From assembly GCF_007859315.1 (NCBI RefSeq), contig NZ_VOHA01000028.1, forward strand, positions 1 through 64,000: a DNA stretch of 64,000 nt, given 5' to 3'. Positions 1 to 64,000 of this stretch are shown piece after piece. Within the stretch, counting starts at the first letter, position 1. Every line of letters begins with the position of its first letter. Made by a program: the position numbers and the translations under genes. A model generated the notes under the pieces. It did not search any database, had not been told where the DNA came from, and was given only the letters and a program-made list of their open reading frames with translations. The DNA comes from Reyranella sp. CPCC 100927 (lineage in GTDB: Bacteria > Pseudomonadota > Alphaproteobacteria > Reyranellales > Reyranellaceae).

Positions 1-260
1 CCGGCGCTGCCGCCGGAGCCCGGGTTGCTCCCGCCGCTGCCGCCGTTGGCGCCGGCGGCGCCGCCACCGCCACCGGACTCGGCGACCGGGGCATCGGTGC
101 CGGGTTGTCCTTGCGTGCCGCCCGGGGCGCTGGTGGCGCGGTTGTTGAGACCGCCGTGGCCACCACCATCAGCCAGGGCCAGCGAAGCGGCGAGGGAGAC
201 GGCGATCAGCGCGGTGGAGCCGGCGAGGGCCTGGCGCCAGTGGTGATAGCCGCGGGTCAT
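1..260 (-). CDS. N-terminus of a glycine-rich exported protein (autotransporter-like), partial
   Basis: Only the first 86 codons are inside the window; the gene runs off the left edge. The ATG at 260-258 has a GGGAG ribosome binding site upstream. A basic start (MTRGYHHWRQ) is followed by a hydrophobic segment with many Ala, Leu and Ser, ending near ALA at about residue 35, which is a typical Sec signal peptide. After that come runs of Gly, Ser, Asn and Ala (about residues 36-86), without charged or aromatic structure. The start of the autotransporter at 20933-25324 looks alike: signal peptide, DGGG, then a Gly-rich tract. I infer a third member of this surface-protein family, but no barrel can be seen here, so the type V secretion assignment is by analogy. 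Confidence 0.6.
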   Translation of the reverse strand, partial: MTRGYHHWRQALAGSTALIAVSLAASLALADGGGHGGLNNRATSAPGGTQGQPGTDAPVAESGGGGGAAGANGGSGGSNPGSGGSA

Positions 261-672
261 GGCGAACGCTCCCGAAAATGCACCGAACTTTGGGCTGCAC
301 TTTACGAGAGCGCCTGGCGCCAACCGGTCACGGATCCAAAACAGATTCGCCGGTGGGACAAAAAAATCTGACGGGTCGTCGGGTGAGGGTGTCGCAGCAG
401 GCAAGCGATGCCCGAGGAGGAGCGCCTCGCGCGCCTGCTGCAGCGACCCTCACCCGGCGCAGACGCGCCGACCTCCGTGGGGTGAGGTCAACAGCGCATC
501 CAGCGACGTCGCGCGCGATAGCCGCACCGGGCCATTGCGCTTATCGCCCGTCGGTGACGTGCTCAGGGTTGACGGGACAGCGCGCCACCGTCACCCAGCA
601 TACGCCCCGTCCCCACGCGATCCTGATACGGATGCATCACCGATCCGCGGTGCTCCGATTTTTTCACGCATT

Positions 673-756
673 CCTGGGAGCGCGGGCGTCCCGCCCGCTC
701 ATGTCAGGCGAAAGCCTGGCTTGCCTTGATGCGGGCGGGACGCCCGCGCTCCCAGG
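673..756. repeat. Perfect 26-bp inverted repeat with 32-bp loop
   Basis: The arms 673-698 and 731-756 are exact reverse complements, very GC-rich (core GCGGGCGGGACGCCCGCG). The repeat lies just downstream of the stop of the large regulator gene at 759-3860 and may end its transcript, although no T-run follows. The rest of the 261-758 gap carries nothing else that I can support; it should hold the promoter of the gene at 1-260. Confidence 0.75.
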
Positions 757-758
757 GC

Positions 759-3700
759 TTACCGGCCTCGTGTCGCTGCCGGTGGGTCGAGCTTGGCGTG
801 CAGGCGGCGCCGGCGCAGCACGGTGGCGGGATCGTCGGGGGTCTGTTCGGCCAGCAGGGCCGCGCCCTCGCGGGCGAGCGTCTCGGCGATGCGGTCCCGT
901 TCGGCCGCGATGGCCGCGAGGGGCACGCCGGGCAGGAACGGTCCGTCGTAGAAGTGCAGGGCGGTATCGAAGGCGTCGAGCCGGGGCGTCGTGCTGCGCG
1001 TGGTGTCCTGCAGGCGGTCCAACGCCGCGCGCAGCCGGCCGAGGTCCGTGCGCACGATGGCCGCATCGAGCCAGATCCGGTCGTCGGCATAACGGATGGC
1101 ATCGCCCGACAGCAGTTTGCGCAGGCGATAGACCGTCGTCCGCAGGGTCAGGATGGCGCGATCGCCGTCGAGATCGGGCCACAGATGGTCGGCGAGCTCG
1201 GCCTGCGCCAGGCCGTCGGCGCCGGCCGCCACCAGATGCCACAGCATCTCCAGCGGCTTGCGTTGCGCCTTGCCGCCGCCGGTCATGGCGCGGCGGCCGT
1301 CGATCGTGACGCCGAAGCCGCCCAGCGTCTTGATCTCGATCGCGTAGGGCCACAGTGCGTGCGGCGCCTCGCCAGCCGGCGGCGGCAGGCGCCACAACGC
1401 GATCAGGCGACGCGTCGCGTCGGCATCGACGCCGTCGTGTAGCGCCTGATTGGCGAGCCGTGCCAGCAGCGGGCCGTTCATGCCGGCGATGCGGCGTTGT
1501 CCCAGCGCCAGCGCCGCCTGCGCGGTCTTCACCCAGGCCGGCGCGAACGCGTCGTGCCGGCCCTGGGCATGGGCGAGCAGCGCGTCGGCCATGTCGGCAT
1601 TCAGCCGGAACGTGGCGTTGTGGGTCTGTGCCGCCACCGCGCGGATCCGCTCGGCATGTTCCGTGGCTGCCGCGTCGCCCTTGGCCGCCAGCGCCATCGC
1701 CAGCAGCCTGTCCTGTTGAGCGATTTGGTGCGCGCCGCCATAGGTCTCGGCATAGGCACGCGCCTGCCGGGCTTCGGCGATGGCGGTGTCGTTGTCGCCG
1801 GCGCACAGCGCCATCAGGGCCGGCAGGTGATGCGCGGCGATGAAATCGGACTGGCGCCAGGGCGGCGTGCGGGCCGAGAACCGCTGCAGCATCTCCTGCG
1901 CCGCGGCGCGCTCGCCGGCATCGGCGTGGGCCAGGACGTTGATCCAGTACACATCCGACAGCCGGTAGGAGACGCCCCATTTCTCCGCGAACGTCGTTGC
2001 TTCGCTGGTCAGCCGTTCGACGGCGTCACCGTCGCCGTCACGATAGGCGCAGGAGATCGCACCGTAATGCCAGACCATGACGGCCAGCGGCGGCATGTCG
2101 ACGCGATGCGCCAGCGGGTTCAGCTTGTCGCAGTACGTGCGCGCGGCGCGCACGTCGCCGCGCCACCACACCAGGTAGTTGACATAGGCGCTGCCGAGGA
2201 TGAGTTGCTGCGCCGCTGGCAATGCCGGCAGCAGCGTCTCGATCAGCGTGCAGGTCGCGAGAATGTCGGGATGCGTTGGCCAGCCGAACATCAGCGCCAT
2301 GGCGCGCGCGATCGTGAGTCGCGCCCGGATGGTGAGCGGCAGTCGGTCCGTGGCGATCGGATGGCGATCGAGTTCGGCGACGAGGTCGGGCAGGCTGCGA
2401 TGTTCGGACCAGTTGACGAGGGACGACTGCAGTTCGCCGCTGATCGCGAGCGCGAACTCGGCCGGCTGCGTGCGTGGATCGCTGTTCATGCGAACGTCGC
2501 GCAGCATCTCGCGCGCCACGCCGGGCTCGAAGGGCAGGCGGGCATGCGCTTCCCAACTGCGCAGCATCGCTTCGCCACGAACCGGCGCCGGCAGTGCGGT
2601 CGCGATATCGATGAATTCCCGGTTGCGGCCGGAATGCGTCAGCACCGGCGCTTGCTCCAGCGCCAGCGTGCGGGCGCGATCGACGGCGCCGGCTTCCACC
2701 AGCAGGCGCACGGCCGAGCGATAGTCCTGCCGTGCCGTCAGCACGTCGGCGGCCGCGATCCGCGCCCGGTTCAGGGCGTCTGATGGCAGCGTCTGGACGG
2801 CGACGTAGATCAGGTTGCCATGGAAAAGATCGTGCTTGCGCAGGTCACCGTTGACGCGCCGCGAAACCAGGCCGGTGCTCGCCGCGAGATGGTTCAGCAA
2901 CGCGACCGCGCCATCGCCGCCCAGGGCGCGCCATTCCGTTTCGCTGCCGCCCTGGAGAAAGGCGATCTTCAGCAACACGTCGCGCTCCGTCGTCGGAAAG
3001 CGCGCGACGGTCGTGCTGGCGGCCGGACCGCTGCCGGTGTCGGCCATGGTGCGCAGGGACGGTCGTTGCGGTGGCGCCGCCAGTTCGGAAATCCAGCCGC
3101 CGGTGTGCTGCACCTTGTCGCGAAACGCCTCGAACGTCAGCGCATCGCCGATCTTAGGGGTGCGGGCGAAATCCTCGAACTCGTCGAGGTGCACGCGCAG
3201 GTCGCTGATCTGCGTCAGCCGCTTGCCCGGCGTGATGGCTTTCACGGGCTCGGGCGCATCGAGCCGTGACAGGAAGACGATGCGGTCGGCAGCCTTCTGG
3301 GCCGCCATCAGGGCCTGCAGCAGCACCCAGGTGGTCGACGTTTCCGGCAGCCGATGGACATCGTCGAAGGCGAACAGCCACGGTTCACGCGCGCGGCCGC
3401 GCAGCTCCTTGAACCAGCGTTGGGCGAAGGACGACAACTCGACGGTGGCTTCCGGGGTCAGCCGCGGCAGACGATCGGCGTCCGGGCCCTGCGCGACGAT
3501 GCCGCGCAGGCGCGCCAGGAAGCCGACAGGATCGTGATCGCCGTCGTCCATCCCGTACCAGAGCGTCTGCGCATGGGGTACGACCGCCCGGCGCGCCTCG
3601 ATCCAGCTGGCGGCCAGCGACGATTTGCCGGCGCCCGGCGGTGCCGCGATCCAGACCACGCTGCGCGCGGGCGCTGCATCCAGGATCTTGAACAGCCGCG

Positions 3701-3860
3701 TGCGCGCGACCAGCCCTTCGGTGACCGGTGCTTCGGCCTTGCTGTCGAGGACCGGCGGCGCAGCGCGGGTGGGCGACGGCAATGTCGTACTTCTGGCAAC
3801 GCTTTGCATGTTATTGCGTAAACGCGAAATTTCTGATGTCACCCCAAGCGAGGTCGTCAT
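759..3860 (-). CDS. Large STAND-type transcriptional activator with C-terminal winged-helix domain
   Basis: This 1033-residue protein is built like MalT/SARP-type regulators. A P-loop (APPGAGKSS, residues 73-81) and a Walker B-like stretch (LFAFDDVH, near residue 165) mark an NTPase module. The middle (about 350-860) is alpha-helical and Ala/Leu-rich, as expected for tandem helical (TPR-like) sensor repeats. The C-terminus (about 870-1000) starts with IKTLGGFGVTIDG and contains LWPDLDG and YRLRKLL, the signature of the OmpR/SARP winged-helix DNA-binding fold and the beginning of a BTAD-like region. In this family signal binding at the helical repeats drives ATP-dependent oligomerisation and promoter activation. 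Target genes cannot be read from the sequence; the nearest upstream genes run on the same strand but belong to a separate unit. A second possible start is Met18. Confidence 0.85.
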   Translation of the reverse strand: MTTSLGVTSEISRLRNNMQSVARSTTLPSPTRAAPPVLDSKAEAPVTEGLVARTRLFKILDAAPARSVVWIAAPPGAGKSSLAASWIEARRAVVPHAQTLWYGMDDGDHDPVGFLARLRGIVAQGPDADRLPRLTPEATVELSSFAQRWFKELRGRAREPWLFAFDDVHRLPETSTTWVLLQALMAAQKAADRIVFLSRLDAPEPVKAITPGKRLTQISDLRVHLDEFEDFARTPKIGDALTFEAFRDKVQHTGGWISELAAPPQRPSLRTMADTGSGPAASTTVARFPTTERDVLLKIAFLQGGSETEWRALGGDGAVALLNHLAASTGLVSRRVNGDLRKHDLFHGNLIYVAVQTLPSDALNRARIAAADVLTARQDYRSAVRLLVEAGAVDRARTLALEQAPVLTHSGRNREFIDIATALPAPVRGEAMLRSWEAHARLPFEPGVAREMLRDVRMNSDPRTQPAEFALAISGELQSSLVNWSEHRSLPDLVAELDRHPIATDRLPLTIRARLTIARAMALMFGWPTHPDILATCTLIETLLPALPAAQQLILGSAYVNYLVWWRGDVRAARTYCDKLNPLAHRVDMPPLAVMVWHYGAISCAYRDGDGDAVERLTSEATTFAEKWGVSYRLSDVYWINVLAHADAGERAAAQEMLQRFSARTPPWRQSDFIAAHHLPALMALCAGDNDTAIAEARQARAYAETYGGAHQIAQQDRLLAMALAAKGDAAATEHAERIRAVAAQTHNATFRLNADMADALLAHAQGRHDAFAPAWVKTAQAALALGQRRIAGMNGPLLARLANQALHDGVDADATRRLIALWRLPPPAGEAPHALWPYAIEIKTLGGFGVTIDGRRAMTGGGKAQRKPLEMLWHLVAAGADGLAQAELADHLWPDLDGDRAILTLRTTVYRLRKLLSGDAIRYADDRIWLDAAIVRTDLGRLRAALDRLQDTTRSTTPRLDAFDTALHFYDGPFLPGVPLAAIAAERDRIAETLAREGAALLAEQTPDDPATVLRRRRLHAKLDPPAATRGR

Positions 3861-3897
3861 ACTGACGCCGCTGCATCGACCTCACAAGATACGACGA

Positions 3898-4314
3898 TCA
3901 GCGTTTCTCCGAACGCCTGTCGCGGGTGGTCCGGGGCATGTCGACCGGCAGGATGCCGCCCAGCAGCAGGAACAGCGGCGGACATGCGACGCCGACGAGG
4001 AAGACGATCTCGGTCGCGTCGATGAACCACCGCGGCCGGGTCGGGATCGTATAGGGAAAACCATCCGGCTTCAGGTAGAGGACGCAGACGGCGGCGCCGC
4101 TGGCGATCAGGGCCGCCTTGGCCACTCGGCCGAAGAGTCTCGTGCCACCATGACGCTGGCGGACGATCCACAAGGCGCCCAGGAAATAGATGGCGGCGAG
4201 GATCAGGAAGGCAACGTTGGGGAAGGGGATCGCGCCGGTGCGGCGCGCGAAGAACACGCCCGCGCCTACCAACAGCCAGAGCAACACATACGAACCATAG
4301 GGACCTCGCGGCAC
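3898..4314 (-). CDS. Small integral membrane protein of unknown function
   Basis: A 138-residue protein not recognised as a named family. I chose the GTG at 4314 because CAGGAG lies six bases upstream; a longer reading from a GTG at 4347 is possible. Four hydrophobic segments are visible: near residues 8-22 (YVLLWLLVGAGVFF), 33-51 (VAFLILAAIYFLGALWIV), 67-81 (ALIASGAAVCVLYL) and 101-122 (EIVFLVGVACPPLFLLLGG). The loops are short and the C-terminus is basic (TTRDRRSEKR), which suggests it lies in the cytoplasm. It stands alone between the large regulator and a repeat element, so context gives no clue to its role. Confidence 0.6.
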   Translation of the reverse strand: MPRGPYGSYVLLWLLVGAGVFFARRTGAIPFPNVAFLILAAIYFLGALWIVRQRHGGTRLFGRVAKAALIASGAAVCVLYLKPDGFPYTIPTRPRWFIDATEIVFLVGVACPPLFLLLGGILPVDMPRTTRDRRSEKR

Positions 4315-4350
4315 GTCACGCTCCTGTCTCACGCATCCCTGATACACCTG

Positions 4351-4434
4351 TCATCCCGAGCGCAGCGAGGGATCTTCTGCAAGTGACGCACGGGTGCGCC
4401 CGCATCGAAAGATCCCTCGCTAGGCTCGGGATGA
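4351..4434. repeat. REP/MITE-like inverted repeat, copy 1
   Basis: The left end reads TCATCCCGAGCGCAGCGAGG and the right end is its near-perfect reverse complement, with about 35 bases between. It is the first of a family found again at 27497, 34163, 39643 and 62042. It fills the space between two genes on the same strand and could act as a transcriptional barrier. Confidence 0.8.
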
Positions 4435-4467
4435 CGACGCTGAGCCACACTCTAGCGATAGTCCGCT

Positions 4468-5106
4468 CTAACCGTAGACCATGATCCAGTTGGGGTAGCT
4501 GTTCGATGCGTCGCCGATCGGCCTGTCGTCCGTCACCCGAAACCCCAGGCGCTCATAGAACGTCACGTTCTGCCGCTTCTGCGTCGTGAGCGAGGCGGGA
4601 TGGCCTGAGGGATCCACGACCTGTTCGAGTTGTTGCCGCAGCACCCGGCTCCCCAGGCCCGTGCCCTGGTAGGCCGGCTTGACCACCATGTTGTTCAGGA
4701 ACCAGCTCTGGCGGCCCTCCAGCCCCGCGGCACGACGCTTCTCGAGTTCCTCGATGGACTGCACCATCCGCTGGAAGGCTGCTTCGCCGTGCCGCGCCGC
4801 CATATCGAAAAAGCCGAACTGTGCGAGTTCTTCGCGGCTCGCCCTGGGTGAGCCCGGCGCGTGCCAGAACCCCATGGCGGCGATGTCGCCGCGGGCATCC
4901 TTCTCGGCGAAACTGCGACCGATCGCGAGTTGCGCGCCCAGGTTCATGTCCATCAACCACCGCAGCTGCTCGCGGCGGCTCGCGACATCGGGGTAGATGA
5001 ACGTGTGCCCCGGGTTGTCGAAGAAAACCTCGGTCAGCAGATCCGCGGCAGCCGCGCGGTCGAGCGCCGTGAGGACAGTGGTCGTGAAAGGTCGATCGTC
5101 CGTCAT
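4468..5106 (-). CDS. GNAT family N-acetyltransferase
   Basis: A 212-residue protein with the GNAT acetyl-CoA site in the C-terminal half: NNMVVKPAYQGTGLGSRVL (around residues 138-156), in which QGTGLG is the pyrophosphate-binding loop, followed by a late FYERLGF motif (near 184-190) that is diagnostic of the fold. The enzyme would transfer an acetyl group from acetyl-CoA to an amine; the acceptor cannot be told. It ends a probable operon cupin (5635-6168), exported protein (5122-5625), acetyltransferase, with gaps of 9 and 15 bp. A REP-like repeat follows the stop codon. Confidence 0.85.
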   Translation of the reverse strand: MTDDRPFTTTVLTALDRAAAADLLTEVFFDNPGHTFIYPDVASRREQLRWLMDMNLGAQLAIGRSFAEKDARGDIAAMGFWHAPGSPRASREELAQFGFFDMAARHGEAAFQRMVQSIEELEKRRAAGLEGRQSWFLNNMVVKPAYQGTGLGSRVLRQQLEQVVDPSGHPASLTTQKRQNVTFYERLGFRVTDDRPIGDASNSYPNWIMVYG

Positions 5107-5121
5107 GGCATCATCCTGCTC

Positions 5122-5625
5122 TCAGGGATCGGTGAGCGCAAACGACGCCACGAAACGCCCGGCATCGGCTGATGTCTCCGTGCCGGGCGGTCCGCTGTAC
5201 ATCACCTGATAGAACCTGTCGCGTTTCAGGACCGCGAGCATCAGGACAACCGCGTTGTCGGCGTCGATGATCCAGCGGCGCGCCGGGGCGCCGCTGACGT
5301 GCAGGCGCTCCTCGTCGCGCAACGTGCCCTGGAATCCACGCAGCACGGCTTGACGCGCGGCGTCCATGCCGGCCTCGGGCAGGACGGTGCCGAACGCGCT
5401 GACCTGGTGCATCGTCATGAAGAGGCGTTGATCGATTTCGACAAAGGCCACGTATTGCGTTGCGATGCTGGGGCCCTGCGTCTGGCGCTGGGGTGAGCCG
5501 GGGAACTCGATCCGGTAACCCGCGCCTTGCGGCTGGTAACGCGTCCATTGCTGAGCGGACACCGGGCTGAAAATCCCGGATACGCCCAGCAGCAACAGCA
5601 GGACTGAAGCGACACGGCCGATCAT
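5122..5625 (-). CDS. Exported protein of unknown function
   Basis: This 167-residue protein has a clear Sec signal peptide (MIGRVASVLLLLLGVSGIFSP, cleavage likely after PVSA near residue 24). The mature part begins with WTRYQPQGAGYRIEFPGSP, a pattern often seen in small periplasmic proteins of alphaproteobacteria, and looks like mixed alpha/beta structure with no cysteines. No catalytic motif was recognised. It lies between the cupin gene and the acetyltransferase gene in what looks like a three-gene operon. Confidence 0.7.
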   Translation of the reverse strand: MIGRVASVLLLLLGVSGIFSPVSAQQWTRYQPQGAGYRIEFPGSPQRQTQGPSIATQYVAFVEIDQRLFMTMHQVSAFGTVLPEAGMDAARQAVLRGFQGTLRDEERLHVSGAPARRWIIDADNAVVLMLAVLKRDRFYQVMYSGPPGTETSADAGRFVASFALTDP

Positions 5626-5634
5626 GCGCTCGCG

Positions 5635-6168
5635 CTAGCGAAAGAGCTTGGTCACATGGTCGGCGCCCATGCCGATCTTCTCGTAGTGGGCGCGGCACAG
5701 GCCGATGTAGTCGTGGACATCGAAATGGCCGTTCACGTTGCCGTCCTCGTCCAGCCACATCAGCGGGCCGCTCACGATGAAAAACACCCGCATCGGGTCG
5801 GGATGGTCATAGGCCACCAGCGTGTGGCTTTCACCCGGCGTTTCGTAGACGAAGTCGCCGGCGGTCGCCGTCCAGTCGTGCTCCAGGTATCCCCACTTGC
5901 CGGAGATCGTGTAGGCGAAGACCTGATGCGGATGGTAATGGCGGTTTACCAGGCCGGCCTTTTTGGCCAGCAGGATATCGCACCATCTGTTCTGCGTCGG
6001 CGAGATCCACAGCGGGCGCGAGGATACCGTCTCGGTGAACGGCACGTAGTAGCGATCGTCATCGATCGCCGCGTTGGGAATGTGAACCTCAGGCAACACA
6101 CCGGGCTTGAACGGGTTTCCGATCGGTTTGATGTCACGCCAGAATTCGGTTGTGGCGGCTTCAGGCAT
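5635..6168 (-). CDS. Cupin protein, 2,4'-dihydroxyacetophenone dioxygenase-like
   Basis: A 177-residue single-domain cupin. The metal-binding motif 1 shows as NRHYHPHQ (His77, His79, with His81) and motif 2 as ESHTLVAYD (His115), spaced as in ChrR-like and 2,4'-dihydroxyacetophenone dioxygenase-like cupins. That enzyme family cleaves a carbon-carbon bond of an aromatic ketone with oxygen and an iron centre, but several relatives have no known substrate, so the reaction is an inference. It is the first gene of a probable three-gene operon reading leftward, with a candidate promoter at 6320-6325. Confidence 0.75.
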   Translation of the reverse strand: MPEAATTEFWRDIKPIGNPFKPGVLPEVHIPNAAIDDDRYYVPFTETVSSRPLWISPTQNRWCDILLAKKAGLVNRHYHPHQVFAYTISGKWGYLEHDWTATAGDFVYETPGESHTLVAYDHPDPMRVFFIVSGPLMWLDEDGNVNGHFDVHDYIGLCRAHYEKIGMGADHVTKLFR

Positions 6169-6319
6169 CCAATCCTCCCTCGACGATTGATCCCATGAGC
6201 CTACAAGCCGCGATCGACCGGTTCAATTTGGGCGTGCCATGAGGCAAAGCGCTTCAGGATGACAATTGCGGCCTGATGGCCATCAATGGGAAGCCGTGCG
6301 CAAATTCATTAGATTGCGA

Positions 6320-6325
6320 ATTATA
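6320..6325 (-). promoter_or_regulatory. Candidate -10 element of the cupin operon
   Basis: On the minus strand an exact TATAAT lies in a short AT-rich island, unusual in this GC-rich DNA. Seventeen bases upstream is GTCGCA, a weak -35. The element is about 150 bases ahead of the cupin start. The rest of the 434-bp gap 6169-6602 holds the hairpin at 6417-6465 and a degenerate gene end at 6500-6536. Confidence 0.35.
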
Positions 6326-6416
6326 TGAGCTTGTATGATTTTTGCGACCATGGCACACACGACGTATCGCCCGATGCAAGCGATGAGCGCGTCGGCGCGG
6401 GAATCCCTCCCTCCTC

Positions 6417-6465
6417 GGGCCGGCCTTACGCCCCAACGGTCCCCCCGTTTCAGTAAGGCCGGCCC
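6417..6465. repeat. Stem-loop with perfect 13-bp arms
   Basis: Arms GGGCCGGCCTTAC (6417-6429) and its reverse complement (6453-6465) enclose a 23-base loop with a smaller internal pairing. A run of five T follows a few bases after it on the plus strand. It lies downstream of the DUF4336 gene (minus strand) and could be a transcription terminator or a dispersed repeat. Confidence 0.6.
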
Positions 6466-6499
6466 CCATTTTTGGTCGAGCCGAACCGGCCGCTGTAAT

Positions 6500-6536
6500 G
6501 CACGCTGGATGAACGCCTGGCCGTCACGGGCGTGAG
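6500..6536 (-). pseudogene. Remnant of a duplicated 3' end of the DUF4336 gene
   Basis: On the minus strand this stretch matches the end of the adjacent gene (about 6618-6665) for roughly 40 bases, with a 7-base deletion that shifts the frame. Translated in pieces it gives AFIQRAL against AFIRRAF in the intact gene. It looks like the decayed tail of a tandem duplicate. Confidence 0.35.
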
Positions 6537-6602
6537 CGTGCTGCGGGCGGAGGCGGCGTTCTGCATCGATATGTGATGTTGCGGCTTTTGTTTCCGCGGC
6601 TT

Positions 6603-7295
6603 TCACGCCATCAGCCACCGGAAAGCGCGTCGGATGAAGGCCCGGCCGTCCGCGGTCACGGGCGTGCCATGCGCCAGCAGCACCTTGTCGGCGGGCCAGG
6701 AGAGGATGCGCGCGAGACAGGCGCGGGCGGCGCGGCGGTTGATGAAGGCGGCGCGGAACTTGCGGGGCACGGATGGTTCGGCGCCCAGCATCAGGTCCCA
6801 CGTTGCCACGACCGCGCGCCAGCCCGAAAACCAATCGGCAGGCAGTTGCTGGATCAGGTCGGTGAAGATCACGGTGCCGCTCTTGCGATGAAAGAACACC
6901 ACCTCCTGCGTTATGGCGTTGCCGTGCACCACCACATGGTCGATGTCCTCGCACCAATCGGGACTGGGCGCGTCGGTGAGATCGGCGTCGAAGGCGATAT
7001 CCTTGCGCTTCTGGCGCAACCCGGGCGCGGCGTGGAGGCGCGCACGGGGATAGGCGTGCTTCCAGTCGGCGATGAACACGTGATGCAGTGTGTTGGGCGC
7101 CACGATGTGGCGGACCTCTCCCAGCGCATCGACCGCAGCCCGAAGCGCGTCCGTCAATCCCACGGGCGACCAGACGAGGAGACCGCCACCGGACAACCGG
7201 ATGACGGCCATGCGGGTCGGATAGTGGAACCCCAGCGCCGCCACGACATTGGAACCGTCCGCCGTCCAGATCGCCTCGCCGAATGCCGTCAACAT
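6603..7295 (-). CDS. DUF4336 domain protein (metallo-beta-lactamase-like fold)
   Basis: The start was set at the ATG at 7295, which begins MLTAFGEAIWTADG, the usual first residues of this family, and follows GGTGGG. The protein is then 230 residues, the normal family length. Typical elements are the early GFHYPTRMAVIRL strand, HIVAPNTLHHVFIADWKHAYP (where metallo-beta-lactamase relatives carry metal-binding His), EVVFFHRKSGTVIFTDLIQ, and the closing AHGTPVTADGRAFIRRAF. The family is related to the beta-lactamase fold, but no substrate is known. A degenerate second copy of its 3' end lies just downstream. The 236-bp space 7296-7531 carries only a half repeat around 7450-7470. Confidence 0.75.
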   Translation of the reverse strand: MLTAFGEAIWTADGSNVVAALGFHYPTRMAVIRLSGGGLLVWSPVGLTDALRAAVDALGEVRHIVAPNTLHHVFIADWKHAYPRARLHAAPGLRQKRKDIAFDADLTDAPSPDWCEDIDHVVVHGNAITQEVVFFHRKSGTVIFTDLIQQLPADWFSGWRAVVATWDLMLGAEPSVPRKFRAAFINRRAARACLARILSWPADKVLLAHGTPVTADGRAFIRRAFRWLMA

Positions 7296-7531
7296 GAGGC
7301 CCACCCGAGTACTGCGAGAGCGGATCGCGGCGCACGGACTGAAGCGGCGCACGGTCGGGCGGACAGACGCTGGATGCGCGCCACGCTATGGCGCGCCTTG
7401 GTTTGGACAAACACGCGACGGCTACTCCTGTCGCTGCATGCTACCACCATCCTGAGCCTGGCGAAGGGATTTGGCACATGACGCCCTCGCCCTCAGCACG
7501 CGATCGAACTGCCTTGGCCAACTTCCTGACG

Positions 7532-10500
7532 TTAGAACTTGTAAGTGAGATTGCCCTTGAAGGCGTGGTCGCGAGCACCCGACGCGAGGACACCGGAATA
7601 GCCGGCGCCGACGGTGAAGGCCTTGCCGACCTTGAGATCGAAGCCGGCCTCGACGACGACGGCGTTGCGGGCGATGGGCGTGCCCTCGACGCCGAACGAC
7701 GTACCGCCGGCGAAGGCGAGCCGCGCCGCCGGCGTGACGTCGCCGAAGGCGTGGCGCCAGCCCAGCGTGCCGCGCAGCGTCAGGGTCTTGTTGTCCTCGT
7801 TCCACACCTGTGCGGCGGCGCGGATGCCCAGCGTGGAGAAGAGGTTGCTGTCGGAGCCGGTGCGGGTGCGGAGCGCGGCGATGCCGCCACGCTCGCCGAA
7901 GCGGTTGGTGCTGAGATGCACCCAGGCGAGGTTGGCGAAGGGCTCGAGCGCGACGTCGCCGAGTGCCAGCGTATAGCCGACATCGCCGAAGACCTGCGTG
8001 GTGCGCGCCTTGTAGTCGGCGCGTGCCGCGTCGGCGAGGCCGGGGAAGGTGATGCTGCGGCTGCTGTCGATGCTGTGCCAGGTGTGCGACGCGCCGAGAC
8101 GGACGCCGACGGGTCCGAACTGTGCGCCGCCATAGAGGGCGAGGTGGTAGCTGTCGATGGTGGCGCGCGAGGAGCGGCCGTCGACGTCAACGGTGCTGCG
8201 GCTGTAGCCGGTGGCGATGCCAACGGTCCAGGTGTCGGCGATCCTGGTGTCGGCACCGATGAAGAAGCCGCCGGTCGTGCGTTTCGCGGTGGCGGCGTTG
8301 CCGTCACCTGACGTGCGGGCGATGGCGCCGAAGCCCTGGAACCAAGCGGTGACGGCGGTGCCGTCCTGCGGCCGCTGGCGCTGGTCGGTGGCCTGGGCGA
8401 GCGCGGCGAACTGCGGCCCGGCGGCGGTCGATGTGCCGGAGAGTCGGGTGCGAGCGACGACGGCGTCGCGCAGATAGTGGCTGTCCTCGATCAGGGCGCT
8501 CCTGGTCGAGGCGTGGATCTCGCCGGAGAGCGCGTTGAAGGCCCGCTGCGCCACCGCGGCGTCGGGCAGGCTGGCGATGGCGTCGTAGAGCCGGTTGCCG
8601 CCGCCCAGGCTCTCGACGCCGCGGGCGGCGGCGCACTGGTTGCGCGAGGCGGCGACGTCGCAGAAGCCGGTGCTGTTGCGGGTGACGTCGAGGAAGACGC
8701 TGGAGGGGCCGTACGCCAGCGCCAGGTCGACGAAGGGCAGGTTCTGGGTCAGGCCGGCGAAGGTGCCGCTGACACCGGCATCGGCGGTCAGGATGATATA
8801 GCGGGTGCCGGCGGTATAGGCGCCGGCGGCCTTGACGACGGAGACGGTGCCGCCGTTGAGTGTCGCGGTACCGGTGGCGTGCAGGCGGTCGCCGGCGCCG
8901 CCGGGTTCGATCTCGACAGCGTAGGTCGAACCGGCGGCGAAGCTGACGTTGCCGGCGACGTTGAGCGTGCCGATGGAATTGCCGGGCGCCACCGTGCTGC
9001 CGCTGCCCGCGATCACGCCGCCCACCGTGCCGCTGCCGCCCAGCATGCCGCCCGTCACGGAGACGATGCCGCCGAGCTTGCCGTCGACGCGCAGGATACC
9101 GCCGTCGACCGCCGTGCTGCCCGTGAAGGCGCTGCTGTCGGCGCTCAGCACCGTCGTGCCGGCGACGTGGCGGATCGTGCCGGTGCCGGTGATCGCCGGC
9201 GCGAAGCTGGCGTCGCCGGTGTGGTTGAACACCAGCGTGCCGGTCCCGGCACCGAAGGTGAGCGTCGGCGCCTGCAGCGTGCCGGGGGCGGCGGCCGGAT
9301 CGCCGGCGCCGGCGCCGATATTGATCGTACCGGTGCCGCCGGCACCGTCACCGTCGCCGCCGGCATCCGGTCGGCCGACACCGATCCCGGCGTTGGCGTT
9401 GATCTTGGCGCCGTCGGTGATCGTCAAGACGCCTTTGCCGCCCACGCCGACGGTGAGCGCCTCGCTGCTGGTCCAGGTCGAACCAGCGCCGCTCACCACG
9501 ACCGTGCCGCTCGACCCGGCCTGGGCGCCGACGAAGCCGACCGCGTTGCTGACCGCGCCGCCGTTCTCGATGCGCAGGGTGCCGGTGCCGCGGTTGCCGA
9601 CGACCAGAAGGCTGTTGGTCCAGCTCGATCCGGCGCCGTTCACCGTGACCGTTCCATTGGCGCCGGCGGCATGGCCGACATAGCCGATCATCGTACTGAC
9701 CGCGCCGCCGGTCTCGACGCGCAACGTGCCGGTGCCGAGGTCGCCGACAAAGAGGTTGCCGCTGTTCGTCCAGGTCGAACCGGCGCCACTCACGATGACG
9801 CCGCCGTTCGCGCCGGTCTCGCGGCCAACGATGCCGGACAGGCTGTTGACCGACCCGCCGGTGTCGATGCGCAGCGCGCCGGCGCCGAGGTCGCCGGCGG
9901 TGATGGTGGCGTTGGTGAGGGTGCCGCTGACCACCAGCAGCCCACCGTCGATCGCTGTCCGTTCGTAGGTGCTGGCGCCGGTCAGGACCAACGTGCCGGC
10001 GCCGACCTTCAGCAAGCTGTCGCCGCTGCCGCCGACCAGCGGCGTGGCGATGGTGGCCGTGACGCCGCCATCGACGGTGATCGTGCTGGCGACGCCGGTG
10101 GCCGGCGACAGCGCCAGGCTGCCGCCGCCGAGCGTATAGCCGTTGGCGGAGAACTGCAGGGTGTCGAAGGCCTGCGTGCCGGCGACGGTGACGGCGCCGC
10201 CGGCAGCGCCGGCGAACACCGCGACCGAGCCGCCCCAGTTGCTGTTGGTGGCGGCCTGGCCCGGCTGGCCGGTCCAGTTGGTGCCCTCGGCGCTCCACGT
10301 GCCGGCGCCGCCGTCCACCACACCGTTGCCGGCGGTGTCGGCGCCGTCCCAGAACTGCAGGGCTTGGCGGTCGCCCACGACGGCCAGGTTGACCTGGCCC
10401 CCGATGTCGGTCTGCACCTGGTGGCTGGTGACGGCAAAGCCGCGCGTGCCGGTGACGGCGGTGCTGGCGAACGCACCCGTCAAGGTGCCGCCGTAGGTGA

Positions 10501-12829
10501 ACAGCGTGTAGTAGCCGGCGGCGGCGGTGCGCGCATCGAGCGCGCCGCCCAGGATGAGGTTGCCGGCGACGGCGACCAGGTCGTTGCCGGTGACGGGATC
10601 GCTGCCGCCGGCGACGCCCGGCGTGTTCAACTCGAAGCGTGATGTCGCCGCGCCACCGAGGCTCAAACTGCCCACGGTCAAGGTGCCGGGGCTGGCGCCG
10701 GCCGACAGGGTGCCGTCGGCGATGGTGACGGTGCCGGCAACGGTACCGCTGCCGCCCAGCGTGCCGCCGGTAGTAACGGCAACGGCACCGCCGAGTTTGC
10801 CGTCGACGCGCAACGTGCCGCCGGAGAGGAAGGTGCTGCCGGTGAAGGCGCTGCTGTCGGCATTCAGCACCGTCGAGCCGGCGAGGTGGCTGATCGTGCC
10901 TTTGCCAAGGATCGCCGGCGCGAAGGCATAGCCCGTGCCGGTATGGTTGAAGGCCAGCGCGCCGGTCCCGTCCCCGAACGTGAGCGACGGGGCCTGCAGC
11001 GTGCCGGGAGCGTCGGCCGGATCGCCGGCACCGGCCCCGATGGTGATTGTACCGGTGCTGCCGGCCCGCAGGCCAACAAAGGTGCCGGCGTTGACCTTGG
11101 CACTATCGGTGATCGTCACAACGCCAGTGCCAAAATTGCCAACGACGAGAACGCCGTTGGTCCAGGTCGAGCCGGCACCGTTCACCCTGACAGTGCCACT
11201 CGACCCGGTTGAATCGCCAACCAATGCGGTGAAGCTGCTCACCGTGCCGCCGTTTTCGATGCGTAGCGTGCCGGTACCGTTGCCTCCGATGGTGAGACGG
11301 TCGCTGCTGGTCCAGGTCGACCCAGCACCGCTCACGCTGACGGTGCCGTTCGACAGGACCTCTTTGCCAACAGAACCGGATCTGTTGACGACCGAGCCAC
11401 CGGTCTCGATGTTCAGAGTACCGGTGCCCCTGCCGCCGACGGTGAAATCGCCACTGTTGGTCCAGGTCGAGACGGCGCCGCTCACCGTAGCAGTGCCGTT
11501 CGACCCTCCCTCACCGCCGACGGCACCCGCCCCGCTAATGACAGCGCCGCCGTTCTCGATCCGCAAGGTCCCAACGCCGGCCAACCCGACACTCAAGGCG
11601 CCGCTGTTGGTCCAGGTCGAGCCGGCGCCACTCACGCTGACGACGCCGCGGCCCTGAGTTCTGGTCCCGCTGATAATCGCGACGCTAGCCCCGATGATGC
11701 CGATCGTATTGCTGACTGTACCGCCGTTTTCGATGCGCAGAGTGCCGTTGCCGAACGCGCCAACAGTTAGACCGCCGCTGTTGGTCCAAGTCGAATCGGC
11801 GCCACTCACAGTGACGGCGCCGCTACCCTGAACTCCAATCCCGCCGACAGGCTCGACGCTAGCCCCGATGCGACCGATCGCATTGCTGACTGTGCCACCG
11901 TTGGCGATGTGCAGGGTCCCGATGCCCTTGTCACCAATGATGAGATTGTTGCTGTTGGTCCAGGTCGAACCGGCCCCGATTACCGTCACCACGCCGACGG
12001 CCCCGGCGCTGCTCTCGCCGATGGTGCCTGTGGTGTTGCTGACTGTACCGCCGGTCTCGATGCGCAGGGTGCCGGTGCCCTTGTCACCGATGGTGAGATC
12101 GATGGTGTTGGTCCAGGTCGAGCCGGCGCCGCTCACCGTAGCGGTGCCGCTCGCCCCGGCAGCGGAGCCAACGGAACTGGAGCTACTGCTGACCGACCCA
12201 CCGTTCTCGATGCGCAAGGCGCCGGTGCCGAGGAGGCCAACAAACAGATCTCCACTGTTGCTCCAGGTTGAGCCGGCACCGCTCACTGTGACGGTGCCGA
12301 CACCACTGAAGGGTATGGGGTTGGCCTGCAGGAGCCCGCCGCCAACGAAGCCGATCGTATTGCTGACTTTTCCGCCGCTCTCGATGCGCAAGGTTCCCGT
12401 GCCTTCGAGGCCGATGATAACATTGCCGCTGTTCGTCCAGGTCGAGTCGACCCCGGTAACCGCCACCGTTCCTGTTGCGCCCGATCCAAAGCCGATTATT
12501 GCGATGCTGTCCTGGGCACCGACCCCGGTCAGGGAGAGTGTACCGCCGTCCTTAATCGTCAGCTGGCCGGTGCCGCTGTCGCCCACGACCAGGGTGGTTC
12601 CTCGGGCGCCCAGTGCGCCAATCACCGTCGGATGAGGGGTGACACGATCAAGGATGATGTTATCGGCCGCACTGGGCACGGCGCCCGTGCTCCAGTTGCC
12701 GGCAGTAAACCAGTCGTTCGACACTGCGCCGGTCCACTGGGTCTGGGCGTGCACGACGGGCGCCGCCAGAAGTGCCGTCGAAGCCAACAATGCGGCACGC
12801 CAATGGTTGTGCCTGCTTCGGGAGGTCAT
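7532..12829 (-). CDS. Giant autotransporter with STWTN-repeat passenger (type V secretion)
   Basis: I place the start at the ATG at 12829, preceded by GGAGA, which begins a signal peptide ending VVHAQ near residue 29. The protein is 1765 residues. The passenger holds two arrays of a unit of about 45 residues (STWTNSG, then TGTLRIENGG, then VSNTIG): nine copies at about residues 125-560 and three at about 990-1125, joined by autotransporter-associated strand repeats (GTLVLTGA). The last 280 residues form the beta-barrel that inserts in the outer membrane, ending in LTYKF with the required aromatic C-terminus. No protease or lipase motif was seen in the passenger, so a structural or adhesive role is inferred. 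From TVGGVIAGSG onward it is homologous to the autotransporter at 20933-25324. A perfect palindrome lies 119 bp upstream. Confidence 0.9.
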   Translation of the reverse strand: MTSRSRHNHWRAALLASTALLAAPVVHAQTQWTGAVSNDWFTAGNWSTGAVPSAADNIILDRVTPHPTVIGALGARGTTLVVGDSGTGQLTIKDGGTLSLTGVGAQDSIAIIGFGSGATGTVAVTGVDSTWTNSGNVIIGLEGTGTLRIESGGKVSNTIGFVGGGLLQANPIPFSGVGTVTVSGAGSTWSNSGDLFVGLLGTGALRIENGGSVSSSSSSVGSAAGASGTATVSGAGSTWTNTIDLTIGDKGTGTLRIETGGTVSNTTGTIGESSAGAVGVVTVIGAGSTWTNSNNLIIGDKGIGTLHIANGGTVSNAIGRIGASVEPVGGIGVQGSGAVTVSGADSTWTNSGGLTVGAFGNGTLRIENGGTVSNTIGIIGASVAIISGTRTQGRGVVSVSGAGSTWTNSGALSVGLAGVGTLRIENGGAVISGAGAVGGEGGSNGTATVSGAVSTWTNSGDFTVGGRGTGTLNIETGGSVVNRSGSVGKEVLSNGTVSVSGAGSTWTSSDRLTIGGNGTGTLRIENGGTVSSFTALVGDSTGSSGTVRVNGAGSTWTNGVLVVGNFGTGVVTITDSAKVNAGTFVGLRAGSTGTITIGAGAGDPADAPGTLQAPSLTFGDGTGALAFNHTGTGYAFAPAILGKGTISHLAGSTVLNADSSAFTGSTFLSGGTLRVDGKLGGAVAVTTGGTLGGSGTVAGTVTIADGTLSAGASPGTLTVGSLSLGGAATSRFELNTPGVAGGSDPVTGNDLVAVAGNLILGGALDARTAAAGYYTLFTYGGTLTGAFASTAVTGTRGFAVTSHQVQTDIGGQVNLAVVGDRQALQFWDGADTAGNGVVDGGAGTWSAEGTNWTGQPGQAATNSNWGGSVAVFAGAAGGAVTVAGTQAFDTLQFSANGYTLGGGSLALSPATGVASTITVDGGVTATIATPLVGGSGDSLLKVGAGTLVLTGASTYERTAIDGGLLVVSGTLTNATITAGDLGAGALRIDTGGSVNSLSGIVGRETGANGGVIVSGAGSTWTNSGNLFVGDLGTGTLRVETGGAVSTMIGYVGHAAGANGTVTVNGAGSSWTNSLLVVGNRGTGTLRIENGGAVSNAVGFVGAQAGSSGTVVVSGAGSTWTSSEALTVGVGGKGVLTITDGAKINANAGIGVGRPDAGGDGDGAGGTGTINIGAGAGDPAAAPGTLQAPTLTFGAGTGTLVFNHTGDASFAPAITGTGTIRHVAGTTVLSADSSAFTGSTAVDGGILRVDGKLGGIVSVTGGMLGGSGTVGGVIAGSGSTVAPGNSIGTLNVAGNVSFAAGSTYAVEIEPGGAGDRLHATGTATLNGGTVSVVKAAGAYTAGTRYIILTADAGVSGTFAGLTQNLPFVDLALAYGPSSVFLDVTRNSTGFCDVAASRNQCAAARGVESLGGGNRLYDAIASLPDAAVAQRAFNALSGEIHASTRSALIEDSHYLRDAVVARTRLSGTSTAAGPQFAALAQATDQRQRPQDGTAVTAWFQGFGAIARTSGDGNAATAKRTTGGFFIGADTRIADTWTVGIATGYSRSTVDVDGRSSRATIDSYHLALYGGAQFGPVGVRLGASHTWHSIDSSRSITFPGLADAARADYKARTTQVFGDVGYTLALGDVALEPFANLAWVHLSTNRFGERGGIAALRTRTGSDSNLFSTLGIRAAAQVWNEDNKTLTLRGTLGWRHAFGDVTPAARLAFAGGTSFGVEGTPIARNAVVVEAGFDLKVGKAFTVGAGYSGVLASGARDHAFKGNLTYKF

Positions 12830-12947
12830 GCTCTTGTCTCCGCACGCCGGCAAACCACGGAGCCCTTGTCGCCGATGCAGTTCGTGCGACCACACGACAA
12901 GCTGCGGGCCGGTCGCGGCAACCTGTCTTGCCCGCACGCGGCGCGCG

Positions 12948-12963
12948 TCATTCATATGAATGA
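12948..12963 (-). promoter_or_regulatory. Palindromic operator, site 1
   Basis: TCATTCATATGAATGA is a perfect 16-bp palindrome 119 bp upstream of the first autotransporter. In the direction of that gene it is followed by CG, as at sites 3 and 5. Four related sites lie at 14058, 17585, 19047 and 20275, all near LuxR-type regulator or secreted-protein genes. Confidence 0.7.
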
Positions 12964-12997
12964 TGTTGCAAGGGTGTTGTGGCGTGTGGTTTGCCGA

Positions 12998-14011
12998 TCA
13001 CCGATTGCGCCGGCGTGGCGCGGGATATGCGACGCGCGGCCGTAGGCTCCCGCGCGATTTCCGGTTGGGCGGCACAAGCGGCGGCACCGATCGGTCGTAG
13101 TCGTGCTCGACCAGCCGTTCGCGCAGCCACAGCAACAGCGGGTCGGCGTCGTGTCGGCGGTGCCAGGCGACGTGCACCGTGGCGCCTTCGATGGGTAACG
13201 GCAGGGGCAGGACGGCGACAGGGACGTTGGCGGCCAGGATGCGCGCCAAGCGTGCGGGGTATGCGGCGATCATGTCGCTGGCCGCGACCACGAAGGGCAC
13301 CGGCAGGAAGTGTTGCAAGGTCAGCCCGATGCGGCGCTGTAATCCGCGGGCGGCGAGCGCTGCATCGACCGGCGCGGTGCCGCGGCCCTCGACCGATACC
13401 ATGATGTGCGGGTAGGCCAGGAACCGCTTCAAGGTCAGCCCCTTGCGGGCGACGTCGTGCCCGCGCGCGACGAGGACGACCAGCTCTTCGCGAAAGAGCA
13501 CGGCACTGCGCAGATCCGAGGTGTTGGCCATCATGGGCATGAGCCCGAGATCGACCTCGCCGGATTGCAAGGCGGTGACGACGTCGATGCGGTCCGAGGC
13601 CCGCACCCTCAGATCGATCCCGGGTGCCGCTCGGCGCAGGTGTGCGATGACATCCGGCAGGATCAGCAGATCCTGCATGTCCGCTGACGCCAACGTAACG
13701 GTGCGTCGCATCGACGCCGGATTAAAGGCGGCGTCTCGGTCGATCACGCGGCGCACTTCGCCCAGCGCCCGATGCAGCGGTTCGACCAGTGCCATCGCGC
13801 GTGCCGTCGGCACCATGCGGTCCGCGGTGCGCACCAGCAGCGGATCACCGAACAACGCGCGCAGCCGCGCCAGGGCCTTGCTCATCGCCGATTGGCTCAG
13901 GCCGATACGCGCGCCGGCACGCGTGACATTGCGTTCGGCGAGAAGGGCATCGAGGGCAACCAGCAGGTTGAGATCGACGGCAGCCAAAGTCTCCATGGAC
14001 ATGGACTCCAT
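12998..14011 (-). CDS. LysR family transcriptional regulator
   Basis: The N-terminus carries the LysR winged helix-turn-helix (DLNLLVALDALLAERNVT and LSQSAMSKALARLRALFGDP, residues 14-60), followed by a periplasmic-binding-protein-like effector domain (about 95-300; DLGLMPM, VGARGHDVARK-like segments). At 337 residues it is slightly long owing to an Arg-rich tail of about 40 residues. Starts at Met1, Met4 or Met6 are all possible; Met4 has GGAG five bases upstream. It is transcribed away from the LuxR-type gene at 14427, and the shared space contains operator site 2. Its first 70 bases are repeated at 18931-19006. The effector is unknown. Confidence 0.9.
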   Translation of the reverse strand: MESMSMETLAAVDLNLLVALDALLAERNVTRAGARIGLSQSAMSKALARLRALFGDPLLVRTADRMVPTARAMALVEPLHRALGEVRRVIDRDAAFNPASMRRTVTLASADMQDLLILPDVIAHLRRAAPGIDLRVRASDRIDVVTALQSGEVDLGLMPMMANTSDLRSAVLFREELVVLVARGHDVARKGLTLKRFLAYPHIMVSVEGRGTAPVDAALAARGLQRRIGLTLQHFLPVPFVVAASDMIAAYPARLARILAANVPVAVLPLPLPIEGATVHVAWHRRHDADPLLLWLRERLVEHDYDRSVPPLVPPNRKSRGSLRPRVAYPAPRRRNR

Positions 14012-14150
14012 GGCAAAAAGTCATTTCTATCGTAGCGTGTAGAGCGGTATAGGCGTCTCATCCGTTTGGATGATGCCCGTCGACAAGGTTTTATGCTGCT
14101 CTCGTGCCGCGATGCCGCATCGATCTGCCATCCTCAATGCCATCGAGCAT
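13941..14150. repeat. Segmental duplication, copy A
   Basis: This 210-bp stretch covers the start of lysR, the divergent promoter with operator site 2, and 13 codons starting at 14112. It matches 18931-19139 with about 12 substitutions and one single-base deletion by eye (about 94 percent). Confidence 0.9.
14058..14073 (+). promoter_or_regulatory. Palindromic operator, site 2
   Basis: TCATCCGTTTGGATGA has perfect 6-bp arms around GTTT. It lies between divergent genes, with TATGCT as a possible -10 element at 14092-14097, which would place the palindrome centre near -38, where class II activators of the LuxR type bind. It differs from site 4 by one base. Confidence 0.6.
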
Positions 14151-14384
14151 GGTCTCCGGCCGCTCTCGACGCCCGGCGGTTGGCATGGCGCCGCAGCGAT
14201 GACGGCCTCCGCCGGCACGCGTTTCTCTTCGCGCCTGATCCGGTATGATCTGCCGGTCGGTTGCGCTCGGGCATTCGGCACCCGGCGGCTTGCGATTGAC
14301 CTTCTTCGCGAAGATGACAACATCTCAACCGCTCGTGATGGTTGCCTTCGAAAGTTGCAAGAGAAGGCAAAAACAACCGCGTGA
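14112..14384 (+). pseudogene. Truncated N-terminus of a LuxR-type regulator gene
   Basis: The ATG at 14112 begins MPHRSAILNAIEH, which matches MSHRSAILSAIEH of the regulator at 19101. Weak resemblance continues (P, GW, then MTAS against VTAS) to about residue 40 and is then lost; the frame closes at 14384 after 90 codons with no helix-turn-helix. I read it as the leftover start of a regulator whose body was lost, ahead of the intact regulator at 14427. A short real peptide cannot be excluded. No other gene is visible in the 14012-14426 gap. Confidence 0.45.
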
Positions 14385-14426
14385 GTCAGCGCGCGGCCCA
14401 CGTCGGTGCTTGGTTGGGGAACCAGG

Positions 14427-15548
14427 ATGGGTGGCACGGATCTCACGAATCTCGTCGGGCTGATCTATGCGTCCGCTTACGATGTGGCGGCCGTGCCTGG
14501 CGTCATGTTGAAGGTGGCGGAAGCCTTCGGCGGGCAGAGCGCGGCCTATAGCGAAACCGACCGCAGGACAGGGAAGATCTGGAGAGCGGACGTCGGCCTG
14601 GACGAGGATTTCTATCGCAAGAACCGGGAGGCCTCCGAGCAAGTCAACGCACTGTTGCCGCCGTTCAAACGCCTGCCGGCAGGCGCGGTCGTCGTTGAGG
14701 AGACGGTCATGCCGCGCCGCGAGTTCCTGCACACGGCATTCTATCAGGAATGGTTCAGGCCACAGGACATCCACTGGACCATGGCCTGCAAGCTCGAGCA
14801 CACCGATCGCGCGATGGCCGCGTTGACGGTCCGCCGTCATGGCCGGCGGTCGGCCGCTTTCAACGTTCAGTCGATGGATGCGATGCGCAGACTCGCGCCC
14901 CACCTGCGGGAGTCGATCAAGCTGCGTCATCGACTGCGCCAGGATCGGCTCGAACAGGGGCTCAACCGCGAAATTGTCGATCGCGCCGTCAGCGGACTGG
15001 CGATCGTCGATCAGGACGGTCACGCCGTCCTGCTCAATCCGGCCGCCGAGGCGTTCCTGGCGCGCGATGCCGGCCTGCGTCTGCGCTCGGGCCGGCTCGA
15101 GGCCGATGGAAAGGCCGGCACCCTGTTGCGGACCCGGATCCATCGCGCCACGACACGAGACAGGGCACCGGTGGGCGGATCGTTCGCGATCCACGGTGAC
15201 GACGGCGCATTGCCGCTGATCGTCAGCGTTGTTCCGATGCGGGGCGACGATGCGCCGGGGAGCCAACAGCCGCGTCACGCCCTGGTCGTCATGGGTGACG
15301 CCGGCGCCGAGCTTGGTCCTGTACGCACGCAACTCGCCGAGATCTTTGGTTTGACGCCGAGCGAGGCCGCGGTGACGCTTGCCCTGTGCCGTGGTGATGA
15401 CCTGCCGGCCATCTGCGCGACCCTGGGCATCTCCATGCCGACCGCGCGCACCCACCTGCAGCGCGCGTTTGCCAAGACCGGAACGCGTCGCCAGGCCGCG
15501 CTCGCCGCGCTCCTGCAGCGGAACTTCGGCCATTTTGATCTGACGTGA
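14427..15548 (+). CDS. LuxR-type helix-turn-helix regulator
   Basis: A 373-residue regulator starting at the ATG at 14427, with GGGGA eight bases upstream (a GTG at 14406 is an alternative). The last 70 residues are a LuxR/GerE-type helix-turn-helix: FGLTPSEAAVTLALCRGDD, then LGISMPTARTHLQRAFAKTG. The N-terminal 170 residues and a PAS-like centre (VSGLAIVDQDGHAVLLNPAAEAFL, near residues 185-210) would sense a signal; there is no classical acyl-homoserine-lactone domain and no receiver domain. It lies next to operator site 2 and 47 bp ahead of the peptide-binding protein gene. I infer that it, or one of its paralogues, binds the TCATTCATATGAATGA palindromes, but the sequence does not prove this. 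Confidence 0.85.
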   Translation: MGGTDLTNLVGLIYASAYDVAAVPGVMLKVAEAFGGQSAAYSETDRRTGKIWRADVGLDEDFYRKNREASEQVNALLPPFKRLPAGAVVVEETVMPRREFLHTAFYQEWFRPQDIHWTMACKLEHTDRAMAALTVRRHGRRSAAFNVQSMDAMRRLAPHLRESIKLRHRLRQDRLEQGLNREIVDRAVSGLAIVDQDGHAVLLNPAAEAFLARDAGLRLRSGRLEADGKAGTLLRTRIHRATTRDRAPVGGSFAIHGDDGALPLIVSVVPMRGDDAPGSQQPRHALVVMGDAGAELGPVRTQLAEIFGLTPSEAAVTLALCRGDDLPAICATLGISMPTARTHLQRAFAKTGTRRQAALAALLQRNFGHFDLT

Positions 15549-15595
15549 CATGGCGGACGGCGTCGGCCGAGTCGCCTCGATCCGGGAGCGTCACG

Positions 15596-17203
15596 ATGTC
15601 GATCGCTTTCAGTTCGTTGCGGCGGTTCGCGATGGCAACCGGTCTGATCGCACCGCTGGTACTGGGCATGCCGACGTCGCACGCCGAGGAAAAGGTGCTG
15701 CGTGCCGCCATGCACGCCGACCTGCGGGCGATCGATCCGATCTGGACGACGCAGAACATCGCCAACATCCACGGCATGCTGGTCTATGACACGCTGTTCG
15801 GCAACGATGCCAGCCTGCAGCCCAGGCCGCAGATGGTCGGCGCGGTCGACGTCAGTGCCGACAAGCTGGTCTACACCTTCGTCCTGCGCGACGGCCTGAC
15901 GTTCAGCGACGGCTCTGCCGTCACGGCCAGGGACGTGATCGCCTCGCTGAGGCGCTGGGGCGCCAAGGACGGCGTCGGCATCCGCCTGTTCTCGTTCGTC
16001 GCCAGGCTCGAGGCAGTTGACGACAAGACGTTTCGCATGACGCTGACAAAGCCGTACGGGATGGTGCTGGAGTCGCTGGGCAAGGCCAACGTCTCCGTCG
16101 CCGTCATCATGCGCGAAAGGGAGGCGCAGACCGACCCGCAACAACAGGTCAAGGAGTCGATCGGCTCCGGCCCCTACATGTTCGTCAAGGACCTGTGGGT
16201 GCCGGGCAGCAAGGCGGTCTATGCCAGGAATCCGCACTACGTCCCGCGGCCGGGCAACGAGCCGCCGTCGTCCTTCGCCGGCAGCAAGATCGCCGGCGTC
16301 GACCGCATCGAGCTGGTGTGGATCGCCGACCAGCAGACGGCAATATCGGCACTGATCAACGGCGAGATCGATTTCTACGAGAGCCCCGGCATCGACTTCC
16401 TGCCGATCCTGGAAAGGAGCCCCGACGTCAAGCTGATGAAGACCGGCGACCTCGACAGCGCGCACGGCATGATCAGGCTGAACCACTTGCACCCGCCGTT
16501 CGACAACGTGAAGGCGCGGCAGGCGATGTACTACCTGATCAATCAGGAGGATTTCCTGCGCGCCGTGATTGGTGATCCCCGGTACTACCGAATCTGCCAT
16601 GGCCTGATCACCTGCGGCGCGCCGCTGGCCAGCGACGGCGGCAGCCAATGGTTCAAGGAGTACAATCCCGGAAAGGCGCTGCGGCTGCTCCAGGAGGCCG
16701 GCTACAAAGGCGAGCCGATCACCATATTGGCCGCCACCGACAACAGCACGATCACGCCGGCCACGCAGGTGCTGATCCAGGCCATGCGCGAGGCCGGCAT
16801 CACGCTCGATGTGCAGTCGATGGACTGGGGTTCGGTGGTGTCGCGGCGCGCCCGGCGAGAACCGCCGGCGCAGGGTGGCTGGCACATCTTCGTCTCGCAG
16901 GCGGGTGGTGTCGCCTCGGCCAACCCCGTGCTGCACACCTGGCTCGGTGCCGCGTGCGACAAAGGCCCGTTCGGCTGGCCCTGCGACGCGCAGATCGAGG
17001 CGCTGCGCAACAGCTTTGCCTTCGCGCGGACCGACGCGGAGAAGAAGCGCATCGCGCGCGACCTGCAGGTGCGGGCGATGGAGCAGGTCGTCTACATCCC
17101 GTTCGGTCAATGGACGACGCCGATCGCCTACCGCTCTGACCGCCTCCAGGGCATCGTGCCCAACACCGGCCTCGTCGTGCTGTGGGGCATCACGAAGAAG
17201 TAG
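15596..17203 (+). CDS. ABC transporter substrate-binding protein, peptide/nickel family (SBP family 5)
   Basis: The chosen start (15596, GGGAG upstream) gives 535 residues with a signal peptide ending THAEE near residue 32. The mature part shows the family 5 pattern: the LRAAMHADLRAIDPIW opening, LRDGLTFSDGSAVTARDV (about 90-110), GSGPYMF, and a late DWGSVVSRR. Such periplasmic proteins bind peptides or similar solutes and pass them to an inner-membrane ABC permease. No permease or ATPase gene is in the window, so it is either an orphan receptor or served by a transporter elsewhere. Its position directly behind the LuxR-type gene suggests joint expression. Confidence 0.88.
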   Translation: MSIAFSSLRRFAMATGLIAPLVLGMPTSHAEEKVLRAAMHADLRAIDPIWTTQNIANIHGMLVYDTLFGNDASLQPRPQMVGAVDVSADKLVYTFVLRDGLTFSDGSAVTARDVIASLRRWGAKDGVGIRLFSFVARLEAVDDKTFRMTLTKPYGMVLESLGKANVSVAVIMREREAQTDPQQQVKESIGSGPYMFVKDLWVPGSKAVYARNPHYVPRPGNEPPSSFAGSKIAGVDRIELVWIADQQTAISALINGEIDFYESPGIDFLPILERSPDVKLMKTGDLDSAHGMIRLNHLHPPFDNVKARQAMYYLINQEDFLRAVIGDPRYYRICHGLITCGAPLASDGGSQWFKEYNPGKALRLLQEAGYKGEPITILAATDNSTITPATQVLIQAMREAGITLDVQSMDWGSVVSRRARREPPAQGGWHIFVSQAGGVASANPVLHTWLGAACDKGPFGWPCDAQIEALRNSFAFARTDAEKKRIARDLQVRAMEQVVYIPFGQWTTPIAYRSDRLQGIVPNTGLVVLWGITKK

Positions 17204-17263
17204 CCGAAGCGGTTCGCCCATAGCGGTACGGCGATCGCATGTGAGCCAAGTCGGTACGGTCAG

Positions 17264-17348
17264 ACGCTGGGGGCGCGCCACTCCGTGGCGCGTCATGGCT
17301 TGCTCTACCTGCTCGGTGTTCGGGCGCGAAGTGGCGTGCCCCCAGCGT
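17264..17348. repeat. Inverted repeat, 19-bp arms with one mismatch
   Basis: Arms 17264-17282 (ACGCTGGGGGCGCGCCACT) and 17330-17348 pair at 18 of 19 positions around a 47-base loop. It follows the stop of the peptide-binding protein gene and could act as a terminator. Confidence 0.7.
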
Positions 17349-17401
17349 GTGTTGCTCCGGCATGCGCCATCACCTGCAATCGCATATGGCGCGAATCTCT
17401 T

Positions 17402-17529
17402 CCTGAGGAGCGAGCGCAGTGAGCGTCTCGAAGGGTGGGCTACCACGCGAACGGTGCGATCACGGTTGGAACGAACCAGCGCGACTGTAGCCCATCCCTC
17501 GAGACGCGGCTGCGCGAGCTCCTCACGGG
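17402..17529. repeat. Imperfect 40-bp inverted repeat (REP-like, CTGAGGAGCG type)
   Basis: Arms 17402-17441 and 17489-17529 are imperfect reverse complements, with cores GAGGAGC and CGTCTCGA. Together with the preceding repeat it fills most of the 520-bp gap 17204-17723, the remainder being operator site 3 and the leader of the next gene. Confidence 0.65.
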
Positions 17530-17584
17530 ATGAGGTTGTGTGGTGCCATTGCCTGCTCGGGGCAGGGAGGAAATCCTCGTGAGG

Positions 17585-17600
17585 TCATTCATATGGATGA
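17585..17600 (+). promoter_or_regulatory. Palindromic operator, site 3
   Basis: TCATTCATATGGATGA matches site 1 at 15 of 16 positions and is followed by CG as there. It lies 123 bp upstream of the secreted protein at 17724, nearly the same spacing as site 1 to its gene, with a possible -10 (TTATCT) at 17622-17627. Confidence 0.65.
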
Positions 17601-17723
17601 CGAACGCGGCCTGACCCGCAGTTATCTGAACCGCCGCGAGGACGCCGCGGCCATACGGACCTGCGCCGGCGACGATTACTGCGACCGGCACTTCCAGAAC
17701 GCGACGGACCAAGGAGGCATGAC

Positions 17724-18710
17724 ATGGCACCACAGGTCTTCAAGTTTGGTCGGGTGCTCGTCGTTGCTGCGATGGCGACGGCCTATTGCGGTCAGGTTGC
17801 AGCGGAGACTGATTGGTCCACCGATGCAATCGGCGGCGGCGGTGGCAACCGTGTCGCAGCGCGTTGCGATCCCGGTCAGTACCTGGTCGGCGTGAGCGGT
17901 CGGGTCGGTGACGACATGGATGCCATTGCCCCGATCTGCGCCAGGGCACCGTCAGGCGGTGCGCGATCCGACATCGTCCGCAAGGCCGGGTTCGGCGGAT
18001 CCGGCGGAAACGCCAGGGAAATTCTATGCCCGGAGTCGGCACCGTTCGTTCGCAAGCTGGAGGTATATGCAGAAGGCGCAAGAACCGTTGTCGTGAACAC
18101 GATCTATGCCGACTGCGGTCCATTGACGGGAGCCATGCCCAGGCCCGTCGCGGGATACAATGCCTCCTTGTCGATGGGCGGACCTCTGTATTCCAGCCCA
18201 TCGCTTTTGCCCGTCATTATTCCGGGAAACTCCTCACGCGTCAGGTCCGCGGTGACATGCCCATCCCACATGATTCCTGTCGGCGTGCAGGGCCGGGCAG
18301 GCGCCATGGTCGATGCCCTGGGTTTGATCTGCGGTGAGATCGCTCCGGCGCCACCGGCGAAACCAAAGCTATTGTCCAAGGGGCTGGGGAAGCAACCTCT
18401 TCCGCCCCCAGAAGCACACGAGACGTGTGCCAAGGCCCATGACGCACGAAAGAAGCAGATGAGCGCCGAGTTGATCGCCGCACTGGAACAGCGATGCCGG
18501 AAGGCGGTCGCGGAGCAGCGTCAGCTACGTGAGCAGCAAGCCGACAAACCAAAGCTGTTGTCCAAGGGGCTAGGGAAGCAACCTCTTCCGCCCCCGGAAG
18601 CACACGAGACATGTGCGAAGGCCCATGCCGCGCGAGAGAAGCAGATGAGCGCCGGGCTGATCGCCGCACTGGAACAACAATGCCGCAAGGCCGTAGCGGA
18701 GCAGCGCTGA
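17724..18710 (+). CDS. Secreted protein with jacalin/VOMI-like repeats and a tandem C-terminal repeat
   Basis: A 328-residue protein with a signal peptide (VLVVAAMATAYCGQVAAE, cleavage near residue 27). The body holds two related segments with CDPGQYLVGVSGRVGDDMDAI and CPSHMIPVGVQGRAGAMVDAL, each followed by an IC dipeptide, and a middle GFGGSGG / CPESAPFVRKLEVY section. This resembles beta-prism proteins such as the vitelline outer layer/jacalin type, a family inference only. The C-terminus is a tandem repeat of 62 residues (KPKLLSKGLGKQPLPPP, then HETCAKAH, then a helical RxKQMSAxLIAALEQ stretch), each unit with two cysteines. Operator site 3 lies upstream. The protein is probably extracytoplasmic; its function is unknown. 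Confidence 0.75.
   Translation: MAPQVFKFGRVLVVAAMATAYCGQVAAETDWSTDAIGGGGGNRVAARCDPGQYLVGVSGRVGDDMDAIAPICARAPSGGARSDIVRKAGFGGSGGNAREILCPESAPFVRKLEVYAEGARTVVVNTIYADCGPLTGAMPRPVAGYNASLSMGGPLYSSPSLLPVIIPGNSSRVRSAVTCPSHMIPVGVQGRAGAMVDALGLICGEIAPAPPAKPKLLSKGLGKQPLPPPEAHETCAKAHDARKKQMSAELIAALEQRCRKAVAEQRQLREQQADKPKLLSKGLGKQPLPPPEAHETCAKAHAAREKQMSAGLIAALEQQCRKAVAEQR
18360..18710 (+). repeat. Intragenic tandem direct repeat, 186-bp period
   Basis: The first unit starts at 18360 and the second at 18546. They differ by only a few bases over their shared length, so the duplication is recent. The second unit ends with the gene and lacks the linker QLREQQAD. Confidence 0.9.
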
Positions 18711-18943
18711 GGGTTTGGAGCTGGTCTTCGTTTCATTTAATCCGACGGCTCAAAGAAGTCTCAGACGCGTGATGCGCCAGGCGATGACGATGGTAAGGAA
18801 TCGCCCGTCATTGCTTGCGTCACGCGGTGGAAAACCACTCCAGCCGTCGCGCCACCACCGGGTGAACTGAACGCCATGTCGTGACTTGTGCGCCGTCGGG
18901 TGCGACTGACGTAATCGGCATATGGCCGCAAGAAGGGCATCGA

Positions 18944-19006
18944 GGCAACCAGCAGGTTGAGATCGACGGCAGCCAATGTCTCCATGGACATGGGCTCCAT
19001 GGCCAA
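18944..19006 (-). pseudogene. Fragment of a lysR gene start
   Basis: On the minus strand the reading starts MAMEPMSMETLAAVDLNLLV, the same as residues 1-19 of the LysR protein at 12998-14011 apart from small changes. A single-base deletion then shifts the frame and similarity ends with the duplicated segment. It is a non-functional by-product of the duplication. Confidence 0.8.
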
Positions 19007-19046
19007 AAGTCATTTCTGTCGCAGCGTGTAGAGCGGTATAGGCGTC

Positions 19047-19062
19047 TCATCTGTTTGGATGA
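19047..19062 (+). promoter_or_regulatory. Palindromic operator, site 4
   Basis: TCATCTGTTTGGATGA differs from site 2 by one base in the left arm. It lies 38 bp before the start of the frameshifted LuxR-type gene, exactly the spacing between site 2 and the remnant at 14112. Confidence 0.6.
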
Positions 19063-19100
19063 TGCCCGTCGACAAGGTTTTATGCTGCCCTCGTGCCGCC

Positions 19101-20196
19101 ATGTCGCATCGATCCGCCATCCTCAGTGCCATCGAGCATATTCACCGGGCGCCCTTGATGCCTGACGGGTGGTCGCGGGCGCTGGCCGGGGTTACCGCGG
19201 TCACCGCCAGCGAGCAGGGGTTCCTCACCAGTTTCACGCCGGCGACGCGGACGGCCGCCTTGGTCGCCAGCCTGGAGGTGGTACCCGGACATACGGCTGC
19301 GTTGGTGTCGGGTGGCGCTGCGGGCCGATGGCCGAAATGGACCTATACGGCGTCCGTCGGCGAGCTCATGCAGAGCTCGGCCATGTGGAACGACAACGAA
19401 TACACCCGCTCGGCGTTCTACAACGAAGCGATCCGGCCGATGGGCATCTTCTACGGCCTGGTGCTGCCGCTGCTGCGGACAGCGTCGCGCCATGTCTACC
19501 TGGCAACCGGCCGCCGTCATGGTCAGGACGACTATTCCGATGAGGACATCGCGGCGCATCGCCTTCTGGTCCCGCATCTGGAGACGGCGCTGCGCGTCAG
19601 TCAGCGTCTGGCGGCGGCCGATCTCAGCACCCGCAGTGCCGAGACGGCGCTCGACCATCTCGGCGTCGGTGTCATCCTGGTGGATGCGGCGGCGACCGTT
19701 CTGCTTGCCAACCGGATCGCCGACTCCCTTCTGGCCGCGCGCGACGGCTTGCGGCTGGGGGCCGACGATCGCGGCTTGCGGCAGGAACGGCGAGTCGCGT
19801 GTCGGCGGCAGCCCCGGCGGATCCGTCGACCTGCCGCGCGGCGGGGGACGATCGCCGTTGCGGGTGCTGGTGGCGCCGGTGCGATGGCCATCGCCTGAAT
19901 TCGATCCGGGATGGGCGTTGGCGGTGCCGCCGGTTGCGCTGCTGCTGGTCAGCGACCTGGAGCAGCAGCGCCTTCGACGGCGGAACCATCTGCGGCAGCG
20001 CTTTGATCTGACTCCCACCGAGGCCGACGTGGTGCTGGAACTGGTCAGGGGCGACGGTCGCCAGGCGGCCGCGAGGCGCCTGGGCATCGCGCTGCCGACC
20101 TTGGCGACACACCTGCAGCGCGCCTTCGACAAGACCGACACGCGCCGCCAGGCTGAACTCGTCAACCTGATCCTGCGCTGCGTTCCCATGCATTGA
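19101..20196 (+). pseudogene. LuxR-type regulator gene with a frameshift
   Basis: The reading from the ATG at 19101 (MSHRSAILSAIEH) runs through a sensor-like N-terminus and a PAS-like segment (LGVGVILVDAAATVLLANRIADSLL) to about 19780, then goes out of frame and stops at 19898. In the +1 frame the expected remainder continues (RSPLRVLVAPVRW, then FDLTPTEADVVLELVRGDG and LGIALPTLATHLQRAFDKTD) to 20196. The missing or extra base lies between about 19760 and 19800. If joined, the protein would have about 365 residues and the same architecture as the regulator at 14427. Either the gene is inactivated or the base call is wrong; the conservation of both halves suggests a recent event. Confidence 0.75.
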
Positions 20197-20274
20197 AGGA
20201 TGAGGTGACAGCGGATATCGAGCAACGGCGCGCGTCTAGCGGAACCATGGGCCGCGGTCCCACGATCAAGCAAA

Positions 20275-20290
20275 TCATTCATCTGAATGA
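20275..20290 (+). promoter_or_regulatory. Palindromic operator, site 5
   Basis: TCATTCATCTGAATGA has perfect 7-bp arms and differs from site 1 at one central base. It lies 279 bp upstream of the HTH-only gene. The rest of the 372-bp space 20197-20568 shows no convincing reading frame; it may hold the decayed front of a regulator gene. Confidence 0.65.
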
Positions 20291-20568
20291 CGACAGTGCC
20301 GATTGCCCATGGCACAGCGCGAGACACAGGACAGAGCAGGCCACGGTCGCCGGGAGATGCGCAATGGAACGGAGACCTGGACGGTGCGTCCGGCATGTCG
20401 CGCTGCCCACTTTGACGGCGCCGCTGACGATATCTGCCACGTGGGCGCGTTGGCCGTTGCGACGTCCTCCAACGGGTTCACGGGCAGCAAAGGCCGCTGC
20501 GGGATGGTCGCAGGCCTGGCAACGAGCGTCCTTGTCGATCACGGCCGCACTGACCTGGAGATGGTGAC

Positions 20569-20862
20569 GTGCCACGCCGATCAGCAGCCGCTGACCAGAT
20601 GTGGCACGAGTCCCACGAGATCGATCTGTTACGTCGGCGCTTTCGCCTGACGCCTGCCGAAGCGAAGGTCGCGCTCCAGCTGACCAAGGGGGACGGCCGC
20701 CTGGCGGTCGCCAACCGGCTTGGCATCACACTGGCGACAGTCAGCACGCACCTGCGCCACATCTTTGCGAAGACCGGCACACATCGCCAGGCAGAGCTTG
20801 TCGGTTTGCTGCTGCGCGCTCGGAAGCGGGTCGTGAAACCGGTGCCGGCATGGCCGGCGTAG
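20569..20862 (+). CDS. LuxR-type helix-turn-helix-only protein, probably a truncated paralogue
   Basis: Ninety-seven residues from a GTG at 20569 (GGAG nine bases upstream; an in-frame stop at 20551 blocks a longer version). Nearly the whole protein is a LuxR/GerE-type DNA-binding domain: FRLTPAEAKVALQLTKGDGRLAVANRLGI, then STHLRHIFAKTGTHRQAELV. It resembles the C-termini of the regulators at 14427 and 19101, with the sensor part missing. It could bind the same palindromes without a signal, or be a leftover. Operator site 5 lies upstream. Confidence 0.6.
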   Translation: MPRRSAAADQMWHESHEIDLLRRRFRLTPAEAKVALQLTKGDGRLAVANRLGITLATVSTHLRHIFAKTGTHRQAELVGLLLRARKRVVKPVPAWPA

Positions 20863-20932
20863 CGCACAGTGACGTCGTTCAACCTGTGGCGCTTGCCGAT
20901 CGATGGCGCGACGCTCCGGATCGGGATCCAGG

Positions 20933-23900
20933 TCAGAACCTGTAAGTAAGATTGCCCTTGAAGGCGTGATCGCGTGCGCCGGAGGCGAGGACGCCGGCGT
21001 AGCCGGCGCCGACGGTGAAAGACGTGCCGACCTTGAGGTCGAAGCCGGCCTCGACGACGACGGCGTTGCGGGCGATGGGCACACCCTCGACGCCGAACGA
21101 CGTACCGCCGGCGAAGGCGAGCCGCGCCGCCGGCGTGACGTCGCCGAAGGCGTGGCGCCAGCCCAAGGTGCCGCGCAGGGTCAGGGTCTTGTTGTCCTCG
21201 TTCCACACCTGTGCGGCGGCGCGGATGCCCAAGGTAGAGAAGAGGTTGCTGTCGGCGCCGCCGCGAGCGTGCAGGGCGGCGATGCCGCCGCGTTCGCCGA
21301 AGCGGTTGGTGCTGAGATGGACCCACGCGAGATTGGCAAACGGCTCCAGCGCGACGTCGCCGAGTGCGAGCGTATAGCCGACATCGCCGAAGAGCTGCGT
21401 GGTGCGGGCCTTGTAGTCGGCGCGTGCGGCGTCGGCGAGGCCAGGGAAGGTGATGGAGCGGCTGCTGTCGATACTGTGCCAGGTATGCGACGCACCGAGG
21501 CGCACGCCGACGGGTCCGAACTGTGCACCGCCATAGAGGGCGAGGTGGTAGCTGTCGATGGTAGCGCGCGAGGATCGGCCATCGACGTCGACGGTGCTGC
21601 GGCTGTAGCCGGTGGCGAGACCGATGGTCCAGGTGTCGGCGATCCTGGTGTCGGCTCCGATGGAGAAGCCGCCCGCGGAGCGCTTGGCGCTGGCGGCATT
21701 GCCGTCACCTGAAGTGCGGGCGATGGCACCGAAGCCCTGGAACCAGGCGGTGATGGTGGTGCCGTCCTGCGGGCGCTGGCGCTGGTCGGTGGCCTGCGCC
21801 AGCGCGGCGAACTGCGGTGCTGCCGTGGTATCACTGCCTGAGCGGCGCGTGCGCGTGACGATTGCATCGCGCAGGTAGTGGCTGTCCTCGATCAGGGCGC
21901 TCCTGGTCGAAGCGTGGATCTCGCCGGAGAGCGCGTTGAACGCCTGCTGCGCCGCCGCGGTATCGGGCAGGCTGGCGATGGTGTCGTAGAGGGGAGTGCC
22001 GGCGCCCAGGGTCTCGGCGCTGTTGGCGACGGCGCACTGGTTGGCAGAGCCGGCCAGGCTGCAGAACGTCACCGCGTTGCGCGTGACGAGCAGGGAGACG
22101 GTGTTGAGATCGTAGGTCAGTGCCAGGTCGATGAAAGGCAGGCTCTCGACCAGGTTGGCGAAGGTGCCGGTAACGCCGGCATCGGCCGTGAGGATGGTAT
22201 AGCGCCGGCCGCCGGTGTAGCTGCCGATGGCCTTGATGACAGGCACGGTGCCGCCGCTCAATGTGGCGGTACCGGTGGCATGCAGGCGATCGCTGGTGCC
22301 TGAAGGTTCAATCTCGACTTCGTAGGTCGACCCGGGCGCAAAGCTGACATTGCCGGCAACGTTGAGCGTGCCGATGGAGTTGCCGGGCGCCACCGTGCCG
22401 CCACTGCCCGCGATGACGCCGCCCACGGTGCCGGTGCCGGCCAAGGTGCCGCCGGTGACGGTGACGATGGAACGCGCGATGGCGCCGTTGACGACCAGGC
22501 GGCCGTTCTCGACCGTCGTCGGACCACTGTAGGGGCTGGCGCCGGTCAGGATGGTCGTGCCGCTGCCGACCTGACGCAGGCCGCCGGTGCCGGACACGAT
22601 GTTGCCGAAAGTGACGGTGTCCGATCGGTTGAACGCCAATGTGCCGCTGTTGGCGATGCTGCCCGTGAAGGCGCCACCATCGCCCAGCTGCAACGTACCG
22701 CCATTGATGATGGTGCCGCCGGTGTAGGTGTTGGCGCCGGTGAGTGTCAGGGTGCCGGTGCCTGATTTGACCACACCGCCGTCGCCGCCGATGGCGCCGG
22801 CAAAGGTCGTGTCGGTGCTCGAGACCACCGTCAGCGTGTTGGTGCCCAAGCTCACCGTCGATCCGGCGACGCCGCCCAGGTTCTGCACTGTCTGATGGCC
22901 ACCCGGCGCGATGTCGAGCGTTGCGCCTGCCGCACGCAGCGTGACGGCGCTGCTGGACGTGATCGAGCCGCCGGCGCCGATCTGCAAGGTGCCGGCATTG
23001 ATGATGGTGTCGCCCGTATAGCTGTTGCTACCCAGCAGGGTCCACGTGCCGGTGCCGGTCTTGATCACGCCGCCGCTGCCGGTGATCGTGCCGGCGAACG
23101 CGGCGTCGGCGGCCGCGCCTGTCGTGAGCGTGTTGGCACCCAGCGCCACGATGGCGCCGGCGGCACCAGCCAGGGTCTGGAGCGTCTGGTCGCCACCGCC
23201 CGCGATGTCGAGCGTACCGCCGGCGCTCACGGAGACGAGGCTGCTGCGGGCGATCGAGTCGCCGGCGCCCAGCGCCAGGGTTCCGGCGGTGATGCTGGTG
23301 GTGCCGGTGTAGGTGTTGGCGCCGGCGAGCGTCAGCGTGCCGCTGCCGGTCTTGTCCAGGCCACTGCTGCCGGCAATCGTGCCGGCGAAGGTGGTGTCGG
23401 TGCTGGAGGCCACGGTGAGGTTGCGGCCCAGCACGACAGTGGAGCCGGTGACACCGGCGAGGTTCTGCACGACCTGGTCGCCGGCGTCGGCCGCGATCTC
23501 GAGCGTGGCGCCGGCGGCGCTCAGCGTGACCGCGCTGCTTGACGCGATGGAGCCGCCGGGGCCGATGCGCAGGGTGCCGGCACTGACGGTGGTGGCGCCG
23601 GTGTAGGTGTTGGCGCCCGCCAGCACCAGGGTGCCGGCACCGCTCTTTGCCAGGCCGCCGACGCCGGTGAGGCTCTGGACCAGCGTGAATGTCGCGGCCG
23701 CGTCCACGATGTTGAAGCCGCCGCCGTTGACACCCCAGTTGATCGTGCGGGCGGTGCTCGTGAAACCCGTTCCCGTAATCCTGAGCGTACCGCCGTCGAC
23801 ATTCAGCGCCCCGGCCGGCGCGCCGAGGTTGCTGTCGGACGACACCGACAATTCACCCTGCCGCAGTCGCCAGGCGGTCGTCACCGTCGTGGTGCCGGTC

Positions 23901-25324
23901 AATTCCCAGATCGACGCACCGGTCTTCTCGAACACGGAGAAACCGGTGTATTGCGTGCCGATCCGCGAGACGTCGAACGTCGCGTCAGCCGTGCCGCCGA
24001 GCGTGAGGGTTGAACCGGCGTTGGCGCGCACGCGCCCGATGATGTTCGACCCGGCCTGGAGTTCAAGGCGATTGCTGCCGGCCGTGAAGCGAATGGCGGA
24101 GCCGCCGACACCACCCTGAATCGTGCCGCTGTTGATGATCGTCAGGTTTTGGCCAGTGACGCCATCGCCGGCATTGCCGGCAAAGGCGCCCGCGCCGCCG
24201 TCGCCACCTGTGATGGCGCCGCTGTTGATGAGCGTACCGCCGGCCGTGATGGTGACGCCGTGGCCGGCGTTGCCACCGCCGAAGCTGTCATCGCTGTCGC
24301 CGCCGCCGTTACCACCTCTGAGCGTGCCGCTGTTGATGAGCGTCCCGCCGGCGGCGATGGTAGCGCCGTGGCCGGCGTTGCCGCCAAAAACGCCAACGCC
24401 ACCGTCGCCGCCCCTGATAGCGCCATTGTTGATGAGCGTACCGCTCGCCGCCACGGTGGCGCCGATGCCGCCGGCGCTGGCGCTGGACTGCGGGCTGTTG
24501 CCGCCCGCGCCGCCCGTGATCGTTGCGTTGTTCGTCAGCGTGCTTCCGGCGGAAATCACCACGCCGACGCCGCCACGGCCTGGGGACGAAAGGCTGAGCC
24601 CCACCACATCGCCGCCGGCGCCGCCGGTGACCGCCGCATTGACCGTGACGCTGGCACCGGCATTGAGCCAGAGCCCGATACCGCCTGACCCGCCACCGCC
24701 TTCGCCTCCGTTGAGACCGGGAAGGCCGCCGTTTCCGCCGCGTCCGCCGGTGGCGGCGACATCGAGTGTTCCGAGCGCGCCTGTTCCGGTCAGCGCCGCG
24801 CCGTAACCGCCGGCGCCGCCACCGCCGCCGTCGAGGTTGCGGCTGCCGCCCGTGCCGCCGGTACCCCCGGCGCCGCCGGTCGCGGCCGTGGTCGGCGGCG
24901 CCACACCGACGAATCCATGGGCACCGCCACCACCGCCGCCGCCGCCGCTCCCCAGGATGTTGTTCACGTCATCGGACGGCAGTCCTGGTGCACCATCCTG
25001 GCCGGCGGCGCCCGGTGTCTGGCCGCCCTGTCCACCGGCTGCGTTGCCGACGCCGCCGAGGCCGGTACCGCCGTTGCCGCCGACCGTTCCGGCACCACCG
25101 CCACCCGGGCCGAACCCCGGCCGCAACGGATCCTCGCCATTGCCGCCGGGACCCTGAACACTGTCAGTGCCGCCCCTGCCACCGAAACTGCTGGAGTTGC
25201 CACCGCCATCGGCGTGTGCCGGCGGCAAACCCGCGGCGGCGACGACCAGCGCCAACGCGACGGTCGTGCGATGGCAGCTCGGCATCAGGATCGGTCGCGG
25301 ATTCTTGTTGTGCGGCCTCGACAT
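20933..25324 (-). CDS. Glycine-rich autotransporter with PATR repeats (type V secretion)
   Basis: The start is the ATG at 25324, with GGGGGG just upstream; an in-frame ATG at 25285 is also possible. The 1463-residue protein opens with a signal peptide (TTVALALVVAAAGLPPAHA), then a very Gly-rich tract to about residue 320 with G-N-G-G-T and G-A-I-T/R-G-G-D-G-G repeats. Autotransporter-associated strand repeats follow (about 450-960; KTGSGTLTLAGANTYTG, TLxIGxGGSI). The last 280-300 residues are the beta-barrel translocator, ending LTYRF. The barrel is nearly identical to that of the protein at 7532-12829, while the passengers differ. No enzymatic motif is visible. No good match to the TCATTCATATGAATGA palindrome lies upstream, only an unrelated inverted repeat at 25411. 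Confidence 0.88.
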   Translation of the reverse strand: MSRPHNKNPRPILMPSCHRTTVALALVVAAAGLPPAHADGGGNSSSFGGRGGTDSVQGPGGNGEDPLRPGFGPGGGGAGTVGGNGGTGLGGVGNAAGGQGGQTPGAAGQDGAPGLPSDDVNNILGSGGGGGGGGAHGFVGVAPPTTAATGGAGGTGGTGGSRNLDGGGGGAGGYGAALTGTGALGTLDVAATGGRGGNGGLPGLNGGEGGGGSGGIGLWLNAGASVTVNAAVTGGAGGDVVGLSLSSPGRGGVGVVISAGSTLTNNATITGGAGGNSPQSSASAGGIGATVAASGTLINNGAIRGGDGGVGVFGGNAGHGATIAAGGTLINSGTLRGGNGGGDSDDSFGGGNAGHGVTITAGGTLINSGAITGGDGGAGAFAGNAGDGVTGQNLTIINSGTIQGGVGGSAIRFTAGSNRLELQAGSNIIGRVRANAGSTLTLGGTADATFDVSRIGTQYTGFSVFEKTGASIWELTGTTTVTTAWRLRQGELSVSSDSNLGAPAGALNVDGGTLRITGTGFTSTARTINWGVNGGGFNIVDAAATFTLVQSLTGVGGLAKSGAGTLVLAGANTYTGATTVSAGTLRIGPGGSIASSSAVTLSAAGATLEIAADAGDQVVQNLAGVTGSTVVLGRNLTVASSTDTTFAGTIAGSSGLDKTGSGTLTLAGANTYTGTTSITAGTLALGAGDSIARSSLVSVSAGGTLDIAGGGDQTLQTLAGAAGAIVALGANTLTTGAAADAAFAGTITGSGGVIKTGTGTWTLLGSNSYTGDTIINAGTLQIGAGGSITSSSAVTLRAAGATLDIAPGGHQTVQNLGGVAGSTVSLGTNTLTVVSSTDTTFAGAIGGDGGVVKSGTGTLTLTGANTYTGGTIINGGTLQLGDGGAFTGSIANSGTLAFNRSDTVTFGNIVSGTGGLRQVGSGTTILTGASPYSGPTTVENGRLVVNGAIARSIVTVTGGTLAGTGTVGGVIAGSGGTVAPGNSIGTLNVAGNVSFAPGSTYEVEIEPSGTSDRLHATGTATLSGGTVPVIKAIGSYTGGRRYTILTADAGVTGTFANLVESLPFIDLALTYDLNTVSLLVTRNAVTFCSLAGSANQCAVANSAETLGAGTPLYDTIASLPDTAAAQQAFNALSGEIHASTRSALIEDSHYLRDAIVTRTRRSGSDTTAAPQFAALAQATDQRQRPQDGTTITAWFQGFGAIARTSGDGNAASAKRSAGGFSIGADTRIADTWTIGLATGYSRSTVDVDGRSSRATIDSYHLALYGGAQFGPVGVRLGASHTWHSIDSSRSITFPGLADAARADYKARTTQLFGDVGYTLALGDVALEPFANLAWVHLSTNRFGERGGIAALHARGGADSNLFSTLGIRAAAQVWNEDNKTLTLRGTLGWRHAFGDVTPAARLAFAGGTSFGVEGVPIARNAVVVEAGFDLKVGTSFTVGAGYAGVLASGARDHAFKGNLTYRF

Positions 25325-25410
25325 TTCGCCCCCCAACGCGGCTCTTCGCTCGCCGAGTGCCAATGACAGCGTGTCGATTTTTCTGGATCAATCGAGAATT
25401 GGTCCATGTC

Positions 25411-25436
25411 CCACCACTATCGAAGCAGAGTGGTGG
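25411..25436. promoter_or_regulatory. Inverted repeat upstream of the second autotransporter
   Basis: CCACCACT (25411-25418) and AGTGGTGG (25429-25436) form 8-bp arms with a 10-base spacer, about 90-110 bp upstream of the start at 25324. It could be an operator. The remaining 25325-25582 space shows nothing else firm. Confidence 0.4.
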
Positions 25437-25582
25437 CGCTCACTGCCCAAACGGGCGCGCTCTATTCCATATTCATTGGAGGTAGAATGATTTGATGCTG
25501 AATAATACCGGCGCCGATCGCATGTTGCTTGTGGCCGCCGAGTATCTTCGGCGAACCCGTTTCCTTTCAGGAACTGAACCGC

Positions 25583-26503
25583 TCAGCCGCGCGCCGGCCA
25601 ATCTTCCATGAGCTGGGGGTGCAGCTTGCTGATGGCCGGAAACTGCGCGGCGCTGCGGATCGCGCCGGCGTTCGGCGCGACTTCGGCTTGCATGGAATGC
25701 ATCGCGGGATCGGACTTCGACCATCCGGGCTGCGCGGGCTCGTTGACGATCTTCTCGAGCCCGTGTGTCTCGCAGAACCGGTGCGCCATCTGGCACCAGA
25801 TCTGGCGCACGATGGCCGGGATGTTACCCACGGCGATCTGGGAGTACTCGAAAACGGGATGCGAGTACCGTTCGATGGCTGCGGTTTCGAACACCAGTCG
25901 GTCGTCATCGTAGCCGAAATTGCGCCCGGAATCGAAGCGGAACGAACGCCGGCCGGCCAGGAAATGGTGCTGGTTGATGTTGATGGCGAAATCGGCGACG
26001 GCATCCGGTGCGCCCGCGGCGCGCAGGGGCGCGCGGATCGTCTTGTCGTCCTCGTCTTCGTATTCGCGCTTGAGGGTCTGCACGGTGAAGCCGTTGGCGC
26101 TCGACTGGATGATGCCGACCGAGTCGGTATGAATGTCGGGCGCCATCCAGTCGCGCAGACGTTGCGGCACGGGCACCGGGATGAAGAAGGCGGGAAACTT
26201 CGGAACAGGCACGGCGAATGGCCTGATGCGCATGACCGCGCGGAACTTCAGCGTGTTGCGACCGTTCCACGGGCCATCGCCGGGCCTGACCGCGGCGAGG
26301 TTCGGCGGCATGTACTGCGGCATGTTCGCGGCAAGATGGGTGCCGATGTGGGCTACCGATCCCCGGTTGGTGGGGACGCGTGCGCAGATGCGAAATCGGT
26401 TCATGTGCACGCTGCCACAGCCCTTGTACATCGGCAGGGGCGAGTAGGCCGCCTTCGGCGGATCCTTGAGTACCAAAGGCATGGGCTTGTACGCACCGTT
26501 CAT
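25583..26503 (-). CDS. Protein of unknown function
   Basis: A 306-residue soluble protein starting at the ATG at 26503 behind GGGAGGCGG. I do not recognise the family. Visible features are a Pro-rich N-terminus (MNGAYKPMPLVLKDPPKAAY), a VHMNRFRICARVP segment, PVPKFPAFFIPVPVPQRLRDWM near the middle, an acidic KREYEDEDDK patch, FAININQHHFLAGRRSFRF, and a C-terminal region with Trp, Cys and His (QIWCQMAHRFCETHG). There is no signal peptide or membrane segment. It faces away from the GST gene across a 313-bp space (26504-26816) in which I see no gene. It may be an uncharacterised enzyme; context does not help. Confidence 0.65.
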   Translation of the reverse strand: MNGAYKPMPLVLKDPPKAAYSPLPMYKGCGSVHMNRFRICARVPTNRGSVAHIGTHLAANMPQYMPPNLAAVRPGDGPWNGRNTLKFRAVMRIRPFAVPVPKFPAFFIPVPVPQRLRDWMAPDIHTDSVGIIQSSANGFTVQTLKREYEDEDDKTIRAPLRAAGAPDAVADFAININQHHFLAGRRSFRFDSGRNFGYDDDRLVFETAAIERYSHPVFEYSQIAVGNIPAIVRQIWCQMAHRFCETHGLEKIVNEPAQPGWSKSDPAMHSMQAEVAPNAGAIRSAAQFPAISKLHPQLMEDWPARG

Positions 26504-26816
26504 GATCCGCCTCCCGTCGATCGACGACAGCGACACGCGCCCGATCACACTATTGATGCGTGATGCTGCCGGCGTCACCCGACCGGGTGATCCGGTGCGA
26601 ATTGAATGGGCGATCTATCCGCAGCGGATCCGTGTTGTGATCGGCTGCTCGGCTGTCGACCCCATGGCGGAAATTGACATCGCGATTCGGTTTCCCCGAA
26701 ACTTGCGGCGCGGCCTGAACAGCGGAGCTCGCGCCGTCGCGTGCGTTCGACCAGCCGAATCAGGTTCCAGCGGCGGCAGTTCATCGACCAGAGGTTGGCG
26801 GAAGGGGCCAGATCAT

Positions 26817-27461
26817 ATGAGCGAGCTGGTCATTTGGACCTACGATTGGGTGCCCGAGGGCGTCCGTGGTTTTGTGCGCGATGTAAGGCTCAGGTGGGCG
26901 TGCGAGGAAGCGGGGCTTGCCTATTCAGTGCGAACAGTCCCCTTCGATGGACGGGAGACCAACCACCTGTCGCGCCAGCCCTTCGGCCAGGTTCCATTCC
27001 TGAGTGATGGCGAACTGGACATGTTCGAGAGCGGTGCCGGGCTGCTGCATTTGGCTCGCAAGAACGAAAAGCTGATGCCGCGTGATCCGGCTGGAGAAGC
27101 GCAAACGGTTCAATGGATGATCGCCGCACTCAACTCGATCGAGATGGTGGCCGTTCCCTGGTGGTTCCTCGAAGTATCCGGCGTGGCGGACAACCGTCTG
27201 GCCGACTGGATGGGAAGCCGCCTCGATCAGCTCGAGACCGTTGTGAGCGAGCGTGAATGGCTGGCAGCCGATCGCTTCACCGCCGCGGATCTGCTGATGG
27301 CCGATGTGCTGCGCGTCTCGAAAGTCCGCGCTTTCGGTGAACGGCCCGCGACCGAGGCCTATGTGACCCGTGTGATCGATCGACCCGCGTTCAAGAAGGC
27401 GCGCGCCGATCAACTGGCCCATTTCGCGGCAGCCGATGCGAGCCGATCGGCCACTGGCTAG
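26817..27461 (+). CDS. Glutathione S-transferase family protein
   Basis: The ATG at 26817 (GGAAGGGG upstream) gives 214 residues. The N-terminal thioredoxin-like domain shows RLRWACEEAGLAYSVRTVPF, then the cis-proline motif GQVPFL and ESGAGLLHLA, where glutathione's gamma-glutamyl group is held. The helical C-terminal domain contains WLAADRFTAADLLMADVLR, the N-capping box typical of the family. There is no CxxC or Cys at the active-site position near residue 10 (WTYDWVP), so a Ser/Tyr/Asn-type GST is likely. The substrate is unknown. Confidence 0.85.
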   Translation: MSELVIWTYDWVPEGVRGFVRDVRLRWACEEAGLAYSVRTVPFDGRETNHLSRQPFGQVPFLSDGELDMFESGAGLLHLARKNEKLMPRDPAGEAQTVQWMIAALNSIEMVAVPWWFLEVSGVADNRLADWMGSRLDQLETVVSEREWLAADRFTAADLLMADVLRVSKVRAFGERPATEAYVTRVIDRPAFKKARADQLAHFAAADASRSATG

Positions 27462-27496
27462 ACTAAGAGCGAGTCACGCTGGACGCAGGTCACCCG

Positions 27497-27617
27497 TCAT
27501 CCTGAGCGCAGCGAAGGATCCTGCGGCGTCGGTGTCAACACTGCGGGATCTGATGATCACCAGTGCCGCCACTCTTTGAGCGACGCCCCGCAGAGTCCTT
27601 CGCTCCGCTCAGGACGA
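27497..27617. repeat. REP/MITE-like inverted repeat, copy 2
   Basis: The left end TCATCCTGAGCGCAGCGAAGG and the right end with TCCTTCGCTCCGCTCAGGA enclose about 75 bases. It separates the convergent GST and beta-rich protein genes and is more diverged than the other copies. Confidence 0.75.
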
Positions 27618-27684
27618 CCACATACATCGACACCCTGTCCCATGGACTAAGATCGCGATCGATACACGCCTGGCGCCGCAGCGC

Positions 27685-28206
27685 TCAAGGGAGTTGCGCG
27701 GTGGCCTTGCCAAGCAATCCCCACACTTCGGTGCTCAACGGCATGACGGTGGGAAAGACACCGTGACTGGGAAGCATGTCGCGGTAAGAAGCATAGAAGT
27801 CCTTGCCGCAATTCACGAAGTCGCTGGCCGAGCCGGTAGGATCGGTGAACCCCACTTGAATCAGTTTCTTCAAGTCAAGGCCGAGAAACAGCTTACAACG
27901 CGTGTTGGTATAGCGATGGGAGTTGTCGGCATACCACTGGGCCACGTAGATGCTTGCCGTGACGGTGCCATCGACCACTTTGGCAATGTCCACGCCACTC
28001 CACTGGAACGGCATCACGAATTTGCCGTCCTTGTTCGTCGTGGCCTTGGGATAACCGAGCAGATTGCCGCCGGTATCGGCGCTCGTTCCAGTGGCAATCT
28101 GAGCTGATCCGTCACCGAAGATGAAATTCAACGTAAGTTCGGCTCCTGGCACTCCGCTGCCTCCCGCCGTAACCACGCCAAAAATGATCCCCGTATTGGT
28201 GGCCAT
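27685..28206 (-). CDS. Small beta-rich protein with a carboxypeptidase-regulatory-like pattern
   Basis: The ATG at 28206 follows GGGAGGGG and gives 173 residues. The first 80 residues look like a transthyretin/carboxypeptidase regulatory-like beta-sandwich: GIIFGVVTAGGSGVPGAELTL, then a KATTNKDGKFVMPF strand, which is the usual insert that lets a protein carry variable loops. The second half (YVAQWYADNSHRYTNTRCKLF, FVNCGKDFYASYRD) has two Cys. There is no signal peptide. The family was not recognised. An imperfect palindrome TCGTCCATTCGGATGA at 28273-28288 resembles the island operator but is a weak match. Confidence 0.55.
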   Translation of the reverse strand: MATNTGIIFGVVTAGGSGVPGAELTLNFIFGDGSAQIATGTSADTGGNLLGYPKATTNKDGKFVMPFQWSGVDIAKVVDGTVTASIYVAQWYADNSHRYTNTRCKLFLGLDLKKLIQVGFTDPTGSASDFVNCGKDFYASYRDMLPSHGVFPTVMPLSTEVWGLLGKATAQLP

Positions 28207-28585
28207 GAGCAAACCCCTCCCTGGATCCAGCCGCAGCAATCGCATCATGGTTTGCCCGCGATGGTGGCGGCATCGTCCATTCGGATGAGATGGCTCGAAA
28301 GCATAGGGATTCAGCAGTTCGCCGATCCAGCAAGCTCCCGAAACGAGATCGATCGTAAGGTCCGTGATGGGGGTATCCGCGGCTCAGGCTTGCAGAAACG
28401 CGACGCGGCCTCACCGGCTTTCAGTTACCGGCATTATAGTATCCGCTATCATCGAAAAGTGAGTCGCTGCCTGCCGTCATCCCGAGCGTAGCGAGGGATC
28501 CTGTGCTTTCGACTCCGGGCTCCGACGCCGTTCACTTTGCACGGGCCGCAGTGCGCGGCTGCCAAAATGTTTAGTTTTGTTCCGC

Positions 28586-28614
28586 TTGTTTCGGAAAAGA
28601 GAACAATATATATC
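28586..28614 (+). promoter_or_regulatory. Candidate promoter in an AT-rich island
   Basis: TTGTTT (28586-28591), a 17-base spacer and TATATC (28609-28614) form a sigma70-like pair about 215 bp ahead of the gene at 28828. An inverted repeat TTCCG...CGGAA (28580-28596) overlaps the -35. The rest of the 621-bp gap 28207-28827 holds half of a REP-like element (28477-28500) and no gene. Confidence 0.35.
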
Positions 28615-28827
28615 GCGCATAGTAAGCATTCCCGCCGCCGGGGCAGGCCCTCCGTCATCGTAGGGCCGACGGGCGTTGCCGGCACCACCGAAGTCGTTGC
28701 CTCGGTTGCGACGGCAGATCGCCGGCCGGGCGTTTAAGCGGCAGGGCCGTCGCCGGGCTCCACGCACGGGCGTGTCGCGGGTTGCTGTCGTCAAGCAACA
28801 TCACAACCACAGTCATCGGGTGGCGCC

Positions 28828-31032
28828 ATGAGCGCGCGTGATTTTGCGTCCCTGACGCATGCCAACCACGGCAAACCTCTGCGGTGGTGGCGCTATACCG
28901 ACGCCTTCGCCGTCGCCGATCTGCACCATCACCAAGGCCGCACGATCGGCGCGGTGGCGGTGAACAACGGCACGAGCTGCTACTGGCACGAACCGCTGCC
29001 GCCCTGGCCGCTCTACCGCGTACCGGCATTGCAGGCGCGTCGCGATGCACCGGTGCTGGTGGTCGAGAGTGAAGCCGCCGCCGAAGCCGCCGGCGCGCTG
29101 TTCGCCGATCATGTCTGCGTCACGTGGCCCGGCGGCAGCAACGCCGTGGACAAAGCCGACCTTGCGCCGTTGCGCGGTCGCGCCGTGGTCCTGTGGCCCG
29201 ACCACGATGGCGCCGGCGTCACGGCCATGGAGCGCCTGCAGGTGCGCCTGCGCGGTATCGCGTGCACGGTGGCCCTGGTCGTGGTGCCGCGCGGATGGCC
29301 CGACCGGTGGACTCTCGCGCACACGCTACCGGCCGGTGTCACGGTCGAGACCTTGCGTGGCCTGCTGCGCGAGGCCAGCCGCGCACCGGACAACCCGGGT
29401 GTCGTGGAGGCGCCCTGCACCTTGAGGCCTGCCGCTGATGACAACCCACGACCTCAGGGTGAGGTTGGCGCCCTATGCGATAGCCCTGTAGGCGCCGCGG
29501 ATGATCACGATCCGGAAGCCGTCGAGAAAACCCCCGAGGCGCTTTCTTCCGAGGACGATGTGCCGGTGCAGATGAACGCCATCGCGGCGCCTGCCGTTGT
29601 ATCCGACTGGCCCGCACCGGACTTCGCCATGCTGGACGACGATCCTGTCGGCGATCTGCCGGCATTTCCCGTCGATGTGCTGCCGCCGTTCTGGCGGCAC
29701 TGGAGCCGAGGCGCCGCGCGCGAGGCCAATGCGCCCGTCGACCTGGTGGCGCTGTCGCTGCTGACCACCGCGGCCGGCCTGATCGGCGGCGCGCGGCGCA
29801 TCGCGCCGGTGCCGTCGTGGTCGGAGCCGTGCGTGCTGTGGACGGCGTTGGTCGGTGCGCCGGCCTGCGGCAAGACGGCGGCGCTGGAAACGTCGCTGCG
29901 CCTGGTGCGCGCGCTCGATCGTGACTTGGCCGACGTCAATGCCGCGCAGCAGCGGCGCCACGTTACGGCACGGGCGGTGGCGCGCGCCGAGGAATGGTGG
30001 TGGCGCGACGGTGTGCGCGGTGCGGTGGCCAACCGTCGCGCCGCGCCCGAGATCCCGGCGATCGCGCAGGAGACGGAAGCGTTCGCACCGCGCCGGTTGA
30101 TCGCCGACGATCCGGCGCTCGGCGCCATGTGCGCTGCGCTGCGCGGCAATCCGCGTGGCGTCCTGCTGGTGCGCGATCCGTTGGCCGACTGGCTGAACGA
30201 CAACGCGCGCGGTGCCGACAATTCCTTCTGGCAGGCGTCGTGGTCGGGGAATGCTTGCAGTATCGCGGCCCGGCGCGCTTGCGTGGTCAGCCTCGACTGT
30301 ACCGCAGTGTCGATCCTGGGGACGATCCGGCCCGAAGCGATCACGGCGGCGCTGGCCCGCCGTGACGCCGATGCTGCCGCGCGCCTGCTGTTTGCGTGGC
30401 CGCCGCGTGCGGCGTTCGAGCCGCTGCCCGACATGATGGCCGTGGATGACCAGATGGCTCTGGCGGCGTTGGGCGCTCTGCGCGATCTGCCGGAAGCCGT
30501 CCGTGTGCTGCCCCTGACGCCCGATGCACGGATGGCGTTCGACCGCTTCCGGCGCCGTCATCACGATCAGGCCGGCAGGCTCGAGGGCTGCGAGGCCGAC
30601 TGGTGGAGCCGGGGAGCGGGCAGCGTGCTACGCTTGGCGGGCGTGCTGATGTTCCTCGCCTGGTCGCAGGAGAGGATCATGCCGGAGCCCACGCAGGTGG
30701 CGTTGTGGGCGATGCGGGCCGCCATCGGCTTGTGGCTGGAGTACCTGTGGCCGCACGCGCGTGGCGTCTTTCAGCTCGCTGGCGGCAGTGTGCAGGAGCG
30801 ACAGGCCCGGCGTGCCTTGCGCTGGCTGCAGCACCACGGCAAGGCCGAGGTGTCCCGGACCGAACTGCGGCGCAGCGCCCTGGGGCGTACGTGCGATGCG
30901 GCAGAGACCGGCCGGGTCGCCGAGGCGCTGGTGATGGGCGGCTGGCTGCGCCCCGTCTCGGCGATCACGCGCGGCCGTCCGCCCGTGCGCTGGACCGTCA
31001 ACGACGCCCTGCACGCAACCCGCGGTCTCTGA
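28828..31032 (+). CDS. Toprim/DUF3987 primase-helicase-like protein
   Basis: A 734-residue protein of the type carried by plasmids, phages and integrative elements. The N-terminal part resembles a Toprim domain (APVLVVESEAAAEAAG near residue 75 and VVLWPDHDGAG near 122), used in DNA priming. After a variable acidic linker (about 200-275) follows the DUF3987 ATPase region, with a P-loop GAPACGKTAAL near residue 347 and a conserved LLVRDPLADWL. The C-terminal end (RGRPPVRWTVND) is winged-helix-like. No integrase, replication gene or attachment site is nearby, so it looks like a stranded element gene. Base composition matches its neighbours. Confidence 0.75.
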   Translation: MSARDFASLTHANHGKPLRWWRYTDAFAVADLHHHQGRTIGAVAVNNGTSCYWHEPLPPWPLYRVPALQARRDAPVLVVESEAAAEAAGALFADHVCVTWPGGSNAVDKADLAPLRGRAVVLWPDHDGAGVTAMERLQVRLRGIACTVALVVVPRGWPDRWTLAHTLPAGVTVETLRGLLREASRAPDNPGVVEAPCTLRPAADDNPRPQGEVGALCDSPVGAADDHDPEAVEKTPEALSSEDDVPVQMNAIAAPAVVSDWPAPDFAMLDDDPVGDLPAFPVDVLPPFWRHWSRGAAREANAPVDLVALSLLTTAAGLIGGARRIAPVPSWSEPCVLWTALVGAPACGKTAALETSLRLVRALDRDLADVNAAQQRRHVTARAVARAEEWWWRDGVRGAVANRRAAPEIPAIAQETEAFAPRRLIADDPALGAMCAALRGNPRGVLLVRDPLADWLNDNARGADNSFWQASWSGNACSIAARRACVVSLDCTAVSILGTIRPEAITAALARRDADAAARLLFAWPPRAAFEPLPDMMAVDDQMALAALGALRDLPEAVRVLPLTPDARMAFDRFRRRHHDQAGRLEGCEADWWSRGAGSVLRLAGVLMFLAWSQERIMPEPTQVALWAMRAAIGLWLEYLWPHARGVFQLAGGSVQERQARRALRWLQHHGKAEVSRTELRRSALGRTCDAAETGRVAEALVMGGWLRPVSAITRGRPPVRWTVNDALHATRGL

Positions 31033-31200
31033 TCCGGGCTTTCTGGCCGTAACTGGCCGCATTCTGCCGGCGGCTGGCCGTGCTGGGGAACGTCGTCCAA
31101 GGCCCTGAAATCAAACCCCAAACCGACTTTCTGGCCGTATCTGCCCTTTCTGCCAGGCTCTTCTCTCCCCGCTCGCGCGGGGCGGGGGGACCAAAAAACA

Positions 31201-31234
31201 AAAGCGCCGCTCCGGTGTCCCGGAACGGCGCTTT
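31201..31234 (-). terminator. Rho-independent terminator of grxD
   Basis: Arms AAAGCGCCG (31201-31209) and CGGCGCTTT (31226-31234), plus an inner TCCGG/CCGGA pairing, form a strong stem. On the minus strand a T-rich run (TTTGTTTTTT) follows. It lies 21 bp past the stop of grxD. Confidence 0.8.
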
Positions 31235-31254
31235 GGAAAGCAGGTGCTGTCGCG

Positions 31255-31590
31255 TCAGGCGGCTTCGCTCAGCGCGACGCCCTTTTCCTTGAACAGCTGG
31301 TGCAGTTCGCCGGTGCTGTACATCTCGCGCACGATGTCACAGCCGCCGATGAACTCGCCCTTCACGTAGAGCTGCGGGATCGTCGGCCACTCGCTGTAGG
31401 CCTTGATGCCGTCGCGGATCTCGGGATCGACCAGCACGTTGATGCCCTTGAACTGCACGCCCATGTGGTCGAGCACCTCGACCGTGGCGGCCGAGAAGCC
31501 GCATTGCGGGAAGACCGGCGTGCCCTTCATGAAGAGCACGACGTCGTTCTGTGTGACTTCGTCCCGGATGCGGGTGGCGACGTCGCTCAT
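31255..31590 (-). CDS. grxD: Monothiol glutaredoxin, Grx4 family
   Basis: At 111 residues it has the length and signature of Grx4: the monothiol site PQCGFS (Cys near residue 31), then NVLVDPEIRDGIKAYSEWPTIPQLYVKGEFIGGCDIV with the glutathione-binding WPTIPQ and GGCD motifs. The protein binds a [2Fe-2S] cluster with glutathione, usually together with BolA, and delivers it in iron-sulfur assembly and iron sensing. Its gene follows bolA, which supports the pairing. The ATG at 31590 is preceded by CAGGAGAC. Confidence 0.95.
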   Translation of the reverse strand: MSDVATRIRDEVTQNDVVLFMKGTPVFPQCGFSAATVEVLDHMGVQFKGINVLVDPEIRDGIKAYSEWPTIPQLYVKGEFIGGCDIVREMYSTGELHQLFKEKGVALSEAA

Positions 31591-31648
31591 GTCTGTCTCC
31601 TGGCTCGAGGCCCCGCCGGGGCCATCCTTTGGGAGGGATGTTACGCGT

Positions 31649-31885
31649 TCAGCGCGGCGGCGCCAAGGTGGTCAGTTTCAGGGCGTGCAGCTCGCCGCCC
31701 ATGCGCCCCTTGAGGGCGGCGTAGACCATCTGGTGCTGCGCCACCCGCGATTTGCCGGCAAAAGCAGCCGACACGACGGTGGCGGCATAGTGATCGCCAT
31801 CGCCGGCCAAGTCCTCGATCTGGACCTCGGCGTCCGGCAGGCTCTCCCGGATCAGCTGGGCGATGTCCTCGGCGGCCATCGGCAT
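31649..31885 (-). CDS. BolA family protein
   Basis: Seventy-eight residues with the BolA fold: an N-terminal helix (AEDIAQLIRESLPDAEVQIED), the strand and loop GDGDHYAATVVSAAFAGKSRVAQHQMVYAALK with the conserved His-containing RVAQHQMVY, then GELHALKLTT. BolA proteins form [2Fe-2S] complexes with monothiol glutaredoxins. It sits 6 bp after purL and just before grxD, a gene order widespread in alphaproteobacteria. Confidence 0.92.
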   Translation of the reverse strand: MPMAAEDIAQLIRESLPDAEVQIEDLAGDGDHYAATVVSAAFAGKSRVAQHQMVYAALKGRMGGELHALKLTTLAPPR

Positions 31886-31891
31886 GGCAGG

Positions 31892-34138
<2,247 letters not shown>

Positions 34139-34162
34139 CGTCTCATTCGTTCGTTCGGATTG

Positions 34163-34245
34163 TCATCCCGAGCGCAGCGAGGGATCTTTCCGGTGTGGCG
34201 CACAGTGCGTCATTGCCACAAGATTCCTCGCTTCGCTCGGAATGA
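34163..34245. repeat. REP/MITE-like inverted repeat, copy 3
   Basis: Ends TCATCCCGAGCGCAGCGAGG and CCTCGCTTCGCTCGGAATGA enclose a core with GGCGCACAGTGCG. It is inserted between purQ and purL, two genes of one operon, so it must be compatible with read-through. Confidence 0.8.
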
Positions 34246-34258
34246 CAGTGGTTGGGAA

Positions 34259-34945
34259 TCACACCAGCGCCGCGGCCAGCGCGTCGAACAGCGGCTTGCC
34301 GTCAGTGCCGCCGAACAGCGCCTCGGTGGCGTTCTCCGGATGCGGCATCATCCCCAGCACGGTCTTGGTGTCGTTGAAGACGCCGGCGATGTTGCGGATC
34401 GAGCCGTTGGGATTGCCGGCGGCGACGTCGCCCGCGTCGTTGCAGTAGCGGAAGGCGACCTGGCCGCGATCCTCCAGCCGCTTGAGCGTGTCGTCGTCGG
34501 CGAAGTAGTTGCCCTCGGCATGGGCGACCGGGACCTTGATGATCTGGCCGGCCTGGTAATGGTTGGTGAACAGGCTCTGGCTGGTCTCGACCTTCAGGTT
34601 CACATCGCCGCAGACGAACTGCAGGTGGGCGTTGCGCAGCAGGGCGCCGGGCACCAGGCCGATCTCGGCGATGACCTGGAAGCCGTTGCACACCGCCAGC
34701 ACCGGCACGCCCTTCTCGGCGCGCGCCTTGACCTCGCGCATGATCGGCGAGTGCGCCGCCATGGCGCCGCAACGCAGGTAGTCGCCGTAGGAGAAGCCGC
34801 CGGGCACCACGATCAGGTCGACCTTGGGCAGGTCGCTGTCGCCGTGCCACACCATGTGCGGGCGGGTGCCGGAACTGCGCTCGATGGCGCCGGCGATGTC
34901 GTTTTCGCGATTGGTGCCGGGGAAGACGAGGACGGCGGATTTCAT
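34259..34945 (-). CDS. purQ: Phosphoribosylformylglycinamidine synthase subunit PurQ (glutaminase)
   Basis: A 228-residue class I glutamine amidotransferase. The nucleophile elbow is [10 protein letters not shown] (Cys near residue 88), the start [14 protein letters not shown] is typical of PurQ, and [11 protein letters not shown] carries the oxyanion part. His and Glu of the triad lie in the last third ([12 protein letters not shown]). It hydrolyses glutamine and feeds ammonia to PurL for FGAM formation. Its neighbours purS and purL form the full complex. Confidence 0.96.
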
Positions 34946-34975
34946 GGCGCGGCCTCCGGTGTCATGAGGGAAGGG

Positions 34976-35218
34976 TCAGCCGACCAGCTCGATCCGGTAG
35001 TTTTCGATCACCGTGTTGGCGAGCAGCCTGCGGCACATGTCGTCGAGCCGGCTCTTGGCCCGCTCGGCATCGGTTTCGCTGAGCTCCAGTTCGATGAACT
35101 TGCCCTGGCGGACGTCGCCGACCTCGGGAAAGCCCAGCCGGTGCAAGGCGTTGCCGATCGCCTTGCCCTGCGGGTCGAGCACCCCGGTCTTGAGGGTGAC
35201 GTGGATGCGCGCTTTCAT
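34976..35218 (-). CDS. purS: Phosphoribosylformylglycinamidine synthase subunit PurS
   Basis: Eighty residues with the PurS fold: KARIHVTLKTGVLDPQGKAIGNALHRLGF, then VRQGKFIELEL and AKSRLDDMCRRLLANTVIENYRIE. PurS bridges PurQ and PurL and helps channel ammonia. It sits between purC and purQ with gaps of about 30 bp on each side, as in most alphaproteobacterial purine operons. Confidence 0.95.
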   Translation of the reverse strand: MKARIHVTLKTGVLDPQGKAIGNALHRLGFPEVGDVRQGKFIELELSETDAERAKSRLDDMCRRLLANTVIENYRIELVG

Positions 35219-35248
35219 CGGGGACTCCGGGCCTTGTTGATTGTACCG

Positions 35249-36016
35249 CTACTGCACCGTCACGGGGCCGCGGTGATCGCCGGCGCCGGGGTCGAGCAGG
35301 ATGCCCAGACGCCGGGCAACCTCCTGGTAGGCCTCCTCGACCTTGCCGAGATCGCGACGGAAGCGGTCCTTGTCCATCTTCTCGTTGGTCTTGAGGTCCC
35401 ACAGGCGGCAGGAGTCGGGGCTGATCTCGTCGGCCAGCACGACGCGCACCATCTCTTCCTCGTAGAGGCGGCCGAACTCGATCTTGAAGTCGATCAGCTT
35501 GATGCCGATACCCAGGAACAGGCCGCTCAGGAAGTCGTTGACCCGCAGCGCCAGCGCCACGATGTCGTCGATGTCCTGCGGGGTGGCCCAGCCGAAGGCG
35601 GTGATGTGCTCCTCGGTGACCATCGGGTCGCCGAGCTGGTCGTTCTTGTAATAGAACTCCAGGATCGAGCGCGGCAGCGCCTGGCCCTCGGGGATGCCGA
35701 AGCGCTGGGCCAGCGAGCCGGCCGCCACGTTGCGCACCACCACTTCGAGCGGGATGATCTCGACCTGTCGCACCAGCTGCTCGCGCATGTTCAGCCGGCG
35801 GATGAAATGGGTCGGCACGCCGATCTCGTTCAGGCGCGTCATCAGGTATTCGCTGATGCGGTTGTTGATGACGCCCTTGCCGGTGATGGTGCCCTTCTTC
35901 TTGTTGTTGAAGGCGCTCGCATCGTCCTTGAAATATTGCACGATGGTTCCGGGTTCCGGCCCCTCGTACAGGATCTTGGCCTTGCCCTCGTAGATGCGGC
36001 GTCGGCGGCTGCTCAT
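35249..36016 (-). CDS. purC: Phosphoribosylaminoimidazole-succinocarboxamide synthase (SAICAR synthetase)
   Basis: A 255-residue PurC. It joins aspartate to CAIR with ATP to give SAICAR. Typical stretches are [30 protein letters not shown] at the start, [19 protein letters not shown] (about 93-110), [10 protein letters not shown] (near 179) and [12 protein letters not shown] (near 200). It leads the purC-purS-purQ-purL-bolA-grxD block. The 256-bp space to the divergent ferritin-like gene should contain its promoter. Confidence 0.96.
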
Positions 36017-36172
36017 ATCGATCTCCGGGGGCGCATATGCGCCCGGTACCCGGGGCGAGGCCGGCCCCAGGCAAGCGGGGTTCTAGCAGGGGGGTCCGTT
36101 GCGGCGCAATAAGCGCCGCCGTACCCATTCTGGGGACAGCCAAAGTGCGGAAATAATTGGTTTTTCACGAAA

Positions 36173-36188
36173 ATGACATGTGCGTCAT
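36173..36188. promoter_or_regulatory. Inverted repeat in the purC/ferritin-like divergent promoter
   Basis: ATGACATGTGCGTCAT has 5-bp arms ATGAC/GTCAT and sits in an AT-richer patch 85 bp ahead of the ferritin-like gene and 157 bp ahead of purC. A possible operator; the binding protein is unknown. Confidence 0.35.
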
Positions 36189-36272
36189 ATTGATTGCCCT
36201 CGGGGTGTACGATAGGTTGGCGGCCAAAGCGGGCTGGATTGCACACCCCTGAGGTGTGTCTGGAGGAACGTC

Positions 36273-37409
36273 ATGGCAAGCGAGCAGATCACCTACGACG
36301 CCGCCTACGACACCGTGGCGCCGGACGATTTCCCGGCCATGATGGCGGTGCCGCGCTACGGCCGCCGCTCGGATGCGTTCGACACCATCATCTCCCAGAC
36401 CCACGATCATTTCTGGGATCCGCTGGACAAGGCCTACATCGACTTCAGCGCTCCGTTCGACATCGATCGCCAGCTCATCATGCCCGAGGACCAGACGCTC
36501 GAGCTGCAATGCGCCGTGATCGACAAGGTGCCGGCCGACCAGCGGATCCGCTTCGCCAACGACCTGACGCACTTTTCCCTCTCGAGCATTCTCCATGGCG
36601 AGCAGGGGGCGTTGTCGCTGTCGGCCAGCCTCTGCCACATCCTGCTCGATCCGGGCGCGCAGGAGTACGCCGCCAACCAGGCGCGCGAGGAGGCCCGTCA
36701 CGTCACCGGCTTCACCAAGTATGTCGCCGCCCGCTGGGGCGAGCCGCTGCCGGTCGGCCCGACCTTGGGTAATCTGCTGACCGAGCTGGTGACGGCGCAC
36801 GAGGTCTACAAGAAGATCGTCGGCATGCAAATGCTGGTCGAGGGCCTGGCGATGGGCGCTTTCGCCACCATCAACGCCAAGACCAACGATCCCACCCTGC
36901 GCCGGCTGATCCAGCTGGTGATGAGCGACGAGGCCTTCCATCATCGCTTCGGTCGCATCTGGGCGCAGAAGACGATCAAGCACCTGACCAAGGAAGAGCA
37001 CCGCAAGGTCGAGGACTGGACGGCGCAGTGCTTCCAGGTGCTGCTGTTCAACCTGATCAATGCCGAGCAGAAGCAGCTCGTCTACCGCAAGTACAACATC
37101 GACTGGCAGTGGGCGCGCGATGCCCTGAAAGAAGCCTTCACCGACGACGACCGGCGTACGCGCATGCAGGACAACACCAACATCTTCCGCGTGCTGATCA
37201 AGACCCTGCTGCATGCCGGCATCATCACCGACCGCACCAAGCCGTTGTACTCGGTGTGGGTCGACATGAAGGAACTCGCCACCGAGAGCGAGGAGATGCC
37301 GGGCGACGTCGTGGCCGAGGAGATGATGGTGACCCTGCGCGAGATCAACGCCAAGCGCCGCCGTATCGTCAGCAAGGATATCGCCCAGCCTGCCGTCGCT
37401 GCCGAGTGA
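36273..37409 (+). CDS. Ferritin-like (diiron) protein of unknown substrate
   Basis: A 378-residue helical protein of the ferritin-like/ribonucleotide-reductase-R2-like superfamily. Candidate iron ligands are in LHGEQGALSL, in REEARHVTGF (E-x-x-H) and in MSDEAFHHRFG (E-x-x-H), the two-motif layout of diiron carboxylate enzymes. No signal peptide is visible. Relatives include oxidases and N-oxygenases, but no closer function can be claimed. It is transcribed away from purC and converges on a membrane protein gene one base after its stop. Confidence 0.7.
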   Translation: MASEQITYDAAYDTVAPDDFPAMMAVPRYGRRSDAFDTIISQTHDHFWDPLDKAYIDFSAPFDIDRQLIMPEDQTLELQCAVIDKVPADQRIRFANDLTHFSLSSILHGEQGALSLSASLCHILLDPGAQEYAANQAREEARHVTGFTKYVAARWGEPLPVGPTLGNLLTELVTAHEVYKKIVGMQMLVEGLAMGAFATINAKTNDPTLRRLIQLVMSDEAFHHRFGRIWAQKTIKHLTKEEHRKVEDWTAQCFQVLLFNLINAEQKQLVYRKYNIDWQWARDALKEAFTDDDRRTRMQDNTNIFRVLIKTLLHAGIITDRTKPLYSVWVDMKELATESEEMPGDVVAEEMMVTLREINAKRRRIVSKDIAQPAVAAE

Positions 37410-37410
37410 T

Positions 37411-38274
37411 TTAGGATCCGGTGCGCCGCAGCCGCACGGCGGTGATGGCGGCGGCCAGCAGGCAGACGATGCCGATCAGGCCGCCGACGGCGGCCACGAT
37501 CCAGTAGTGATCGAATGCCGACGAGGTGTTCTGGCTGAAGACACGGATACGCCCGGTCAGCCCCACGTTGTGTGTACGATAGGCTTCCCGCACCGGTCCG
37601 GGCAGCGTCTTGGCCTCGACGACGGCGCGCTGCAGGGTCATCAGGAACGGCGGCTGGTGAGGTGCCAGGGAGACCATGCGGCCGCCTTCGGGCGGTATGT
37701 AGGCGTTCTGGTTGGTCTTGAGGAAATAGGTCAGCGGCTCGCCACGCTGCCATTGCGGCGACGTCAGCGGCACGTAGACGTAGTTGCGCTTGGCGCCGCG
37801 CGTCTCGGTCTCGAAGCCCAGCATCAGGTCGGGGCGCGCGATGCCGATGATGGTGTACTGGTCGGCCTTCGGCGGGCTTTTCATCTCCCTGAGGTCGAAG
37901 GTGGCGACCACAGGAACCTGGCTTGCTTTGCGATAGCCCAGGACACCGGCGCCGGCGGCGATGATCACCGCCAGCACGCCGATTGCCAGGACCAACTTCA
38001 GGCCGCGGCGCGGATCGGCCAGGGCCGCCAGCGCCGCGGGATTGTTGTAATGCAGCCGTCCCGCCAGCCACAGTCCGGGCAATGCCAGCGCGATCGCGGG
38101 CAGCAGCGCCGTCAGGAACACGCGGTAGGCGCCGAAGGTGGCGATCTGCCACTCGGCCAGCACGCGGTAGAGACCGGCATAGGCGTACCAGCCATAGGCG
38201 ATGTAGGCGACGACGGCGATGCACCACGACCAGGCGATGATGCGCAGCAGCGGGACGGGAAGCGGAGATGCCAT
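37411..38274 (-). CDS. Inner-membrane protein with large periplasmic domain
   Basis: The ATG at 38274 follows GAGAGGG and gives 287 residues. Four membrane helices are visible: about residues 11-30 (IIAWSWCIAVVAYIAYGWY), 45-64 (VFLTALLPAIALALPGLWLAG), 84-105 (LVLAIGVLAVIIAAGAGVLG) and 255-276 (WIVAAVGGLIGIVCLLAAAIT). Between helices three and four lies a soluble domain of about 150 residues with YTIIGIARPDLMLGFETET and TYFLKTNQNAYIPPEGG. The family was not recognised. The genes around it give no functional hint. Confidence 0.65.
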   Translation of the reverse strand: MASPLPVPLLRIIAWSWCIAVVAYIAYGWYAYAGLYRVLAEWQIATFGAYRVFLTALLPAIALALPGLWLAGRLHYNNPAALAALADPRRGLKLVLAIGVLAVIIAAGAGVLGYRKASQVPVVATFDLREMKSPPKADQYTIIGIARPDLMLGFETETRGAKRNYVYVPLTSPQWQRGEPLTYFLKTNQNAYIPPEGGRMVSLAPHQPPFLMTLQRAVVEAKTLPGPVREAYRTHNVGLTGRIRVFSQNTSSAFDHYWIVAAVGGLIGIVCLLAAAITAVRLRRTGS

Positions 38275-38302
38275 GCGCCCTCTCACTCTGTCGCGATCGG
38301 CT

Positions 38303-39055
38303 TCAGAATTGATAGCGTCGCAGACCGCCGTCAACGGGAATGAGCGTGCCGGTGATGTAGCCCGCGCGCGGCGAGGCGAGGAAGCACACCAGGTCGGCGA
38401 TGTCCTGCGGCTCGCCGTAGCGGGCCATCGGGATCTCGTGTTCGGCCTGCCACTGCCGGTACTCGGGCGTGTAGTTGCGCAGGATCTGCTCGCTGTGGAT
38501 CCGGCCCGGCGGGATGCAGTTCACCGTGATGCCGTGCTTGCCGACCTCGCGCGACAGGCCCTTGGCCCACGAGTGCATGGCCGCCTTGGCGCAGAAGGCG
38601 CCATTGATGCCGTCGGGCTCCGACTTGCCGGTGATGTTGATGATGCGCCCCCATTGGCGAGCGATCATCTGGTCGATCAGCAGGTCGGCGATCTGGCGCT
38701 GGCGGATGAAGTTCAGGGTCAGCGCCTCCATCCACTGCGGCTCGGGCGTGTGCAGCTTGAAGGCGCGACTGCCACCGGCGTTGTTGACCAGGATGTCGAC
38801 ATGACCCAGCGCCTCGAGCGCGGCGGCCGTGATGGTAGCGGGCGCCTCCTCGCGCATCAGGTCGCACTCGATGATCGCCGGCTTGATGCCGCCGGTCGCG
38901 GCGATCTCCTGCGCCAGCGCCTCGAGCTTGTCGCGCCGCCGTGCCGTGATCGCCAGCCGCACGCCTTCGCCGGCCAGGGCCTTGGCGATGCCCAGACCGA
39001 TGCCGGCGCTGGTGCCCGTGACCAGCGCCGTCTTGTCCTTCAGTTGCAGGTCCAT
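38303..39055 (-). CDS. Short-chain dehydrogenase/reductase lacking the usual active-site Tyr
   Basis: A 250-residue SDR with the Rossmann motif TGTSAGIG (residues 14-21), the NNAG motif (about 92-95) and a normal C-terminus (PVDGGLRRY). At the active site, where the family has Y-x-x-x-K, the sequence reads NGAFCAKAAM: the Lys is there, the residue four before it is Ala, and a Phe sits beside it. The preceding Ser loop (NITGKSEP) is also three residues shorter. The protein may therefore use another acid, or bind without reducing. It lies 11 bp downstream of the selenoprotein gene and is probably in its operon. Confidence 0.85.
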   Translation of the reverse strand: MDLQLKDKTALVTGTSAGIGLGIAKALAGEGVRLAITARRRDKLEALAQEIAATGGIKPAIIECDLMREEAPATITAAALEALGHVDILVNNAGGSRAFKLHTPEPQWMEALTLNFIRQRQIADLLIDQMIARQWGRIINITGKSEPDGINGAFCAKAAMHSWAKGLSREVGKHGITVNCIPPGRIHSEQILRNYTPEYRQWQAEHEIPMARYGEPQDIADLVCFLASPRAGYITGTLIPVDGGLRRYQF

Positions 39056-39066
39056 ACTCTTCCTCG

Positions 39067-39621
39067 TCAGCTACCCCGCTGCGGCACGATGCAGAAACCC
39101 TGGGCTTCGACATGCAGCGGCACATTGAACTTGCTGCGGAAGTTCTCCAACGCGACGGCCGCCGTCAACTCCACGATCTGCGCCTCGTCGAAGTGCAGCC
39201 TGAGCTGGTCGAACAGGGCATCATCGACACGCTGGCCGGTGATGGTCATGCGTTCGGCATACTCCAGCGCCACGCGCTCGGCGGCGCTGTACAACGTGCT
39301 GGCGCGCCAATCGGCAACCTGCCGCATCTTGGCTTCGCCTTCCTCGCCTTGCATCACACGTGATGCATTGATGTCGATTCAGAAGGGACAGCCGTTGATG
39401 GTGGCAACGCGCAGATAGAGCAGCGCGCGCAGTTGGGCCGGCAACAGGTTCGATTTCTCGACCGCCGCGCTCAGCCGCTTGGCGGCAATCATGATCGGCG
39501 GGCAGTGCGCCATCACCTTGGTCGGGTTCAGCAGGTCGCCGAACGCTTCGCGCTCCTTGCCGAAGATTTCCTTGAGAAGCGGATCATCACCTTCCTCGGT
39601 GATCTCGCGAACACGCGGCAT
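39067..39621 (-). CDS. Carboxymuconolactone decarboxylase/AhpD-like selenoprotein (CxxU), read through UGA
   Basis: Two open frames (39382-39621 and 39067-39378) are in the same phase and separated only by TGA at 39381-39379. Joined, they give 184 residues: an N-terminal helical half with LLPAQLRALLYLRVATINGCPF, then the UGA, then IDINASRVMQGEEGEAK and a normal family C-terminus. In AhpD/CMD proteins this place carries the catalytic C-x-x-C that reduces peroxides; here Cys78 is kept and the second Cys is the UGA codon (position 81). A hairpin of bacterial SECIS type follows 11 nt later. The frame is intact for 103 codons past the UGA, which argues against a dead gene. AhpD-like selenoproteins are known in bacteria. 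The SDR gene follows at 11 bp. Alternative: a nonsense mutation TGC or TGT to TGA. Confidence 0.8.
39350..39367 (-). promoter_or_regulatory. Candidate bacterial SECIS element
   Basis: On the transcript UGCAUC (39367-39362) pairs with GAUGCA (39355-39350) around the loop ACGUGU. The stem starts 11 nt after the UGA, the spacing of the E. coli fdhF element, and G and U occupy loop positions 3 and 4 as in fdhF (AGGUCU). The fdhF stem bulge is not present. Confidence 0.65.
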
Positions 39622-39642
39622 GCAACTCTCCTTTCACATGTG

Positions 39643-39720
39643 TCATTCCGAGCGTAGCGAGGAATCTTTCGCCCAGGGAGTCCCGGCAGCAGAAAAGATT
39701 CCTCGCTGCGCTCGGGATGA
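39643..39720. repeat. REP/MITE-like inverted repeat, copy 4
   Basis: Ends TCATTCCGAGCGTAGCGAGG and CCTCGCTGCGCTCGGGATGA enclose about 38 bases. It lies between the MaoC-like gene and the selenoprotein gene. Confidence 0.8.
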
Positions 39721-39729
39721 CGTTCGCGA

Positions 39730-40587
39730 TTACGCCGCGAACGTCACCTTGCCCTGCTGGGCGAGACCGCCGTTGGGATCGGCGATCCACGTGGTGACGG
39801 AACCATCGGACTCGGCGCGCGCATGCACCGAGAACGGCGCCCGGTCGTAGACCGGCGCCAGCGCACGACAGGAATAGCGCGCGACCTTGCGGCTGGGATT
39901 GGATCGGCGCGCCAGTTCGATCTGCAGCAGGCTCATCAGCGGGCCGTGCACCAGCAGGCCGGGATAGCCTTCGACACTGGTCACGTAGGGTTGGTCGTAG
40001 TGGATGCGGTGCGGATTGAACGTCAGCGCCGAGAAGCGGAACAGCAGCACCGGGTCGGGCTTGATCTCCTTCGACCACGTGGCGTCGGTCGGCGCCGGCC
40101 GCGGCTCCTTCTGCTTCTCGCCCGGCTTGGCGTCCTCGCGGAACACCGAGCCGCGCTCCTCGGTGATGGCAAGCCCGGACGGACCGTAGATGCGGCTTCT
40201 TTGGGTGACGATCACCATCGGCCCGGTGCTGCCGGTCTTCGGTTCGATGCTGGAGACCTCCTGCTCGCGGCGCACCTGGTCGCCGATACGCAGTGGCGTG
40301 TCATGGAAGGTGAATGTGGTCCCGGCCCACATGCGCCGTGGCAGCGGGATCGGCGGCAGGAAGCTGCCCCCCGTCGGCATGCCGTCACGGCCAAGCTTGG
40401 ACTGCGCCGCGGTGTCGAGGAAGTAGAGCCAGTGCCATACCGGCGGCAGCGGGTCACCGACCTTGGGTTCGGGGTCGCCGGTATCGAAGGCGGCGATCAG
40501 CGCCTTGGGCGGAAACGGCGCGATGAAATCCTCGCTCGTGCGGCTCTGGCCGATGAAGGCGCGATAGTCGGCGGCGGCGGTATCCAT
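39730..40587 (-). CDS. MaoC/HTD2-like acyl-CoA dehydratase (mesaconyl-C4-CoA hydratase type)
   Basis: The ATG at 40587 gives 285 residues, the length of mesaconyl-C4-CoA hydratase and FAS1-like dehydratases. Two hot-dog folds are visible: the first with MWAGTTFTFHDTPLRIGDQVRREQEV, the second with FRFSALTFNPHRIHYDQPYVTSVEGYPGLLVHGPL, where the N-P-H-R-I-H-Y-D stretch carries the hydratase Asp/His pair. The enzyme adds or removes water on an enoyl-CoA; the exact substrate is an inference. The selenoprotein and SDR genes follow on the same strand after a repeat. Confidence 0.8.
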   Translation of the reverse strand: MDTAAADYRAFIGQSRTSEDFIAPFPPKALIAAFDTGDPEPKVGDPLPPVWHWLYFLDTAAQSKLGRDGMPTGGSFLPPIPLPRRMWAGTTFTFHDTPLRIGDQVRREQEVSSIEPKTGSTGPMVIVTQRSRIYGPSGLAITEERGSVFREDAKPGEKQKEPRPAPTDATWSKEIKPDPVLLFRFSALTFNPHRIHYDQPYVTSVEGYPGLLVHGPLMSLLQIELARRSNPSRKVARYSCRALAPVYDRAPFSVHARAESDGSVTTWIADPNGGLAQQGKVTFAA

Positions 40588-40750
40588 GGCGTTTTCATCC
40601 CGTTGTCGTGTGGTTCCGGGGGCACTCTGCCACCCTGGCCGGCGGGCCGGCAATGGCGGGTGCTGCAGGGTGGCGCGGCGTGCATCGCATCGCTATATAA
40701 GGCACGCGGCGCTGCCGCCGCTCGATTCGACAGCCAGGAGACGCGCCGCA

Positions 40751-41080
40751 ATGTCCACGACCTTCGACGACCGCAAGAAGGGTTTCGAGACCAAGTTCCA
40801 GAAGGACCAGGAACTGCAGTTCAAGGTCAACAACCGGCGTAACAAGCTCCTGGGCCTGTGGGCCGCGGCGCAGCTCGGCAAGTCCGGCGAGGCGGCCGAC
40901 GCCTACGCCAAGGAAGTCGTGATGGCCGACTTCGACAAGCCGGGCGACGAGGACGTGCTGAACAAGGTGCTGAAGGATCTCACCGACGGCGGCCAGGCGA
41001 CGGACGCCGCCGCCGTGCGCAAGCAGATGACCAAACTGCTCGACGACGCCAAAGAGCAGCTGATGAACGAGTCGAAGTAG
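40751..41080 (+). CDS. ATP synthase inhibitor subunit zeta (DUF1476)
   Basis: A 109-residue helical protein starting MSTTFDDRKKGFETKFQKDQELQFKVNNRRNKLLGLWAA, the signature of DUF1476, the alphaproteobacterial inhibitor of the F1 ATPase. The N-terminal segment blocks ATP hydrolysis by F1, and the four-helix C-terminal part binds the enzyme. The family is almost confined to alphaproteobacteria, which helps to place the organism. The start follows AGGAGACG. TATATA at 40695-40700 may be its -10 region. Confidence 0.95.
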   Translation: MSTTFDDRKKGFETKFQKDQELQFKVNNRRNKLLGLWAAAQLGKSGEAADAYAKEVVMADFDKPGDEDVLNKVLKDLTDGGQATDAAAVRKQMTKLLDDAKEQLMNESK

Positions 41081-41090
41081 GTTCGTTTCA

Positions 41091-41120
41091 CATCTTCCCC
41101 CGCGCAGGCGGGGGAAGATG
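41091..41120. terminator. Perfect 13-bp hairpin between convergent genes
   Basis: CATCTTCCCCCGC (41091-41103) and its reverse complement (41108-41120) enclose the loop GCAG. It lies between the zeta gene and purB, which converge. It could end both transcripts; there is no T-run, and it may also be a dispersed repeat. Confidence 0.65.
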
Positions 41121-41125
41121 ATGGC

Positions 41126-42451
<1,326 letters not shown>

Positions 42452-42542
42452 CCGTGTCCTCTTTATTACGGTGGTCTTTTACAGCCCTTCTGGCGGGGCC
42501 GCTATGATAAGAATCGACACCGCATCGTCCGAAAGTTCGTCC

Positions 42543-43367
42543 ATGTCCGATCAGCGTTTGTTGCCGCTTTCCGCGTTCCCCATCGCCGATCGGCGCCAGA
42601 TCCGGGGCGTATTCACCGACATCGACGAGACCGTGACCACCGACGGCAGCCTGACCGCGCAGGCCTATGCCGCCCTTGAGGCCCTGAAGCGTGCCGGGCT
42701 GCTGGTCGTGCCGGTCACCGGCCGGCCGGCCGGGTGGTGTGACCATATCGCCCGCATGTGGCCGGTCGACGCGGTCGTGGGCGAAAACGGCGCCTTCTGG
42801 ATGTGGCTCGACCGCCGGGCCGGCAAGCTGTGCACGCGTTTTGTACAGTCCGACGCCGAGCGCGCCGACGGACAACGTCGCCTGCAGGCGGTGCGGGCGC
42901 AGGTGCTGCGCGAGGTGCCGGGCGCCGGCATCGCCTCGGATCAGCCCTACCGCCTGGCCGACCTCGCGGTCGACTTCTGCGAGGACGTGCCGGCGCTGCC
43001 GCGCGCGGCGGTCGACCGCATCGTGGCGATCTTCGCGGCGCACGGCGCCCAGGCCAAGATCAGCTCGATCCATGTCAACGGCTGGTTCGGCGACTACGAC
43101 AAGCTCACCACCACGCGGCTGATGATGCGTGAGCTGTTCAACATCGATCTCGATGCCGAGCGGGCGCGCTATGTCTTCTCCGGCGACTCGCCCAACGATG
43201 CGCCGATGTTCGGTTATTTTCCCAATGCCACCGGCGTCGCCAACGTGCGCGACTTCGCAGATCGCATGCCGCACTTGCCGCGCTGGATCACCCAAGCGCG
43301 CTCCGGCGCCGGCTTCGCCGAACTGGCGCAGGCGCTGCTCGACGGGCGCAACGACCCGTCGTCGTGA
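42543..43367 (+). CDS. HAD-IIB family phosphatase
   Basis: From the ATG at 42543 the protein has 274 residues; an ATG at 42504 with GGCGGGG upstream would add 13. Motif I is FTDIDETVTTDG (Asp nucleophile and the second Asp), motif II VVPVTGRPAG, and motif IV GDSPNDAPMF, which binds magnesium with the phosphate. The long insert between II and III is of the type IIB cap, as in sugar-phosphate and mannosyl-3-phosphoglycerate phosphatases. The substrate is not known. It is transcribed away from purB. Confidence 0.82.
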   Translation: MSDQRLLPLSAFPIADRRQIRGVFTDIDETVTTDGSLTAQAYAALEALKRAGLLVVPVTGRPAGWCDHIARMWPVDAVVGENGAFWMWLDRRAGKLCTRFVQSDAERADGQRRLQAVRAQVLREVPGAGIASDQPYRLADLAVDFCEDVPALPRAAVDRIVAIFAAHGAQAKISSIHVNGWFGDYDKLTTTRLMMRELFNIDLDAERARYVFSGDSPNDAPMFGYFPNATGVANVRDFADRMPHLPRWITQARSGAGFAELAQALLDGRNDPSS

Positions 43368-43436
43368 GACCACCGCCTCTCGCGCCGACGCCGCGCGCGG
43401 TATAACGTGAGGCCGCGTCGCCGACGGGAGAGACCG

Positions 43437-43985
43437 ATGCGCCGCCTTGCTCTTGTCCTCAGTCTTGCCGCCAGCCTTACCGCACCCGCCATGGCCACCC
43501 AGAAGGACCCAGCACTCGAGGGATTGTTCGACCGCCTGAAAACGGTCACCGATCCGCTGCAGGCGAAGCTGCTGATCCAGGCGATCTGGGAGACCTGGAC
43601 GGCGTCGGGCGACTCCAGCCTCGATGCGCTGATGGCGCGCGGGCTGGGCCAGATGCAAGGGCGTGACCTCGATGGCGCCGTCGCGACCTTCACGATGCTG
43701 ATCGAAAAGGCGCCTGATTTCGCCGAGGCGTGGAACAAGCGTGCCACCGCGCATTGGATGCGCGGTGATCACGAGGCCTCGGTGGCCGACATCCAGCGCA
43801 CGGTGGCGCTGGAACCGCGCCACTTCGGCGCCTGGTCCGGCCTCGGCATGATCTTCGAGGAGCGCGAGCAGTACGAGCAGGCAGCCCGCGCCTTCGAGGA
43901 ATGCCTCAAGCACAACCCGCATGCCGAGGGCCTGCGCGCGCATATCGAGGATCTCAAGCGCAAGGCGGCGCGGCAGAAAACGTGA
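43437..43985 (+). CDS. Exported tetratricopeptide-repeat protein
   Basis: The ATG at 43437 follows GGGAGAG and gives 182 residues. A signal peptide (LALVLSLAASLTAPAMA) ends near residue 20. Three TPR-type helix pairs follow: SSLDALMARGLGQMQGRDLDGAVATFTMLIEKAPDF, AEAWNKRATAHWMRGDHEASVADIQRTVALEPRH, and AWSGLGMIFEEREQYEQAARAFEECLKHNPHA. TPR proteins act as scaffolds, here probably in the periplasm. Similar short proteins are common in alphaproteobacteria; the partner is unknown. Confidence 0.82.
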   Translation: MRRLALVLSLAASLTAPAMATQKDPALEGLFDRLKTVTDPLQAKLLIQAIWETWTASGDSSLDALMARGLGQMQGRDLDGAVATFTMLIEKAPDFAEAWNKRATAHWMRGDHEASVADIQRTVALEPRHFGAWSGLGMIFEEREQYEQAARAFEECLKHNPHAEGLRAHIEDLKRKAARQKT

Positions 43986-44034
43986 CGGTTGTGTAGCGCG
44001 TGGGTTAAAGTCGCGATCCTGGAGGATCGCCCGG

Positions 44035-44829
44035 ATGCTGATCGCGCAGATTTCGGACACGCACATCAAGCCGGATGGCCAGATCGCCTATCGGCGGGTA
44101 GACACGGCTGATTTTCTCGCCAAGGCAGTGGCGCACCTGAACGCACTGCACCCGCGTCCCGACCTGGTCCTGGTGACCGGTGACCTGGTCGATGCCGGGG
44201 CGCCGATCGAGTACGCCCGTCTCAAGGCGTTGTTGGCGCCGCTGGCCATGCCGTTCTACCTGATCGTGGGCAACCACGACGCGCGCGACGCCTTGCGCGC
44301 TGCCTTCACGGAGCACCGCTACCTGCCGGCCGACGGGTTCGTGCAGTACGTGATCGAAGGCCATCCCGTGCGCCTGATCGGGCTCGACACGCTGGTGCCC
44401 GGCGAGGGGCATGGCGAGATGTGCGCGACGCGGCTGGACTGGCTCGAGGCGCGGCTGGCCGAGTCGGATCGGCCGACGATTCTGTTCATGCATCATCCGC
44501 CGTTCGAGTGCGGCATGGCCTACATGGATGGCGAGCGCCTGCGTGACGGGGCGGACCGGCTGGCGACCATCGTTCAGCGGCACCCCAACATCGAGCGTGT
44601 GCTGTGCGGTCACGTCCATCGCTCGATCCAGGTCCGCTGGGCCGGCACGATCGCCGCAACAGCGCCCAGCACGGCGCATCAGCTGACGCTCGACCTCGAT
44701 CCCGCCGCGCCGCTGACGTTCAAGATGGATCCGCCCGGGGCCTTGCTGCACGCTTGGCGTCCTGGCAGCGGCCTGGTCAGTCATATCAGTTTCATCGGCG
44801 ACTACGACGGGCCGCACCGGTTCCGCTAG
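44035..44829 (+). CDS. Class III cyclic-nucleotide phosphodiesterase-like metallophosphatase
   Basis: A 264-residue calcineurin-like phosphoesterase. The metal ligands are in order: ISDTHI (Asp7, His9), VTGDLVDAG (Asp near 50), GNHDARD (Asn78, His79), MHHPPFECGM (His) and CGHVHRS (two His). This arrangement fits the CpdA/Icc class III family, which hydrolyses cAMP or other phosphodiesters with two metal ions. There is no signal peptide, so it acts in the cytoplasm. The start at 44035 follows GGAGGATC. Confidence 0.88.
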   Translation: MLIAQISDTHIKPDGQIAYRRVDTADFLAKAVAHLNALHPRPDLVLVTGDLVDAGAPIEYARLKALLAPLAMPFYLIVGNHDARDALRAAFTEHRYLPADGFVQYVIEGHPVRLIGLDTLVPGEGHGEMCATRLDWLEARLAESDRPTILFMHHPPFECGMAYMDGERLRDGADRLATIVQRHPNIERVLCGHVHRSIQVRWAGTIAATAPSTAHQLTLDLDPAAPLTFKMDPPGALLHAWRPGSGLVSHISFIGDYDGPHRFR

Positions 44830-44864
44830 CGCCGGAAGAGCCATCAGGGGGGAGTGGGGAGAAA

Positions 44865-46370
44865 ATGCCGCCCAGACCAAGACGCTCCTTGCGTCGGCGG
44901 GCGCTTGTCGGTGGCGTCACGATGCTGGGGGCTGCCGCTGTCGGCGGGTGGGCGACCACGGCCGTGCAGCGGCGGATCGCCGAGCCGCATCCGCTACCCA
45001 GGCCCACGGCGTGGCCCCTGCTGGATGATGCCAGCCGACTCAATCCAACGCCGATCAAGGGCGTCGTGTTCGGCGCCGAGTCACCCGAGGCGACGGCCAC
45101 GCGCTTCACGCCGTTGCTGCAGCGGATTGCCGCCGGCCAGGAGCCGGCGCTGGCGGTGAGCGGCACGCGGCATTCGATGGGTGGGCAAAGCCTGCTGCGC
45201 GATGGCTGGGTGCTGGACTCGCTGCCGATGAACGCCGTGGCGGTCGACGCCGATGGCAAGACCATGCGCGTCGGCGCCGGCACGACGTGGCAGCAGGTCA
45301 TCGCCGCCCTCAATGCCCGGGGCCTGGCGCCCGCTGTCATGCAGTCGAACAACGACTTTACGGTCGGCGGCTCGATCAGCGTCAATTGCCACGGCTGGCA
45401 GACAAACAGCCCACCGATCGCAACGACGGTCCGCCGGCTGCGCGTACTGGCGGCCGACGGCACCATCGTGTCCTGCGATGCCAGCGAGAACGCCGAGTTG
45501 TTTGGGCTCGTCCTGGGCGGCTATGGGCTGTTCGGCGTCCTTCTGGAAGCCGAGCTCGCGGTCGTGCCCAACGTGGTCTACGAACCGGCCTTCACCGCGC
45601 TGCCGACACGTGAATACGCCGCGACGTTCGCCGACCTGGTCTATGCGCGCGCCTCGGTCGAGATGGCGTATGGCCGTCTGCGCGTCGACCCGGATCAATT
45701 TCTGGAACAGGCCATCATCGGCACGTACGTGCCGCAGCCGGACAGCAAGGGACGGGTGCTGCCGCTGCCCGAAATGGCAGTGGACGGCGTGGCACGAACC
45801 ATCTTTCGCGGCTCGGCGGGTAGCGGTTCGGGCAAGGCCCGCCGCTGGTGGCTGGAGCGCGAGGTCGGCCCTTGGCTGGCCAAGCCCATCAGCCGTAACG
45901 TTCTGCTCAACGAGCCGGCCGCCTTGTTCGGCAACAGGACCGCCGAGACGACCGATATCCTCCACGAATATTTCGTGCCGCAGGCGCGGCTCTGGGATTT
46001 CGTGGCGCAGGTGAAGACTATCGTGCCGCGCGAGGAGGGCGACCTGTTGAATGTCACCGTCCGCGACGTGAGACGCGACAGCCGCAGCACGCTCGCCTAT
46101 GCCCGTGACGACATGTTCGGGCTGGTGATGCTGTTCGTCCAGGAACGCACGGTGGTGGCCGAGGAGCGCATGCAGCGCATGACCCGCAGCCTGATCGACG
46201 CCGTCCTCGACGTTGGCGGCACGTTCTATTTGCCGTATCGACCGCACGCAACCGCCGCGCAGCTTCGGCGTGCGTATCCCGCCTGGGATGCCGCGATGGC
46301 GGCGAAACGCCGGCTCGATCCAGCCGGCGTTTTCCAGAACGAACTCTATCGGCGTTACGGCAACGCCTGA
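44865..46370 (+). CDS. FAD-binding (PCMH-type) oxidoreductase, exported or membrane-anchored
   Basis: A 501-residue protein starting at the ATG at 44865 behind GGGGAGAA. The N-terminus has RRRALVGGVTMLGAAAVGG, which resembles a twin-arginine signal or a membrane anchor. The FAD_binding_4 domain follows: ALAVSGTRHSMGGQSL, then the long MQSNNDFTVGGSISVNCHGW motif and LVLGGYGLFGVL, as in sugar-lactone and berberine-type oxidases. The His in GTRHS may be where FAD is bound. The C-terminal part (YLPYRPHATAAQLRRAYPAWD, DPAGVFQNELYRRY) is the usual cap. The substrate, possibly a sugar lactone or alcohol, is unknown. Confidence 0.83.
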   Translation: MPPRPRRSLRRRALVGGVTMLGAAAVGGWATTAVQRRIAEPHPLPRPTAWPLLDDASRLNPTPIKGVVFGAESPEATATRFTPLLQRIAAGQEPALAVSGTRHSMGGQSLLRDGWVLDSLPMNAVAVDADGKTMRVGAGTTWQQVIAALNARGLAPAVMQSNNDFTVGGSISVNCHGWQTNSPPIATTVRRLRVLAADGTIVSCDASENAELFGLVLGGYGLFGVLLEAELAVVPNVVYEPAFTALPTREYAATFADLVYARASVEMAYGRLRVDPDQFLEQAIIGTYVPQPDSKGRVLPLPEMAVDGVARTIFRGSAGSGSGKARRWWLEREVGPWLAKPISRNVLLNEPAALFGNRTAETTDILHEYFVPQARLWDFVAQVKTIVPREEGDLLNVTVRDVRRDSRSTLAYARDDMFGLVMLFVQERTVVAEERMQRMTRSLIDAVLDVGGTFYLPYRPHATAAQLRRAYPAWDAAMAAKRRLDPAGVFQNELYRRYGNA

Positions 46371-46380
46371 GGAGACGATC

Positions 46381-46953
46381 ATGCGCGACCTTGCCCATGC
46401 CCTGAGGCGCATGCGTCTGCTGCGCGGCCTGAAGCAGGCGCACGTTGCCGAGCGGCTTGCGGTGACGCAGGCGACCGTCTCACGCTGGGAGCGCGGCACC
46501 CACCGTCCCTCGCCGGCGCAGATGCCGGCCGTGATGGCGTTGCTCGTCGAGCCGGCCGCCGTTGCCTGCGATGGCGCGCTCAAGAGGCTGGTCGAATCGT
46601 CCGCCAGACCCGTGCATCTGATCTGCGATGCGACGCATCGATTGCTGGCAGCATCGCCCGCACGCCAGGTGGACTGGGGTGCACCGGCAAGTGTGCTGAT
46701 GGGGCAGTCTCTGTGGTCCTACGCATCGCGCGAGATCGAGGCCGCCGAGGCACGCCTGGATGCGCTCGGCTGGCGCGACTCCGCGGCGCCCGCCGTTGCC
46801 TTCGACACCGGTGCCAATTGCAGCGCCGTCGTTCCCATTGTGCCCGGCGTTGTGGTGTGGGAGCGCTTGTGTTTGGACGGCGGCAGCGAGGTTCGCCTGG
46901 TCAGCACCTTTGCGGCGTCGGAGGCGCTGCCGTCCGGCGTGATACGCCTCTAG
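46381..46953 (+). CDS. XRE-family helix-turn-helix regulator
   Basis: A 190-residue protein with an N-terminal XRE domain (residues 5-60): RMRLLRGLKQAHVAERLAVTQATVSRWERGTHRPS. The rest (about 70-190) is a small sensor-like domain with an HLICDATHRLLAASPA stretch, as in PAS-type modules, and no known motif. The ATG at 46381 follows GAGGAGA, 11 bp after the oxidoreductase gene, so the two are probably co-transcribed. Its 3' end overlaps the convergent MarR gene by 4 bp. Confidence 0.85.
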   Translation: MRDLAHALRRMRLLRGLKQAHVAERLAVTQATVSRWERGTHRPSPAQMPAVMALLVEPAAVACDGALKRLVESSARPVHLICDATHRLLAASPARQVDWGAPASVLMGQSLWSYASREIEAAEARLDALGWRDSAAPAVAFDTGANCSAVVPIVPGVVVWERLCLDGGSEVRLVSTFAASEALPSGVIRL

Positions 46954-47405
46954 CCTTGCGCGCGCCGCCGGCTGGCCAGCACGCGGCGCAGAATCGCATC
47001 GAGTGCGCGGGCGTCGGCGGGCTTCAGGTGCTGCGTGAACGCCGCGCCGACGGCGTCGCGGTAAGTCGGCCACATCGCACGCCGCAGCGCGGCGCCCTTG
47101 TCCGTCAGGGCGGCCACGGCACCGCGTCCGTCGTCCGTGCTGCGCCGGCGTGTCACCAGCTTCTGCGCCTCTAGGCGGGCCACGACGTGACTCAGGTTGC
47201 TGCGGCTCAGCACCACGGCGTCGGCCAGGGCACCCATGCGCAGCGTGCGCTCAGGGGCCTGCTCCAGCGCCCACAGCACGTCGTACCAGATCAGCGACGG
47301 CAGGCTGCCATCGCTCAGGCGCTGTTCGACGGCGGCCACGATCTCGGCGTGCGCGCGCAGGAAGACGGGCCATGCGGCGATGAGGGACTCACGGTTCACG
47401 TTCAT
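46950..47405 (-). CDS. MarR-family transcriptional regulator
   Basis: From the ATG at 47405 the protein has 151 residues. The winged helix-turn-helix lies in the middle: RTLRMGALADAVVLSRSNLSHVVARLEAQKLVTRRRSTDDGRGAVAALTDKG (about 50-105), with the DDGRG wing and the recognition helix SNLSHVVARL. The outer helices form the dimer. The gene is divergent from the glutathione S-transferase at 47483, and the shared space has AT-rich inverted repeats. I infer that it represses itself and the GST, as MarR proteins commonly control detoxification genes next door. Confidence 0.9.
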   Translation of the reverse strand: MNVNRESLIAAWPVFLRAHAEIVAAVEQRLSDGSLPSLIWYDVLWALEQAPERTLRMGALADAVVLSRSNLSHVVARLEAQKLVTRRRSTDDGRGAVAALTDKGAALRRAMWPTYRDAVGAAFTQHLKPADARALDAILRRVLASRRRAQG

Positions 47406-47424
47406 GCGAGCCAATCTGGCAGTC

Positions 47425-47466
47425 GTTGAAAATTAAATCAAATCGTCTATTTAATTGAAAATTAAA
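47425..47466. promoter_or_regulatory. AT-rich inverted repeats between marR and GST genes (MarR operator candidate)
   Basis: AATTAAAT (47431-47438) and ATTTAATT (47449-47456) are inverted around a 10-base spacer, and TTAATT-GAA-AATTAA (47451-47465) is a second perfect inverted repeat. GAAAATTAAA also occurs twice directly. Such AT-rich DNA is conspicuous here and fits a MarR-type binding region covering both promoters. Confidence 0.6.
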
Positions 47467-47482
47467 CAACTAGAGACCGACC

Positions 47483-48157
47483 ATGACCGACACAATGTCC
47501 GGGCTGACCTTGGTCAGCCACGCTCTCTGTCCCTATGTCCAGCGTGCCGCCATCGCGCTGATCGAGAAGGAGGTCGGCTTCGAGCGCCGCTGGGTCGATC
47601 TTGCCGACAAGCCCGACTGGTTCCGGGCGATCTCGCCGTTGGGCAAGACGCCGGTGCTGGTGGTGGGTGAGGTGCCGGTCTTCGAGTCGGCGGTGATTTG
47701 CGACTATCTGGACGAAGTCCATGCGCCGCGCCTGCATCCCGAGGCGCCCCTGGCGCGGGCGCGTCATCGAGCCTGGATCGCGTTCGCCTCGGCGACGCTG
47801 GATGACATCTGGGGATTCTACTCAGCGCGCGATGATGCGACGTACGATGCCAAGCACGCTGCCATCCGGGCCAAGTTCATCCAGGCCGAGGCGGCACTGG
47901 AGGGTGGTTCCTATTTCGCGGGTGCGCGGTTCTCGCTGGTTGACGCGGCTTTCGCGCCGGTATTCCGCTACTTCGACGCCTTCGAGCGAGCGGGTGTTGC
48001 AGGTTTCTTCGATGCAACACCCAGGGTGCGCGCCTGGCGTGCCGCACTGGCGGCACGACCGTCTGTCATTGCAGCCGCCGCACCAGACTACCCGGAGCGT
48101 CTCGATGACTTCCTGCGGGCGCGGCACTCGGCTCTGTCCCGACGCATGGCGGCGTGA
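47483..48157 (+). CDS. Glutathione S-transferase family protein (CPYVQR type)
   Basis: A 224-residue GST. The thioredoxin-like N-terminal domain has LVSHALCPYVQRAAIALIEKEV, where Cys16 of CPYVQR is the likely glutathione-reactive residue (Omega/Beta-like GST), then GKTPVLVV (cis-Pro) and FESAVICDYLD. The helical C-terminal domain has FAGARFSLVDAAFAPVFRY. These proteins can reduce mixed disulfides or dehydroascorbate, or conjugate glutathione. The divergent MarR gene and the AT-rich operator suggest inducible expression. Confidence 0.87.
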   Translation: MTDTMSGLTLVSHALCPYVQRAAIALIEKEVGFERRWVDLADKPDWFRAISPLGKTPVLVVGEVPVFESAVICDYLDEVHAPRLHPEAPLARARHRAWIAFASATLDDIWGFYSARDDATYDAKHAAIRAKFIQAEAALEGGSYFAGARFSLVDAAFAPVFRYFDAFERAGVAGFFDATPRVRAWRAALAARPSVIAAAAPDYPERLDDFLRARHSALSRRMAA

Positions 48158-48180
48158 ACAGCGCCAGGCGGGGACGGGAT

Positions 48181-49293
48181 CTACTTCGCGACGTAGCTGC
48201 GGTGCACGTAACCGCCGCCGGTCTTGGCCCGTGACTCGAGGAACTGCGCCTTGTCGGCATCGCGGGTCTGGATGGTGACGCCGTCGCCGACCTGCCGGTC
48301 GGCGCGCTTGCCGCTTTCGGCGTCCGTCATGAAACGGCGGACCGCGTCGATCGTGGGCACGTCGGAAGGCGTGCCTTCCTTGCGTTCGGCGATCGCCTCG
48401 ACGACGCTGGCCTGCAGCAGCTTGGGCCACATCTTGCGGAACAGCGCCGGTGCGCCATAGACATCGGCGCTGTTGATCTGGCCGTTGATGGCAAAGACGA
48501 AGCCGATCGCATCCGACTCCTTGTCGATCGCGTCCTTCAGTGCCGCGACATAGGTTTCCGTCGCCTGCTTCAGTTTCTCGTTTTCCATCGAGAGTTGCAG
48601 GCTTGATGCGGATTGTGGCGCCGCGACCGTTGTGCCGACATTGCGTCTCAGTTTCTCCTGCGTCTCGGCAACGCCGCGCCAGACCTTGCCCTGGGCGCTG
48701 CCGACGGTGGCATCGCCGCGTTGCTGTGGCATACGCCGGCCATCACCCCGCGGCGTCGGCGGTGCCGAATCGCGCGATGCCATCAGCGGGGCGTTGGTCG
48801 CAACCTTGATGTCACGCGACGGCAGCCTGTCGGCCGAGCGGCTGAAGGTTTTGGCGTCCTCCTTGTCGCGCGGTGACCAACGACCCTGCTCGACGCAGAA
48901 CGAGGCGATCGACACCTTGCCCGAATGCGGCGGCAGGATCAGGTCGACCGACAGCACGCGGTCCTGCTTGCCACCTTTGACGATATCACCGGATTGAATG
49001 AAAACGGCTTCGCCGCTGAGGTTCTCGACCTCGAGCAGGTTGACGTTCTCGGTTTCGATCACGCGGACCAGGCCCTGCTGCAGCGCTTCCTGCAGGGTGA
49101 TCGGCGTCTTGCCGGTCAAGCCCGGCTTGCCATGGACCATGTAGATCGTGAGATTGCCGTGGGTATAGGGCTGTGAAAACCGGTAGTCAGCCACACCCGG
49201 ATCGACCGCGAACGCAGACGGTGAGAAAACGGCCAGCGCAGTGGCGGCAAACGCAAGCGGCGCCCATCGGCGCAGAATGCCCGAGACTGCCAT
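48181..49293 (-). CDS. ARPP-1 domain exported protein
   Basis: The ATG at 49293 follows GGGAGG and gives 370 residues with a signal peptide (APLAFAATALAVFSPSAFA). The ARPP-1 domain follows (about residues 30-200): ALQQGLVRVIETENVNLLEVEN, then GEAVFIQSGDIVKGGKQDRV, PPHSGKVSIASFCVEQGRW. ARPP-1 was defined by genomic association with ADP-ribosyl and rhodanese/phosphatase-type genes, but none is next to it here and its action is unknown. The C-terminal part is helical with a charged RSYVAK tail. It stands between the GST and the thioesterase. Confidence 0.82.
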   Translation of the reverse strand: MAVSGILRRWAPLAFAATALAVFSPSAFAVDPGVADYRFSQPYTHGNLTIYMVHGKPGLTGKTPITLQEALQQGLVRVIETENVNLLEVENLSGEAVFIQSGDIVKGGKQDRVLSVDLILPPHSGKVSIASFCVEQGRWSPRDKEDAKTFSRSADRLPSRDIKVATNAPLMASRDSAPPTPRGDGRRMPQQRGDATVGSAQGKVWRGVAETQEKLRRNVGTTVAAPQSASSLQLSMENEKLKQATETYVAALKDAIDKESDAIGFVFAINGQINSADVYGAPALFRKMWPKLLQASVVEAIAERKEGTPSDVPTIDAVRRFMTDAESGKRADRQVGDGVTIQTRDADKAQFLESRAKTGGGYVHRSYVAK

Positions 49294-49460
49294 ATCGATG
49301 CCTCCCGTTGTCTTTTTGGACAACGGGATTGTCGCGCCGCATTTTCGGCGGGCGCGGGGTGGCCGTGGGGCAGGATTGTGGCCACCGCGCGCTTGCAGCA
49401 GCGATGCACAACCGATGGTGGAGGCGTCTCGCCTTCCCCCGGTGAGGGAAGGTGAGTCGG

Positions 49461-50390
49461 TTAGCGCTTGGGTCCGTCCCAGTCCTTGAGCGCGACCGCG
49501 GCGCTGTAGCTCAGCAACTGCTTGCCGGCCTGGGTGACCAGGCCGGTGGTGAAGCCCAGGGATCGCGTGACGCGGGCGAGATCGACGGTCGATTCCAGCG
49601 GCGCGTCGAGGTTGCTGCTGCCGGACAGGAACTCGGCCGAGAAGGTCGCGGTGTAGGGTGCCTTGCCGGTGTTGGCGGTGATGCTGGTGCAGAGCGCGTT
49701 GTCGGCGAACGTCATCAGCATGCCGCCGTGGAACGAGGCGCCCGAGTTCTGCATGTAAGGGAACGTCGGCTGCAGCACGTGCACCTGATCGCCGGCCTGG
49801 CGATAGAAGGTGGGGCCCAGCAGGGTGGTGAAAGGGCTCGGCCGCAGCACCGGCGCATAGCCGTCCGGTGTCGGCACGCCGTCCGGCGGGCCGGGCAACC
49901 GCGTGCCGCCGGGCCGCAGCACGAGTCCACTGTCGGTCCGCCGCTCCATGGCCTTGTCGCGCGCCACGTGGCGGCAGACGCCGCTGTAGGTCGCGAGCCG
50001 GCGTCCTTGCTGGATGACCGAGCCGCGTACGAAGGCGAGGCGTCCGGTGACCTGCGTCGCCTCGCCCAGCGACTCGATGGTCTGGCCGATCTGGCCGCCG
50101 GCGAGGAACTGCACCGTGAGGCTCAGCGTCATGGCGAAACTGCCCGGCATCTTGCCGCCCGAGGCGGCGTAGCCGGCAGCCGAGCACAGCGCATAGTCGG
50201 CGAAGGTCAGCAGCACGCCGCCGTGCAGGACGCCGCCACCGTTGGCGTGGCGCTCTTCGGTCGGCATGACGCAATGGATGCCGTCGTCCTGCCGGCGATA
50301 GTAGATCGGCCCGACATAGTCTTCGAACGGGTCGCTCGGGTCATAAAGCTTGTAGCCACCACGGTCCGGGGCCAGCAGCGTGTCCGGCAC
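49461..50390 (-). CDS. Tandem hot-dog (PaaI/4HBT-like) thioesterase
   Basis: A GTG at 50390 with AGAGGA upstream is the best start and gives 309 residues. Two hot-dog domains are joined: the first with NGGGVLHGGVLLTFADYALCSAAGYA (about residues 50-75) and the second with NSGASFHGGMLMTFADNALCTSITA (about 211-235), each in the HGG-x2-x-x-FAD pattern of PaaI-type acyl-CoA thioesterases. The two halves would form a pseudo-dimer with two active sites. It hydrolyses an acyl-CoA, probably aromatic or medium-chain. It is divergent from the enoyl-CoA hydratase gene. Confidence 0.84.
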   Translation of the reverse strand: MPDTLLAPDRGGYKLYDPSDPFEDYVGPIYYRRQDDGIHCVMPTEERHANGGGVLHGGVLLTFADYALCSAAGYAASGGKMPGSFAMTLSLTVQFLAGGQIGQTIESLGEATQVTGRLAFVRGSVIQQGRRLATYSGVCRHVARDKAMERRTDSGLVLRPGGTRLPGPPDGVPTPDGYAPVLRPSPFTTLLGPTFYRQAGDQVHVLQPTFPYMQNSGASFHGGMLMTFADNALCTSITANTGKAPYTATFSAEFLSGSSNLDAPLESTVDLARVTRSLGFTTGLVTQAGKQLLSYSAAVALKDWDGPKR

Positions 50391-50494
50391 GACAAATCCT
50401 CTTGTGAACAGACGTTCACGCTGTATTACGGGAAAAGGTGTGGGGACGGAAGCCAAGTCGATTTTCGCCCTGCGGATACCCAAGGAGTCCGGTG

Positions 50495-51274
50495 GTGGCA
50501 GAGCACAAGGTCGAAATCATCCGTGAGGCCCGCAAGGGCGGCACCGTGGCCCATGTGGTGTTCGACAACACGCGGCGCCTCAACGTGGTGAATCCGCCGG
50601 CACTCGCCGACCTGATCAAGGCCTTCGAAGAGCTCTCGCGCGACGAGCAGGTGCGCGTCGTTGTGTTCAGCGGTGCCGGCGGGAAGGCCTTCATCGGCGG
50701 CGCCGACATCAAGCACATGGCTGCCCTCAAGACGGCCGACGAGGGCCGTGCCTTCATCACCCACATCCACCAGCTCTGCCAGGCGATCCGCGATTGCCCG
50801 GTGCCGGTGATCGCCCGGCTCGAGGGCTACACCCTGGGCGCCGGCCTGGAGGTGGCGGCTGCCTGCGACATCCGCATCGCGACCGAGAGCGCCGCCTTCG
50901 GCATGCCCGAGGTCCGGGTCGGCATTCCCTCGGTGATCGAAGCGGCGCTGCTGCCGCGCCTGATCGGCTGGGGCCGCACATCGTGGCTGTTGATGGCGGC
51001 GGAGAACATCGGTGCGCGCAAGGCGGAGGCCTGGGGCTTCCTGGAGGAGGTCGCCAAGACGTCGGAGATCACCGCCGCGGTCGACCGCTGCGTCGAGGCG
51101 ATCCTCGATGGCACGCCCAAGGCGATCCGCGCCCAGAAGGCGCTGATGCGGCGCTGGGAGGAACTGCCGCTGTCGGACGCCATCCAGGCCGGCATCGACT
51201 CGTTCGCGCAGTCGGTGACGACGGGTGAGCACACCGAGAAAATGACGGCGTTCATCAACCGCAAACGCGGGTGA
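50495..51274 (+). CDS. Enoyl-CoA hydratase/isomerase family protein
   Basis: A GTG at 50495 (AAGGAG seven bases upstream; another GTG at 50492) gives 259 residues. The oxyanion hole stretch is SGAGGKAFIGGADIKHM, then EGYTLGAGLEVAAACDIRIA carries the second half, with the catalytic Glu in GMPEVRVGIPS. The enzyme adds water to a trans-enoyl-CoA or isomerises it in acyl-CoA degradation. The divergent thioesterase and the AtuA-like gene behind it suggest a degradation pathway for an unusual acyl-CoA. Confidence 0.88.
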   Translation: MAEHKVEIIREARKGGTVAHVVFDNTRRLNVVNPPALADLIKAFEELSRDEQVRVVVFSGAGGKAFIGGADIKHMAALKTADEGRAFITHIHQLCQAIRDCPVPVIARLEGYTLGAGLEVAAACDIRIATESAAFGMPEVRVGIPSVIEAALLPRLIGWGRTSWLLMAAENIGARKAEAWGFLEEVAKTSEITAAVDRCVEAILDGTPKAIRAQKALMRRWEELPLSDAIQAGIDSFAQSVTTGEHTEKMTAFINRKRG

Positions 51275-51279
51275 TTTCA

Positions 51280-51417
51280 CCTCTCCCGCAAGCGGGAGAG
51301 GTCGGCGCGTCTTCGCGCCGGGTGAGGGCCTACACACGAGGCGCCGAGTCTTTGGGCCCTCACCTTCCCATCGTACTGGGCACGATGGGCCCCTTCCTCT
51401 CCCGCAAGCGGGAGAGG
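51280..51417. repeat. Composite hairpin repeat (CCTCTCCCGC type), upstream of the AtuA-like gene
   Basis: Two copies of the 10-bp arms CCTCTCCCGC/GCGGGAGAGG with AA loops lie at 51280-51301 and 51396-51417. A third hairpin CCCATCGT/ACGATGGG at 51367-51389 lies between. The same unit bounds the other side of the gene at 53261. Confidence 0.85.
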
Positions 51418-51441
51418 AGATCTTCTCGGGAGGTAATGAGC

Positions 51442-53256
51442 ATGGCGAAGAAGACGGTGCGCATCGGCGGCAGCTCGGGGTTCTGGGGCGACACGGAGAC
51501 GGCGGCCATCCAGCTCGTGCGCCATGGCAACATCGATTACCTGGTCAGCGACTATCTGGCCGAAGTCACCATGTCGATCATGGCGGCGCAGAAGATGCGC
51601 AATCCACAGGCGGGCTACGCCACCGATTTCGCGACCGCCGTCATAGCGCCGCTGGCGCGCGAGATCGCCGACAAAAAGATCAAGGTCATCACCAATGCCG
51701 GTGGCGTGAACCCGCAGGCCTGCCGCGATGCGGTGCTCAAGGCCTGCGAGCAGGCGGGCGTCACACTGAAAGTGGCGCTGGTGCTGGGCGACGAATTGAT
51801 GCCGCAGGCTCAAACGTTCCGCGATGCCGGCGTGACGGAGATGGACGGCACAGCACCGCTGCCGGCGAAGATCACCAGCATGAATGCCTATCTCGGCGGC
51901 TTTCCCATCGCCCGCGCGCTGGCCGAGGGCGCCGACGTGGTGATCACCGGGCGTTGCGTCGACTCCGCCGTGACCTTGGGGCCGCTGATTTACGCGTTCG
52001 GCTGGACGATGGAGGATTTCGACCGGCTGGCGGCAGGCACCTTGGCCGGCCACATCCTGGAATGCGGCGCCCAGTGCAACGGCGGCAATTTCACCGATTG
52101 GCGTCTGGTGCCGGACTACGACAACATGGGCTTTCCCATCGCGGAGGTGTCCGAGGATGGCAGCTTCGTGCTGTCCAAGCCCGACGGCACCGGCGGCCTG
52201 ATCACGACAGCCACGGTCGCCGAGCAGATGCTGTACGAGATCGGTGATCCGCGCGCCTACATGGTGCCTGACGTCGCCTGCGACTTCACCAACGCACGCT
52301 ACGAGCAGGTCGGCAAGGACAAGGTGCGGATCTCGGGCGTGAAGGGTCGGCCGCCGACCGACAGCTACAAGGTGTCGACGACGTGGCCCGATGGCTACAA
52401 GTTCGCCTCGGTCTTCATGCTGAGCGGCATCGATGCGGTGGCCAAGGGCCGCCACAGCGCCGAGATGATCGTCAAGAAGACGCGCCGCATGTTCCGCGAG
52501 AAGAACCTCGGCGACTACCGCGAGGTGAGCATCGAGGTGATCGGCGGCGAGGACACCTACGGACCGCACAGCCGTGCGATCGATGCGCGCGAGGTGGTGG
52601 TGAAGATCGCGGCGCGCCACGACCAGAAGGAAGCGTTGAGCCTGCTGGGCCGCGAGATCGCGCCCATGGCGACCGGCGGCGTGGTGGGGATGTCGGGATC
52701 GTTCGGTGCCGGCCGGGTGGCGCCGTCACCGGTGATCCGCATGTTCTCTTGCCTGGTGCCCAAGGCGATGGTGCCGGTGACGGTCGACATCGACGGTCGC
52801 AGCATTGCAGTCGAGCCCGCCGCGCCTGCTGGCGGCTTCCATGCCGGCCTGTTGCCGACCGAGGCACCGGCGGCGCCGAAGCTGCCATCGGCGGGTCCCA
52901 ACGCGGCGAGCGAAACCGTGCCGCTGGTGGCGCTGGCCTACGGCCGCTCCGGCGACAAGGGCGACAACGCCAATATTGGCATCTTCGCCCGCAAGCCCGC
53001 GTACGCCGCGATCCTGGACGCCGAGGTCACGGAAGAAGCCGTGGCGCAATGGTTCGCGCACCGCATCAAGGGCAAGGTCACGCGCTGGCGCCTGCCCGGC
53101 ATCGGCGGCTTCAACTTCCTGCTGCGCGAGGCGCTGGGCGGCGGCGGCATGGCCTCGATCAAGGCCGATCCGCTGGCGAAGGCCTTCGCCCAGATGCTGC
53201 TCGACATGCCGGTGCGCGTGCCGGCATCGGTCGCGGCGGAAGTCAAGGTTGCGTGA
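51442..53256 (+). CDS. AtuA-like (DUF1446) acyl-CoA metabolism protein
   Basis: The ATG at 51442 (GGGAGG eight bases upstream; ATG at 51436 also possible) gives 604 residues. The long N-terminal part (residues 1-450) is DUF1446/AtuA: VRIGGSSGFWGDTE, VITNAGGVNPQACRDAV, DVVITGRCVDSAVTLGPLIY, GGNFTDW. The C-terminal 110 residues (VPLVALAYGRSGDKGDNANIG) are the AtuA-like ferredoxin-fold domain. AtuA is needed for acyclic terpene (citronellol/geraniol) use in Pseudomonas, but its reaction is not established. Here it follows an enoyl-CoA hydratase gene and has no other Atu genes nearby, so the pathway could differ. Confidence 0.85.
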   Translation: MAKKTVRIGGSSGFWGDTETAAIQLVRHGNIDYLVSDYLAEVTMSIMAAQKMRNPQAGYATDFATAVIAPLAREIADKKIKVITNAGGVNPQACRDAVLKACEQAGVTLKVALVLGDELMPQAQTFRDAGVTEMDGTAPLPAKITSMNAYLGGFPIARALAEGADVVITGRCVDSAVTLGPLIYAFGWTMEDFDRLAAGTLAGHILECGAQCNGGNFTDWRLVPDYDNMGFPIAEVSEDGSFVLSKPDGTGGLITTATVAEQMLYEIGDPRAYMVPDVACDFTNARYEQVGKDKVRISGVKGRPPTDSYKVSTTWPDGYKFASVFMLSGIDAVAKGRHSAEMIVKKTRRMFREKNLGDYREVSIEVIGGEDTYGPHSRAIDAREVVVKIAARHDQKEALSLLGREIAPMATGGVVGMSGSFGAGRVAPSPVIRMFSCLVPKAMVPVTVDIDGRSIAVEPAAPAGGFHAGLLPTEAPAAPKLPSAGPNAASETVPLVALAYGRSGDKGDNANIGIFARKPAYAAILDAEVTEEAVAQWFAHRIKGKVTRWRLPGIGGFNFLLREALGGGGMASIKADPLAKAFAQMLLDMPVRVPASVAAEVKVA

Positions 53257-53260
53257 ATCC

Positions 53261-53373
53261 CCTCTCCCGCGAGCGGGAGAGGGAGGGAGGGGACAAGGAT
53301 GCGGCGCTTCGTGTGTTGTCCCTCACCCGACGAGCGCTACGCGCTCGTCGACCTCTCCCGCTTGCGGGAGAGG
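53261..53373. repeat. Composite hairpin repeat (CCTCTCCCGC type), downstream of the AtuA-like gene
   Basis: Hairpins at 53261-53282 (GA loop) and 53352-53373 (TT loop) have the same arms as those before the gene. Between them CGACGAGCGC (53328-53337) pairs with GCGCTCGTCG (53341-53350). The block separates two convergent genes. Confidence 0.85.
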
Positions 53374-53381
53374 TGAAGATA

Positions 53382-55433
53382 CTACTTCACCACGATCGTC
53401 TTCTTGGCGAGTACCTTCTTCGTCGACGGCACGACGTAGCGCAGTTCGTATTTGCCGGGCTCCTCCGGCGCACGGATCTGCACTTCATCATCACCGTCGA
53501 CAGCGGCGGTCTCGTCGTAGGCATCCGGATCGCGGTCCGCGGTGACGACGGTCAGGAAGTTGCCCGGGATTCGCGGACCGGTCCATTTCACGTCAAACGA
53601 CTTGCCGGCGCGGACGGTGTCGGGTGCCTCCAACGTGATTTCCAGGGGCGTCGTCGTGATCGCGCGTCGGGCCAGGATCTGGTTGTCGGCGCCGACATAG
53701 CGCAGTTCGTACGTGCCCGGCCGGGCCGGCACGATCAGCTTGCCGTCGTCGGGCTCGGTGCTCTTGGTGTTGAAATACTCGCCATACGCGGACCGCTCCT
53801 GGTCAGCACGCACGACGGTGATGAAATCCCCATCGTTGTTGGGGCCGGTCCACTGGATCGCCACGCGGGCGCCGGCCGGCGCCGAATCGGGCGCGCTCAG
53901 CGTCGCGGCCGTGGCGACAACCGTGATTGTCTTGCGGGCCAGGACCTCGTTGCTCTGGCCGGTCACGTAGCGCAGTTCGTAGGTGCCGGGCCGCCCCGGC
54001 AGCTTCAGGGTCTGCTCGTCGGAGTCGGCGCCCTTGGCATTGAAATAGTCCGTGTAGGCGGTCTTGGCATCCCCGGGCTTCACCACCGTGATGAAATCGC
54101 CGGCGTTGTTGGGGCCGGTCCACTTCACCTTGATGCGGCTGCCGGCCGGTGCGCTGTCGACGGCCTGCAGATCGACCTGGGTCGGCAAAGCCACCACGGT
54201 GCGCCGCGCCAGCACCTGATCGGAGTCACCGGTGACGTAGCGGATCTCGTAGGTACCTGCCTTGTCGGGAACGCGGACCTTGGCCGGGTTGCCGTCGCGC
54301 GTGTGGGCGTAGTCACGGTACACGCTTTTGCCGGCGTCGGGCGGCACGACGGTGATGAAGTCACCATTGCCGTTGGGACCGGTCCAGCCGACATCGACCG
54401 TGCCGCCCAACGTGATTGTCTCGACGGCCTCGAGCGTGGCCATTGCCGGCGTCACGTCGATGGATTGGCGGGCCAGGACCTTGCCCTCGGCATTGCCATA
54501 GACGATGTCGTAGCGACCGGGTTTGTCGGGCGCGCGCATCGGCGCCGGATTACCCGCCGCCGTTTCGGTCATGTTGCCGCTGGTGCCCTCGGTGCCCGGT
54601 GGAACGAAGGCGATGTGGTCGCCCTTGGCGTTGGGACCGGTCCAGTCCACGGTGAGAGAGTCACCGGCGGTGACCGACGTCGGCCCCTTCAGCGTTGCCT
54701 TGGGCAGTGGCGCCTTGGGGGCGCCCGCCATGGGGTTGGGCGTCGGTGCCGGCGGTGGTGCCGCCGCCTCGCGGCCGGCTTCCTTGAGCGCCTCGCGCAG
54801 GGCGCCGGCGTCCTTGGCGCTGAAGTACTTGCCGCCGGTCGCGTTGGCGAGGCAGCGCAAGCCACCTTCGTCCCGGCGCTGGACGTCGAAGCCGATGACA
54901 TGGGTGCGGAAATCCACGCCGAGCTTCTTCAACTCGGCGCCCATGGCGCAGGGATCGGCCTTGCAGGTCTCGATGCCGTCGCTGATCAGGATCACCGTGG
55001 CGGCTTGCTCGGTGAAGCTCAGCGACTGCGCCGCCTGCTTCACCGCTTCCGAGAGTGGCGTCATGCCTTTGGGGTGTATGCCGCCGACGATGCCCATCAG
55101 CCGGCTGGCATCGACCTTGCCGGCGGGCGACAGCACTTCGATGTCGGCGCAATCGCCCTTGCGCCGATGGCCGTAGGCCATCAGCCCGACCTCGACCTTG
55201 GAATCCCAGCCCTTCAGCAGATCGCCCAGCGCATCGCGCGCGACCTCGATCTTGGGCCGGCCGCCGACCGGCGCCAGCATGCTGCCCGACGCATCCAGTA
55301 CGATGATGGTGCGCGGCGCGCCGGTGTTCTTGCTGGTGCTGGCGGTGGTCTGGGCTGGCGTCGGACCGGCGGGCAGGGTTGCGGCAAGGCCGGCAACGAC
55401 GATGGACAACCAGGCTTTGACGCGCAGACGCAA
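53382..55433 (-). CDS. Exported VWA-domain protein with five C-terminal Ig-like repeats
   Basis: No ATG fits; a TTG at 55433 follows GGAGGGG and gives 683 residues with a signal peptide ending AGPTPAQ near residue 28. A von Willebrand A domain follows (about 40-215), with the metal-site motif DASGSM (47-52), a Thr in GMTPLSEAV and VILISDGIETC. Then come five repeats of about 95 residues, each with W-T-G-P-N and G-D-F-I-T-V-V and closing LARxTI, an Ig-like beta-sandwich pattern. Cys-Cys pairs lie in the VWA part (CADIEV, CKADPC, LRCLA). VWA proteins of this type bind partners in the periplasm or at the surface. No partner is suggested by the neighbours. Confidence 0.82.
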   Translation of the reverse strand: MRLRVKAWLSIVVAGLAATLPAGPTPAQTTASTSKNTGAPRTIIVLDASGSMLAPVGGRPKIEVARDALGDLLKGWDSKVEVGLMAYGHRRKGDCADIEVLSPAGKVDASRLMGIVGGIHPKGMTPLSEAVKQAAQSLSFTEQAATVILISDGIETCKADPCAMGAELKKLGVDFRTHVIGFDVQRRDEGGLRCLANATGGKYFSAKDAGALREALKEAGREAAAPPPAPTPNPMAGAPKAPLPKATLKGPTSVTAGDSLTVDWTGPNAKGDHIAFVPPGTEGTSGNMTETAAGNPAPMRAPDKPGRYDIVYGNAEGKVLARQSIDVTPAMATLEAVETITLGGTVDVGWTGPNGNGDFITVVPPDAGKSVYRDYAHTRDGNPAKVRVPDKAGTYEIRYVTGDSDQVLARRTVVALPTQVDLQAVDSAPAGSRIKVKWTGPNNAGDFITVVKPGDAKTAYTDYFNAKGADSDEQTLKLPGRPGTYELRYVTGQSNEVLARKTITVVATAATLSAPDSAPAGARVAIQWTGPNNDGDFITVVRADQERSAYGEYFNTKSTEPDDGKLIVPARPGTYELRYVGADNQILARRAITTTPLEITLEAPDTVRAGKSFDVKWTGPRIPGNFLTVVTADRDPDAYDETAAVDGDDEVQIRAPEEPGKYELRYVVPSTKKVLAKKTIVVK

Positions 55434-55524
55434 TTTCCCCTCCGACAAGGACCGGCGCGATGACCGCCGCGAGGCGCGTGATATGCGAACGCCGCGCTGA
55501 CGGCAACCTGATGGACAGACGGGC

Positions 55525-56403
55525 CTACGGCATGCCGGCGCGCGCCACCGCGCGCCAGGTTTCGAACGTCTCCTGGCCGATGCCGTCAAGCATCGCGCGC
55601 AACGCCCGCATGACGGGCAGCGATGCCGCATCGCCGCCGATCGCCAGCGCCAGGTCGAAGTCCTTGCGCATGATTGCTTGCAGGGAGTTGAAATCATCCC
55701 GTGTCGGGGCCCAGGCGGCATAGGCTTCGCTGGCATCCCGCGCGTTGCGCGAGAAGAAGTTGCGCCCGCTGCTGGCCTCGAACACCGGCACCGCATCCTC
55801 CAGCCGAAGCCCGTTGTCGAGGCCGATGCGGTAGGCTTCGGCTGCGATCATGATGCTGGCGATGCCCATGGCGTTGTTCACGATCTTGGTCGCCTGGCCG
55901 GCGCCCAGGGCGCCGCAGCGAAACACACTCTTGCCCATGCTGGCCATGAGGGGCTGCATCGCGTCGATGTCCTCCGAACGGCCACCCATCATGATCGCCA
56001 GCGTTCCGTCACGTGCCTTGACCAGGCCGCCGCTGACCGGTGCATCGACCACATGGACTCCGAGCGGCTCCAATTCGCGTTGCAACTCATGCATCGTGGC
56101 GGGCGCCACCGTGCCCATGACCACCAGTGTCGGTGGCGTGCCGGACAATCCGGCGCGCAAGCCGTTGTCGCCCAGTGCCACCTGGCGCGCCTGATCGGGT
56201 GTCGCGACCAGAATGATCACGACGTCACAGCCGGCGCAATCGGCAGCACGCCGTGTCGTGCGGACACCCAGGTCGACGAAGGGCGCCAGCGCCTTCTCAC
56301 TCGTGTCGCACACGGTGAGCGCGTAGCCCGCGCCATGGATGCGGCGCGCCATGGGATTGCCCATGGCGCCGACGCCGATGACGGCGACTGTCTTGATGGT
56401 CAT
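55525..56403 (-). CDS. 3-hydroxyisobutyrate dehydrogenase-family oxidoreductase
   Basis: A 292-residue beta-hydroxyacid dehydrogenase. The NAD(P) motif is VIGVGAMGNPMARRIHGAGY (residues 8-27), followed by VVDAPVSGGLVKARDGTLAIMMGG (substrate-binding, about 118-141) and the catalytic Lys in GAGQATKIVNNAMG (near 173). Members oxidise hydroxyisobutyrate, tartronate semialdehyde, 2-hydroxyglutarate and the like. It follows the SDR gene by 9 bp and is on the same strand, so the two may be an operon next to pcaHG. Confidence 0.87.
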   Translation of the reverse strand: MTIKTVAVIGVGAMGNPMARRIHGAGYALTVCDTSEKALAPFVDLGVRTTRRAADCAGCDVVIILVATPDQARQVALGDNGLRAGLSGTPPTLVVMGTVAPATMHELQRELEPLGVHVVDAPVSGGLVKARDGTLAIMMGGRSEDIDAMQPLMASMGKSVFRCGALGAGQATKIVNNAMGIASIMIAAEAYRIGLDNGLRLEDAVPVFEASSGRNFFSRNARDASEAYAAWAPTRDDFNSLQAIMRKDFDLALAIGGDAASLPVMRALRAMLDGIGQETFETWRAVARAGMP

Positions 56404-56412
56404 GACTCACTC

Positions 56413-57165
56413 TCAATGAATGGTGACGCCGCTGTCGACCGACAGAACCTGTCCCGTGGTCACGCGCGCTTCGTCGGAGCCCAGGTAGACGGCCATCTCG
56501 GCGATGTCGAGCGGCTGGCAGGGTCCCAGCAGGTGCGTGTCGGCCAACCCACGCAGCTCCGGTCGATCGTCCAGCAGGCGCGCGATGCGGGGCGTCAGTA
56601 CCAGCCCGGGCGCGATGGCATTCACGCGGACCTTGTCGGCCGCATACTCGGTCGCCATCGAGCGGGTGAGGGACGCGACGCCGCCCTTGGCGGCGGTATA
56701 GCAATCGCGCCCCGGCAACGCCATCAACGCGACCATGGAGGACGTGTTGATGACCGAACCACCGCCGGCCTTGATCATCTCGGGAATGGCGTGCTTGCAG
56801 CACAGGAACGTGCCGTAGAGATCGAGCTTGATCACGCGCCAGAATTCCTCGTCCGGTGCGTCGGTGACACGGGCATCGGCCGCGCTAGAGCCGCCGGCAA
56901 GATTGCACAGCACGTTCAGCCGGCCGAACCGCGCCACCGTCTTGGCCACGGCCGCGCGCACGCTGTCGGCGTCGGTAATGTCGCAGGCGAGCGCCAGGCC
57001 GCGCTCGCCGGCCGCCGCCGCCGCGAGGGACTCCTGCACGCCGTCAGCCAGGATGTCGACGGCTGCGATGGATGCGCCTTCCTCGATATAGCGCGCGCAA
57101 ATGGCACGTCCGATTCCGCCGGCCGCGCCGGTGATGAAAGCCACCTTGCCCTTGAGCCTGTCCAT
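56413..57165 (-). CDS. Short-chain dehydrogenase/reductase
   Basis: The ATG at 57165 with AAAGGAAG upstream gives 250 residues. It has all classical SDR features: TGAAGGIG (12-19), the NAG-equivalent CNLAGGSS, the active-site Ser in INTSSMVAL and YTAAK (Y-x-x-x-K), and the LSVDSGVTIH end. The enzyme reduces or oxidises an alcohol or ketone with NAD(P). It is divergent from pcaH and paired with the 3-hydroxyisobutyrate-type dehydrogenase, suggesting a role in aromatic or side-chain metabolism. Confidence 0.88.
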   Translation of the reverse strand: MDRLKGKVAFITGAAGGIGRAICARYIEEGASIAAVDILADGVQESLAAAAAGERGLALACDITDADSVRAAVAKTVARFGRLNVLCNLAGGSSAADARVTDAPDEEFWRVIKLDLYGTFLCCKHAIPEMIKAGGGSVINTSSMVALMALPGRDCYTAAKGGVASLTRSMATEYAADKVRVNAIAPGLVLTPRIARLLDDRPELRGLADTHLLGPCQPLDIAEMAVYLGSDEARVTTGQVLSVDSGVTIH

Positions 57166-57312
57166 CAGCGCTTCCTTTCGTTTTTGCCGTGGTCGGATAT
57201 TGGACGCCCCGTCGGGATCCTGGCCAAGCGCTTTCGGGCAGGGCGTGCCTGCGGGATTGACCGTTGACCGCACACGCGATTAGGTGCGCTCACGGGCATT
57301 TTGGAGGAACAG

Positions 57313-58014
57313 ATGGACGTGGTCGGTTATCGACGAATCACGCCGGGCACGCAGCCGGAATATCTTCATCCGGCCTATGCCTCGTCGGTGAAGCGCGCGC
57401 CGGGCAAGAAGCTGGTGCTGATGCCGCATACGCTGGGCGAGGTGACGGGACCGGTCTTCGGCCATGACCGCGTGGGACCGGACGACAACGACCTGACCAA
57501 GGGTCACGACGGGCCGCCGATCGGCGAGCGCATCATCGTCGGCGGCCGCGTGCTGGACGGCGACGGCCGGCCGGTGCCGCGCACGCTGGTCGAACTCTGG
57601 CAGTGCAATGCTACCGGTCGCTATCGCCACGACAACGATCAGCACGATGCGCCGCTGGATCCCAATTTCACCGGCGCCGGCCGCACCATCACCGATGACG
57701 AGGGCCGCTATACGTTCACCACGATCAAGCCCGGCGCCTATCCCTGGCCCAACCACTACAACGCCTGGCGGCCGCAGCACCTGCATTTCTCGCTGTTTGG
57801 TCCGAGCTTCATGACCCGACTGGTGACGCAGATGTATTTCCCCGGCGATCCGCTGATGCCGCTCGATCCGATCTTCAACTGCGTCACGGATGCGGCGGCA
57901 CGCGAGCGCATGATCTGCAGCTTCGATATCGAGACCACGGTGCCGGTGTTTGCGCTGGGCTATCGCTTCGACATCGTGCTGCGCGGCCGCGACGCCACGC
58001 CGATGGAGGCGTGA
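57313..58014 (+). CDS. pcaH: Protocatechuate 3,4-dioxygenase beta subunit
   Basis: A 233-residue PcaH, start at the ATG at 57313 with GGAGG upstream. The iron ligands are in KPGAYPWPNHYNAWRPQHLHFS (two Tyr and the His pair HLH), and LVELWQCNATGRYRH is the intradiol dioxygenase signature. With PcaG it cleaves protocatechuate between the hydroxyls to beta-carboxymuconate, the entry of the beta-ketoadipate pathway. pcaG starts 2 bp after the stop. The later pca genes are not in this window. Confidence 0.93.
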   Translation: MDVVGYRRITPGTQPEYLHPAYASSVKRAPGKKLVLMPHTLGEVTGPVFGHDRVGPDDNDLTKGHDGPPIGERIIVGGRVLDGDGRPVPRTLVELWQCNATGRYRHDNDQHDAPLDPNFTGAGRTITDDEGRYTFTTIKPGAYPWPNHYNAWRPQHLHFSLFGPSFMTRLVTQMYFPGDPLMPLDPIFNCVTDAAARERMICSFDIETTVPVFALGYRFDIVLRGRDATPMEA

Positions 58015-58015
58015 G

Positions 58016-58591
58016 ATGGCGAAACTCGTGCCGACGCCGTCGCAGACGGTGGGTCCATACTTCTCGATGGGGCTGACGTGGCTCAACACGGTCGACCTGG
58101 CCAAGGACGCAACGGCCGGCGAACGGATCACCATCACCGGCCGCGTGCTGGATGCCGATGGGGCGCCGATTCCCGACGCCATGCTGGAAGTCTGGCAGGC
58201 TGACGCGCACGGCCGCTACGCACATGCCGAGGATACCCAGGACAAGCCGCGGGATGCCGGTTTCAAGGGCTTCGGGCGCATCGCCACGAACAAGGACGGC
58301 ACGTTCCGGTTCGTGACCGTCAAGCCGGGCGCCGTGCCCGGCCCCGGCAACAGCCTGCAGGCGCCGCACATCGTGGTGGCGCTGTTCATGCGCGGCATGC
58401 TGCGCCATCTCTACACGCGCATCTATTTCGCCGACGAGGCCACCGCCAATGCTGCCGATCCTGTGCTGAGCCTGATCGAGGAGCCGGCACGACGCGCCAC
58501 GCTGGTGGCGCAACGCGCCAATGGTGCTGCCGAATACCGTTGGGACATCGTCATGCAGGGTGCGAACGAGACGGTGTTCTTCGATTGCTAG
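58016..58591 (+). CDS. pcaG: Protocatechuate 3,4-dioxygenase alpha subunit
   Basis: A 191-residue PcaG starting at 58016, directly after pcaH. It opens with PTPSQTVGPYFSMGLTW, which is characteristic of the alpha subunit, and has AMLEVWQADAHGRYAH. The alpha subunit lacks the full iron site and completes the active-site pocket of the beta subunit. It ends with a 4-bp overlap with the convergent exporter gene. Confidence 0.93.
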   Translation: MAKLVPTPSQTVGPYFSMGLTWLNTVDLAKDATAGERITITGRVLDADGAPIPDAMLEVWQADAHGRYAHAEDTQDKPRDAGFKGFGRIATNKDGTFRFVTVKPGAVPGPGNSLQAPHIVVALFMRGMLRHLYTRIYFADEATANAADPVLSLIEEPARRATLVAQRANGAAEYRWDIVMQGANETVFFDC

Positions 58592-59691
58592 GCATCCCGC
58601 CGTGCCGACTCCTCGGTGCGGCCGGCCATGTCCTTGAAGTTCTGCCGCAGTTGCTCCAGCGCGAAGCTGAACGCATAGAGCCGGCCGACGGCCTCGACCG
58701 GCAGGGCGCGGATCAGCCCTTCGTCACGCATGGCCACCAGATCGGTGGTGTACTGGCCGAACGCTGCATTGACGTCGTCCAGCGACGGTGGCTTCGCCCG
58801 CGCGGCCAGGGCCTCGGCCGCGCCTGTCATGAAGCTGCTGGCGGTCGCGGAGGCATGCGCCAAGGCGGGCGCCAGCCGGACGGCCACCGACGCGGGCATC
58901 GGTTCGGTCGCGGTCCGTCGGATCATGACCAGATCGTGCCGTAGCCGCAGCAGGGTCCGCAGGAAAGGCTCGGGGTCGGGTTCGTCGGTCAGGTGACTGC
59001 GGCGCTCGCGACGCGCTTCCTCGAGGGCTGCCTCGACCTGGCTCAGCGCGGTTCGGATGCCGTCTAGTTGTTGCTGGATCTCGGTCTGGTCGGCTTTTTC
59101 GGTTAGGCCAGCCAGCAGGGTGCGCAGCAGCGAGGCGAGTCGCTCCAGCGTCCGGGCGGCGGCGGCGGCGAGTACGCCATGGGCCCGCGCCGGCATCACC
59201 AGCAGCGACACGACGATCCCCACGATGCCGCCGAGCGCGACTTCCAGGGCACGCTCCAGCGCCGCCTCGATCGGGCTGGTGTGCAGGCTGGTCGAGCCCA
59301 GCAGTACGATGATGGCTGTGATGGGTGCGACGCGAAAACTGACCCGCAGCGCCGCCAGCAACGCCAGCGGTGCCAAAGCGACGGCCAGTGCGACACCCAC
59401 GGCGGCGATCTGCGTATGCGGGATCACCGAAGCGACGGCGGCGCCGTAGGCGCCACCAGCCAGCGCGCCGAGCAATTGGTCCATGGCTGCCTTCAAGGAT
59501 CCGCCGACGCTGGTTTGCATGACGATCACGGCGGTGAACACGGCCCAGTAGCCTTGCGGCAGGCCCAGGAGATGCGCGACCGCGAAGGCAACCACGCCGG
59601 CGACGGTGATGCGGATGGCCAGCCGCAGTTCGGCTTGCCGGCGGGCCATCCAGGCGCCGGGCCATCGCCACGGTGTCTCGGCTTTGTCCAT
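58588..59691 (-). CDS. FUSC-family membrane protein (aromatic acid exporter-like), copy 1
   Basis: The ATG at 59691 with GGAGGG upstream gives 367 residues. Several membrane helices cover residues 20-170 (RLAIRITVAGVVAFAVAHLL, GYWAVFTAVIVMQTSVGGSLKAAMDQLLGALAGGAYGAAVAS, GVALAVALAPLALLAAL, GGIVGIVVSLLVMP), then a cytoplasmic helical C-terminus with REERSHLTDEPDPEPFLRTLLRLRHD-like sequence. FUSC proteins, such as AaeB, export hydroxylated aromatic acids. The location next to pcaHG fits release of excess aromatic acid. A paralogue lies directly upstream. Confidence 0.85.
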   Translation of the reverse strand: MDKAETPWRWPGAWMARRQAELRLAIRITVAGVVAFAVAHLLGLPQGYWAVFTAVIVMQTSVGGSLKAAMDQLLGALAGGAYGAAVASVIPHTQIAAVGVALAVALAPLALLAALRVSFRVAPITAIIVLLGSTSLHTSPIEAALERALEVALGGIVGIVVSLLVMPARAHGVLAAAAARTLERLASLLRTLLAGLTEKADQTEIQQQLDGIRTALSQVEAALEEARRERRSHLTDEPDPEPFLRTLLRLRHDLVMIRRTATEPMPASVAVRLAPALAHASATASSFMTGAAEALAARAKPPSLDDVNAAFGQYTTDLVAMRDEGLIRALPVEAVGRLYAFSFALEQLRQNFKDMAGRTEESARRDA

Positions 59692-59768
59692 GCACCCTCC
59701 GCAGCCGGCCGCGGGGCGACCGGAGACCAGCGTCATGGGCTGCAGGTTGGACTGAACCGGCGATGACG

Positions 59769-60899
59769 TCACCCGGTGCCTGCCGCACGGGATGCGGCGC
59801 CGACGGCCTGTGCCGACTCCGTCGTGCGGCCGGCCATGTCCTTGAGGTTTTGCCGCAATTGATCCAGCGCGAAGCTGAACGCGTAGAGTTGGCCAATGTC
59901 GTCGACCGGCAGGGCACGGGTCATCCCGTCGCGGCGCAGCGCCTGAATTTCGCTGGCGTAGGCGCCGATGGCCGCCTCCACCGGCGCGAGATCGGGCGCC
60001 GGGCGGCGATCGGCCAGCGCCAGGCCGGTCTCACGCAGGAATGATGCGGCCGTTTTCGAAACCTGCGCCAGGGCCGGCGCGAGCCGCGTGCGGATCGGCT
60101 CGGGCAGGGGATCGACCGTGGCGCGGTGGATGATGATCAGGTCGTGGCGCAGGCGCAGCACAGTGCGCAGGAACGGCTCCGGATCGGGCGCGTCGGTGAG
60201 GTGGCTTCGCCGCTCGCGACGGGCTTCGTCGGTGGCGGTTTCCAGCTGGATCATCGCCGACCGGATCTTGTCCAGCAGCACCTGGATGGCTTGCCGGTTA
60301 TCGGTGCCGGTCAGGCCGGCCAGCAGCGCCGGTAGGACATCGGCCAGTTGGCCCAACGCGCGGCCGGCCGCCGTCGTGAGCACGCCATGTGCCCGTGCCG
60401 GCACGACGAGCAATGCCACGATCAACCCGACGACGCTGCCCAGCCCGATCTCCAGCACGCGGCTGAGCGCTGAGTCGATCGGGCTGGCGTGCTGGCTGGT
60501 CGTGCCCAGCAGCACGATGATGGCGGTGACCGGTGCCACGCGGAAAGCGGCGCTCAGTGCCGACAACACGGCGAGCGGGGCCAGCGCAGCGACGAGCGCC
60601 AGGCCGACGGTAAGGGGTTGCGTGTGCGGTATCAGCGTGGCGACGACAGCGCCGTAGGCGCCGCCGCTCAACGTGCCGATCAGCCGGTCCAGCGTGGCCT
60701 TGAGCGAGCCGCCGACGCTGGCTTGCATGACGATCACCGAGGTCAGCACGGCCCAATAGCCCTGGGAGAGCCCCAGCGCGGTGGCGAGCGCGAAGGTGAT
60801 GATGCCGGCGACGGTGATGCGCGTGGCGAGTCGCAGCTCGGCGCGCCGACGCGTGAGCCAGTCGGCGATCCGCTGCCAGGATGCGGCAAAGCTTGCCAT
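59769..60899 (-). CDS. FUSC-family membrane protein (aromatic acid exporter-like), copy 2
   Basis: From the ATG at 60899 (GGAGAT upstream) the protein has 376 residues. It aligns along its whole length with its neighbour: RRRAELRLATRITVAGIITF against RRQAELRLAIRITVAGVVAF, GYWAVLTSVIVMQASVGGSLK, LLVVPARAHGVL, EARRERRSHLTDAPDPEPFL and a closing LYAFSFALDQLRQNLKDMAG. It arose by tandem duplication. The two proteins may form a hetero-oligomer or have different substrates. The family has at least six membrane helices in its N-terminal half. Confidence 0.85.
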   Translation of the reverse strand: MASFAASWQRIADWLTRRRAELRLATRITVAGIITFALATALGLSQGYWAVLTSVIVMQASVGGSLKATLDRLIGTLSGGAYGAVVATLIPHTQPLTVGLALVAALAPLAVLSALSAAFRVAPVTAIIVLLGTTSQHASPIDSALSRVLEIGLGSVVGLIVALLVVPARAHGVLTTAAGRALGQLADVLPALLAGLTGTDNRQAIQVLLDKIRSAMIQLETATDEARRERRSHLTDAPDPEPFLRTVLRLRHDLIIIHRATVDPLPEPIRTRLAPALAQVSKTAASFLRETGLALADRRPAPDLAPVEAAIGAYASEIQALRRDGMTRALPVDDIGQLYAFSFALDQLRQNLKDMAGRTTESAQAVGAASRAAGTG

Positions 60900-61024
60900 G
60901 GATATCTCCTGTTGTCCGATCCGGCGCTGGCAGAGCGCTGACGCATCTATTTCGCCTGGCCGTCCGGGCGTCGGCAACCTTCTGACCACTGGTCCCGGCG
61001 GTGGGCCTATGCATAGGATGGCGC

Positions 61025-62035
61025 ATGACCAAAGAGCGCCATGCCCTCAAGCGCGCCGTGCGCCCCGCGACCACGGCAACACCCGACGACACCGAGAGCG
61101 AATCGCTATCGCCCTACCGCCACTTTTCAAGGACCGAATGGGCGGCGCTACGCGAGAACACGCCCGATACGGTGACATCAGGCGAGATCGCCAGAATGCG
61201 CTCGCTCAACGACCGGCTCGATTTGACGGAAGTCGACGACATCTACCTGCCGCTGTCGCGCCTGCTGGCGCTGCATGTGGCGGCGAGCCAGGAACTGTTC
61301 CACGGCCGCAGCCGTTTCCTGGGCACCAGCGACGGCAAGATGCCGTACATCATCGGTATCGCGGGCTCCGTCGCGGTCGGCAAATCGACGACGGCCCGCG
61401 TGCTGCAGGCGCTGCTGGCGGCCTGGCCCGACATGCCCAAGGTCGACCTGGTGACGACAGACGGGTTCCTGTTCCCCAAGTCGGTGCTGGAGCGCGAGCG
61501 CCTGATGGAGCGCAAGGGCTTTCCCGAAAGCTATGACCTGCCGACGATGCGCCGCTTCCTGCACGACGTGAAGGCGGGCAAGCGCCATGTCGCGGCGCCG
61601 GTCTATTCGCACCTGTTCTACGACGTGATGCCGGGAGAACACGTCGTGGTCGACCAGCCCGACATCCTGATCTTCGAAGGCCTGAACGTGCTGCAGCCGG
61701 CGCGCCTGCCGCGCGACGGCAAGGCGATTCCTTTCGTCTCGGACTTCTTTGACTTCTCGATCTACGTCGATGCCGACGAAGCGATCCTGCAGCGCTGGTA
61801 CGTCGACCGTTTCATGACGTTGCGCCAGACCACGTTCCGCGATCCGCGTTCGCACTTCCACAAATACGCCTCGCTGACCGAGGAAGAGGCCGTCGCCACC
61901 GCGACCTCGATCTGGACCCGCATCAACCTGGTGAACCTGCGCGAGAACATCCTGCCCACCCGCCAGCGTGCCGACCTCATCCTGCGCAAGGGCGAAAGTC
62001 ACCTGGTTGAGGAGGTGATGCTGCGGAAGTTGTAA
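61025..62035 (+). CDS. coaA: Type I pantothenate kinase
   Basis: A 336-residue CoaA. It phosphorylates pantothenate with ATP, the first and feedback-regulated step of coenzyme A synthesis. The P-loop is [12 protein letters not shown] (111-122), TTDGFLFP carries the substrate-binding Asp, and VYSHLFYDV and FEGLNVLQ are typical of the prokaryotic type I enzyme. [15 protein letters not shown] marks the N-terminal family block. The first 28 residues are variable. A REP-like element follows the stop codon. Confidence 0.95.
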
Positions 62036-62041
62036 GTGCTG

Positions 62042-62111
62042 TCATCCCGAGCGCAGCGAGGGATCTCCTGCGAGCGACGCAGTGCGCCATTACGAGGAGA
62101 TCCCGGGATGA
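62042..62111. repeat. REP/MITE-like inverted repeat, copy 5 (right arm truncated)
   Basis: The left end TCATCCCGAGCGCAGCGAGG is intact; the right arm keeps only GAGATCCCGGGATGA. The core has the GACGCAGTGCG stretch shared with copies 1 and 3. It lies between convergent genes. Confidence 0.75.
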
Positions 62112-62115
62112 CGGG

Positions 62116-63018
62116 TTAGTTCAGACTGAACGCCTCCAGCGCCGCCTGAGCGATCGGTGCGCCCCATTCCTGCACGAAGTGGCCGCCGTCGGCGACTTCG
62201 AACGGCGGCGGGCAGTTGCGGATATGGGCGCGCAGGTCGGCCATCACGGGTGGCCCGAGAACCGGGTCCTTCATGCCCACCGCCATGAAGCTTTGGCCGC
62301 GCCAGTCGTGGCGCCACCAGTCGCGCGCCCGGCGCGACAACGCGGCGCCGTCAGCGTCAGGGCGGTCGCAGACGAGGTTGGGGAAGCGGCGTACACCGGC
62401 CTTGTATCGGGCGTCGGGGAAGGGCGCGTCGTAGGCGGCGGCCTCGGCCGCGCTCAGATGCGGACAGGCGCGCTTGAGCAGGTCGCCGATCGCCATGTCC
62501 GGCGACCGGTTGTTGAAGGCGCGCCAGGCCAGGAAGGCTTCGCCCAGCGGCGCGTCGCCGGTGGCCAGCATGGTGTTCATCACCAGCAGCCGCGTGAAGC
62601 GGTCGGGCTGGTCCATCGGCAGGGTCAGACCCAGCAGGCCACCCCAGTCCTGGCACACCAGGCAGATGTTGCGCAGGTCCAAGCGTTCGATGAGGCGCAG
62701 CAGGACCGTGCGGTGGAACGTAAAGGTGTAGACGGTCTCATCGGTCGGCTTGTCGGAGCGGCCGAAGCCGATGAGGTCCGGCGCCACGACACGATGGCCG
62801 GCCGCGGTGAACACCGGAATCATGTGCCGGTACAGGTAGCTCCACGTCGGCTGTCCGTGCAGGCACAGGAACGTAGTCGGCGCGCCAGGCGGGCCCTCGT
62901 CGAGATAGTGCAAACGCAGTCCGGTGAAAGGATCGCCGAGATCGTCCACATAACGCGGGGCGTAGGCGAAGCCGGGCAGGTCGGCGAAGCGGTCGTCGGG
63001 GGTGCGCAGGGTGGACAA
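62116..63018 (-). CDS. Haloalkane dehalogenase-like alpha/beta hydrolase
   Basis: A 300-residue hydrolase of the haloalkane dehalogenase type. HGQPTWSYLYRHM (54-66) gives the oxyanion hole, VCQDWGGLLG (121-130) the nucleophile Asp124 with the halide-binding Trp125, GMKDPVLG (near 251) the acid, and GGHFVQEWG (near 278) the His. The position of the acid after strand seven fits subfamily I. These enzymes remove halogen from haloalkanes by an ester intermediate. Epoxide hydrolases share the fold, but the QDWGG motif favours dehalogenase. No associated genes for halogenated compound metabolism are near. Confidence 0.83.
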   Translation of the reverse strand: MSTLRTPDDRFADLPGFAYAPRYVDDLGDPFTGLRLHYLDEGPPGAPTTFLCLHGQPTWSYLYRHMIPVFTAAGHRVVAPDLIGFGRSDKPTDETVYTFTFHRTVLLRLIERLDLRNICLVCQDWGGLLGLTLPMDQPDRFTRLLVMNTMLATGDAPLGEAFLAWRAFNNRSPDMAIGDLLKRACPHLSAAEAAAYDAPFPDARYKAGVRRFPNLVCDRPDADGAALSRRARDWWRHDWRGQSFMAVGMKDPVLGPPVMADLRAHIRNCPPPFEVADGGHFVQEWGAPIAQAALEAFSLN

Positions 63019-63083
63019 GGGCGTCTCCGAGACTAAACGGCAGGCTTGAAGCCTGCTGAAAAAGCCTTACAAGTCAATCTGTT

Positions 63084-63266
63084 ATGCAGGACAAAGGCAA
63101 GCCGCAGCCGCCCGATCAAGCGGCCGGACGCAGCGAGCGCGATGCGCGCCTGGCCCAGGCGCTGCGCGACAATCTGCGCCGGCGCAAAGAGCAGGCGCGG
63201 GCCAAGGCAGGCACGCCGGTGTCGGAAAGCGGGGACAAGCCGCCGAAGAGCGAGGGAGGCGGTTGA
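63084..63266 (+). CDS. Small basic protein of unknown function
   Basis: Sixty residues rich in Arg, Lys, Gln, Ala and Pro, with one predicted helix (RDARLAQALRDNLRRRKEQARAKAG, charged throughout) between two disordered ends. There are no Cys and no signal. Proteins of this size and style sit before dcd and murA in other alphaproteobacteria, as far as I can tell from memory, which supports it being a real gene. Function unknown. Confidence 0.6.
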   Translation: MQDKGKPQPPDQAAGRSERDARLAQALRDNLRRRKEQARAKAGTPVSESGDKPPKSEGGG

Positions 63267-63342
63267 GCCCTGCTGACGGCAGGGTTACAACCGGCGGCGC
63301 GCCGCCACCTTACCCCCTCACGCGGCGCCCATGAGGTGTGGC

Positions 63343-63897
63343 ATGGCGATCATGTCGGATCGCTGGATCCGCAAGATGGCGCTCGAACAGGGCATGATCG
63401 AGCCCTACGTGGACGCCCAGAAGCGCGAAGGCGTCATTTCCTACGGCGTCTCGTCCTATGGCTACGATGCGCGCGTGGGCGACCAGTTCAAGATCTTCAC
63501 CAACGTCAACAGCGCCGTGGTCGATCCCAAGGAATTCAGTGCCAACAGCTTCGTCGATCGCCAGACCGACGTGTGCATCATTCCGCCCAACAGCTTTGCG
63601 CTGGCGAGCACGGTCGAGTATTTCCGCATCCCGCGCGATGTGCTGGTGATCTGCGTCGGTAAGTCGACCTACGCGCGTTGCGGCATCATCGTCAATGTCA
63701 CCCCCCTGGAACCGGAGTGGGAAGGTCACGTGACTCTGGAGTTCTCCAACACCACGCCGTTGCCGGCCAAGATCTACGCCAACGAAGGCGCCTGTCAGTT
63801 TCTCTTCCTGCAAGGCGACCAGCCCTGCGAAACGTCGTACCGGGACAAGGCCGGCAAGTACCAGGGGCAGCGTGGCGTGACGCTGCCGCGGATCTGA
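63343..63897 (+). CDS. dcd: dCTP deaminase
   Basis: From the ATG at 63343 (GAGGTG upstream; another ATG at 63331) the protein has 184 residues and starts [21 protein letters not shown], as expected. It deaminates dCTP to dUTP for thymidylate synthesis. The signature [19 protein letters not shown] and the catalytic Glu in [12 protein letters not shown] are both present, as is the closing [12 protein letters not shown]. The murA start follows after 10 bp on the same strand. Confidence 0.96.
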
Positions 63898-63907
63898 GGG
63901 GCCGGCA

Positions 63908-64000
63908 ATGGATCGTATTCGCGTGCGGGGTGGCGTCTCGTTGCAGGGCGCCATCCAGATCTCCGGATCGAAGAATGCGTCGCTGCCCCTGATGGCAGCC
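63908..64000 (+). CDS. murA: UDP-N-acetylglucosamine 1-carboxyvinyltransferase, partial
   Basis: The first 31 codons are inside the window: MDRIRVRGGVSLQGAIQISGSKNASLPLMAA. The GSKNA motif carries the lysine that binds UDP-GlcNAc and is diagnostic of MurA, the first committed step of peptidoglycan synthesis. The gene continues past the right edge. Confidence 0.93.
   Translation, partial: MDRIRVRGGVSLQGAIQISGSKNASLPLMAA

Follow-up and report, generated by a model that had tools for sequence, protein, structure and literature searches.

A clade of putative CMD/AhpD-like selenoproteins with a CxxU redox site in Reyranella sp. CPCC 100927 and its relatives

The DNA analysed here, referred to below as the window, comprises the first 64,000 nucleotides of contig NZ_VOHA01000028.1 from Reyranella sp. 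CPCC 100927. Most probably, one locus on its minus strand is a single functional gene for a CMD/AhpD-like selenoprotein, in which an in-frame UGA is decoded as selenocysteine (Sec); we estimate the probability of this reading at about 0.93. Sec at codon 81 is strongly supported by sequence comparison, which shows that the UGA occupies a conserved position within the coding frame and is read as sense, that the Sec machinery of the genome is complete and that a SECIS-like hairpin past the UGA is conserved. An earlier note on this DNA had interpreted the UGA in the same way, and the interpretation is now supported by the Sec machinery, by the TGA of the relatives and by the Cys at position 81 of Cys-containing homologues. 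The protein is thus a member of a Sec-fixed clade of CMD/AhpD-like CxxU oxidoreductases. The coordinates of the relevant features are compiled in Table 1.

Table 1. Positions of the putative selenoprotein gene, its functional elements and the adjoining gene in the window.
Feature	Positions	Strand	Remarks
Whole putative selenoprotein gene, CMD/AhpD-like (PF02627)	39067..39621	minus	184 residues, Sec at 81
In-frame TGA, codon 81	39379..39381	minus	second redox residue of CPFU, probably read as Sec
Shine-Dalgarno-like AAAGGAGAG	39626..39634	minus	upstream of the ATG; by eye
Cys78 codon	39388..39390	minus	first residue of the CxxU pair; Cys in 89/89 Sec and 27/27 Cys sequences
Cys177 codon	39091..39093	minus	in the C-terminal QGFC; candidate for a third redox Cys; Cys in 89/89 Sec and 27/27 Cys sequences
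SECIS-like hairpin	39350..39367	minus	stem UGCAUCA/UGAUGCA of 7 bp, loop CGUG; starts 11 nt past the UGA
SDR-family oxidoreductase	38303..39055	minus	probable operon partner in the genus; 11-nt gap after the Sec gene; adjoining in 3/4 same-genus genomes

Reading frame and conservation of the TGA codon

The frame extends from an ATG at 39621-39619 to a terminal TGA at 39069-39067. Its sole break is the TGA at 39381-39379 in the context NGCPF-UGA-IDIN, which is separated from the terminal TGA by 103 sense codons. In the ORF listing the locus appears as two ORFs in the same phase, 39621-39379 (80 aa) and 39357-39067 (96 aa, GTG start). The earlier description of two adjacent same-phase frames parted by this TGA alone is exact in its coordinates, and the downstream frame, described as intact for 103 codons, was confirmed on the minus strand. 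With C written for U, the protein reaches 45.4 bits against PF02627 and thus passes the gathering cut-off of 23.

Orthologous loci were read in two sets with partly overlapping genomes, 34 from the same family and 80 from named genomes, which contain 89 distinct coding sequences. Codon 81 is TGA in all 114 loci. A close orthologue with at least 59% identity to the query was found in 34 of the 61 genomes searched; all 34 belong to the family and carry TGA at codon 81, and three family genomes in this search had no close orthologue. For the named genomes the best 80 of 152 relatives were taken, and the TGA found in 80/80 applies to the Sec clade only, since the search used two patterns, of which A[LMF]ENFRSK fits that clade and not the Cys group. 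No Cys revertants were found among these best 80 of 152, though the pattern NGCPFC[IM]D with its Cys spelling should catch such sequences. The pattern that would speak against Sec, TGC or TGT in close relatives and TGA in this strain alone, was not observed in the loci read; the relatives carry TGA, and separate assemblies agree on it.

According to the record titles, the clade includes Vineibacter, Reyranella, other Alphaproteobacteria, Beta- and Gammaproteobacteria and Rokubacteria, where the tree position casts doubt on some of the MAG titles (Klebsiella, Asaia, Rhizobium). Vineibacter is assigned to the same family as Reyranella in the genome collection and to Hyphomicrobiales incertae sedis in the NCBI taxonomy. 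Few genomes contain the Sec form. In a class sample of 385 genomes, six of the 56 genomes with a match at E <=1e-20 belong to the Sec clade, as do two of the 16 genomes with a match at E <=1e-30 in a phylum sample of 398 genomes.

Compared with the window gene, the median dN/dS is 0.309 before the UGA and 0.305 after it (86 of 88 pairs usable), and for 250 random pairs it amounts to 0.243 before (234 usable) and 0.291 after (236 usable). These values indicate purifying selection on the parts before and after the UGA alike. A nonsense mutation or a miscalled base, as in a pseudogene or a sequencing error, would agree with the two ORFs of the listing but is refuted by the TGA conserved in 114/114 loci from many assemblies, and it is also opposed by the purifying selection in both halves and by residues conserved almost to the end of the protein, which leaves next to no probability for it.

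It is also very improbable that the locus encodes two proteins, one an N-terminal product of 80 residues and the other starting downstream at GTG 39357. The 96-aa ORF with its GTG start would be in line with such an arrangement, but the GTG is codon 89 of the gene, at which 58 of the 89 orthologues have GTG and 24 have GGG or GCG. Moreover, CMD homologues are continuous through position 81. On both grounds, two separate products were rejected.

Selenocysteine machinery and the SECIS-like hairpin

The genome (9.08 Mb in 81 contigs, 99.31% complete) contains selA (534.6 bits), selB on the same contig (446.8 bits, cut-off 242.25), selD (271.4 bits, cut-off 125) and a tRNA-Sec with the anticodon TCA. 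Hence, all four of selA, selB, selC and selD, for which a genome search had been suggested, are present; their absence would have counted against a selenoprotein. The formate dehydrogenase alpha chain (1516.5 bits) carries one in-frame TGA. Full-length selA occurs in 34 of 37 family genomes (this genome and 36 relatives) versus two of the 24 other genomes in the search. Among the 34 family genomes that carry a TGA orthologue, 31 contain selA; of the three drafts without it, two contain selB, and the third (89% complete) lacks both genes. The tRNA-Sec gene lies about 4.6 kb from selB (contig L044, 9644-9741 and 14317-16257) and is not nested in it, in contrast to what has been described for some Alphaproteobacteria (PMC8124441). 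By eye, a Sel1-like gene is located between selA and selB.

The hairpin that the earlier note had placed 11 nt past the UGA, with 6 bp and the loop ACGUGU, is present, and it has 7 bp and the loop CGUG if the closing A-U pair is counted. When folded alone it is not significant against dinucleotide shuffles (z = -0.56 and -0.90). Since it is ordinary in this respect, the selenocysteine case could not be proved on the sequence of the window alone. The comparison of relatives, in contrast, indicates that the hairpin is conserved beyond chance and shows compensatory changes. A stem of at least 5 bp, taking the best of two registers, is formed in 85 of the 89 distinct sequences versus 16.5% of synonymous recodings, and the stem is shorter in the other four. 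If sequences are assigned by the longer stem, the register with a 5-nt loop is found in 68 and that with a 4-nt loop in 21.

Covariation was analysed in two sets. The first consists of 29 loci picked by hand (28 distinct), mostly in the 5-nt-loop register, and 95.9% of its cells are paired. It contains 18 double-changed cells versus 3.3 in shuffles (0/500 as high), and the double changes affect four of seven pairs, a number reached by 45 of 500 shuffles. Its covariation of 0.343 compares with 0.120 for shuffles and with no more than 0.128 after sliding. The second set, 14 rows of the 4-nt-loop register (13 distinct) including the window, has a weaker signal with double changes in two pairs, no more than in shuffles; shuffles give a covariation of 0.055 versus its 0.168, but a slide of -2 gives 0.150. 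Where codon 88 in the loop encodes Arg, it is CGT in 77 of 86 cases, and elsewhere in these genes CGT accounts for 86 of 996 Arg codons. The folding energy of a segment wider than the stem, a weak test for a SECIS, gives a mean z of -0.91 versus synonymous recodings, where control segments from 30 of the 89 sequences range from +0.26 to -0.84. An Rfam scan of the window detected no family at gathering score; at a lax limit, the single match was a chance-level FourU on the opposite strand.

Read-through of UGA is known in general, and codon 81 could in principle be read as Trp or another standard amino acid instead of Sec. We consider this highly improbable. In the YnjA-like Cys clade, position 81 is Cys in 27/27 aligned sequences, which is the outcome of the alignment of Cys-containing homologues that had been proposed for this position. 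Furthermore, the conserved hairpin sits where a SECIS belongs, the gene itself terminates at TGA, and the Sec machinery is present. For these four reasons, the reading as Trp was rejected.

Relatives, active site and possible function

In the class and phylum searches, members of the Sec clade have profile scores above 320 bits, and those of the Cys clade range from 99 (L157) to 164. A maximum-likelihood tree of 137 rows places 90 Sec rows, the 89 distinct sequences and L158, on one side of a branch (96/87) and beside them the 27 Cys rows (100/99), with both groups joined at 97/84; the tree is unrooted, its bootstrap is not quite settled, and a long-branch warning applies to L157, L182 and L181 among the Cys rows. 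Because the tree is unrooted, a change from Cys to Sec is likely as the evolutionary direction, not demonstrated. D83, which follows the motif, and a QG(F/L)C at the C-terminal end are common to both clades. Besides the Cys at position 81, the Cys clade differs from the Sec clade at further positions, e.g. E159/Q and R162/S. YnjA from E. coli, which is not a row of the tree, has a sequence of the Cys-clade kind and is 36.8% identical to the window protein.

The earlier assignment as AhpD/CMD-like stands as far as the CMD/AhpD-like family is concerned, but it does not extend to AhpD itself. The CxxC redox pair of AhpD proper is matched by C78 and U81, the second residue being predicted as Sec. 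In contrast, the window protein has A66 and N85 in place of the Glu that precedes and the His that follows CxxC in the solved relatives 2ijc and 2o4d; we take these two residues to be catalytic in AhpD. Consequently, the window protein is not AhpD itself. Position 66 in the Sec clade is A in 46, P in 36, S in 5, N in 1 and E in 1 of 89 sequences, and position 85 is N in 89/89. The Cys clade has S in 22, A in 4 and V in 1 at position 66 and N in 26/27 at position 85. As the Cys clade is without Glu and His too, changes of the A66/N85 type are not specific to Sec proteins.

What is generally known about CxxU selenoenzymes suggests how such a protein may be made and may work. SelB and Sec-tRNA would bind the hairpin and decode the UGA as Sec, yielding the CPFU site. 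The selenolate of U81 would then attack an oxidised substrate, most likely a hydroperoxide or a disulfide, and Cys78 would resolve the intermediate as a selenenylsulfide. A thiol donor would re-reduce the site, perhaps via the invariant Cys177. Since Glu and His are already gone in the Cys sister group, the work of these lost residues may be taken over by selenium with its low pKa. Our best guess for the function is a thiol-dependent peroxide or disulfide reductase. We propose only tentatively, and as rather doubtful in its entirety, that in a Sec-fixed clade of several proteobacterial classes and Rokubacteria the acid-base residues of AhpD were lost before selenium replaced sulfur, and that a U81/C78/C177 relay operates instead of the AhpD proton relay, possibly on a non-peroxide substrate.

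Alternatively, the selenoprotein could be a reductive dehalogenase like the debrominase Bmp8 (6ohi) rather than a peroxide or disulfide reductase. Bmp8, a CMD-type relative with CxxC aligned over 160 positions, is the first solved relative listed with a specific reaction in its name (59.3 bits, profile positions 11-170), and it has reportedly been compared to the human deiodinases, which are selenoenzymes. However, four entries of the CMD family whose names state no reaction reach higher scores (66-75 bits over 123-128 positions), and across genera no conserved neighbour of any kind was observed. Bmp8 has Cys, not Sec, and a His three residues past the second Cys, where the window protein has I84. 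A dehalogenase is unlikely, and halogenated aromatics are a minor rival to a peroxide or disulfide, which are our first choice of substrate.

Genomic context, known selenoproteins and implications

Genes neighbouring the putative selenoprotein gene in the window are found close by mainly in the same genus and partly in genus g5. In the latter, a FAS1-like dehydratase is nearby, and the SDR is located about 2.5 kb off on the other side. Beyond these two genera there are only distant SDR matches with 29-33%, which are possibly unrelated. Clustering of flanking ORFs at the 80 named loci yielded partners within Reyranella-like genomes, the largest real cluster comprising 20/80, and no partner common to the whole clade; the flanking ORFs were chosen by length, and some clusters are therefore wrong-strand ORFs. 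The protein encoded at positions 36273-37409 resembles AurF and aldehyde decarbonylase weakly, with scores below the cut-off, and is conserved near this region in same-genus genomes only. The repeat CGAGCGNAGCGAGGAATCT has eight matches with at most three mismatches in the window versus 0.19 expected (4357-4428, 28483-28501, 34169-34239, 39649-39714 and 62048-62066). In three places it forms an inverted pair, and one of these pairs lies immediately upstream of the putative selenoprotein gene.

That bacterial AhpD-like selenoproteins are known, as the earlier note had stated, agrees with the literature, where those with a CxxU motif have been in print since 2005 (PMC1088965, PMC2398784, PMC1794560, PMC13188914, PMC9312934). 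Reported are 27 AhpD-like selenoprotein sequences from the Sargasso Sea set (PMC1088965), 299 and 70 from the GOS set (PMC2398784) and several entries in a 2026 review (PMC13188914). In what these sources give, AhpD-like 1 (COG2128), AhpD-like 2 and CMD-like (PF02627) selenoproteins are of the same family, with Sec as the second residue of CxxC and a SECIS past the UGA; their comparison with our clade is one of family names, counts and example accessions, not of sequences. In a full-text literature search for selenoprotein with Reyranella or Rokubacteria, the titles matched concern other subjects.

The best NCBIfam match is NF053654, 'YciW-related (seleno)protein', aligned over 1-175 of its 179 positions. 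The window protein (137.8 bits) and six other clade members (125.7-156.7) are far below its cut-off of 310, and the Sec clade is therefore not covered by this model, against which a Cys-clade protein scores 129.8 bits. The suggestion that routine annotation misses the gene thus holds for NCBIfam only, where none of the four listed models reaches its cut-off, and a plain ORF listing splits the gene.

Two further groups of AhpD-like genes with an in-frame TGA were noticed. The first, with the motif CYY/CFY-UGA-IPTH, occurs in nine same-family genomes (L048-L056) with a hairpin-like stretch past the UGA by eye, and is absent among the five matches of the window genome. The second, CKY/CAH-UGA-ISHN (L159, L160, L161), comes from a different alphaproteobacterial family, in which it was seen in two genomes that both contain selB.

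In summary, the locus adds a well-supported clade of predicted selenoproteins that lies outside the NCBIfam models and is split in two by a plain ORF listing. Since neighbouring Sec and Cys clades both are without the Glu and His of AhpD, it becomes testable whether selenium compensates for the missing acid-base residues.
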